Of a stretch of DNA of 45,889 nucleotides, positions 1 to 45,889 are shown piece after piece (within the stretch, counting starts at the first letter, position 1; the number at the start of each line of letters is the position of its first letter). The notes under the pieces were generated by a model, which had not been told where the DNA came from, did no database searches, and was given only the letters and a program-made list of their open reading frames with translations. This DNA comes from an uncultured Chitinophagaceae bacterium. Lineage in GTDB: Bacteria; Bacteroidota; Bacteroidia; Chitinophagales; Chitinophagaceae. The stretch covers positions 1 to 45,889 of the forward strand of contig CALIIL010000003.1 of NCBI GenBank assembly GCA_938017685.1. The letters are read 5' to 3'. The position numbers and the translations under genes were made by a program.

Positions 1-31
1 AATAAGCGCTAATGGAGCGCTTATTTTTTTG
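1..31 (+). terminator. Rho-independent terminator for a + strand gene upstream of the window
   Basis: AATAAGCGCT-AATGG-AGCGCTTATT perfect stem followed by a T run. Confidence 0.8.
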
Positions 32-623
32 CCAATAAAACTTGCTCTTCTATAAAGTCAAGTACCTTATCCTTGCCTCTGTATTTCTTAGCCGAAGTAA
101 CAATCTGAGGAGGTAGCTCTTCCCATTGTTCCAATAGCTTTTTATTAAACGTACTAATATTCTTTTGTACCTCGGCCTGCTTGCTCTTATCTGATTTGGT
201 AAATAATATAGTAAATGGAATACCACGTTGACCCAAATTAGCAATAAACTCCAAATCAACCGCCTGCGGGCTATGACGGCTATCAATAAGCACAAACAAG
301 CATATCAAATTCTCTCTTTGTTCTAGATAATTATAGATCATTTTCTTCCAAGCAGCGCGTTGCGTTTTAGCCACCTTAGCATAGCCATAACCCGGCAGAT
401 CCACCCAATACATATTATCATTAATATTAAAATGATTAATTAACTGCGTTTTACCTGGTGTGGAGCTTGTTTTGGCTAGTTCTTTCTTATTGGCAAGCAT
501 ATTGATCAAACTACTCTTACCCACGTTAGAACGCCCTATAAATGCAAACTCGGGCCTGTCCGGTTTAGGACACTTAGCCAAGTCTGTATTACTTATTATA
601 AAATCTGCCTTTACGATATTCAT
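21..623 (-). CDS. engB: Ribosome biogenesis GTP-binding protein EngB/YsxC
   Basis: P-loop GRSNVGKSSLIN, DLPGYGYAK and TKSDK GTPase motifs; start set at MNIVKADF rather than the extended ORF start at 653. Confidence 0.95.
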   Translation of the reverse strand: MNIVKADFIISNTDLAKCPKPDRPEFAFIGRSNVGKSSLINMLANKKELAKTSSTPGKTQLINHFNINDNMYWVDLPGYGYAKVAKTQRAAWKKMIYNYLEQRENLICLFVLIDSRHSPQAVDLEFIANLGQRGIPFTILFTKSDKSKQAEVQKNISTFNKKLLEQWEELPPQIVTSAKKYRGKDKVLDFIEEQVLLAKK

Positions 624-654
624 AAATTCGAGGTGCAAAGTACGAAATAGCATC

Positions 655-662
655 TACCTTTG
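655..662 (+). promoter_or_regulatory. Bacteroidota-type -7 element TACCTTTG upstream of ubiE
   Basis: Exact TAnnTTTG match 10 nt before the ATG at 672. Confidence 0.55.
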
Positions 663-671
663 TATTAATTC

Positions 672-1394
672 ATGGCAGTACTACCAAATTCGGCCTCCGA
701 GGCCAGTAAAAAAGAGCAAGTTGAGCAAATGTTTGATGACATTGCACCCAACTATGATAAGCTTAACCATATCCTTTCTTTTCAAATAGATAATCTATGG
801 CGTAAGCGCGTACGCAAAAAATTAGCTCCCCAGCAACCTCAAGAAATATTGGATATTGCCACAGGTACAGCCGACCTTGCCATAGAACTCAGTAAGCTTA
901 ATCCTAAAAAAATCATAGGGCTTGACCTATCGGCTCAAATGATTGCTGCTGGCGATGAAAAACTAAAAGCCAAAAAGCTAACCCATATAATATCTTTAGA
1001 AAAGGGAGACAGCGAGGATATGCGCTTTGAAGATAATCGTTTCGATGCCATCACCGTGTCCTTTGGTGTACGCAACTTCGAAAACTTAGACAAAGGACTA
1101 ACAGAAATACATCGTGTACTCAAGCCGGGGAAAGCATTTATAATTCTAGAATTTTCAAAAGTTAAAACTTTTCCAATCAAACAATTTTACAACTTCTATT
1201 CGCGTTATATCATTCCGTTTATTGGTAAATTGTTTAGCAAAAACAACGAAGCTTACACTTATTTACCAAATTCAGTACAAGTTTTCCCAGAAGGAGAAGA
1301 AATGTGCTTAATTTTAAAAAACATTGGTTTTACCAACATAATATGCAAACGACTAACATTTGGAATAGCAAGTATGTACTACTGCGAAAAATAG
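672..1394 (+). CDS. ubiE: Demethylmenaquinone/ubiquinone methyltransferase
   Basis: MFDDIAPNYDKLNHILSF and LDIATGTADLAIEL SAM-binding motifs, SFGVRNF, typical UbiE/MenG length. Confidence 0.95.
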   Translation: MAVLPNSASEASKKEQVEQMFDDIAPNYDKLNHILSFQIDNLWRKRVRKKLAPQQPQEILDIATGTADLAIELSKLNPKKIIGLDLSAQMIAAGDEKLKAKKLTHIISLEKGDSEDMRFEDNRFDAITVSFGVRNFENLDKGLTEIHRVLKPGKAFIILEFSKVKTFPIKQFYNFYSRYIIPFIGKLFSKNNEAYTYLPNSVQVFPEGEEMCLILKNIGFTNIICKRLTFGIASMYYCEK

Positions 1395-2089
1395 GCTTAC
1401 TCTTTTTCTCATTATTCATTTTCTCACAAAGTGCAATCGCACAAGGAGAAAAAATGAATAACAGAGATCATGATTTCAAAAAGTTTTATTTCGGCATCAT
1501 GATTGGGTTAAACTCATCGCAATATAAGATGTTTCATGACGAGTATTTTATTCAATACGATAGTATTAAAGAAATAACGCCACTATGGAAACCCGGGTTT
1601 CAATTAGGAATTGCGGGGAATTTAAGACTGTCTAACTTTATTGATGTGCGCACCGTGCCTTCATTTGTATTGCGAGAAAAATCTGTTCGTTATCGCTTTC
1701 CAATTCAAGGACAAGCCGATTCTATTCTGACCAATAACTACGAATCAATACTCTTTAGCTGGCCTTTCGAATTTAAGTTTAAAAGCGATCGTCAGGAAAA
1801 CTTTCGTTTCTATGCACTAGCTGGTGGTAAGATTGATTATGATTTTAACTCAAGCGTAAGCAAGCGCCGAACAGATGAGCTGCTTCGAGTACGTCCCTTT
1901 GATTATGGATACAACTTAGGCGTGGGATTTGAATTTTATTTCCCTAACTTCATACTAGCACCAGAGATTAAGCTATCGCAAGGACTACGCAACATCCTTA
2001 TCAAAGATGATAATGATGAACAAACAGCCAAGGCTGTGGAACGTATTAATACACGCATGATTATGTTCTCTTTGTTTATTCAGGGATAG
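1343..2089 (+). CDS. porT: T9SS outer-membrane protein PorT family (beta-barrel)
   Basis: Signal peptide ending SAIAQ, PorT-like barrel (FYFGIMIGLNSSQYK...LGVGFEFYFPNFILAPEIKLSQGL), position directly after ubiE as in other Bacteroidota. Confidence 0.82.
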   Translation: MQTTNIWNSKYVLLRKIGLLFFSLFIFSQSAIAQGEKMNNRDHDFKKFYFGIMIGLNSSQYKMFHDEYFIQYDSIKEITPLWKPGFQLGIAGNLRLSNFIDVRTVPSFVLREKSVRYRFPIQGQADSILTNNYESILFSWPFEFKFKSDRQENFRFYALAGGKIDYDFNSSVSKRRTDELLRVRPFDYGYNLGVGFEFYFPNFILAPEIKLSQGLRNILIKDDNDEQTAKAVERINTRMIMFSLFIQG

Positions 2090-2102
2090 TAACTCTTGTG
2101 TT

Positions 2103-2132
2103 GTCATGCTGAATTCATTTCAGCATCTTCTG
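2103..2132. repeat. Short palindromic repeat resembling the common Bacteroidota GTCATGCTGAA...TTTCAGCATCT element
   Basis: ATGCTGAA-TTCAT-TTCAGCAT 8-bp stem inside GTCATGCTGAATTCATTTCAGCATCTTCTG. Confidence 0.65.
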
Positions 2133-2285
2133 TATTGAGTGCTCAGCCTCTCGATCACTTATTAAAACCTACTATTATTTTTATATTGCTTTGCGAGCAA
2201 TCGATTAAGTCAAAGACTTCCGTTATCTTTAAGTTGAGATTATGTTGTTCCACAAAAACAACAATAATAGCCCTCCAATAATTAG

Positions 2286-2293
2286 TAACTTTG
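2286..2293 (+). promoter_or_regulatory. -7 element TAACTTTG upstream of the 2309 ORF
   Basis: TAnnTTTG match 16 nt before the start codon. Confidence 0.5.
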
Positions 2294-2308
2294 TATTCAA
2301 AATGAATA

Positions 2309-2749
2309 ATGGAAGAGTTTGAACTAAAAGGAGAAAATGGAATCATAACTATTCAAATTAAAGAAATTTTTGGATTTCCAAATGAAACTTCTTTAATGGG
2401 AGGGTATGATTGTGCTGTTAGAATTGAAATTGGAGTTGGTTCCTATTTAGTAAAAAGCAGTTTTTATACATCAACAGGAGAACCATTCAAGTTTTATAAG
2501 AAACTGAAAAAGTGCCATGACGAACTAAATGGCATTGCGGAATTTGACTCCTACGAAAGCAACTTAGAATTGAATATTAAATATGAACTTGGAAAAATTT
2601 TAATCCGAGGAAAGTATCAAGAGAACTTGGGCGTAGAGAATATATTAGAATTCGACTTCTATAGTAATCAATCTTATTTTAAATATTCTTTAGACCAATT
2701 AGTACAAATTTGTAATAAATATGGTGGAATGAAAGGAATAAATAATTAA
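2309..2749 (+). CDS. Small protein resembling the WapI-family immunity proteins
   Basis: 146 aa; pattern of short beta strands with G.A.F....L.L...GKI.I.G......L.F.F...QSYF..SL.QL reminiscent of WapI-type immunity proteins. Confidence 0.5.
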   Translation: MEEFELKGENGIITIQIKEIFGFPNETSLMGGYDCAVRIEIGVGSYLVKSSFYTSTGEPFKFYKKLKKCHDELNGIAEFDSYESNLELNIKYELGKILIRGKYQENLGVENILEFDFYSNQSYFKYSLDQLVQICNKYGGMKGINN

Positions 2750-2855
2750 CATCTGATCTAATATTGATTACTTGTCAATAATACAATAGTTCGAATATAA
2801 AGCGCAGTTGCTATGACCATAAGTAGCAACTCATTATAAGCTATATTAAAGTAAC

Positions 2856-3485
2856 CTAAGCTGCCTTAGTAATAAAGCGGTTCTGAAAGATGAGGATAGT
2901 TACTACACCAATAAAAATGGAAGCATCGGCCACATTAAAAACAGGCTTAAAGAACTCAAACATCTGTCCGCCAACTACAGGCACCCAATCCGGCCATTGA
3001 AATTTGAATAGAGGAAAATACAGCATATCAACTACATTACCATGAAAAAGCTCGCCATACCCCTCGCCCCATCCTACTAACTTTGCCTTATGAACACTTG
3101 CGCTGACAGTAAATATTTTACTATAAATCATACTATCTATCAAATTACCTAATGCACCTGCCAAAATTAATGAAGCACAAGTAATTAAGCCCTTGTGATA
3201 AGCTTCTTTGACTAGTGTATTTTTAATATAAATAAAGCCCCAAATAACAGCGATTAATCTAAATAACGTTAGACCAAACTTACCCCACTTACCGCCAAAA
3301 TTCATCCCAAAGGCCATGCCCGAATTTTCAATAAAATATATTTGAAACCAAGTGCCAAACACCTCATAATGGTCATACAAAGCAAAATTAAGCTTTACAT
3401 ACACTTTTAATACTTGATCTATAAGCAACACTAAGAATACAATAAATACGGCCTGTTTAAACTTCAAGATTTTTAATTTGTTCAA
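2856..3485 (-). CDS. lspA: Lipoprotein signal peptidase (signal peptidase II)
   Basis: Four TM segments, LIDQVLKVYV, ENSGMAFGM, GALGNLIDS, FNVADASIFIG catalytic motifs. Confidence 0.95.
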   Translation of the reverse strand: MNKLKILKFKQAVFIVFLVLLIDQVLKVYVKLNFALYDHYEVFGTWFQIYFIENSGMAFGMNFGGKWGKFGLTLFRLIAVIWGFIYIKNTLVKEAYHKGLITCASLILAGALGNLIDSMIYSKIFTVSASVHKAKLVGWGEGYGELFHGNVVDMLYFPLFKFQWPDWVPVVGGQMFEFFKPVFNVADASIFIGVVTILIFQNRFITKAA

Positions 3486-3523
3486 ATGTACGAGTTCAAG
3501 GTCAAAAAAGCTTTTGGCATATA

Positions 3524-3560
3524 AATAAAAAAAAGTCAGTAGAGATTTACTGACCTTTTT
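3524..3560 (-). terminator. Terminator of the lamin-tail/T9SS cargo gene
   Basis: GTCAGTA-GAGATT-TACTGAC stem with A/T tract; minus strand reads into T8. Confidence 0.65.
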
Positions 3561-3577
3561 ATCAAAACATTTAGATA

Positions 3578-6500
3578 CTACAACTTAATAAAAGTATAAG
3601 TACTATGTTCTTGCAAGCTAGGAATTGAAATAAAATATTTACCCGCCGCCAAATGCTCAACATCTAACTTAATCGTCTTAAAACCTTTATTTAAATGAAT
3701 CGTTTGCGTTTTAAGTACTTTCCCAGATACATCCATCATTTGAATATTAATGGCCGCATCCTCCGCTATAACAAAGCTTAGGTTTAATATATCCTGAGCA
3801 GGGTTAGGGTATAGATTGCTAATTTCTGTTCTATCCGCAGCAAGATTAATAGTTAATACTTCACTATACGTGTACTGCCCATCTAAATCAACCATTTTTA
3901 ATCGATAATAATTTTTATGCTTTAATGGATTATTATCCCAAGAATTATAATTCGTTCTCAATGTATTTTGCCCAGTTGCATTAATAGTATTTAAATAGCT
4001 AAAGTCCGCACCATTAGCACTACATTCCACTTCGTAATGAGAAAAATTCTTTTCGTCCATTACAACCCAACTTAAGTTTACCTTTTGCTCCATTACAGTA
4101 GCCATAAAATCAACCAAAGTAACGGGCAACACAGCAGGAATTGGAGGACAAGGGCCAATCGTAGAGGAAACCATTGTCATACAAGAGCCCAAAATCATCT
4201 GTGCTGTAATGGGACCAGTATACATGGCTGGCAATGTAAAAGTGCCGTCCATATTAGAGCTAGGCGTTGCTCCGGCAGGAACTGTTATTGAAAAAGTTGG
4301 ATTAACAACCGCTTCTTGCGGCGATATCAATACGGTAGGCTTATCGAGCAAAGCGCCTGTGCAACCGCCTTGAACAATTACTAATGGAGGATTGCTTTCC
4401 ATAACCTCAGCAAAATTGGGCGAATCAATTGTTGCAATACAAGAGGCAGTACTTGGAGGCACTAAGGAATCAATTTCATAAGAGCCGGCAGCACTTACCG
4501 TTATTGGGTAAGTTGGATCCGCTCCTACTAAAGCAGGAAATGCTGAACTAATACCGTTAACGCTTATCCAAGGGATATAACCAGCTAGGCTCGCTGAACT
4601 TGTAATATCTAAGGTTGTAGTGCTAGGTGTGCCCGTACCATTACAAATAGTACTCGTACCAGCAATTGTAGCTATTGGACAAACTACTGTAATACCACCA
4701 ATTGCAGCACTTGTTGCATCTGCTTCAGAACAAGCAATATTTATTGGTTGTACAATGGCTTTAAAGAATAAGTTACCATTATTATTACAATCATCAATAG
4801 AAACCACATATTGCTTACAATTAACAGTAGTGGCAGGTGCTGCACCATTGGTGGCACCGGCGGTTGGATTTGATTGTCCACCCCAAGATCCAGTTCCATC
4901 AGTACTTCTCGCTACACTAGAACCATTCCCCGAATCGTTGGCCGTGGCCACCTGAGCATGCGTAACAGATGCGCTACCTACTCCACAGCCAGCAGAATAC
5001 GTAAAACTTTCAGAACCACCTGGGCTATTTCCAGCTGAGGGTCCATCAAAAGTAATATTATCAACTTGTGTAAGGGAAGGATCAAACAAGGATACAAATT
5101 CACCACTATTAGTCATTACCAAAGCGCCAGAGCCACCAACTACACAACTAGCGCATGTATTTACATCTAAATCTACAGCCACACTTGTGGCAGGATTAGC
5201 TTGATTAGAATTAGACGTTCCTATTACATAAAAACCAGAGGCTGGGCAAGTCGTTGCCGAAGGTATTTGAATAACCCAGTCGCCATCTGTTAGTATATAA
5301 CAACCAATGGCTGTATTTGGATTACAAGCTATTTCTATCCACTCGCCAGTTGGGCTTGAGCCATCATTATTGACTGGGTCATAGCATACTTCATTTAATA
5401 CCGGACTGCCTGTGTAAGCCGCGCTAGAAACTACAATCTGTGCTGTATCAATTAAGTCACTCATGGGAGAGGCAAATGGATCAAAAGTTGTGGTTGTTCC
5501 TTTGTACCAACTCACAACGCCGCCCTCTGGTAAGTCTATACTAGCATTGGCATCAATGCATAAATCCAATGTATCACCGGGACAGTATGTTCCAGATGCC
5601 GAAGAATTAGCAGCATCTAATACAAGTGTTGGACATATTGGTGCGGCCTTGCAATTATCATTAATTGTTATATTAATAGGTGCACTACAACCTGCGCCAT
5701 CTGTAACAGTTGCCGTTATAGGACTTGCTAATGCATTTGCCAAAGGAAATACACCTGTAGTATTTACCCCTTGAGAAACGCCATTGGCAAATAGTTCATA
5801 ACTGATATTGTAACCTCCTGAAATTAATGTACTTAAATTAACTGTACCTGGAGTAAAATCGGTAGGACATGAGATAGAGGTCTTGCTTGCTGTCATGGCA
5901 TCTACTCTTACAATTTCTACTTTTCGTCTCTCATAACACTCCCAAGCAGTTGATGTTTTTGATTTACCGCTCGTAACATTATAGGAAGAAGATCCGCAAC
6001 AGTTTACAATAAAATCCTCCCAAACAAGTTCATAAGTAGTTGTTCCAATAGGAGGTGTTACGGTATAAGTTAATGTAGTTTGCCCAGCCGAAGGAGTAGA
6101 TGTTGCTATAGAAGTCCAAGGACTTGGAGCCATGATTCCTGCCCCACTTGCTTGCACATAAGAACCAATTTTGCCATTCGCATAGCTAGTCATATTCTGC
6201 ACATTTTGATAGTTATTTACCACATATTCAAATGTGATTGGCGTGGCAGAACATACAATATATTGTTCCACATCAGTTGGTGCAGAACCAACAATTGTTG
6301 GAGCGCCAGCACCCGAAATATCAAAGGTAAATGGCACACTCACATTATCATTACCAGGTGTTGGGTGGTTGGTTGGTTGCGCTGTTGGCTGCGCTCCGCT
6401 TGTATAAGAGCCTACAATTGCTAGAGCGTTATTATCTACAGCGCCGTTGGCAAATGAACCACCATCAGGAATTCTTTGATATGATGAATTGCACCCATTA

Positions 6501-7169
6501 ATTCTTGGACCAGCATAAGACCAGTTAATATTATTTGTATTGGTAATATTTGTTAGGGCAGTTACTATAGGACTTGTTCCGTCATGAGGCGCAATGGCAT
6601 TATTAACTACAACAGCACCTAATGCTCCAAAAGCAGGAATAGAAATATTATTCACTTGATAACCGCAAGCATTATTTTCATTACCATAATATACTGCATC
6701 AACAATATTATTGCTAGCATCTAATAATAACCAAGCTTCATCTTTATTACCACCAGTACATGTACTTCCCAATATATTATTGCCAACACGCTGCATATTA
6801 GACATATTAACTCCGTAATGTGCATCGATTGTAATTCCGTTATAATCACAAGTGGTGCAAGACATACCGGTCCCGTTTGTACCACCGGGTCCATTTTCAA
6901 AACCATATGAACCAACCAGAAAATGTGCACCTGCAGCTATGCTAACCCGTTGCGAAACGCAAAGCAGCATCATCGTCTAATAAAACCCAACCACTAATAT
7001 CAACCGAAGTGCTACCTGCATTATAAAGTTCTATAAATTCACCAGATTGGTTTTGAGGCGACCCATCATTATTACCCGCATCGGAGGTTAATTCATTAAT
7101 TGTTATTTGGGCAAAAGTAGGGGCATAGCAAAGTGTTGCAATAATGCATAGTAGTAGTAGTTTTTTCAT
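3578..7169 (-). pseudogene. Large secreted lamin-tail-domain protein with T9SS type A sorting domain, disrupted by an apparent 1-nt frameshift near 6960
   Basis: 75-aa ORF 6942-7169 (signal peptide + ITINELTSDAG...GEFIELYNAGSTSVDISGWVLLDD) continues in another frame as 1131-aa ORF 3578-6973 (SIAAGAHFLVGSYGFENGPGG...); C-terminus SNLYPNPAQDILNLSF...GKYFISI; second lamin-tail domain internally (SPVLNEVCYDPVNNDGSSPTGEWIEI). Confidence 0.8.
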
Positions 7170-7184
7170 GACAATTATTTTAAT

Positions 7185-7207
7185 TTATGAATAAATATTA
7201 TTCATAA
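7185..7207. promoter_or_regulatory. Perfect 9-bp inverted repeat in the likely 5' UTR of the lamin-tail gene
   Basis: TTATGAATA-AATAT-TATTCATAA, between a minus-strand TATATTTG element (7220-7227) and the ATG at 7169. Confidence 0.45.
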
Positions 7208-7219
7208 AAGACTTGTAGT

Positions 7220-7227
7220 CAAATATA
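7220..7227 (-). promoter_or_regulatory. -7 element TATATTTG for the lamin-tail gene
   Basis: TAnnTTTG match on the minus strand upstream of 7169. Confidence 0.4.
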
Positions 7228-7231
7228 TTAA

Positions 7232-8221
7232 CTAATCATCAATATCCCATTGCAGCAAACCGCGTACATAACTCAACTTCTTTAATGGAATATTTAATAA
7301 ATGGGCTCCGTCTAAATCTATGTAATCAAACAAATGACCAATCTGTGCGGTCATATAAATGCCCTGTTCGGCTTCATTCATACAGCCCAACATAAGCTTA
7401 AGTCCTTTCGTTTTTGCTTCTTGAACAATATCCAAAGCGGGCGATAAGCCACTACATTTAGTCAATTTTATATTTATTCCATCAAAGGCTTGCGCACACT
7501 TTACTAAATCTTTCATTCCTTGAAAAGCTTCATCTGCAATGATTGGAATATTAGTGAGCGCTTTCAATTGTTCACTCTCTTCAAAATTATCTTTGGCCAA
7601 AGGTTGTTCTATCAACTCAATATTGATAGCTTCTAATCGTGGTAAAAACTTCTTCGCCTCTTCAAAAGTCCAAGCAGCATTGGCATCTATTCTAAACCTA
7701 CTATTACCATGCTCAACCAACTTTTCTAATGTATTAATCGACGCTTCATTTTCTACTTTTACTTTATAAATAGGCCATGGATTATCCGCCATTTTTTTGA
7801 GCATTTCCTCTTCCGTATCAAGTCCAAGCGTATAATCTGTTGCTAGACTATTGTTCCTTTCCAATTCCGCAATTTCTTGCAAAGACTGCCCTTTCATCTT
7901 GGTATACAAATCCCAATACGCCATATCCAAGGCACTTATTAGAAAAGGGTTGGCCGGTAATAAATGATGTAGAAAATGCCAAAAACGTTTTGGCTCGTTA
8001 ATAGCGTATCGCTCTATCGTTTGCGCATTTTGTTGCAATACACCGATCATGCTTTCCATTGTCTCAGGATAGTAACTTATGGCAGGCGCCTCACCTATAC
8101 CCATTAATCCATTGTAGGTTATTGCCACCATCAAGCTTTCTTGATATTCTTTTAAACCATGCGCTGTTTTAAAGGGATATTTAAATTTATTCTTCGTTTG
8201 TTTGAATTTTATTTTAATCAT
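7232..8221 (-). CDS. Dipeptide epimerase, enolase superfamily (L-Ala-D/L-Glu epimerase-like)
   Basis: MR_MLE fold motifs: YKVKVE, FRIDANAAW, IELIEQPL, IIADEAF, INIKLTKCSG, LMLGCMNE. Confidence 0.88.
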   Translation of the reverse strand: MIKIKFKQTKNKFKYPFKTAHGLKEYQESLMVAITYNGLMGIGEAPAISYYPETMESMIGVLQQNAQTIERYAINEPKRFWHFLHHLLPANPFLISALDMAYWDLYTKMKGQSLQEIAELERNNSLATDYTLGLDTEEEMLKKMADNPWPIYKVKVENEASINTLEKLVEHGNSRFRIDANAAWTFEEAKKFLPRLEAINIELIEQPLAKDNFEESEQLKALTNIPIIADEAFQGMKDLVKCAQAFDGINIKLTKCSGLSPALDIVQEAKTKGLKLMLGCMNEAEQGIYMTAQIGHLFDYIDLDGAHLLNIPLKKLSYVRGLLQWDIDD

Positions 8222-8222
8222 T

Positions 8223-8852
8223 TTATAATGCTATTAATTGGTCTTCGGCAATGGCAAAAACTTGCTCATTCTTTTTTTTCTTAATGGTATGCATGCCCGT
8301 AAATTTTCCAAAGGCAGGAATAATCAATTCCTTTTCCTTTTTATAAAAACAAGCCAATCGCAAGCGCTGCTTGGCTCTACCAACCATTAAAAAAGCTGGG
8401 TGCACATGCGCTGTTATTTGAAATGAACTATTTCCTTCTATTGTCTCATGCACTAAGAGTATACCTTCGCTTTCAAAGGTGGTTACAACTTGCATAGGCA
8501 ACTGCGCATAAAAAGAAGGATGCAAGGTGTCATGATTGCCTTGTACCAATAAAAAATCTACCTGCTTATTGTCCTCTCGAAATGCTTTAAAATTATTCCA
8601 TTCTTTATTATAATCGCTATGAAACAAATCGCCTAATACACAAAAAGTTTTAGGCTTAAACGCATCCATCAAAGTTTGTAAGCGGGCTATATCTTGAGCC
8701 ACAATTTGCTCAGGTAAAAAAATACCATTCTTTCGAAAATGGGATACCTTACCCAAATGCACATCTCCCACAATAAGCATTTTTTGCTCTTGCCAATACA
8801 AGGCTTTTTGTCCTTGTAATAAAAAATGTTGTGTGCCTATTTTTAATTCCAC
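8223..8852 (-). CDS. pdeM: Ligase-associated DNA damage response endonuclease PdeM (metallophosphoesterase)
   Basis: LIVGDVHLGK, VLGDLFHS, VQGNHD, ITAHVHPA metallophosphoesterase motifs; adjacent to the Lhr-like helicase. Confidence 0.88.
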   Translation of the reverse strand: MELKIGTQHFLLQGQKALYWQEQKMLIVGDVHLGKVSHFRKNGIFLPEQIVAQDIARLQTLMDAFKPKTFCVLGDLFHSDYNKEWNNFKAFREDNKQVDFLLVQGNHDTLHPSFYAQLPMQVVTTFESEGILLVHETIEGNSSFQITAHVHPAFLMVGRAKQRLRLACFYKKEKELIIPAFGKFTGMHTIKKKKNEQVFAIAEDQLIAL

Positions 8853-11278
8853 TCTGTTTCTTTTTGCATACGTGTAATGCGCGATAATAAATCTTCATTC
8901 GAAAATTTTTCTCTAATTCCATCGACTAAAATAGGAAAGGAAAATGGTGTTGGCTGCTTTGGCTTCACTAATCTTATTTTTTGTTTGCTTATTATTTCAA
9001 ATGCCTTTTGCAAACGTGCAAACTCTAACTGAAACTCTAACACCTCTTCAAAAGCTTGCTTGAATAATAAATTATTATTATCAAACTCATCAAAGACCTT
9101 AAAGAACAATTGCGCGCTCGCTTGCAAGTGTTTGGCTTTAGGATTTTTACCCGGAAAACCATTAAATACCAAACCCGAAATAACCGCAATATCTCTAAAC
9201 TTACGCTTTGCCATTTCGGGCAAATTAACCGTCTTTAAAATATCCTGACTAAGATTATTGGGCGAAAATAAATCTTGAGCTAAGGCTTCCTCAATCGGAA
9301 TATCTTGATCGCTCAACAGTTCAAATCCATAATCGTTCATGGCTATTGAAAACGATATTTTCTTTATCCGAGAAATACGCGAAGCAATAATTGAGCTCAT
9401 ACCTTCATGCACAAATCGGCCTTCGAATGGATAGACAACTACATGACAACCATCTTTCAAATTCAGCTTTTCAATAAGCAATTCATTGTTCTTTGGCAAG
9501 CATGATTGCGCCTCTTGATAATCAAACAATGGTGCAAGAAATTTCAACTCATCATCTACTCCACCTTGGGTTTGATAGGTATGGATTTTGTTTTGAATAT
9601 TCTTTGCCAAGGCCGTGCTTAATGGCATGCGACCGCCTAAGAAGGAAGGAATATTTCCCTTTTTACTTGTACCTTTTTTTACAAAAGCGTCCATGTCTTT
9701 TATCCCAAGAAATATTAAACTTTGTCCGCCATACCAAAAACCATCGCCCACTTCCATGCGCGAAATAAACCACTCTTCCATGACCCCAATGCGCTTACCA
9801 TTTTTAAACTTTACATTGAGCATACCGGTACTTACAATCGTACCAATATTCATTCGGTACCGCATACTTTGCTTTCGATTGATCATTCTATAAATCCCAT
9901 CACCGTCCTTGTATAACTTTCTAAACTCATTATAGGCTCCCAAGGTTTCGCCACCTTCAACTAAAAAGTAAATACACTTCTTCCACTCTTCGTGCGTTAT
10001 ACTTTCAAAGCAAACGGTACTTTTTACTTCTTTATAAATATTTTCCTCAACAAAACCTCCGCCCACAGCAAGTGTTACTAAATATTGTATGAGCACATCA
10101 AAGGAACGGATGTAAGGCAAGCGTTCTTCTAACTGATTATTTTCTTTGGCTTGACGAATGGCGGATCCTTCAATAATTTCTAACGAGTGAGTTGGTATAA
10201 AATATAAGGTACTTGTAGAGTTGGGTCTATGACCACTCCGACCGGCTCGTTGTATGCAACGTGCCACACCTTTGGCTGAGCCTATTTGCACTACTGTATC
10301 TACCGGCCTAAAGTCTACGCCCAGGTCTAGGCTTGAGGTACAGACTACTGCTTTTAATTTTCCTAAATGCAATTGTTCTTCTACCCAATTACGAATATCA
10401 CTTCCTAAGGAACCATGATGCAAAGCAATTAATCCTGCCAATTCAGGTTCTGTTTCTAATAAAGTTCTGTACCACACTTCGGCTTGCCCTCGTGTGTTTG
10501 TAAAAATGAGTGTCGTATTATTTTGAGCAATAATCTCAACTACTTTTGGCGCCATTTTCAATCCAAGGTGTCCTGCCCATGGTAATATTTCTAGTTCATC
10601 AGGAAAAACGGTTTTGAACACCATTTTCTTTTCTATGTCGGCTTTGACTAACACACTTTTATCGAAATGATGACCCAATAATATTTGTTGTGCTTGTTCT
10701 AAATTTCCAATGGTGGCGCTTATGCCCCATATCATTAAGTTGGGTTGTACCGTTTTTAATCGGCTCAAGGCCAATTCTACTAACACACCTCTTTTACTGC
10801 CAATTAATTCATGCCATTCATCAACCACGATCATTTCTAAGTCGGAGAAATAATCGCTGTAGTTTTTTTGCGATAACATCACATGCAGGCTTTCGGGCGT
10901 AGTAATTAATAAATCAGGTGCGGATGTTTTAATCTTTTTTCGCTCTTTGGCACTTGTATCTCCTGTACGTAATCCTAGCTCGTATGGCAGTTCCATTTCT
11001 TCTTTCACCTCACCACAAGATTTATATATTTCCTTAAACAAAGCGCGGAGTGGCTTTATTCAAAGACATTTAATGCGCTTCTTTCGCTTACCTAATTTCT
11101 TCTCATTAGCCAATTTCTCTAATATCCCGAACCATATGGCAAATGTCTTACCTGATCCGGTTGGCGCATTGAGCAATCCACTCTTTCCTTGCGCAATATG
11201 CTCCCAACATTCTTTTTGAAATGGAAAGACTTTCCAATCATGATTAAAAAAATATGTCTCGGCAATAGGAAATGGCAT
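8843..11278 (-). pseudogene. Ligase-associated DNA damage response DEXH-box helicase (Lhr-like), interrupted by an in-frame TGA at 11060-11062
   Basis: NAPTGSGKT (11060-11305 ORF), then in the same frame after TGA: IKPLRALFKEIYKS..., TTPESLHVML, VVDEWHE, TNTRGQAEVW, GRSGHRP. Confidence 0.88.
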
Positions 11279-11387
11279 GAAATGTGCACTCAAAACTAGG
11301 AACAAAAGATTTGAACTGCATTAATTTAAAATCTATGGTAAATTATTTCGAAAAAAAATCTTAAATTTAGAATGTACAAAAAACCAA

Positions 11388-13112
11388 ATGAATATGGGAG
11401 ACTATAACAAGCACGACCAACATACTCGTGATACCAAAGAGTTGGTAAATACTAGCTATGATATAAACAATGACGAGATTTTTAAAAAGTACGCTAATAA
11501 ATCTCTTCCCTTAAACACAAAAAAAACGAGAGCAGGCCTCTCCGTATATACAGGAGCTTGGACTGTAAAGCAACAAAAGCACTTAATCCGTCGATTAATG
11601 TTCGGAGTAAAAAGAAGTGATGTGGCTGCTATAGCTGGCTTAACACCATCGCAAGCAGTAGATGCTTTATTAAACAATCCAATCCCCAACCCAGCTCCAC
11701 CGGTTAACTATTATGAAAACATCTATGCTGATATTACTAATGTTGGTTACGGACAACCATGGGTTAATGCGGCCTATGGTGATGGTACACAGAATTACTA
11801 TAGACGCTTGTCTCTAAAGTCTTGGTGGATGAAGAATATAGTAACACAGAACATGAGTATTCATGAAAAAATGGTTCTTTTCTTAAGTAACCATTATCCT
11901 GTTGAATTTTCGGTAGCATCAGATGCGCGCTTCCTATACAAATACATGAACCTATTGCGCACGCATGCATTAGGTAACTTAAAAACATTTATTACTGAAT
12001 TATCCAAAGACGGTTCCATGCTCCGTTATTTAAATGGGCATTTTAATGTAAAAAACTCTCCTGATGAGAATTATGCTCGTGAGGTTCAAGAGTTATTTAC
12101 AGTAGGAAAAGGAACAGTACAGTTTTCTGAACTTGATGTGCAAGAAGCAGCTAAAGTGCTTACTGGTTGGCGCTATGACACTCTTTCGTTAACTACATCA
12201 TTTGATCCAACGAGACATGAAACCATGAATAAGCAGTTTTCTGGTTATTACAACAATACCATTATTAATGGTCAGACGGGTGTTGCAGGTGCTAATGAGA
12301 TTAATGACTTAATGGACATGCTATTTTCAAAGGATCAAGATGTTGCTAAATACTTTGCCCGTAAGGTGTACCGATTCTTTATTTACTATGATATAGATAC
12401 TAACATTGAAAACACCATTATTAATGGACTAGCACAAACTTTAATTAATAATAACTGGGAAATAAAACCAATGCTTGCTCAATTATTTAAGAGTGATCAT
12501 TTCTTTGAGCCTAATACCATGGATTGTATTATCAGAACACCCATTGACTTCTATGCAGGTTCGTTTAGAAGTATGGAAGCTTCTGTAGATCCCGCCATTG
12601 GAATAGAAGACGAGTATAAATCTTACTATAGAATTGTAAGAAATGCAGCACTGGCAGGTCAAAATATAGGAGACCCGCCAAGTGTAAGTGGTTGGCCTGC
12701 TTATTATCAAACCCCACACTATCATCAAATGTGGATTAACTCCGATACGCTACCTAAAAGAATGAAAGCAACAGACAAGCTTTTAAATACGAATGGATAT
12801 TATGTATCGGCCAATGCAAGATTAAAACATGACGTATTGGTGTACGCCCAAAGCCTATCCAACCCAAGCGACCCTGATGTAGTTGTAAATGAGGCTGTAG
12901 AATATCTTTTGGGTGTAGACTTGTCACAATCTTTAAAAGATTATTACAAGAGCATATTATTAGGCGGACAAACCTCAAATATATACTGGACCAATGCTTG
13001 GAACGACTATATTAACGCGCCAACCAATACAACATTTGCAGGAACAGTTAGAACAAGATTAAATACAATGCTCACCGAAATGCTAAGAATGGCAGAACAC
13101 CATTTAAGCTAA
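11388..13112 (+). CDS. DUF1800 family protein
   Basis: HLIRRLMFGVKRSDV, EKMVLFLSNHYPV, NYAREVQELFTVGKG, AAKVLTGWR, NIGDPPSVSGWPAY typical of DUF1800; no signal peptide. Confidence 0.88.
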   Translation: MNMGDYNKHDQHTRDTKELVNTSYDINNDEIFKKYANKSLPLNTKKTRAGLSVYTGAWTVKQQKHLIRRLMFGVKRSDVAAIAGLTPSQAVDALLNNPIPNPAPPVNYYENIYADITNVGYGQPWVNAAYGDGTQNYYRRLSLKSWWMKNIVTQNMSIHEKMVLFLSNHYPVEFSVASDARFLYKYMNLLRTHALGNLKTFITELSKDGSMLRYLNGHFNVKNSPDENYAREVQELFTVGKGTVQFSELDVQEAAKVLTGWRYDTLSLTTSFDPTRHETMNKQFSGYYNNTIINGQTGVAGANEINDLMDMLFSKDQDVAKYFARKVYRFFIYYDIDTNIENTIINGLAQTLINNNWEIKPMLAQLFKSDHFFEPNTMDCIIRTPIDFYAGSFRSMEASVDPAIGIEDEYKSYYRIVRNAALAGQNIGDPPSVSGWPAYYQTPHYHQMWINSDTLPKRMKATDKLLNTNGYYVSANARLKHDVLVYAQSLSNPSDPDVVVNEAVEYLLGVDLSQSLKDYYKSILLGGQTSNIYWTNAWNDYINAPTNTTFAGTVRTRLNTMLTEMLRMAEHHLS

Positions 13113-13130
13113 ACCAAAAACAACTATAAA

Positions 13131-14702
13131 ATGAAAAGAAGAGACTTTATAAAAATGACAGCTACGGCTTCGGCCGCTCTTTCCCTAAATGGTTTAACTG
13201 TAAATGCATTTGGTGAAGGTAAATTTTTATCCGCCTTAGCTAAAAACAGAGCGACTAATGGAAACATCCTCGTCCTCATTCAACTTTCTGGAGGAAATGA
13301 TGGATTAAATACAATTATCAACTTAGATAGATATTCGGAACTTGCCGCTGCCAGATCGAATATCTTAATTCCTCAAGCGAATGTACTTGGCCTTACGGGA
13401 CAACCTAATACAGGGCTACACCCTTCTATGACAGGTATGCGCGACATGTTTAATAATGGCTTGCTTAATATTGTACAAGGAGTAGGTTACCCAAATCCTA
13501 ACTTCTCGCATTTCAGATCCAATGATATTTGGTCTAGCGCCTCTGACTCTAATGTATATGAAGCAACAGGTTGGATTGGTCGCATGATTGACAAAGAGTT
13601 TCCTGGTGCGCCACAAGCCTACCCAGATGCTAACTTCTTGGATCCATTGGCTATTCAAATTGGCACCTCTGTAGGGCCTATGCTTTCGGGCGTGAATGGT
13701 TTAAACGGATTAGCCTTGTCTAGCATCAGCTCGTTCTATAATATTGTTACGGGCCAAGTAGATCCAGCTCCAAATACCCCAGCTGGTAATGAATTGACCT
13801 TTATAAGATTTATTGCTCAACAAACTCAAGCTTATACTCAAGTAATACAGAACGCAGCTAACTTAGGAAGCAATGCAGCTACCTACCCAACAGGAAATAG
13901 CCTAGCGGACCAACTTAAAATTGTTGCCAAACTAATTTCTGGAGGGCTTAAAACCCCTGTGTATGTTGTACGTCAAGGTGGTTATGATACGCACGATAAT
14001 CAAGTAGATTTGAGCAACACAAGCTTTGGAAGACACGCTGTTTTAATGAGCGAATTATCTGAAGCAATTAGCGCTTTCCAGACTGACTTACAAATGCTTG
14101 GTAAGGATGATATTGTGGCAGGAGCCACATTCTCAGAATTTGGCCGTAGAATTAAATCTAATGCGAGTAGCGGTACGGACCATGGTTCATCAGCGCCAAT
14201 GATGGTATTTGGTAAGCATGTTAACCCTGCTGTTTTAGGTACTAGTCCAGTATTACCAGCCGTAGCAACGACCAGTGATAATGTGCCAATGCAACATGAT
14301 TTCCGTAATGTATATGCAAGTATATTACGCGATTGGTTTGAGATGAGTGTTAGTGATACCGAAGATGTGTTAAACGGAGGTTCATTCCAAACCTTACCTA
14401 TATTTAAACAAGCCGTTGATACCGTTGATACGCCCTCACCTATCAATACCATTGGCCTTGAACAAAATTTCCCAAATCCATTTATTGAACATACCACAAT
14501 ACGTTTCAGATCAACCGGTGGTGATGTACAAATAAACTTATACGATCAAATGGGGCGTAAAGTGCGCAAGATTTATGAAAATGATGTACCAGCTGGAACG
14601 CGCGATATCAATGTAGACCGCGGTAACTTAGGTGCAGGAATTTATTATTATGAAATGATACATGGTAACCAGAAACTTACTAAGAAAATGATTGTACAGT
14701 AA
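13131..14702 (+). CDS. DUF1501 family protein with twin-arginine signal and T9SS type A C-terminal sorting domain
   Basis: MKRRDFIKMTATASAALSLNG Tat-like signal; LVLIQLSGGNDGLNT, GGYDTHDNQ, FSEFGRRIKSNASSGTDHGSSAPMMVFG; C-term NFPNPFIEHTTIRF...GIYYYEMIHGNQKLTKKMIVQ. Confidence 0.9.
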   Translation: MKRRDFIKMTATASAALSLNGLTVNAFGEGKFLSALAKNRATNGNILVLIQLSGGNDGLNTIINLDRYSELAAARSNILIPQANVLGLTGQPNTGLHPSMTGMRDMFNNGLLNIVQGVGYPNPNFSHFRSNDIWSSASDSNVYEATGWIGRMIDKEFPGAPQAYPDANFLDPLAIQIGTSVGPMLSGVNGLNGLALSSISSFYNIVTGQVDPAPNTPAGNELTFIRFIAQQTQAYTQVIQNAANLGSNAATYPTGNSLADQLKIVAKLISGGLKTPVYVVRQGGYDTHDNQVDLSNTSFGRHAVLMSELSEAISAFQTDLQMLGKDDIVAGATFSEFGRRIKSNASSGTDHGSSAPMMVFGKHVNPAVLGTSPVLPAVATTSDNVPMQHDFRNVYASILRDWFEMSVSDTEDVLNGGSFQTLPIFKQAVDTVDTPSPINTIGLEQNFPNPFIEHTTIRFRSTGGDVQINLYDQMGRKVRKIYENDVPAGTRDINVDRGNLGAGIYYYEMIHGNQKLTKKMIVQ

Positions 14703-14727
14703 AATTTAAACTATCAAAATATACGCA

Positions 14728-14756
14728 AGGGCAACTTATTAAGTTGTCCTTTTTTT
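14728..14756 (+). terminator. Rho-independent terminator after DUF1501 gene
   Basis: GGGCAACTT-ATT-AAGTTGTCC followed by T7. Confidence 0.8.
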
Positions 14757-14890
14757 CTAATCTGCTACTTCGATTTCGTAGCTTGAACAAAAGATCACGG
14801 ACGAATTAAACAATTATAACACAGAACGATTACCCAATTATTAAATTTGCTAATTTAATATTATCTTTAAAAACATAAAACAACCAACTT

Positions 14891-16252
14891 ATGACAAAAC
14901 GAACATTGTTTTCTTTAGTCCTTTGCATGACTATCAGCATATTTCCTACAAGCACAAATGCTCAAAATACAAACCCACCAATGGGTGATTGCGAGAACTT
15001 ATTCATTTCTGAAATAACCTTTGGCAAAAGTCAGAACGGCAACTTTTTTGACTTAAATTATGCGATTGAGATTTATAACCCAACAGATATGCCTATAAAC
15101 TTAGCTGCTTACAAATTAGAGTTAACAGATTTGATGCTGAACGTTTATAGTTTTCCCATGGATGGGATTATCAATGCTGGCGAAGTGCATGTAGTCTGTA
15201 ATTCCAATGCCGATTTGAACTTACAAGGAATGGCGGATGAGCTTTCAGCAGGCATGGATTTTGAATTATACGCATGTCTAGAATTAATGCAGGGTAATAT
15301 AGTATTGGATAAAATAGGTCAGAAATTTTCAAATAATCCAAACAACTCATTTGATCCTGTGTTATTTGTTCAAGACCCGTTTAATTACATGCTTAATTAT
15401 GACTTGAACCTTAATGAGATAGAGAATATTAGCCTTCGAAGAGGCTACTTTGAGAAAAAAGGGGACCCAGTATTTAGCCCAGCTGCTGATGCTCTAATTG
15501 GACATTGGTCGTTTCATCAAAATACCAACAGAAGTAATATTGGTATACACGCCAATGAATGCCAGCCTGAAGCAGAATTTATGATTGGTTTTAAACCGGT
15601 GGCACCCGCTGTTTTTAGAGTTGATTTATTAAACACTGGTTTAAATAATTACTTATTCATTTACCATCCTTCAATTCCACCTAATTATCCATTTTCCTTT
15701 AATACAACTTACTCGAATGACCCCTTTGTATCTACTGCAAGCATTGGTGTATTTTCAGCTGAAGGAGTAAACTGCGTGGCTGTTTTTGGTTCCGATTACG
15801 GATCTGATACAAGTACGACCTGTACCATGACTAAGTTTAATGCAGGAGGACTACAATCATCTTGTGAACACATCCAATATTATAGAAGCATCAATGTTAC
15901 TCCGCCATCTGAGTTTGTAAAAATAGATTTGTCTTCAAATACACCTGGAGTTACGGTTGACTCTGCATCAAATAAATTCTTTGTCTATTTTGAAAAGTGG
16001 CCAACCGCAATAAATAAATACGATAAGTTGGATGTTAAAGTTTATCCTACATTGTTCTATGACAATATCTCGGTAGCATTACTAGAAGAAGGTGAATATT
16101 CTATCTATGATTTTAATGGAGCAATAGTTAAAAAAGGGAAGCTGTTAAAAGGAGAAAACCTTATAGCTTTGACACACTTATCCATCGGAACATATATATT
16201 GCGTATCAACAATAAAAAACACGTTCAAGCGATTAAAATTCAGAAACTATAG
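14891..16252 (+). CDS. Secreted lamin-tail-like protein with T9SS-type C-terminal domain
   Basis: Signal peptide ..STNAQ; LFISEITFGKSQNGNFFDLNYAIEIYNPTDMPINLAAYKLEL; C-term VYPTLFYDNISVALLEEGEYSIYDFNGAIVKKGKL...GTYILRINNKKHVQAIKIQKL. Confidence 0.75.
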   Translation: MTKRTLFSLVLCMTISIFPTSTNAQNTNPPMGDCENLFISEITFGKSQNGNFFDLNYAIEIYNPTDMPINLAAYKLELTDLMLNVYSFPMDGIINAGEVHVVCNSNADLNLQGMADELSAGMDFELYACLELMQGNIVLDKIGQKFSNNPNNSFDPVLFVQDPFNYMLNYDLNLNEIENISLRRGYFEKKGDPVFSPAADALIGHWSFHQNTNRSNIGIHANECQPEAEFMIGFKPVAPAVFRVDLLNTGLNNYLFIYHPSIPPNYPFSFNTTYSNDPFVSTASIGVFSAEGVNCVAVFGSDYGSDTSTTCTMTKFNAGGLQSSCEHIQYYRSINVTPPSEFVKIDLSSNTPGVTVDSASNKFFVYFEKWPTAINKYDKLDVKVYPTLFYDNISVALLEEGEYSIYDFNGAIVKKGKLLKGENLIALTHLSIGTYILRINNKKHVQAIKIQKL

Positions 16253-16253
16253 T

Positions 16254-16988
16254 ATGCGCATTTTTATTTTAAGCCTATTTTTTTTGGCCAAAGGGGCTTA
16301 TGCTCAAGAGTTTAATATTTTTGTTGGTTTGCGAAATATGGATCGAAGTAATAGGAAATTGCAATCGTTGAGACAGGAACTTGCTTATTCCAATGAGGTT
16401 TTAAACTATCCAATAAATTACATAGCTGGGGTTTCGTCTTATAAAAAAAATAAGTATCGAATTTCACTTGGGTTAGGCTACTCAAGTTTAAAATGGGATA
16501 GGAACCGCAGATATGTTCAATATGTTCCTAGCGATACAACGGCTCGTCTATATGAGTATACAAGTACAAACCAGAATCAAACCTATAGGCTAATGTTGGA
16601 CTATATGCGCTTTGAAAGAATAGGAAACTTGCAGTTGGGTTATGGTGCAGAAATTTATGCATCGCTCAATCATAAGGACTATTTTGAACATCATTATAAT
16701 GGTTCAACAGACTTAAGCCCTCAAAACTTCGCTCGTTATGGTAATTTTAGTAGAACTTATCCCAATATTTGGACTTTTCAGCCAGCACTTAAGGGAGGTG
16801 CTTATTATCAATTAATGGGTAACTTAACTTTGGGTGTTGAGCTTATGCCTAATCTTCGCTATGAGATTGTTAATACCAAGAACAAAAAACTAACCTATAA
16901 TAGACGCGAAATATCTAACGCTATTGAGTTTGAGATTTGGGGGCAACTAATAATGAGTTATAAAATTTTTAGTCATGAAAAAAAGTAG
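16254..16988 (+). CDS. Putative outer-membrane beta-barrel protein of unknown function
   Basis: Signal peptide AYAQ; alternating amphipathic aromatic strands; starts 2 nt after the previous stop. Confidence 0.55.
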   Translation: MRIFILSLFFLAKGAYAQEFNIFVGLRNMDRSNRKLQSLRQELAYSNEVLNYPINYIAGVSSYKKNKYRISLGLGYSSLKWDRNRRYVQYVPSDTTARLYEYTSTNQNQTYRLMLDYMRFERIGNLQLGYGAEIYASLNHKDYFEHHYNGSTDLSPQNFARYGNFSRTYPNIWTFQPALKGGAYYQLMGNLTLGVELMPNLRYEIVNTKNKKLTYNRREISNAIEFEIWGQLIMSYKIFSHEKK

Positions 16989-17694
16989 TTTACTCTTCAT
17001 CTTCATCTTAATAGGAATAAATGCGCAAGCACAAACAGGCGAAGTCTTTGTGGGTTTAAATTCTTTAGCGGGTTACAATTATAAAATAATTGAAGATAAT
17101 TCTATGAATGATATAAGCCAAGTTAACGATTTCAGTTACCTTACAGGTTACAATCACTTTATGAAGAATGACCTCTATGTGGGCTTGGGTATCGGCTATA
17201 ATTCGCCAGCATCAACAACTAAAGTGGTACAATCTAATGTAATAAGTATTACAACAACATTTGAAGTTTATACTCGCAAGTATTATAATGCACAACTACA
17301 TATTGGTAAGCTCAATAAGTATAAGCGCTTTCGATTATACTCGCAACTAGCAATCACTTACGCCACATTCAGAAAGTTAAATATTGCTGGGGATAGAACA
17401 GTGATAGATAGTAGCAATGTACAAACAAGCCTTGCCATAGTGGAAGTAATCTTACCCAACGAACATAGATTTGGGCTACATGCAGGGCAAGGCGTATATT
17501 ATAAACTATATAAAGGCTTGTACATTGGCGCTGACTTGAATATGACCTTTAATTACACTAAAGTCAAAGGAGAATATACCAGTACAGAAAAAACGAATGG
17601 ACAATTGACTATAGATGATGCTCAATTATACAATAATACTGCTTATGATTTGGGGTTTGTACCCATTTTGGGTTTGAAATATGTTTTTAAGTAG
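16975..17694 (+). CDS. Putative outer-membrane beta-barrel protein, likely distant paralog of the preceding gene
   Basis: Signal peptide AQAQ then (E)VFVGLNSL as in FNIFVGLRNM upstream; overlaps it by 14 nt; C-terminal LGLKYVFK. Confidence 0.55.
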   Translation: MKKSSLLFIFILIGINAQAQTGEVFVGLNSLAGYNYKIIEDNSMNDISQVNDFSYLTGYNHFMKNDLYVGLGIGYNSPASTTKVVQSNVISITTTFEVYTRKYYNAQLHIGKLNKYKRFRLYSQLAITYATFRKLNIAGDRTVIDSSNVQTSLAIVEVILPNEHRFGLHAGQGVYYKLYKGLYIGADLNMTFNYTKVKGEYTSTEKTNGQLTIDDAQLYNNTAYDLGFVPILGLKYVFK

Positions 17695-17714
17695 CATTAA
17701 AATTGGCCCTTTTT

Positions 17715-18353
17715 TTATTTAAAAAAAGGATTATTCATCTTCTCTAAACCAACGGTTGTACTCGGACCATGACCAGAATATACGATTGTATTATCTGGCA
17801 AGGTAAAAATCTGGGTTTGTACACTTCGCAGCAAGGTATCCGTATCGCCACCTGGCAAATCCGTGCGACCTATACTATTCTGAAAAAGTACATCCCCACC
17901 AATAACCCAATGATCATCTTTAGAATAAAAACAAATACTTCCTGGAGAGTGACCTGGGACAAAACGTATTTCTAATTGCTGACCACCAAAAGCCACCTTT
18001 TCATTTTCTGAAATCAAGTCATACTTCTTATCCGGCAATGATAATTCTACGCCATAATTAGCGGCAACCGCTTCTGCAGTTTCGTAAACTGGCAAGTCTT
18101 TTTCATGGATAAAAAATGGCATGTCGTAATTTTCTAATAAACCCTTTAGTCCAAAAATATGATCCAAATGTGCATGTGTAAGCAGCACTTGCTTAGGTTC
18201 TAACTCATTTGCTCTAATATAATCTAACATTCTATTGAGCTCGGGGCTGCCATACATGCCAGGATCGACAATTATTACTTCATTGGACTCACTAATTAGT
18301 AGGTAAGTATTTTCTTGAAAAGGACTAAAAACCATTGATTCTACGCGTATCAT
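17715..18353 (-). CDS. MBL-fold metallo-hydrolase (glyoxalase II-like)
   Basis: THAHLDHIFG, PGHSPGSICFY, IGGDVLFQNSIGRTDLPGGD, YSGHGPST. Confidence 0.93.
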   Translation of the reverse strand: MIRVESMVFSPFQENTYLLISESNEVIIVDPGMYGSPELNRMLDYIRANELEPKQVLLTHAHLDHIFGLKGLLENYDMPFFIHEKDLPVYETAEAVAANYGVELSLPDKKYDLISENEKVAFGGQQLEIRFVPGHSPGSICFYSKDDHWVIGGDVLFQNSIGRTDLPGGDTDTLLRSVQTQIFTLPDNTIVYSGHGPSTTVGLEKMNNPFFK

Positions 18354-18438
18354 ATTGCAATAATATTAACATCAAACAACAATAAACTTACATTCACATT
18401 GAAATTGATAATTGTAAAAAACGTAATTTTAATGTTAC

Positions 18439-21400
18439 ATGACTCGTGCTGTTCAAAAAATTATTATTCTACTTGTCTTTAGCCTCTCTATAGCTACTCT
18501 AGCCAAAGGTCAGGCTTCGTGGGAGACCTTTGGACAACAACGTATTCAGTATCGCACATTTACTTGGAAGTATTTTGACAGCACTCACTTCAGAGCATTT
18601 TATTATAGACCTGGTGAGGAAATAGCGAAGTTTATTTTAAGTGATGCCGAGCAGGAACTAAGTAATATTGTACAAATCATGGGTGGGCGATTGCCAAGAA
18701 AGTTAAACTTAATCATTTACAACAATTACAACGACTACGTACAAACAAATATTGGCCGTCAAAATGATCAAGATTTCAATCAAGCCGATGGAGGTAAGGT
18801 AGAAGTGGTTGGCGATAATATCCCCATTTACTTTACCGGAAGTCATGAAGATTTAAAAAATCAAGTGCGCAAGGGAATAGCCAAAGTGATAAAAGATAAT
18901 ATGCTATTTGGCAACAATATTAAGGAAGTTGTAAAGAATGCCATTAAAATGAACTTGCCTGAGTGGTACACACAAGGTTATGTTCAATATATTTCTGAAG
19001 ATTGGACTCCTGAGAAAGCTACTGAAGTTACAAGCATTATTGAAAAAGACACCACGAACAGTTTTAGAAAACTAGCTAATATTAAACCTAATTTAATAGG
19101 TCATTCCTTTTGGAATTTCCTATCCATAAAATACGGGACAAGCTACGTATCTAACTTGTTATATCTTACCCGCTATCGCAAAGGAGTAAATGATGCACTC
19201 GTAAGTGTATTGCGTAAAGATGCAGATAGCGTATATCAAGAATGGAGTGAATTCTATGCGAGACCTATTGCAGCGGATGTTGATAGTAATTTTGGCAAAA
19301 AGCTTATTACCACACTCCCCTCAAAATTTGCAGCTGCCTATAACAACTTTCACCTTTCACCCAATGGTCGCCAGTTGGCTTATGTAGAAAAGAAGGAAGG
19401 CATCTGGTCTATTTACTTACAAGAAACTGACCTTAAGGATAGCAAGGTATTAATAACAGGAGGTTTAAGAAATACTAGAGAAACGAATGATCCAAACTAC
19501 CCTTTAATTGCTTGGAGCCCAAGTGGCAAGCAGCTGGCCATTTTATATCCTTATAAGAACCAATTGGTGCTCCGAATGTATAATGCTATAACCCAGGCTA
19601 AATACACCAAGATTATTTCATCAAGAAAAATAGAACGTGTAACCGGCATGTGCTTTACGGCTAATGAAGCTGAGTTTATTTTCTCCGGAATAAAAAAAGG
19701 TCAAAGCGACATCTTTAGATATACCATTCGAGGCAATCGAGTGACTAATATTACCAATGACCGATTTGATGATAAAGAACCTTCTTATGTAAACAGTGGC
19801 GTGCGTAATGGAGTATTATTTTTATCGAACAGAACAAGGTTGACCTTAGACGACCCAATAGCTCAAAAGAGCCAAAACTTTGATGATAACTTCAATGTAT
19901 ATTTTTACGATGAAACGCAGCAGAAAAAAGTTATTCAAGTAACCGACACGGACAAAAAAATTGTACAGCCAGTTCAATATGGCTTAGACAACTTTAGTTA
20001 TATAGAAGAGTTAGACGGTAAGCGGTTAAGAACAATTGTTAGTTTTGATAAGAACGATAGTCTACAAACAACATTTACCGAAAGTGCAACGGCAGATATT
20101 CCTTACAATATATTATCTCAGCAATATCAACATCAAAACGGCACCTTACAGGAGTTAATAAAGGTTAAAGGCGAATACAAAGTATATAATACATCCTTAC
20201 AAAAACTCTATGACTGGGACGCTCAGAACCCGCCTTCTCCAAGGATTGTAAGAGAAGAAGAAAATAAAAAAGAAAAAAAAGAAGTAGCCGCTCCTTACAT
20301 CACAGAATACAAAAATATAGACACAACATCGAGCCTCTATAACATATTTAGCGGGCGCAATAAAAAGCTAAATCGTTTCAGCAAGAAAAACTCAGACAAC
20401 ACATTATTTAAACTAAAGCGAAAAAAATATAAGCCAACCTTCTATCCTGACTTTATTATTTCTTCACTCGATAATTCATTACTCTTTACACGCTATCAAC
20501 CTTATCAGCAAGGTCAAGGTTTTCAGTTTCCAAGTCTTGGAGGCTTTGTAACTATGAGCCTTAATGATATTATGGAAGACTATAAAATAACAGGAGGCAT
20601 AAGGCTGCCTTTAGATTTTAACGGGCTTGCCTATTTTCTTGAATTTGCTAATGTAAGAAAGCGCAGAGATTGGAAAATCACCTACTTCCACACCCATAGA
20701 AATGTAACCTACGACGCTTCCCAAGCGCCAGATACCTTTTCAACACCATACATAACATTTGAAGGAAAGACAAGTACAGATTATTTAGAAAGCAAATTTG
20801 TACACCCATTCAATCCGGTCAACAGTTTACATTTAAGTGTTGGTATTCGTTACGACCGTATTCGCTATTTAGCAAAGGATCAATACAACATTACGTTTCC
20901 TAACCAGCAACAATTCTGGACCTTCTCAAGGTTAGAATACATTCATGACAATACAGTTAATCCATTATTAAACATTTGGAAAGGCACGCGGGCCAAAGTA
21001 TACGGCGAGTATCAATATAGGCTTAGTGGCCCTACCCAAGGCTTTTACAACTTTGGTATTGATGCCAGAAACTACCTCACCCTTTACAAGAACTGTATTT
21101 TAGCTTCGCGCGTAGCGGCAGGTTTTAGCGGAGGAAATGCTAAGCTTCTTTATTACTTAGGCGGAGTGGATAACCCAATTACTATTAACCCTGCTAATGC
21201 TATAGAAACCAATAACCCACCAGACCCAGAACAGAATTACGCTTTTCAGACTACAGCAACAAACCTTCGTGGTTATAAACTTCAAGCAAGAAATGGAAAT
21301 AGCTACGCTGTTATTAATGAAGAAATAAGACTACCTATTCATAACACCTTTATCAAAAGAAATATTAAATCTGGTTTTTTACGCAACCTACAGTTAGTGG

Positions 21401-21648
21401 CATTTACAGATATTGGTTCGGCATGGCGAGGACTAATGCCTAATGAAGATAATATTTCTATTACAAAACAAATTAATGGTGGTAATGTAAATGTGCTATT
21501 AGAAAGCACAGAAAACATTCTTGCTTGGGGATATGGCGTAGGTGTACGTACAAGATTATTAGGATATTTCATGCGCTTAGATGCTGCATGGAATATTGAA
21601 GGTAATCCTAAACCAATGTGGCATTTATCATTGGCAACGGACTTCTAA
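18439..21648 (+). CDS. Multidomain protein: degenerate peptidase-MA-like N-terminus, TolB/WD40-like beta-propeller, C-terminal outer-membrane beta-barrel
   Basis: LPEWYTQGYVQYIS (peptidase-MA-like), HLSPNGRQLAYVEKKEGIWSIYL and IAWSPSGKQLAILYP propeller blades, C-term LQLVAFTDIGSAWRG...GYGVGVRTRLLGYFMRLDAAW barrel. Confidence 0.72.
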   Translation: MTRAVQKIIILLVFSLSIATLAKGQASWETFGQQRIQYRTFTWKYFDSTHFRAFYYRPGEEIAKFILSDAEQELSNIVQIMGGRLPRKLNLIIYNNYNDYVQTNIGRQNDQDFNQADGGKVEVVGDNIPIYFTGSHEDLKNQVRKGIAKVIKDNMLFGNNIKEVVKNAIKMNLPEWYTQGYVQYISEDWTPEKATEVTSIIEKDTTNSFRKLANIKPNLIGHSFWNFLSIKYGTSYVSNLLYLTRYRKGVNDALVSVLRKDADSVYQEWSEFYARPIAADVDSNFGKKLITTLPSKFAAAYNNFHLSPNGRQLAYVEKKEGIWSIYLQETDLKDSKVLITGGLRNTRETNDPNYPLIAWSPSGKQLAILYPYKNQLVLRMYNAITQAKYTKIISSRKIERVTGMCFTANEAEFIFSGIKKGQSDIFRYTIRGNRVTNITNDRFDDKEPSYVNSGVRNGVLFLSNRTRLTLDDPIAQKSQNFDDNFNVYFYDETQQKKVIQVTDTDKKIVQPVQYGLDNFSYIEELDGKRLRTIVSFDKNDSLQTTFTESATADIPYNILSQQYQHQNGTLQELIKVKGEYKVYNTSLQKLYDWDAQNPPSPRIVREEENKKEKKEVAAPYITEYKNIDTTSSLYNIFSGRNKKLNRFSKKNSDNTLFKLKRKKYKPTFYPDFIISSLDNSLLFTRYQPYQQGQGFQFPSLGGFVTMSLNDIMEDYKITGGIRLPLDFNGLAYFLEFANVRKRRDWKITYFHTHRNVTYDASQAPDTFSTPYITFEGKTSTDYLESKFVHPFNPVNSLHLSVGIRYDRIRYLAKDQYNITFPNQQQFWTFSRLEYIHDNTVNPLLNIWKGTRAKVYGEYQYRLSGPTQGFYNFGIDARNYLTLYKNCILASRVAAGFSGGNAKLLYYLGGVDNPITINPANAIETNNPPDPEQNYAFQTTATNLRGYKLQARNGNSYAVINEEIRLPIHNTFIKRNIKSGFLRNLQLVAFTDIGSAWRGLMPNEDNISITKQINGGNVNVLLESTENILAWGYGVGVRTRLLGYFMRLDAAWNIEGNPKPMWHLSLATDF

Positions 21649-22781
21649 AAAGCTTCGGCAATACTCATATAAAAAGCAGTGGAACCATTTCCAAAACCAA
21701 TATCAAAACGGACATTGATATTCTCCTTAGGTATAATTTTATAACGAATTCCTGTACCAATGGAATATTTTAAGTGGCTCAACTGTATATCATTAGACGT
21801 ATTGTACACTTCGCCTAAACCCGCAAAACCTACTAAACCAAAGTTATGCGGAAGAGCTAACCTATACTCTACTTGACCACCTATAAAGTATCTATCAATA
21901 TATCTGCGACCGTAATAACCGCGCATCAATCCATCGCTACCAAGAAAAGATAATTCTGTAAAAGGAACGTCTCCTGTTGGAGCTGCTTGATACATAAATT
22001 GCGCAGCAAGCACGTCGTTCCTGTGCTCAAAAGGTTTATTATACTTTCGGGCATCTAATCGATATAATGAGTAGTTACCTTTTATACCTGTTCTTTTTCT
22101 CATAAGCCCTGCTCTAAAATCAATGTAAGACCCACTAAAAGCATTTAATACATTATCTCGATTATCAAAGCGTAGATTAGCCGTTAACCCAATGGATTGA
22201 AACCCATCCCAACCAGTTGGTTTATCTTTAATTAGCAGTCCATCAGCTTTTTGTGCCACATCAAAAATATTTAAATAACGAACGCCACCTCCAGCAAATA
22301 ACTTGTCTTGTACTTTTTTAAACAAAATCTGTTCTAATCGAAGTTCTTGCAAGTCTACTAACTCTTTATCTTCAATTCGGGTATTATATCCTGTGCCAAA
22401 ATAATTTTGAGGAAACTTTTTATAGACATAATTACCATCCAATAAGAAATTTTCATGATTAGTAAAAATCACTATTGCCGGGGTAAATAAAACTTGTCGT
22501 TTTACAGTATATTTGATTGCTCCGGCAAAAAAAGATTTTCTCGTATCACTCGAATCATAATTCTTAGGTCTAAACAAGTACTTAACGCCAACTCCAAATT
22601 GCCAACTAGTCTCCGGTTGGTAGGAAATTATAGGTGCTACCACATAACTTGATTTATTAAACTTATCTACAAGCTTTTTTAACTTGCCTTGCATCGATTT
22701 AGTACTATCCTGACAGAGCGCAGGTGTAGTCAGCAGAACTGCTAGTAGGCAAAAAATATAAGTATGCTTAAATAAAAACAT
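21645..22781 (-). CDS. BamA/TamA (Omp85)-like outer-membrane protein
   Basis: Signal peptide; GLTANLRFDNRDNVLNAFSGSYIDFRAGL, FLGSDGLMRGYYGRRYIDRYFIGGQVEYRLALP, GFAGLGEVY surface-antigen motifs. Confidence 0.85.
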   Translation of the reverse strand: MFLFKHTYIFCLLAVLLTTPALCQDSTKSMQGKLKKLVDKFNKSSYVVAPIISYQPETSWQFGVGVKYLFRPKNYDSSDTRKSFFAGAIKYTVKRQVLFTPAIVIFTNHENFLLDGNYVYKKFPQNYFGTGYNTRIEDKELVDLQELRLEQILFKKVQDKLFAGGGVRYLNIFDVAQKADGLLIKDKPTGWDGFQSIGLTANLRFDNRDNVLNAFSGSYIDFRAGLMRKRTGIKGNYSLYRLDARKYNKPFEHRNDVLAAQFMYQAAPTGDVPFTELSFLGSDGLMRGYYGRRYIDRYFIGGQVEYRLALPHNFGLVGFAGLGEVYNTSNDIQLSHLKYSIGTGIRYKIIPKENINVRFDIGFGNGSTAFYMSIAEAF

Positions 22782-22921
22782 GAATTCAGAATCTAAAATA
22801 CAATTTTAAAGCCTACCACAGCTGTACAAAATGTCATTTCTAAAGTACAAATGAGTTTGAAGCTTAATAACGAGCTCTAAGTTGGCGTAGTCCGCTACAA
22901 AAGTTAATTTTACCATCTTTT

Positions 22922-25900
22922 ATGGCTAAATATAATATCCCAAAACAGTTAGCAATGCCAAGCATTGAGCAAGAAATCTTGGCTAAGTGGCAGGCAGAAA
23001 ACACTTTTCAGCAAAGTATTGATCAGCGCGAAGGAGCCACTCCATTTGTATTTTTCGAAGGACCACCTTCGGCCAATGGTATGCCCGGCATACACCATGT
23101 AATATCACGTGCACTTAAAGATTTAGTATGCCGTTATAAAACTATGCAAGGCTACCAAGTTAATCGGAAGGCGGGCTGGGATACACATGGCTTACCTATT
23201 GAGTTAAGTGTAGAAAAAGAATTGGGTATCACTAAAGAAGATATTGGAACAAAAATTTCAGTAGAAGATTACAATAAAAAATGTCGTGAAACAGTCCTAC
23301 GTTTTAAGGATAAATGGGATGATATTACACAGAAAATGGGTTATTGGGTTAATCTCGAAAATCCATATGTTACCTATGAAAATAATTATGTAGAAAGTGT
23401 ATGGTCTTGCCTAAAAACCTTGCACGACAAAGACTATCTATACAAAAGCGTATCCATACAACCCTATAGCCCAGCTGCAGGCACGGGTTTAAGCTCACAT
23501 GAGCTAAACCAACCAGGTACTTATCAAGATGTAAAAGACACAAGTGCAACCGTATTATTCAGTGCCGTAAAGAATGAGCAATCTCAGTTTTTATTTGAGG
23601 CTACGCAAAATGAAGCCGTTAACTTCTTAGCATGGACAACCACACCTTGGACCTTACCCTCTAATCTTGGCTTAACCGTTGGGAAAAATATTGATTACTG
23701 TATTATTAAAACGAAAAACCCCTATACAAAGGATATACAATTTGTAGTCATTGCCGAAGCACTTATTGGCAAGTATCTTAAGACGGAAGGTCAAGACGCT
23801 TCCTTCGAAGAAGATAGTAAAGTAAACCCTTGGACTATAATTACAAGCTTCAAAGGAAGTCAACTCGAAGGTGTCCGTTACGAGCAACTTTTACCTTTTG
23901 AATCTAATAAGCCAGAGAAGATTGATGGAGATCCTTTTAAAATTATCCTTGGTGATTTTGTTACGACCGAAGACGGTACAGGAATAGTACATACGGCACC
24001 AGCCTTTGGCGCAGACGATTACAAAGTTGGTCAAAAAAATAACTTAGGCATTGTAACCTTAGTCGATAGAGAAGGAAAGTTTGTCGAAGGCACAGGAGAA
24101 TATAGCGGTCGATTTGTAAAGGATTATAAAAATGATCCAGATTATATAGATGTAAACGTAGATATTTCTGTAGAATTAAAATTAGCAGGCAAAGCCTTTA
24201 AAGTAGAAAAGTATGAACACTCCTACCCACACTGCTGGCGTACAGATAAACCAATAATATACTATCCATTAGATGCATGGTTCGTAAGAACAACCGCTGT
24301 AAAGGAACGTATGTTAGAGCTAAATAAAACAATTAACTGGAAACCAAAATCTACGGGTGAAGGCCGTTTTGGCAATTGGTTAGAAAATATGGTAGACTGG
24401 AACCTCAGCCGATCTCGTTTTTGGGGAACACCCTTACCCATATGGCGTACCGAAGATGGTAGCGAAGAGTTATGTTGCGGTTCAATTGAGGAAATAAAAA
24501 AACACTTACACGACGAAAGTCCTGAAAAAAATATTGAGGATGTACACCGACCTTACATAGATAATGTGATCCTAAAATCTTCAACAGGAGCAAAAATGTA
24601 TCGCGAGCCCGATTTAATTGATGTATGGTTCGATAGTGGTGCTATGCCTTATGCGCAATGGCACTACCCTTTCGAGAATGAGGATAAGTTTCAGAAGAAT
24701 TTTCCCGCAGATTTCATTGCCGAAGGCGTAGATCAAACGCGTGGTTGGTTCTATACCTTGCATGCGCTAGGCGTTTTATTACATGATAGTGTTGCTTACA
24801 AAGCCGTTGTATCCAACGGTCTAGTATTGGATAGCAAGGGTAACAAAATGAGTAAGCGTGTAGGTAATGTTGTAGATCCATTTACTACATTAGATAAATA
24901 TGGAGCCGATGCAACCCGCTGGTATTTAATTACCAATGCAAGTCCTTGGGATAGCCTTAAGTTTGATTTGAATGGAATTAGCGAAGTACAACGTAAGACA
25001 TTTAATACCTTATTTAACACCTACAGTTTCTTCTCTCTTTATGCCAATGTTGATGGATTTACATTTAGTGAAGAGTACATTCCAGTAAGCCAAAGACCGG
25101 AAATTGACCAATGGATACTTTCTACACTTAATACTTTAATTGCTGAAGTAACGGAGGCGTTGGATGATTATGAACCAACAAAAGCAGGTAGAGCCATTGA
25201 TTATTTTGTAGACCAACAATTAAGCAATTGGTACGTACGTTTATGTCGTCGTCGCTTCTGGAAGGGCGATTACGATCAAAACAAAATTGCCGCTTACCAA
25301 ACGTTATATGAATGTATGGAAACGCTTATGAAACTTATGGCGCCAATATCTCCTTTCTTTACCGATTGGCTCTATCAAGAGTTAAATAAAGTAAGTGGCC
25401 GTAATAAGCACTCAAGTATTCATTTAGATAGCTACCCTCAGTCTAATGCCGCTAACATTAATGTTGACCTTGAGGAAAAAATGAGCCTTGCGCAAGATGT
25501 ATGCTCACTAGGCTTGTCGCTTCGTAAAAAAGAAAGCATCAAAGTGAGACAACCCTTACAAAAGATATTAATTCCCATTTTAAATGAGAAGACAAAACCT
25601 CAGGTTGAAAGCATGGCGGGCTTAATTAAAAGCGAATTAAACATTAAAGAAATTGAATTCCTTTCCGGAGATAATAATATCATTAAGAAAAAGGCAAAAG
25701 CTAACTTTAAGACTTTAGGTAAAAAAGTGGGTCCTTTAATGAGAGATGTTGCCAAAGAAATCGTTGATTTTGATAGTGAAAAAATAGCTCAAGTTGAACG
25801 AGATGGAAAAATCAATATCGAAGTCAATAAAACCCAAGTAGAGCTACTTGCTGAAGATATTGAGATCAGTTCAGACGAAATTCCGGGCTTGCTCGTAACC

Positions 25901-26209
25901 AATAAAGGTGCATTAACAGTCGCCTTGGATATAGAAATTAACGAAAGTTTAGAGAATGAAGGCATAGCTCGCGAGCTAGTCAATAGAATACAGAAAATCA
26001 GGAAAGACGAGGGTTACGAGCTTACAGACCGCCTTAAAGTGAGCCTTACAGCCCCCGAAAAAATTTCTATAAGCATAAATGCTTTTAATTCCTATATTTG
26101 CACGGAAATTTTAGCTGATAGCATAGACATAGTGCCAACAGTTGGCAATGGAATAGAGATAGAGGTAAATGAAGAAAAACTCACAATTCTAATCGAAAAA
26201 AATATTTAA
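22922..26209 (+). CDS. ileS: Isoleucyl-tRNA synthetase
   Basis: GPPSANGMPGIHHV (HIGH), KMSKRVGN (KMSKS), WDTHGLPIE, DVWFDSGAMPYAQ. Confidence 0.98.
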   Translation: MAKYNIPKQLAMPSIEQEILAKWQAENTFQQSIDQREGATPFVFFEGPPSANGMPGIHHVISRALKDLVCRYKTMQGYQVNRKAGWDTHGLPIELSVEKELGITKEDIGTKISVEDYNKKCRETVLRFKDKWDDITQKMGYWVNLENPYVTYENNYVESVWSCLKTLHDKDYLYKSVSIQPYSPAAGTGLSSHELNQPGTYQDVKDTSATVLFSAVKNEQSQFLFEATQNEAVNFLAWTTTPWTLPSNLGLTVGKNIDYCIIKTKNPYTKDIQFVVIAEALIGKYLKTEGQDASFEEDSKVNPWTIITSFKGSQLEGVRYEQLLPFESNKPEKIDGDPFKIILGDFVTTEDGTGIVHTAPAFGADDYKVGQKNNLGIVTLVDREGKFVEGTGEYSGRFVKDYKNDPDYIDVNVDISVELKLAGKAFKVEKYEHSYPHCWRTDKPIIYYPLDAWFVRTTAVKERMLELNKTINWKPKSTGEGRFGNWLENMVDWNLSRSRFWGTPLPIWRTEDGSEELCCGSIEEIKKHLHDESPEKNIEDVHRPYIDNVILKSSTGAKMYREPDLIDVWFDSGAMPYAQWHYPFENEDKFQKNFPADFIAEGVDQTRGWFYTLHALGVLLHDSVAYKAVVSNGLVLDSKGNKMSKRVGNVVDPFTTLDKYGADATRWYLITNASPWDSLKFDLNGISEVQRKTFNTLFNTYSFFSLYANVDGFTFSEEYIPVSQRPEIDQWILSTLNTLIAEVTEALDDYEPTKAGRAIDYFVDQQLSNWYVRLCRRRFWKGDYDQNKIAAYQTLYECMETLMKLMAPISPFFTDWLYQELNKVSGRNKHSSIHLDSYPQSNAANINVDLEEKMSLAQDVCSLGLSLRKKESIKVRQPLQKILIPILNEKTKPQVESMAGLIKSELNIKEIEFLSGDNNIIKKKAKANFKTLGKKVGPLMRDVAKEIVDFDSEKIAQVERDGKINIEVNKTQVELLAEDIEISSDEIPGLLVTNKGALTVALDIEINESLENEGIARELVNRIQKIRKDEGYELTDRLKVSLTAPEKISISINAFNSYICTEILADSIDIVPTVGNGIEIEVNEEKLTILIEKNI

Positions 26210-26212
26210 ATT

Positions 26213-26962
26213 ATGGCCAAGAAAAAAGCCGCAGCTAAGAAAGCTGCTCCTAAAAAAGCAGCTAAGAAAGCAGCTCCGAAAAAAGCAGCCAAGAAAGCAG
26301 CTCCGAAAAAGCCGGTAAAGAAAGGTGCTCCAGAGAAAACGGTTTCGAGAAGAGCTGTAGTGATGGAAACAAAAGAAGCTGTAAAGGCACCACCAAAGTC
26401 TATTAGAGAGAAATCCAAAGGACACCGTCCGAAAGCACCAACGAATATTAAGACTATTAAAAACACTGAAGGTAAAATTCTTAGTCACCGGGCTACACAT
26501 GAACTAGCCAGTGATAACGCTAAGAAAAAGACATTAGGAAAAGCCAAGAAGCGCAAATCAATATTAGGCGGTTCTAAATCTGGTGTAACGTTTAAAAGAT
26601 ATAGTGATAAAGACCTTAAGTCCTTTAGAAAGTTGATTGATGAAAAAATTATAAAGGCTAAAACTGAATTACAGTATTTACAAGGCCTTATCTCTCGTGA
26701 GGATAGTTCAGGAACAGACGATACAGAGAACCGCTATGCAAGCATGGAAGATGGTAGCATGGCTAACCAACGTGAGCAGTTAAGTCAAATGGCAGGAAGA
26801 CAAATGAAATTCATTGGTCACTTAGAAAAAGCTCTTATTCGTATTGAAAATAAAACATACGGAATATGCAGAGAGACTGGCAACTTAATTGATAAGAAAC
26901 GTTTAAAAGCAGTACCTCATGCTACTTTAAGCAAAGCAGCAAAAGACGCTAAACGTCAATAA
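26213..26962 (+). CDS. TraR/DksA-family regulator with N-terminal histone-H1-like Lys/Ala/Pro tail
   Basis: AAKKAAPKKAAKKAAPKKAAKKAAPKKPVKK tail; C-terminal coiled-coil and YGICRETGNLIDKKRLKAVPHATL as in Bacteroidota DksA-like proteins. Confidence 0.88.
   Translation: MAKKKAAAKKAAPKKAAKKAAPKKAAKKAAPKKPVKKGAPEKTVSRRAVVMETKEAVKAPPKSIREKSKGHRPKAPTNIKTIKNTEGKILSHRATHELASDNAKKKTLGKAKKRKSILGGSKSGVTFKRYSDKDLKSFRKLIDEKIIKAKTELQYLQGLISREDSSGTDDTENRYASMEDGSMANQREQLSQMAGRQMKFIGHLEKALIRIENKTYGICRETGNLIDKKRLKAVPHATLSKAAKDAKRQ
26240..26347 (+). repeat. 27-bp in-frame tandem repeat (about 3-4 copies, KAAPKKAAK units)
   Basis: aaagctgctcctaaaaaagcagctaag / aaagcagctccgaaaaaagcagccaag / aaagcagctccgaaaaagccggtaaag, then a degenerate copy. 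Confidence 0.85.
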
Positions 26963-26982
26963 GAAAAATTAAATTTTAATTA

Positions 26983-27012
26983 AAAAGGCAATCATATGGA
27001 TTGCCTTTTTTT
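26983..27012. terminator. Bidirectional terminator between convergent genes
   Basis: AAAAAGGCAAT-CATATGG-ATTGCCTTTTTTT. Confidence 0.8.
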
Positions 27013-28222
27013 ATTTCTTTAAACCCTTAATACGTTCTATTAATTCTTTTAGCAAGCTACCTGCCCCTCCTTTGGGCGGGCCACCTTTAGCTTCTTCCAT
27101 TGCGTAAGTGCCATTGCCTTTATCCTTTAGTAAAAATTTAAAGATGTAATCATCTTTGCTTGTGCCTTCTCCTCTAAATGTTCCAAATCTTAAATCATTA
27201 AATTGATAGGTACTATCCGTTTCTATTATATTAAAATAATCCTTACTAAACCAACGCAATGTTGCAACCGTGGGGTCTGTATTTAAGCCTTTTAACACTT
27301 CGTGATTCTTATCAATTCTATTAAAAGTGACAGGCACCTCATCAAAAAAAGAATATTGCCCTAGAAAAAAATGTTCATCTGTTTCAACCGTTGCACTCCA
27401 TAGAATATTATTAAGTATTGTAGGGCCGGTGATATAGCGCTTTGCTGGAATGTTTTGTTCTACAATAGCTTCTTCAAACACTTGGTTAGCTCTTTCCTTA
27501 TTTACAACAGTCATTAGTAAATATGCACTGCTCAAAATAACACCCGCATAGTTCCAATATCTTCGTCCTTTAGCTTCTCTGTGATAAAAAGCCGCAATAA
27601 TTAAACATATTAAAAAGGGCAGCGTATAGCCAAAATCAACAACCGAAACAGTACTCCAAGCTACCCGATAATTTGAAAAAGGGGCGAATAGTTGAGTACC
27701 ATACATAGTAAAACAATCTAAAATAGGATGTGTAAATATGGACCAGAAAAATAACCATTGCCAATTACGTAAGCTGGCATTTGGCGCCTCCCAAGTATTA
27801 CTAAAATACTTACGCTTGCTACTAAAATATAATAAACCACCTAATAAAGCAGCAATCAAAACTATTGGTATGTAGTTACCTGGAAAGAATATATTAAAAA
27901 CAAAGTGGGCCGCAAAACCAACTAAAACAGTTGCTAATGTTTTTGCCACAACCGCAATCCATTTGTGATAAGCACTTTTATAAATCTGCTGAACAATCCA
28001 ACCTATAGCAAAAGAACCAACAATGGCAAAAAATATTGAATGGCTTATGCCTCTGTGAAAGGCAAGATTATCAATATTAGACAAAAAGAACTTACCCATG
28101 ACATCAAGATTAGGAATGGTACCTCCTACCGCTCCCCACAGCATAGCTCTATTACCAATTTTCTTACCAAGTACAAGCTCACCAGTGGCTGCTCCTAATA
28201 TTATTTGGGTTAATGAATCCAT
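27011..28222 (-). CDS. Membrane-bound metal-dependent hydrolase (YdjM/DUF457-like)
   Basis: MDSLTQIILGAATGE, HRGISHSIFFA, THPILDCFTMYGTQLFAPF. Confidence 0.88.
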   Translation of the reverse strand: MDSLTQIILGAATGELVLGKKIGNRAMLWGAVGGTIPNLDVMGKFFLSNIDNLAFHRGISHSIFFAIVGSFAIGWIVQQIYKSAYHKWIAVVAKTLATVLVGFAAHFVFNIFFPGNYIPIVLIAALLGGLLYFSSKRKYFSNTWEAPNASLRNWQWLFFWSIFTHPILDCFTMYGTQLFAPFSNYRVAWSTVSVVDFGYTLPFLICLIIAAFYHREAKGRRYWNYAGVILSSAYLLMTVVNKERANQVFEEAIVEQNIPAKRYITGPTILNNILWSATVETDEHFFLGQYSFFDEVPVTFNRIDKNHEVLKGLNTDPTVATLRWFSKDYFNIIETDSTYQFNDLRFGTFRGEGTSKDDYIFKFLLKDKGNGTYAMEEAKGGPPKGGAGSLLKELIERIKGLKK

Positions 28223-28304
28223 TGAAACTTATAAGCATCCAAAGATAAGAACAATGTGCTGAGCTTATTGGGTCTGTTTAAGGCTAACTAGCTTGTAAAA
28301 TAAA

Positions 28305-28327
28305 TAAAGCCCACATCTGTGAGCTTC
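28305..28327 (-). terminator. Terminator-like hairpin downstream of fabH
   Basis: AAGCTCACA-GA-TGTGGGCTT (one mismatch) followed by T-rich tract on minus strand. Confidence 0.5.
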
Positions 28328-28352
28328 ATTATTTTTTATTTAGAATACTTAC

Positions 28353-29351
28353 CTACTTGGGATCATAGGCCCACTTAATATAAGTGGCTCCCCAAGTAAA
28401 TCCACCGCCAAATGCAGCAAGAATAATATTATCTCCTTTTTTCATTTGATTTTCGTATTCCCAAAGGCATAAGGGTAATGTGCCATTTGTGGTATTTCCA
28501 TATTTATGAATATTGACCATAACCTTATCTTCTGATACTCCCATTCGCTTGCGGGTGGCATCAATTATTCGTTTATTGGCTTGGTGAGGTACCAACCATG
28601 CAACATCATCAGCTCCTAAGCTGTTGCGCTCCATTATTTCGTAAGCAACATCAGCCATGTTAGTAACGGCAAACTTAAATACTGTTTGTCCTTCTTGATA
28701 GACTGAGTGTTCTTTATTCTGAACCGTTTCCACGGTGGCGGGTTTTACTGACCCGCCTGCTTTTTGATATAAGTGCTTCCTACCCGATCCATCAGATTTT
28801 AAAATACTATCTACTATACCCAGATCCTCTGTTGTTGGCTCCAAAAGAACTGCACCACCACCATCTCCAAATATGATACAGGTTGTTCTATCTTCATAGT
28901 TAATAATAGAACTCATTTTATCTACACCAACAACAATTACTTTCTTGTACTTACCTGTTTCTATAAATTGTGAGCCCGTGGTCAAAGAATATAAGAAACC
29001 GCTACAAGCAGCACTTATGTCGTAACTAAAGGCATTAATGAGACCACATTTATCAGCAATAACATTGGCTGTTGCAGGAAAAACATAATCGGGTGTTGTG
29101 GTAGCACAAATAAGCAAGTCTATTTCATCTGGATTAATATTTCTTTTTTCCAATATTTGCTTCACTGCTTCTATTGCAATAACCGAAGAGCCTTGACCTT
29201 CTCCTTTTAGTATTCTGCGCTCTTTAATACCCGTGCGTGATGTTATCCATTCATCATTGGTATCTACAATTTTTTCTAAATCGGCATTCGTCATTCTATC
29301 TTCAGGAAGGTAACCTCCCACTGCAGTAATTGCCGCTCTAATTTTTTTCAT
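28353..29351 (-). CDS. fabH: 3-oxoacyl-ACP synthase III (KASIII)
   Basis: [36 protein letters not shown] catalytic Cys-His-Asn motifs; start set at [18 protein letters not shown], downstream of a terminator. Confidence 0.95.
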
Positions 29352-29386
29352 ATTAATTCGATAAAGGTAATCTCTAATTTGCTTAA

Positions 29387-29420
29387 ATAAAAAAAACCCA
29401 CTGCGCATTGCACAATGGGT
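29387..29420 (-). terminator. Rho-independent terminator of the 29443-29970 gene
   Basis: Minus strand ACCCATTGTGCAATGCGCAGTGGGT hairpin followed by T8. Confidence 0.75.
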
Positions 29421-29433
29421 CTATATATTATTC

Positions 29434-29457
29434 TATAGTTCTTTAGTTCTTTAGTTC
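29434..29457. repeat. 8-bp tandem repeat (three copies, tatagttc/tttagttc/tttagttc) overlapping the stop codon of the 29443 gene
   Basis: Direct reading; stop codon is 29443-29445. Confidence 0.85.
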
Positions 29458-29970
29458 GTTACGCAGTACTCCGTAGAACTGGAATGTCTTCTGTCTCCAT
29501 CCTTTTTTGATATACTTATCAGTATCTCCAAATTCTGGAACTGTAACCCAATCCTTAGCTTTTACTTTATACCAATTGTAAACTGCAATGTGATTATCAT
29601 TTCTGCGTATTGGCGCATAGAACTGTAATGATTTTAAAGTATAACCTTGCTGCATCATTTCAGCATCACGCATGAAATCTTCAGCAACACTAACTTGATC
29701 TTTTGTTACTGGGTTCGTCCAACGATATACAGCAACTCTGTCTGGACCAGGAGTCTTGTATCCGTAGAATAACATTGTCTTATCTTTATACTTCCACTGA
29801 AGCAACTGGCCCTCTTGAATTTCTCCTTCTGCCAATGTCACATAATTCTTATCTACAGAGCTATACCAACGATAAACTCTCACCATATCATTGTCAAATT
29901 GCGCCATAACATTGCTATGCATTAAGACAAAACACGCTAGAATTACTAAACTAAAAATTCCTTTTTTCAT
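29443..29970 (-). CDS. Secreted protein with three internal repeats resembling DUF5648-type repeats
   Basis: Signal peptide VMAQ; three roughly 45-aa units VRVYRWYSS..., RVAVYRWTNP..., HIAVYNWYKV..., each ending ..FY(G/A). Confidence 0.6.
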   Translation of the reverse strand: MKKGIFSLVILACFVLMHSNVMAQFDNDMVRVYRWYSSVDKNYVTLAEGEIQEGQLLQWKYKDKTMLFYGYKTPGPDRVAVYRWTNPVTKDQVSVAEDFMRDAEMMQQGYTLKSLQFYAPIRRNDNHIAVYNWYKVKAKDWVTVPEFGDTDKYIKKGWRQKTFQFYGVLRNELKN

Positions 29971-30083
29971 ACATCTATGATTTATTCTACAATGATAATA
30001 AAATTATGGTAATCAAACATAATTTTTCAATGAATAATTACTTGTTTTTTGGTGGTTATTTATTTTTTTTTGATAAATGGCTA

Positions 30084-30569
30084 TCATTTAGCCAAAAGAA
30101 CTATAGCATGTGCTTCAATACCTTCTCCAGAACCTACATATCCCATTTGTTCTGTTGTTGTTGCTTTTACTGATACTTGAGTTATATCTAGCTTCAACAA
30201 AGCAGCAATACATGATTTCATAGCTGGTATATGAGGTTTTAGCTTAGGTAATTGTAAGCATACTGTAGCATCTACATTTAATATTGAATAGCCTTCTTGT
30301 TGAATAATCTCATAAGTCTGTTTCAACAACTTTTTACTATCAATACCTTTATAAGCTGGATCAGTATCTGGGAAGTGTGTTCCTATATCACCTAAACTTA
30401 AAGCGCCAAATAAGGCATCACAGATAGCATGTAATAACACATCTGCATCAGAATGACCAACTGCCCCTTTCTCAAACGGAACTTCAATACCGCCTAACCA
30501 AAACTCTTCCCCCTCCGCTAAGCGATGGAAGTCAACTCCTTGTCCTATTCTGAGTGAATTTATATCCAA
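30084..30569 (-). CDS. ispF: 2-C-methyl-D-erythritol 2,4-cyclodiphosphate synthase
   Basis: RIGQGVDFHRL, GHSDADVLLHAICDALFGALSLGDIGTHFPD, VKATTTEQMGYVGSGEGIEAHAI. Confidence 0.97.
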   Translation of the reverse strand: MDINSLRIGQGVDFHRLAEGEEFWLGGIEVPFEKGAVGHSDADVLLHAICDALFGALSLGDIGTHFPDTDPAYKGIDSKKLLKQTYEIIQQEGYSILNVDATVCLQLPKLKPHIPAMKSCIAALLKLDITQVSVKATTTEQMGYVGSGEGIEAHAIVLLAK

Positions 30570-30580
30570 GAAACGTTTAT

Positions 30581-31852
30581 TTAGTCGTCTTTACTTTTTC
30601 GACTATCGTTTTTGTCCTCTTTCTTTGGCTTACCTTTTACAAACTCGCCAAAGTTCTCCATATCGAACATTAAAGTAAATCGTAATGTATTAGATAATGG
30701 ATTTCTATTTTGACCTGAACCAGAAGGAACTAAATAAGCAAAGTCTAAGCCAAATACATTGTACTTAACACCTAAGCCTAATGTAAAATATCTTCTATCT
30801 CCTTTTAACTGACTTTCGTAGAAGTAACCTGCTCTGGCAAAGAATTGTTCTTGATATCCGTACTCTACACCTACGCTTGTCATAACTTCTTTTAACTCCT
30901 CGCTTCCACCATCTGGCGCATCGTTAAATGAACCGAATATTCCGCTCAATACAGTCTTGTCTGTTGGGTAATATAACTCTTGCTGGTCATTACTATCCAA
31001 ACGAATTAATGGTGAAGGGACCAACAATTTGTTCAAATCTAAAGCAAATGTCAATTTGTTATACTCATCAATATAATACTCGTAAGCTGCTCCAAGACCA
31101 ATATTAGTTGGAATAAAATCTTTTCGGTCAGTAGAGTATGAAACCTTTGTACCTAAGTTAGTCACGGCTAAGCCAAGATTTAATCTTGAACCTAAACCTT
31201 CGCCCATATCCGGACCAATGCGTGTAGAGTAATAAGCACCAAAATCAACAGCAAATGACTTACCAGGACTATAGTTAGAACCAGCTGTTGCTGCGCCATT
31301 AATAATATTTGAACTGATATATTTACCCGTTAAACCAATGGCAAATTTTTCTGAAAGCGCACGAGAATAACCTGCACTCACTGCAAATTCTCTTGGCTTA
31401 CCAGTTCCAATATTCTGAGCATTGATATCAGTATAACTAATATCTCCTAATGAGAAATAGCGCAGACCAATGCTTACCGCTTGATTTTTATTATCTTCCT
31501 CGCCAAATTTAAAGTAGCCAGCAATATTCGTTAAGCTAATATCTGGAACTAAATCTCTTAACCATGGAGTGTAAGATATAGATACACCAGCTTCCTTTTT
31601 CATTAAGGCTAGTTTTGATACATTCCAGTATTGAGCATTCGCATCTGGGCTTAAAGCAATACCTACATCACCCATACCACCGCTTCTTGCATCTGGACTA
31701 ATACGCATAAATGGAACAGCTGTTGTAATGGTACGATATTCATCCCCTACAGTTTGTCCGCTGCCACTCCCCGTTCCTGATTGTGCCAAAGCATAATCCG
31801 CCGCAAATACACTTAGCAATAAAGTGCATATCAATAATTTATTAAGATTCAT
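30581..31852 (-). CDS. porV: T9SS outer-membrane protein PorV (LptO)
   Basis: TAVPFMRISPDARSGGMGDVGIALSPDANAQYWNVSKLA is diagnostic; downstream of porU. Confidence 0.95.
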   Translation of the reverse strand: MNLNKLLICTLLLSVFAADYALAQSGTGSGSGQTVGDEYRTITTAVPFMRISPDARSGGMGDVGIALSPDANAQYWNVSKLALMKKEAGVSISYTPWLRDLVPDISLTNIAGYFKFGEEDNKNQAVSIGLRYFSLGDISYTDINAQNIGTGKPREFAVSAGYSRALSEKFAIGLTGKYISSNIINGAATAGSNYSPGKSFAVDFGAYYSTRIGPDMGEGLGSRLNLGLAVTNLGTKVSYSTDRKDFIPTNIGLGAAYEYYIDEYNKLTFALDLNKLLVPSPLIRLDSNDQQELYYPTDKTVLSGIFGSFNDAPDGGSEELKEVMTSVGVEYGYQEQFFARAGYFYESQLKGDRRYFTLGLGVKYNVFGLDFAYLVPSGSGQNRNPLSNTLRFTLMFDMENFGEFVKGKPKKEDKNDSRKSKDD

Positions 31853-31952
31853 TAAGTATGTGTTTTATAAAATAAAGTAGATTTCTAAACTATACGCGAT
31901 GATATTATTAGCTGTTATTAAATATGTGACTACAAATGAACGATAAATATAC

Positions 31953-34900
31953 CTATCTAAGTATAAATAGCTTCTGAATTTTTTGATCTGAGAAGCCGTT
32001 TTGACTTTTCACTGACAATCGGTACAGATATACACCATTTCCCAGCATATCGCCGTATTGATCCTTACCATCCCAGAATATTTGATCATAACGCGTTCCT
32101 GAGGTATTAATTGTGCGCTTTATATTCTTGACCACACTACCCGAAATGCTAAATATCTTAATATCAATATCCAAGTTTTCATTAGGCATATTATGCTCAA
32201 ACATGAACTGAGTGCGTGTGCTAAAAGGATTGGGGTAATTATATACATGTGCTAACTTCCCTTCAGTATCATTTACAACCACAAAGTCTAAACGAGCTTC
32301 TGATGAGTTATTAAATACATCCCACGCTTTAATAATTAGGGTATGAGGCCCTTCGGCGAGATCATTTAAAGGAAAACGAACCACACCGCGCTGATAATCA
32401 TCCAAATCCGACTCGTAGAACGTATTGAGCACATATGAATTTTGAGCATTGCCATCTAATACGGCTGTAATATCGTGCCCTACTGAATTACCAGTATAAT
32501 TAATTCCATTCTCATCGAACAATTTTGCAATTAATAATGAGTTGGCTTTGGTTATTCCGCCATTCACAAACTTTTCATCATTTAAGAAAGGCTCAATGGT
32601 AGGACCTTGATTATCCTCAATGGGATTAGATGAGCTACCGCCTATTAATGGCAGTGAAAAACCAGTACCATCCTCCGTATCATTATTAGCGTAATAACTG
32701 ATTTTACCCTCTGCGATTGTATAATTAATATCTTTAGGCACTACAAAGGTGAAACTAAACTTACCATCTTTTACACTAGCCTTTCCATTATACAATGTAT
32801 TGTTTTGTACAAAAAAGTTGGCTGGGTAACTACCCGCTGTGCCAATTCCTTGCGGATCATTGCCCAAGGTCGTTAGTTGCTTAGGCTTATCAAATACAGT
32901 AGGGTACACCAATCCATTAAAACTATTCAGCGCGTTGCCATCCACATCATTTACATGACCCGATATAGTGTACTTGCCTAGTGCCTTTAATGTATCTGTA
33001 AATGCTGCGACAGCCGTTCCATTAATACTATCGGTTACCACTCTATGCTTTGGAAATGCCAAAGGCAAACCAGGATCACCAATTAAAGCAAACTTTCTAA
33101 AGTTAGTGGCAGAAATAATGCCTAGCGCATTGGAATATTGAATGTTCTTGGAATCACGGTAAGCATCGCCTAAAGTTGGGTCTTTGCCATTAATTTTTTT
33201 AAAACCTCCTTTGAAATAATTAATATTCATAACGCCATTGCCTGGTACGTATACCAAGCGAGTGGTTGTCATTAATGCAATAGCACCTCCATCTGGGTTA
33301 AGCATTAATATCTCCCCGGCAGATTTAAGTTCTGGGTTGTCAAATTGTGTAAAGTCACAAGTGGCTGTGATATATAAGGGCAGTTTATCCTTATTGGTAA
33401 ATCCATTGATATCATCCATAGTCAAAATACGCTCCTCACACCAGCCTAATGGACCACCATGACCGTTATAATTAACTAAGAAGGTGCCGTTAAATATTCT
33501 GTTCTTAAAAGCTACTTGAGCATCAGGCGTTCTTGGCCCTGCTGGTGTACTTTGTTGTACGTAAGCATCAATATAATTCTTGTATATGTTATACTGCGGC
33601 AAGCTGTCAGTCACATATTTAGACATTTGTTCTGCATCATTAAAATGGTGATTAGCATCTTCATCATCGGCATTAAATAACATCACATTTTTCCATGGGC
33701 CAAATGAATTTGCTCCATCATAATAAATTATTTTATCTACAATGCCATTGGCTTCTGTAGCTGATTGACAAGGGATACGACCAATGCCTAGATCCACTGT
33801 ATTGGCAATAGAATAGTCATTGAAGTCTTCGGTATCATCTAAAAATCCGTAAAAATCATCAGTGCAATAAGAATAGGTTTTGTCCAAGCTAGTATCCGTT
33901 TCATAAGTTGGAACGTAATTAGTGTTATCCTTTGTAAGGTTCCTATAATCATAAGAAGCATCGCCAAACAATAATATACCAGTAGGAATATCCGCTAGTG
34001 TTGATGCTCTGTCGTACAGCATTTTAATATAATCTCTAATAGCACTTACATCTTGAGAGCCGCTCGAAAACTCATTATAAATTTCTTGCGGTGTTACAAC
34101 CAATGAACGATACCCTCTCTTTGTTGTGTGATAATTAGCCAAGCGAGTGGCTGCTGCTTTAAAGCTAGGGTGCGTAATAATTACATAATCCTTGTTTACA
34201 CTCGCATGTAAATTTTGATTAGCCACAGCGCCAACAGCCGTTGGAGTAAAGGTCGAAGTACCATCAAATGAAATAAATGTATGCAAGCTATCGGCTTGTT
34301 GTTTAAATGATTTTTTATTGGACCCAATATCAGTAGTTGGTAGGCTTACAACATTTATAGGATCGGTAACATCCCATACTTTTGTATTAGCATTGGTATT
34401 GCCTATTTCATACTCCACTATATTACCCACGCCTACGGTATTCCAATCTGCGAATCGTTGATATTTATTTTGTATTAAACTTCTACGACCATTGACTTCA
34501 ATAAAATCTAAGTAACCCAACGCGCTATTATTTCCTTGTGTAAATTTTACTCCTATATTTAAGGTACTGGCAGCATAATTATTAAGGGTAGCTGTAAAGT
34601 CGCTATCCTCAGCTATGGGGTCAAAATACTGAAACCCAACTGGAAGCAAACTAAATGTATGCAAGGCTGACCCATTGGCTGTAATATTAAAGTAATTGGT
34701 CCCTGATGATGAAATAGCACACACCCTCGTTCTTACATAAGTTGGCTCTGAAGCAATAGCATTAGGCGTAGCAAATGAAAATGAACGCGATAAACTCTTG
34801 CCTGGTAAATCAGAGTAATCAATAGACCACCAGCGCTTACCGGACTTACCAAGATTTAAAGAATCAGGGTTGTAAAAACTAAAATAATTTCCGGTGGATG

Positions 34901-35771
34901 TGCTTTGGTTAGCCGGAGCTGTAACACTTTGAGCAGTTATGCGGTTACCGTTAGCTCCTTGCACATTTATAAAATAATAAGCGTTATAATTATATACATT
35001 GAGCTTATGACTAAATCTTTTATTGACACTGTCTTTAATAATACTATGCGGACCATTGGCATAAAACAACACATAGTCTGATGCATTAAATGTTCCATCA
35101 GATTCACCAACAACTTCAATAGCATTTTCGGCTAGGTCATCATGTCTGAATATTGCATTTCCCTCGGCCAGCATCTCACCACCATGGCCGTACACTTTAA
35201 TTTTTCGAGGATCAATATTATCTGGATTAATACCTAATTCATTTTTAAAGAAATTGTAATCCATTTTAAATAAACCTTGATTTCTAATCGCTACTTTATA
35301 CCAAGTACCTGTGGCCAATGCTGAGTTGGCTGCATATACGCGGCTACCTGCTGTTTTTTGAGATGCATTGACTTGTTGCACATCAAAATCAAATGATTCC
35401 AACATTTCAACACGACCGTTTCTATTAATATATCGTGGAACAAATACTTGGGCAAATGCTTTCTTACGTTCCATACCTAGCTTAATATCGAGCTTGTAAT
35501 TGAAGGGTAATTTATCCAAATGTTTCGTGGAGCTAAGTGGTTTTGTCTTCGTATTAATCAGTTTGATTGTAGGCATCGCATAATTATTCAATGCTACTTT
35601 TCGCACGTAAAACAGCTTAAATGTATCGACAACTTCTTCTTTTACAACAACTGTATTTATAGCAGTTGTTGCTCGGCTAGGCATTTCATTTACTACACTA
35701 TTCTGCGCCTGAACGCTGAATGTTATAAGCAAACAAAGACTGGACAATAAGGCGGACCTTCTCAATATCAT
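31953..35771 (-). CDS. porU: T9SS C-terminal signal peptidase PorU (gingipain-like C25 peptidase)
   Basis: WYKVAIRNQGLFKMDYNFFKNELGI, C25 domain with VNYNGHGG and ITATCDFTQFD, C-terminal NYPNPFSTRTQFMFEHN. Confidence 0.95.
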   Translation of the reverse strand: MILRRSALLSSLCLLITFSVQAQNSVVNEMPSRATTAINTVVVKEEVVDTFKLFYVRKVALNNYAMPTIKLINTKTKPLSSTKHLDKLPFNYKLDIKLGMERKKAFAQVFVPRYINRNGRVEMLESFDFDVQQVNASQKTAGSRVYAANSALATGTWYKVAIRNQGLFKMDYNFFKNELGINPDNIDPRKIKVYGHGGEMLAEGNAIFRHDDLAENAIEVVGESDGTFNASDYVLFYANGPHSIIKDSVNKRFSHKLNVYNYNAYYFINVQGANGNRITAQSVTAPANQSTSTGNYFSFYNPDSLNLGKSGKRWWSIDYSDLPGKSLSRSFSFATPNAIASEPTYVRTRVCAISSSGTNYFNITANGSALHTFSLLPVGFQYFDPIAEDSDFTATLNNYAASTLNIGVKFTQGNNSALGYLDFIEVNGRRSLIQNKYQRFADWNTVGVGNIVEYEIGNTNANTKVWDVTDPINVVSLPTTDIGSNKKSFKQQADSLHTFISFDGTSTFTPTAVGAVANQNLHASVNKDYVIITHPSFKAAATRLANYHTTKRGYRSLVVTPQEIYNEFSSGSQDVSAIRDYIKMLYDRASTLADIPTGILLFGDASYDYRNLTKDNTNYVPTYETDTSLDKTYSYCTDDFYGFLDDTEDFNDYSIANTVDLGIGRIPCQSATEANGIVDKIIYYDGANSFGPWKNVMLFNADDEDANHHFNDAEQMSKYVTDSLPQYNIYKNYIDAYVQQSTPAGPRTPDAQVAFKNRIFNGTFLVNYNGHGGPLGWCEERILTMDDINGFTNKDKLPLYITATCDFTQFDNPELKSAGEILMLNPDGGAIALMTTTRLVYVPGNGVMNINYFKGGFKKINGKDPTLGDAYRDSKNIQYSNALGIISATNFRKFALIGDPGLPLAFPKHRVVTDSINGTAVAAFTDTLKALGKYTISGHVNDVDGNALNSFNGLVYPTVFDKPKQLTTLGNDPQGIGTAGSYPANFFVQNNTLYNGKASVKDGKFSFTFVVPKDINYTIAEGKISYYANNDTEDGTGFSLPLIGGSSSNPIEDNQGPTIEPFLNDEKFVNGGITKANSLLIAKLFDENGINYTGNSVGHDITAVLDGNAQNSYVLNTFYESDLDDYQRGVVRFPLNDLAEGPHTLIIKAWDVFNNSSEARLDFVVVNDTEGKLAHVYNYPNPFSTRTQFMFEHNMPNENLDIDIKIFSISGSVVKNIKRTINTSGTRYDQIFWDGKDQYGDMLGNGVYLYRLSVKSQNGFSDQKIQKLFILR

Positions 35772-35888
35772 TATTTCAAATATAAATGGTTTTCAAATGC
35801 TTACGAAAAACTATGGCTTATGTTATAATAGCTTTTACATAACTATGACGTAAGCAAAACGAAGAACTGACTAGATTATTATACTCTT

Positions 35889-37238
35889 TTAGTCATTTTC
35901 GATGGGCTGTATATACATTTTTATCTTTTGTATACGCTTCCCTTCCAAACTAAGCACAGTAAACTGGAATTGTTCATGACTAACACGCTCATTAACCATT
36001 GGGAACTTACCTGCTAACTCTAGCACCAAACCAGCAATAGAATCACTTTCGCCTTTTACCTCATCAAAAGTATCAACCGCCAGTGAGGCAAAACGACAAG
36101 CATCATTAATCGAAGTCTTACCTTCGAATAAGTAGGTAGTTTCATTAATTTTCTTTGCTACGATATCATCGTCATCAAATTCATCTTGAATATCACCGAT
36201 GATCTCCTCCATAATATCCTCCAAGGTAACAAGACCCGATGTACCTCCAAATTCATCCACCACGATAGCTATATGATTTCGGCTTTGCTGAAACTCCTTT
36301 AGCAAGCTTTCGGCATACTTTGTTTCTGGCACATATACGGCTGGGCGCATTACACTTTTCCAATCAAAGGTTTCATTATCGGTATGTGGCAACAAATCTT
36401 TGGTGTGAATAATTCCAATAATTTTATCCAAATGCTCTTCAAATACCGGCATGCGGGAATAACCCAAGTCCGCGATAATCTCTTTTACCTTTCTAACGTT
36501 ATACTCTGCATTTAGTGCCGTCACATCCATGCGCGGTTTCATTATTTGCTTAACCTGTATCTCATCAAACTTTAATATGCTTTTAAAAATATTTACCTCC
36601 TCAATAGTAGCTGCATGGTTTCTTCCATCTTCAATAGCTTCCTGCAACTCCTCGGTGGTCATTTCTTTAGTATGCGATAGTCCCATTTTATTTAACAAAA
36701 ATTGTGTGCTATCAGCGAGGGAATTGCCCAGGCCACCAAAAACAAAATCAATAGGCCCCATAAAATTAGCAGCAAATAAGCTTAAACTAAACTTACTATT
36801 AGCCGCATGCACTCTAGGAATAACAATGCCGAGCAATAATAATAAAAGAGTAATGATTATTATAAAAACAGTATCATATACAGCATAAAGAACAGTATGG
36901 TCAATAACTGAAGATAACAATTGCGGTACAGACAAATCTTTAAGCCCTAAGTAACAAGCAATGGTAGCCGTAACTATAAAAAATAGCTGCGCAAGATATA
37001 AGCTAGACAATAAGCGCTTGGGCTTCTCAACTAGTCTTAATACTCTTTTGTAATTTGGTTTATTGCGCTTCTTTATTTGGTTCAGCTCCTTAGCCGATAA
37101 TCTAAAAAAAGCAACCTCGGCAACATTTACAATAGCTAGGTAAAAAATACTTAGCAAAACAATGAACCATAATACTATGGTGTAGACCAAATGAAGGCCT
37201 GCAGTTAATATTGTTAGGGAGAGAGGGTCTGGTTCCAA
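35889..37238 (-). CDS. gldE: Gliding motility-associated protein GldE (DUF21/CBS/CorC-HlyC transporter-type)
   Basis: DUF21 membrane domain, KQIMKPRMDVTALN, FEEHLDKIIGIIHTKDLLP, VDEFGGTSGLVTLEDIMEEIIGDIQDEFD; next to ssb-mutY. Confidence 0.85.
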   Translation of the reverse strand: MEPDPLSLTILTAGLHLVYTIVLWFIVLLSIFYLAIVNVAEVAFFRLSAKELNQIKKRNKPNYKRVLRLVEKPKRLLSSLYLAQLFFIVTATIACYLGLKDLSVPQLLSSVIDHTVLYAVYDTVFIIIITLLLLLLGIVIPRVHAANSKFSLSLFAANFMGPIDFVFGGLGNSLADSTQFLLNKMGLSHTKEMTTEELQEAIEDGRNHAATIEEVNIFKSILKFDEIQVKQIMKPRMDVTALNAEYNVRKVKEIIADLGYSRMPVFEEHLDKIIGIIHTKDLLPHTDNETFDWKSVMRPAVYVPETKYAESLLKEFQQSRNHIAIVVDEFGGTSGLVTLEDIMEEIIGDIQDEFDDDDIVAKKINETTYLFEGKTSINDACRFASLAVDTFDEVKGESDSIAGLVLELAGKFPMVNERVSHEQFQFTVLSLEGKRIQKIKMYIQPIEND

Positions 37239-37272
37239 TGGGGTAAGAATTTACAACAAAAGTAATTAATGA

Positions 37273-37668
37273 TTATTTATCCGAAGGTGTATCTGAAGGC
37301 GGAGTATTTAATTCTGGCACTTCACTTTCGTCATTAGGACGCTTATCCAGCATAACTAGGTTGGTAGCAATAATTTCCGTGCTTTGGCGTCTTATATTAT
37401 CCTTATCCTCCCAAGTTCTTGTGCGCAATCGTCCCTCAATATTTATGAGGCTTCCTTTATTTAAATATTTGGCAGCAAGCTCAGCTAGACCGCGCCATAA
37501 TACCACCGTATGCCACTCCGTTTGAGAGTTGAGCTTACCCGTTTTATCCTTAAAAGATTCTGTTGTTGCCAATGGAAATGTAGCCACAGGAATATTTCCC
37601 TCAAGATATTGTATCTCAGGTTTCTTACCCAAATTGCCAATCAAAAAAACTCTGTTTACTCCGCGCAT
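37273..37668 (-). CDS. ssb: Single-stranded DNA-binding protein
   Basis: MRGVNRVFLIGNLGKKPEIQY, TEWHTVVLWRGLAELAAKYLNKGSLINIEGRLRTRTW. Confidence 0.96.
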   Translation of the reverse strand: MRGVNRVFLIGNLGKKPEIQYLEGNIPVATFPLATTESFKDKTGKLNSQTEWHTVVLWRGLAELAAKYLNKGSLINIEGRLRTRTWEDKDNIRRQSTEIIATNLVMLDKRPNDESEVPELNTPPSDTPSDK

Positions 37669-37712
37669 ACCAACGTATAAATTTTAATTAAATGTGTTAC
37701 GTTTTATTATTG

Positions 37713-38759
37713 CTAAATATAGTCAAATCTTTCTAAAAAAGAAACCAAAGACCTTGGAAACGCATAGTTTTTCAGGTCTTTAACGTTAACCAAGTGGTAA
37801 GAGCTCATATCTAATTCAATATCATTTGCTCTTATTTCATAGAAAGTACTATGTATTTTTTGATGACTTAAAAGTTGTATTTCGCTATCCAATTTCTTTG
37901 CACTAGACCATAACTTGGGCGTAGCTTTTTGTTCTTGTAAATAGAATTCATACAACCCTTGCCAAATATCTTTTTCCTCACGTTTCTTAATATAAATGCC
38001 TTTTTTAGCATGAATAATTAAGTAATGGAAATAGCGGTTTTTGATAGCCAACTTCTTTTTTTTCAATGGTAGCTCAGCAATTCTGTCATTCTTTAAGGCA
38101 TAACATTTTTTGCTTAAGGGACAGGTGTTACAAAGCGGGTTCTGTGGCATACAAAGCTTAGCGCCAAAGTCCATTATAGCTTGGTTAAAGGCTGCTGGTT
38201 TTTTCTTATCCAATAAGTCTTGCGCCTTAGCTTCATAGTGTTTCTTATCCTTCGCTTTTTCAAAACCAACTTCAATACCAAAAAATCGGCTCAATACTCT
38301 AATCACATTACCATCAACAACAGCATATGGTAAGCCAAAAGCAAATGAAGCAATAGCGGCAGCTGTATAAGGCCCTACTCCTTTTAAAGACAAGATGGTA
38401 TCGTAATCATTAGGAAATACACCTCCAAACTCATCCGCAATACGACGCGCTGTGGCTAGCATATTTCGGCAACGGTTATAATAACCCAAGCCTTCCCAAT
38501 CTTTAAATACAACCTCATCATCTGCCGCTGCCAAATCCTCAATAAAGGGATACTTGGTAATAAACTTATTGTAATAAGCCGTCCCTTGTTCCACGCGGGT
38601 TTGCTGCAATATAATCTCACTGAGCCAAATAAAATAGGGGTTATCGATACCTTTCCAAGGCATTTTACGCTTATTTGAGCGCTTATTCCAAGCCGTCAAC
38701 TCCTTCGTAAAGAATTGATTATTAACATATTGTGTATTGCCTTCTGTTCTTTTATTCAC
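37713..38759 (-). CDS. mutY: A/G-specific adenine glycosylase
   Basis: WLSEIILQQTRVEQGTAYYNKF, LKGVGPYTAAAIASFAFGLPYAVVDGNVIRVLSR, FeS cluster CMPQNPLCNTCPLSKKC. Confidence 0.97.
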   Translation of the reverse strand: MNKRTEGNTQYVNNQFFTKELTAWNKRSNKRKMPWKGIDNPYFIWLSEIILQQTRVEQGTAYYNKFITKYPFIEDLAAADDEVVFKDWEGLGYYNRCRNMLATARRIADEFGGVFPNDYDTILSLKGVGPYTAAAIASFAFGLPYAVVDGNVIRVLSRFFGIEVGFEKAKDKKHYEAKAQDLLDKKKPAAFNQAIMDFGAKLCMPQNPLCNTCPLSKKCYALKNDRIAELPLKKKKLAIKNRYFHYLIIHAKKGIYIKKREEKDIWQGLYEFYLQEQKATPKLWSSAKKLDSEIQLLSHQKIHSTFYEIRANDIELDMSSYHLVNVKDLKNYAFPRSLVSFLERFDYI

Positions 38760-38768
38760 TTTTTAATC

Positions 38769-38776
38769 TATCTTTG
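38769..38776 (+). promoter_or_regulatory. -7 element TATCTTTG upstream of the HU gene
   Basis: TAnnTTTG match in the mutY/HU divergent intergenic region. Confidence 0.5.
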
Positions 38777-38810
38777 AGCCGATTTATACAATAACCTAAT
38801 AGCAATTACA

Positions 38811-39131
38811 ATGAAAAAAGCAGATTTAATTAATCTCATCTCAGAAAAAACAGGCGTCCCTAAAGTGGATGTTTTAGTATCACTCGAAAGTTTTTTTGCA
38901 AATGTAAAAGACACGATGGCCAGTGGCGAAAATATATATATTCGCGGGTTTGGTAGCTTTATTGTAAAGAAAAGAGCTGCAAAAATTGGAAGAAACATTA
39001 AGAAAAACACTTCGGTGCAAATTCCAGCACACCATATACCAGCTTTTAAGCCTTCAAAAGAGTTCGTACAGCAAGTAAAAGAAGCTGTTCCAGTACTCGA
39101 AGAGGAAAACGAGGCAATAAAGACTGTATAA
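38811..39131 (+). CDS. HU/IHF family DNA-binding protein
   Basis: MKKADLINLISEKTGVPK, GENIYIRGFGSFIVKKRAAKIGRNIKKN. Confidence 0.96.
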   Translation: MKKADLINLISEKTGVPKVDVLVSLESFFANVKDTMASGENIYIRGFGSFIVKKRAAKIGRNIKKNTSVQIPAHHIPAFKPSKEFVQQVKEAVPVLEEENEAIKTV

Positions 39132-39146
39132 GAGACATTCCGGCGC

Positions 39147-39154
39147 TACCTTTG
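39147..39154 (+). promoter_or_regulatory. -7 element TACCTTTG upstream of the TPR gene
   Basis: TAnnTTTG match 19 nt before the putative TTG start. Confidence 0.5.
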
Positions 39155-39172
39155 CGGTAAATAATTTTTATT

Positions 39173-40042
39173 TTGGGCAAAAATCAAATAATAGTAGTCC
39201 TTTCGGGCTTACTTCTAGTATGTGTGTTATACATCTTTGGCAACCGAGTAGGCACTAATCAAGCAGCCTCACACGATGATCACGATGGTCACGACCATGC
39301 TGCAGCGCCAGCCAAGGGACCAATGCAAGGAGGTGGCCCCCAAGTTGAAGCGATAAAATTTACAGAACTACTAAGCACAGCACAAGCTAGCTTAGTGGCA
39401 GATAGTGCCGCTAAACAACAAAAATTACTGGTTGTAGCCGATAAATCGCCCTCGGCTATAGCTTTTAAAGACCTCGCAGAGTTCTGGGAGGCTCAAAAAG
39501 AATTGAATATTGCAGCTAATTATTACAAAAAAGCGGCTTTATTGGAAAATAGCGAAAAAAGTATCACCTTTGCGGGGAATTTATTTCTAGCCATAATGGC
39601 CAAAACCCAAAAAGCGGAAATAAAGAAGTGGCAAGCATTAGAAGCCATTGAGTGCTTTAAAAAAGTAATAGAACTCAATCCTGATAATGTAAGCGCTAAA
39701 ACTGCTCTTGCAAATTGTTATACAGATGGTACAGGAGAAACCATGAAAGGAGTGCTACTTCTCAAAGAAGTAACAGCAGCCGATAGCTTAAATGTGCCGG
39801 CCAACCTCATTCTAGGCAAGCTCTCAGTACAATCAGGACAGTTCGATAAAGCGATAAACCGAATGAATATCGTGTTATCTCAAGAACCTAAAAACACAGA
39901 AGCTATGTATTTCCTAGCTGAAGCGTATAAGGGTCAAGGAAATAAGGATAAAGCAATAGAAACATTTGAAAAATGTAAGACTATCGTAAATAACCCAGAA
40001 TTTGCTGCTGAGATTGACAATTATATTAATTCGTTTAAATAA
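39173..40042 (+). CDS. Membrane-anchored tetratricopeptide repeat protein with His/Asp-rich linker
   Basis: N-terminal TM segment, HDDHDGHDH, TPR units (AIECFKKVIELNPDNVSAKTALANCY; AINRMNIVLSQEPKNTEAMYFLAEAY); putative TTG start. Confidence 0.85.
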   Translation: MGKNQIIVVLSGLLLVCVLYIFGNRVGTNQAASHDDHDGHDHAAAPAKGPMQGGGPQVEAIKFTELLSTAQASLVADSAAKQQKLLVVADKSPSAIAFKDLAEFWEAQKELNIAANYYKKAALLENSEKSITFAGNLFLAIMAKTQKAEIKKWQALEAIECFKKVIELNPDNVSAKTALANCYTDGTGETMKGVLLLKEVTAADSLNVPANLILGKLSVQSGQFDKAINRMNIVLSQEPKNTEAMYFLAEAYKGQGNKDKAIETFEKCKTIVNNPEFAAEIDNYINSFK

Positions 40043-40074
40043 ACAGAATTTTAAAAAATTAAACACATTTAATT

Positions 40075-40167
40075 ATGCCTTGCGGAAAAAAACGTAAAAG
40101 ACACAAGATTGCAACTCACAAACGTAAAAAGCGTTTGCGTAAGAATCGTCACAAGAAGAAGAAATAG
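40075..40167 (+). CDS. 30-aa highly basic protein, AURKAIP1/COX24 (DUF1713)-like ribosome-associated protein
   Basis: MPCGKKRKRHKIATHKRKKRLRKNRHKKKK*, not in the ORF track because of length. Confidence 0.85.
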   Translation: MPCGKKRKRHKIATHKRKKRLRKNRHKKKK

Positions 40168-40260
40168 ATTTCTTCCCCCTTTTATAGTCAATTTCTTTTC
40201 GAAATATCAATAACCAATTTCTTATTGGTCGGTTGAGTGTGTTTCAATTTCATATACACT

Positions 40261-41814
40261 ATGGAAAAAGAACTTATTATCCAAACTGCTGGTAATGCTG
40301 TAGAAATAGCATTGACAGAAGATAAAAAACTAGTAGAACTACACTACGACAACTCGGGTGGAAACTACAATGTGGGAGACCTATATCTAGGAACTGCGCG
40401 CAAGGTAGCTGCGGGACTCAATGCAGTATTTGTAGACATTGGGCATGAGAAAGATGCCTTTCTACATTACTCTGACTTAAGCCCAATGTTTAACAGCGTA
40501 CGCAAGTTTACGGATCAGGCTTCTAGCATTACTAACTTTGAATATGCTAAGTTTAAGCTTCAACCCGAAATTGTAAAAACGGGCAAGATTAATGAAGTAT
40601 TAAAGACGAAGGACAAAATATTAGTACAAATAGTTAAAGAGCCTATCTCAACCAAAGGTCCAAGAATTACTTGTGAGATATCCCTACCAGGACGCTTTAT
40701 TGTACTTATCCCGTTCTCCAATGTGGTTAATGTATCTAAGAAGTTAGGAAGCAAGGAAGAGCGCCAGCGATTGAAAAGTATTATTACAAATATTCGCCCA
40801 GAGAACTTTGGCATTATTGTACGTACAGCTGCTGAAGGCAAGACCACAGCTGAGCTGCACCGAGATATGACCAACTTATTAGAAGCTTGGAAAAATATTC
40901 AAACAAACTTATATCAATCCAAACCTCCGCTCAAAATACTCAGCGAGCAGAATAAGACGACCTCACTATTAAGAGATTTATTAAATGATGATTTTAATAA
41001 AATTGTTACTAATAACGCGGAGGTACATAAAGAAACGGTACAATATATTACCAAAATTGCTCCCGGCAGAGAAAGCATTGTGCAATTGCAACAAGCAAAT
41101 GGCAAACCCCTATTCGATCAATACGGCATTTCTAAGCAAGTAAAATCTTCTTTTGGTAAAACCGTAATGCTCAATAACGGGGGCTATTTGGTTATAGAAC
41201 ATACTGAAGCACTACATGTAGTTGACGTGAATAGTGGAGGAAAATTCTCAGGCTCAGACCAAGAAAAAACGGCGCTAAACACCAATATGGAAGCCGCCAA
41301 GGAATTGGCACGCCAGCTACGCTTACGCGATATTGGAGGCATTGTTGTTGTAGACTTTATTGATATGCGTAGTGCGGATAATAGACGCCTCATTTCAAAA
41401 ACAATGCAAGACGCTATGGAAGGCGATCGCGCAAGACATACCATATTACCAATCTCAAAGTTTGGCTTATTACAAATAACTCGCCAGCGCTTACGCCCAG
41501 CTATTAAAATTGCAACAGGAGAGCAATGCCCAAGTTGCAGCGGTACGGGTAAGATAAGAAGCACACAAGTTCTTGTAGATGATATAGAAAAGCACGTAAA
41601 GTATCTAACAAGACAAATGAAAGGAAACTTAGAATTACAAGTACACCCTATCGTAGCTTCTCACTTAACTAAAACAACAGGTTTCTTCAAAAAATCTACT
41701 TATAAAACTTGGAAAAAGAACTACGGTCAATTCGCAATAACCGAAGATAAAGACCTCGGATTTGTAGAGTATAAGTTTATTGATAAAGAAACACAGGAAG
41801 AAATTAAGTTTTAA
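40261..41814 (+). CDS. rng: Ribonuclease E/G family protein
   Basis: GDLYLGTARKVAAGLNAVFVDIGHEKDAFLHYSDL (S1), VVDFIDMRSADNRR, QCPSCSGTGKI zinc-link; start at MEKEL. Confidence 0.94.
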   Translation: MEKELIIQTAGNAVEIALTEDKKLVELHYDNSGGNYNVGDLYLGTARKVAAGLNAVFVDIGHEKDAFLHYSDLSPMFNSVRKFTDQASSITNFEYAKFKLQPEIVKTGKINEVLKTKDKILVQIVKEPISTKGPRITCEISLPGRFIVLIPFSNVVNVSKKLGSKEERQRLKSIITNIRPENFGIIVRTAAEGKTTAELHRDMTNLLEAWKNIQTNLYQSKPPLKILSEQNKTTSLLRDLLNDDFNKIVTNNAEVHKETVQYITKIAPGRESIVQLQQANGKPLFDQYGISKQVKSSFGKTVMLNNGGYLVIEHTEALHVVDVNSGGKFSGSDQEKTALNTNMEAAKELARQLRLRDIGGIVVVDFIDMRSADNRRLISKTMQDAMEGDRARHTILPISKFGLLQITRQRLRPAIKIATGEQCPSCSGTGKIRSTQVLVDDIEKHVKYLTRQMKGNLELQVHPIVASHLTKTTGFFKKSTYKTWKKNYGQFAITEDKDLGFVEYKFIDKETQEEIKF

Positions 41815-41880
41815 TCCCATCTTTGCTTAATCCAAGACACACTCCAACATATAATACAAGAGGCACAGTCCACTCCAATA

Positions 41881-42441
41881 TTGGAATGGATTGCTTTTTT
41901 TACAGCCATTACACAGGTTGTGCTGGCTTATTATAACAAGGCTACTAACTTCATATTCGGTGCTATTAGTGTTAGTATATTCATTTATATCTTCTATCAA
42001 GCTGATCTTTTAGGTGAGAGTATTCTCAACTTATATTACCTTATCGTGAGTATTTACGGCATAGTCTATTGGAATAAAAAAAATAGAGCGGAAGCTCAAA
42101 TTGGCCACGCCAAAATGATGGATTATTTATACGCGGCAGCCATCTTTATTGCTTGCTATACAGCTTTATCTATTCTTTTTATAATACGCGTGGCACCGAT
42201 CGAACTGATTAACTATGCTGATATGTATGTTACCGCCATGGCATTTGCCGGAACATTCCTATTGCTTAAACGAAAAATAGAAAACTGGATCGTTCTCAAT
42301 CTATCGAACCTAGTAGCTATTCCTGTGCAGCTTCATAAAGAACTCTATTTAATAGCAATACTCACAGCTGTTTTCTTTGTTTTGGCGGTTCTAGGTTATT
42401 TTCGCTGGCGCAAATTGATAATTCTCTCAAAAACAATTTAA
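41881..42441 (+). CDS. pnuC: Nicotinamide mononucleotide transporter PnuC family
   Basis: NKATNFIFGAISVSIFIYIFYQADLLGESILNLYYLIVSIYGIVYW, NWIVLNLSNLVAIPVQLHKELYLIAIL; multiple TM helices. Confidence 0.88.
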   Translation: MEWIAFFTAITQVVLAYYNKATNFIFGAISVSIFIYIFYQADLLGESILNLYYLIVSIYGIVYWNKKNRAEAQIGHAKMMDYLYAAAIFIACYTALSILFIIRVAPIELINYADMYVTAMAFAGTFLLLKRKIENWIVLNLSNLVAIPVQLHKELYLIAILTAVFFVLAVLGYFRWRKLIILSKTI

Positions 42442-42480
42442 TTCACATGTGGAAACTTTGTTGATTTGAGAAAAGGGAGC

Positions 42481-42488
42481 TACATTTG
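42481..42488 (+). promoter_or_regulatory. -7 element TACATTTG upstream of rpsO
   Basis: TAnnTTTG with an upstream TTG in a suitable position. Confidence 0.5.
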
Positions 42489-42521
42489 CAAACTTAAATA
42501 AAGACGAAAAAGCTATAAATT

Positions 42522-42794
42522 ATGGCAGCAATAACATCAGAACGCAAACAAGAAGTTTTTGGCGAATACGGCAAGAACAAACAAGATACAGGAAGTATCG
42601 AGGGTCAAATCGCTATGCTTACAGAGCGTATTAACCACATCGCTGGTCATTTAAAAGAAAACAAGAAGGACCACTCAAGTAAGAATGGTCTAATGAAAAT
42701 GGTAGGACGCCGCAAGCGTTTTCTTGCATACCTTGCTAAAACTGACTTAGAAGGCTACCGTGCCTTAATAGCTAAGTTAGGTCTTAGAAAATAA
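42522..42794 (+). CDS. rpsO: 30S ribosomal protein S15
   Basis: [50 protein letters not shown]. Confidence 0.98.
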
Positions 42795-42805
42795 ATTTAA
42801 TATTC

Positions 42806-42842
42806 ATTCCCTCCAAGTAGCCTTGGAGGGAATTACTTTTTT
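42806..42842 (+). terminator. Rho-independent terminator after rpsO
   Basis: ATTCCCTCCAAG-TAGC-CTTGGAGGGAAT then T-rich tract. Confidence 0.85.
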
Positions 42843-42939
42843 AGCCCAAAAATGCTACCAAATAAGGTCAGCATTTTTTGTGGTTTTATAGCCCAAACGG
42901 GGCAGATCAATTATAATCATTTAAAAACAAAAAACAATT

Positions 42940-45060
42940 ATGTTTAACGTACACGAACAAACAATAGATCTAGGAGATGGCAGATCTATCAAATTAGAAA
43001 CAGGTAAGCTGGCGCGCCAAGCGCACGGTTCTGTTCTAGTAACTATGGGTAAATGCGCCCTTTTAGCAACCGTAGTGGCTGCTAAAGAACCAAGACCAGG
43101 TCAAGGGTTCTTTCCTTTGACGGTTGATTACCAAGAAAAATTTGCGGCCGCAGGTCGTATTCCGGGCTCTTTCTTTAAAAGAGAAGGCCGATTAAATGAT
43201 TATGAAATTTTGGTTTCTCGTTTAATTGATAGAGCGCTGCGCCCTTTATTCCCTAAAGATTACTTATGTGAGGTGCAAGTAATGGTTTCATTACAATCGT
43301 CTGATCCAGAAATTACACCTGATTGTATGGCTGGACTAGCAGCTTCGGCAGCATTGGCCGTATCGGACATTCCGGTGCAAGAAATTACCTCGGCGGTACG
43401 CATTGCAAAAGTAGACGGTCAATTCGTGATCAATCCTACGCGCACTCAAATGGCTGAAGCAAGCCTTGAATTTATTATTGCTGGTACAGCCGACAATATT
43501 ATGATGGTAGAGGGTGAAAGTAGCGAGTGTAGCGAGGAAGAATTAATTGAAGCCATTGAAGCGGGACATGCTGCGGTGAAAGATCAAGTAGCTGCACAGG
43601 TTGCATTGCGCAAGGCTGTGGGCGTGGAAGGTCATAGAGATTACCCTAAGGCACACACCAATGAAGAATTAAGAGCTAAGATATTTGAGTTAGCTGAGGA
43701 TAAAGTAAAAGATATAGTGCGTGCGCACTCTCCTAAAGGAGTTAGAAGCCAAGCATACGCTGATTTACACACTGAGGTTAAAGAATCTTTAGGAGAATTG
43801 CCAGAAGAAGATGCTGCATTGGTTGGTAAATATATAGGTGAAGTACAAAAGCAAGCTACCCGTAACATTATGCTGGACGAGGAAACTCGTATTGACGGAC
43901 GTAAATGGGATGAGGTAAGACCTTTAAACATGGAGACTGATTACTTAGCTTCTCCGCATGGTTCAGCACTATTTACTCGTGGTGAAACGCAGAGTTTAAG
44001 TACTGCAACTTTAGGTACGCCTGAAGATGAAAAAATGTTGGAAACTGCCCAAACTAAAGAATTCCAAAAATTCTATTTACACTATAATTTCCCTGGCTTT
44101 AGTACTGGTGAGCCAAGACCTAATCGTGGTCCTGGACGTAGAGAAGTAGGTCATGGTAACTTAGCACAACGTTCGTTAGAAAAAGTATTGCCTAAAGATT
44201 ACCCTTATACAATCCGTATCATTTCTGATATTTTAGAAAGTAATGGTTCCTCTTCTATGGCTACAGTTTGTGCTGGTTCATTAGCCATGATGGATGCAGG
44301 TGTTCCAATTAGCAAGCATGTAAGTGGTGTAGCTATGGGAATGATTTCTCGTGCTGAAGATGGTAAGTTCTGTGTATTAACTGATATATTGGGAGATGAA
44401 GATCACTTAGGTGATATGGATTTTAAAGTAACGGGTACGCGCGATGGTATCACAGCTGTACAAATGGATATTAAAGTTGACGGTTTGAGCATGGACGTTA
44501 TGCGTCAAGCATTAGCACAAGCTAATAAAGGTCGTTTGCACATTTTGGATGCGATGTATGAGCACATGCCTGCACATCGTGAGGAGATGAAACCACAAAC
44601 GCCGCGTATGTTGTCTATCAACATTGATCGTGAGTTTATTGGTGCCATTATCGGACCAGGTGGTAAAGTAATTCAAGAATTACAACGCGAGACTGGAACG
44701 AACATTAGCATTGAAGAAGTTGATGAGCAAGGTATTGTAAAAATATTCTCAGCTGATGCTGAAGGTGCTGATAAAGCGATGGCCTTTGTAAAAGGAATTG
44801 TTGCAACGCCTGAAGTGGGTGAAGAATATGATTCTATTGTAAAGTCAATCATGCCTTATGGTGCGTTTGTAGAGTTTATGCCTGGTAAGCAAGGCTTATT
44901 GCATATCTCAGAAGTATCTCATGAGCGCTTAGAGAACATGGATGGTATCTTTAAAGAAGGCGATAAAGTGAAAGTTAAGTTAGTTGGAAAAGATCAAAAG
45001 ACTGGGAAATTTAAACTTTCTCGTAAGGTTCTTTTGCCAAAAAAAGAAAAAGAAGCATAG
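42940..45060 (+). CDS. pnp: Polynucleotide phosphorylase
   Basis: Two RNase PH domains, KH (IGAIIGPGGKVIQELQRETG), S1 (GEEYDSIVKSIMPYGAFVEFMPGKQGLLHISEVS). Confidence 0.98.
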   Translation: MFNVHEQTIDLGDGRSIKLETGKLARQAHGSVLVTMGKCALLATVVAAKEPRPGQGFFPLTVDYQEKFAAAGRIPGSFFKREGRLNDYEILVSRLIDRALRPLFPKDYLCEVQVMVSLQSSDPEITPDCMAGLAASAALAVSDIPVQEITSAVRIAKVDGQFVINPTRTQMAEASLEFIIAGTADNIMMVEGESSECSEEELIEAIEAGHAAVKDQVAAQVALRKAVGVEGHRDYPKAHTNEELRAKIFELAEDKVKDIVRAHSPKGVRSQAYADLHTEVKESLGELPEEDAALVGKYIGEVQKQATRNIMLDEETRIDGRKWDEVRPLNMETDYLASPHGSALFTRGETQSLSTATLGTPEDEKMLETAQTKEFQKFYLHYNFPGFSTGEPRPNRGPGRREVGHGNLAQRSLEKVLPKDYPYTIRIISDILESNGSSSMATVCAGSLAMMDAGVPISKHVSGVAMGMISRAEDGKFCVLTDILGDEDHLGDMDFKVTGTRDGITAVQMDIKVDGLSMDVMRQALAQANKGRLHILDAMYEHMPAHREEMKPQTPRMLSINIDREFIGAIIGPGGKVIQELQRETGTNISIEEVDEQGIVKIFSADAEGADKAMAFVKGIVATPEVGEEYDSIVKSIMPYGAFVEFMPGKQGLLHISEVSHERLENMDGIFKEGDKVKVKLVGKDQKTGKFKLSRKVLLPKKEKEA

Positions 45061-45085
45061 ATCTACTTAGATAAAGCGTAATTAG

Positions 45086-45116
45086 AGAGCCTCTTCGTAT
45101 TGGAGAGGCTTTTTTA
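45086..45116 (+). terminator. Rho-independent terminator after pnp
   Basis: AGCCTCT-tcgtattgg-AGAGGCT then T6. Confidence 0.85.
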
Positions 45117-45203
45117 TGCAATAAATGTTTAGTTATCAATTCTTAGCCTATTTGAAATTGAAATCTAATTCGATTACCTTCGCAGCACAAAACTATTTCG
45201 AAA

Positions 45204-45665
45204 ATGAAAAAAATAATAACAATCGTATTAGCTGTAGCTTTAATGGGTGCAACATTCTCTTCATGCAAAAATGGAGGTGATCCTAAAAAAGATGCAGAAA
45301 CTGCTGCTTCTTCTTTCTTGAACAGCATTAAAGACATGGACTACACAAAAGCTAAAGAATTTGGAACTGACAATACAGCACAAATGTTGGAAATGATGTC
45401 TTCATTTACTTCTATGATGCCTGATTCAGTTAAAGAAGAAGCTAAGAAAATCACTTTTGATATTTCTGAAGTAACTATCAGCGAAGCTGGAGATGCTGCT
45501 ACTGTTAAGTTTGCAGGAAGCGATGCTCCGGATAAAACGGAAGAAATCAAATTGGTTAAACAAGAAGATAAATGGTTAGTTGATATGGAAGTACCTCAAG
45601 CTCCACAAATGGAAGCACCAGCAATGGAAGGAACTGAAATGCCTGCACCAGCGCCAACTAAATAG
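45204..45665 (+). CDS. Small lipoprotein, DUF4878-like
   Basis: Lipobox FSSC; AETAASSFLNSIKDMDYTKAKEFGTDNTAQML...EEIKLVKQEDKWLVDM typical of DUF4878-type proteins. Confidence 0.75.
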   Translation: MKKIITIVLAVALMGATFSSCKNGGDPKKDAETAASSFLNSIKDMDYTKAKEFGTDNTAQMLEMMSSFTSMMPDSVKEEAKKITFDISEVTISEAGDAATVKFAGSDAPDKTEEIKLVKQEDKWLVDMEVPQAPQMEAPAMEGTEMPAPAPTK

Positions 45666-45672
45666 TCGGCCC

Positions 45673-45889
45673 TTAAAAACGCTTTATTTTTAGTGCTATA
45701 ATTTTTAAATTAGTAAAATATATTCCTAAGGTGTACCTGTTAAAGCAGAAAACGATTTTTAAATAAAGCCCGAAAGTATTCTTTAGGAGTTTACTCATTA
45801 ATTTTTTGAAGTTAAACCCAGCCGCTGCCATAATAAAATTAATACTATCGCCTACTTGTCCTTTTAGATAGTTTAAATTGGCTCGGTGA
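45673..45889 (-). mobile_element. C-terminal part of an IS5-like DDE transposase, running off the window edge
   Basis: Minus-strand reading HRANLNYLKGQVGDSINFIMAAAGFNFKKLMSKLLKNTFGLYLKIVF...* matches the typical IS5-type C-terminus (RNxLKGxxGDxINxxxAAAGFNFKK). Confidence 0.78.

Follow-up and report, generated by a model that had tools for sequence, protein, structure and literature searches.

A recurrent three-gene cassette encoding a T9SS lamin-tail protein and two putative small outer-membrane barrels in the Chitinophagales

Why would an uncultured Chitinophagaceae bacterium encode a lamin-tail protein tagged for the type IX secretion system (T9SS) directly ahead of two small putative outer-membrane barrels, and do the three proteins work together? 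The question arises from contig CALIIL010000003.1, of which a window of 45,889 nucleotides (the whole stretch of DNA analyzed) carries the three genes at positions 14891-17694. All are on the forward strand: the cargo gene (14891..16252, 453 amino acids), barrel 1 (16254..16988, 244 amino acids) and barrel 2 (16975..17694, 239 amino acids). The tight packing described in the initial annotation is exact, with a 1-nt gap between the cargo and barrel 1 and a 14-nt overlap between the barrels, and the strong intrinsic terminator that it placed ahead of the cassette was recovered at 14727..14751 on the same strand (11-bp stem, T-run/U-tract, z -2.76), dividing the cassette from an upstream DUF1800-DUF1501 pair. 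The 3' neighbor, encoded on the opposite strand, is a hydrolase of the metallo-beta-lactamase fold.

The cargo starts with a signal peptide, followed by a lamin-tail domain (LTD; residues 35-111, PF00932, E 1.2e-9, 38.9 bits against a gathering score of 34.3), a generic LTD tail at about residues 180-224 ending in the motif RRG..G.WSFH..SNIG.H..C, a middle region (about residues 235-375) to which no domain was assigned, and a type A T9SS sorting domain (CTD; residues 385-451, TIGR04183, E 2.6e-6, 27.3 bits against a cut-off of 23). PF18962 scored just under its cut-off of 27 in this protein (25.8 bits, E 1.3e-5) and over it in cargo homologs (37.3 and 28.7 bits). The LTD and TIGR04183 matches bear out the earlier description of a lamin-tail-like protein with a T9SS C-terminal domain, whose secretion is predicted. 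The structure model of the cargo was poor and of low confidence; seven strands predicted at 379-451 would fit a type A CTD, the rest of the model being too poor to interpret. No catalytic domain was recognized in the cargo, so that binding is its most likely function; nucleic acid is a possible ligand, because related lamin-tail proteins occur in DNase operons. A plasmid search with the cargo matched only lamin-tail nucleases and was set aside, and a search for lamin-tail plus T9SS found no paper in the literature collection consulted.

Both barrels carry a probable signal peptide, ending AYAQ in barrel 1 and AQAQ in barrel 2, and are distant paralogs as proposed, matching each other directly at 23-24% identity (E about 0.01). 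Pfam and NCBIfam scans of the two proteins at E up to 1 returned chance scores and no credible family. PorP/SprF models matched neither the window barrels (Pfam and NCBIfam, E up to 1) nor ten homologs (Pfam); with the type A, not type B, CTD of the cargo, this upholds the view that the barrels do not resemble PorP/SprF. No NCBIfam match to PorV/PorQ (NF033709) was obtained for the barrels either, the PorV_fam search of genome G000 did not list C3:16254-17694, and a PDB sequence search with the barrels gave no match. One of the ten barrel members matched Pfam OMP_b-brl at an E of only 0.42, which was counted as no family match.

The AF2 model of barrel 2, built from an alignment of four, is of modest confidence (pLDDT 57, pTM 0.48), with eight main strands and several low-confidence loops. 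Several of the modeled strands, at 23-29 residues, exceed the length needed to cross a membrane and suggest a beta-sheet above it. The best Foldseek matches among solved structures were the small barrels TtoA, OmpW, Ail and OmpX (best E 1.7e-4, TM about 0.5), and the C-terminus is aromatic and beta-signal-like (LGLKYVFK). The model is thus consistent with an OmpX/Ail-like barrel with a protruding sheet. In predicted fold and size the protein would resemble the OmpX/OmpW/Ail group (Pfam OMP_b-brl); unlike that group, the cassette barrels have no sequence-family match and come two in a row next to a T9SS cargo gene.

The arrangement recurs. Barrel 2 and the cargo, used as queries against the genome from which the window comes, led to a second complete trio on contig C30, on one strand and in the same order. 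Its cargo (453 amino acids) matches the window cargo over the full length at 32% identity (E 2.8e-55), and its barrels have 247 and 248 amino acids; the successive gaps between the three genes are 42 and 4 nt. A third complete trio lies in CANFST010000031.1 (G440), a Chitinophagales MAG from another family of the order, which was found independently by a four-barrel profile and by a profile of two cargo middle regions. Here the three genes are consecutive on one strand with gaps of 68 and 2 nt; the cargo of about 470 amino acids is a full-length match to that of the window (E 2e-81), and the barrels have 281 and 263 amino acids. Two further loci are incomplete: CP058707.1, an assembly that looks noisy, has a cargo and one barrel, both frameshifted, and CANJRV010000050.1 (L090:244-957) has a cargo 45% identical to that of the window and no barrels. 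The latter gene lies close to the contig end and stops ahead of the middle region and CTD, which makes it a remnant or an assembly break. A profile match in G643 (profile A3) sits inside a transporter gene and was rejected as spurious.

A single-sequence search with barrel 1 through 200 genomes of the family and wider genome contigs found nothing beyond the window's own genome, and profiles were needed to reach its relatives elsewhere. When a barrel profile was built from two cassettes and tested on the omitted one, the window barrels were recovered at E 1e-20 (barrel 2) and 4e-4 (barrel 1, the most divergent of the module barrels), those of C30 at 8e-23 and 5e-12, and those of G440 at 2e-18 and 6e-16, so by sequence profile the barrels are homologous between cassettes. 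The barrel tree did not separate first- from second-position barrels, leaving the idea of conserved separate roles for the two positions unsupported. In C30 and G440, the best cassette match of each barrel is its neighbor in the same cassette; the pairs may thus have had more than one origin, or may exchange sequence. Gene order and orientation are nevertheless kept in three loci from two families at about 20-33% identity, which is more than chance would give, and a genuine three-gene genetic unit is well supported. The surface module put forward in the initial annotation is in this sense real and recurrent, with barrels outside any described family.

How specific is the link between cargo and barrels? 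In a tree of 64 lamin-tail proteins (the CP058707.1 row being a fragment), the module cargos form one clade with an SH-aLRT of 100. Barrels follow the cargo in four of four assessable module loci and in none of 51 lamin-tail loci outside the module that have 1.5 kb or more of downstream sequence (Fisher p 3e-6, indicative only, as the sequences are related). At those other loci the barrel profile gave weak matches to proteins of 586-941 amino acids; these were for the most part TonB-dependent receptors and secreted endonucleases rather than small barrels. In a set of 31 genomes, most of them selected because they hold relatives of the barrels, the full-length cargo was present only in G000 and G440, both of which bear the cassette. 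The initial annotation had held that barrels occurring widely without the cargo would count against a dedicated partnership, and some such barrels do exist: solo relatives in G346, G162 and G233, a relative at a contig end in G340, and in G205 (L087:4162-6792) a tandem related pair behind a glucose/sorbosone dehydrogenase gene with no lamin-tail cargo. The G205 pair indicates that such barrels may have other partners. The barrel superfamily is therefore wider than the cassette, and while the members within the cassette look dedicated to the cargo, the superfamily as a whole does not. Profile A5, made from distant members, picked up a large number of generic small barrels throughout the class that lack a cargo, and was not used for family membership; matches in g33, g96 and other genera except G346 were left out as short, partial alignments with other small barrels.

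Congeners show the sites with and without the trio. In G168, of the same genus, the DUF1800-DUF1501 and MBL-TolB/barrel genes are kept, and between them lies only a putative lipoprotein of 158 amino acids. In G090, a second congener with a completeness of 99%, 63 nt lie between the M16 peptidase and CarboxypepD_reg genes, which are the neighbors of the cassette on C30, and no cassette was found elsewhere in that genome. With both cassettes at sites empty in a congener, the trio has been gained or lost as a unit, whether by gain here or by loss in the congeners; a single congener shows each site to be empty, G168 being 70% complete and the first site in G090 lying at a contig edge. No shared flanking sequence or insertion repeat was evident between the two cassettes of the genome, which are somewhat AT-rich (34.9% and 31.8% GC, compared with 37.2% for the window and 36.4% for the C30 stretch). 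The C30 stretch also holds mobilization genes (L036:68-3874; T4SS coupling protein, relaxase, DUF2958 and an excisionase-like HTH) 2.4 kb from the cassette, and a small XRE-type regulator (L036:9276-9512; HTH_3, E 4.9e-8) is encoded divergently from it. No XRE-type regulator was evident in the short gap upstream of the window cassette.

Outside the cassette, the same window encodes PorV (30581..31852, reverse strand; NF033710, E 1e-138) and the T9SS sortase PorU (31953..35771, reverse strand; NF033707, 1280 bits), 13-18 kb away. These T9SS attachment genes stand together with genes for a GldE-like protein and SSB at 30581-37668. PorV is the shuttle for cargo with type A CTDs, which are commonly cleaved by PorU. 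With both proteins encoded in the window, type A export would be available, and with a PorV route and PorU cleavage no dedicated barrel is strictly needed. Type A CTDs have been described as all using PorV (PMC12618676). Type B cargo instead relies on a PorP/SprF barrel whose gene is usually the next one downstream, and this barrel is thought also to anchor it (PMC12618676, PMC9143113).

The pairs SprB-SprF and PG1035-PorP thus share with the cassette a T9SS cargo followed directly by a barrel gene, whose product is there proposed to be a surface anchor. They differ in that their cargo has a type B CTD, that a single 14-stranded FadL-family barrel takes the place of two small ones, and that the cassette has no PorE-like gene and its barrels no PorP/SprF sequence match. 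The closest functional precedent is PorZ-PorQ, where a type A CTD protein, PorZ, is kept uncleaved at the surface on its own barrel, PorQ (PMC10202324). The barrel PorQ, however, belongs to the PorV family and is part of the T9SS attachment complex, whereas the window barrels match neither PorV nor PorQ, and the cassette cargo is not PorZ.

It is probable that the three proteins cooperate, and no described family covers how they would do so. We put at about 50% the reading in which the cargo is a T9SS-delivered surface protein whose dedicated outer-membrane partners, the two small barrels, hold or assemble it. The lamin-tail protein would be exported by Sec and then by the T9SS, its type A CTD taking the PorV route; the two barrels would be inserted in the outer membrane; and their protruding beta-sheet would serve to bind the cargo, holding or assembling it at the surface in a manner comparable to PorQ with PorZ or SprF with SprB, though with a different kind of barrel. 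This reading is favored over a shuttle function or mere co-transcription because the layout fits a cognate partner and the barrels are of another kind. The earlier idea of a cargo with dedicated barrel partners or anchors stands as regards a recurrent, co-inherited module, and it is from that co-inheritance that we infer an anchoring or serving role. Counting against such a role are the barrel relatives that lack the cargo and the loci CP058707.1 and CANJRV010000050.1, which have one barrel and none.

The layout shared with type B systems, in which the shuttle gene likewise lies directly downstream of its cargo (PMC12618676, PMC9143113), could also mean that the barrels are cargo-specific export shuttles: they would replace PorV in taking the lamin-tail protein from the SprA translocon, the part that PorP/SprF play in type B export. 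This is improbable given that the cargo CTD is type A and PorV-family proteins occur in both genomes; moreover, PorV and PorP are described as 14-stranded FadL-family barrels (PMC9143113), while the cassette barrels have about 220 mature amino acids, are modeled with eight strands and match neither family. It is comparably unlikely that the barrels are a pair of generic small outer-membrane proteins linked to a surface protein on one transcript simply through co-regulation or co-transfer, with no direct cooperation. Barrel homologs do stand alone in related genomes, and the cassettes are AT-rich with the C30 copy near mobilization genes, but order and orientation would then have to persist at such low identity across three loci and two families, and at two different sites in one genome.

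A further reading, only slightly less doubtful, takes its cue from other lamin-tail proteins. Of the 59 outside the module, 43 have 250-400 amino acids, and 42 of these 43 directly precede a TonB-dependent receptor; endonuclease I follows in 33 of the loci and is T9SS-tagged in two that were examined. L122:5998-12039 is an example, with 41 similar loci (L105-L159) mostly from Flavobacteriales and Bacteroidales. Like the cassette, these loci encode a lamin-tail protein with a type A CTD and then an outer-membrane barrel; unlike it, they combine the lamin-tail protein with a TonB-dependent receptor of about 900-940 amino acids and a secreted DNase instead of two small barrels, and the two sets of cargos fall in separate clades. 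The short lamin-tail loci are a possible operon for extracellular-DNA utilization, of which a thin literature search found no description, and they hint that lamin-tail surface proteins bind nucleic acids. By analogy, the surface lamin-tail protein of the cassette would capture a polymer, perhaps DNA or its fragments, with the barrels as small channels for the products. However, the cassettes include neither nuclease nor TonB-dependent receptor, and eight-stranded barrels usually have no open pore, the channel of OmpW being narrow and hydrophobic. Lamin-tail domains are also present in extracellular nucleases (PMC8289736), in line with such a capture function.

Returning to the two barrels as surface partners of the cargo, we tentatively suggest, with somewhat less confidence than in the partnership itself, an undescribed class of T9SS surface assemblies: a dedicated pair of small, non-FadL, eight-stranded barrels would retain or organize a type A CTD protein, and the three genes would pass among Bacteroidota as one cassette. 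This bears on the sorting of type A T9SS cargo to its different fates, namely release, A-LPS linkage and retention. If the proposed partnership is true, retention partners need not come from the PorV/PorP family, and the cassette, with its three genes, would be a compact means of testing the retention of type A cargo. Together with the TonB-dependent receptor loci, it suggests that, more generally, lamin-tail T9SS proteins go together with outer-membrane barrels.
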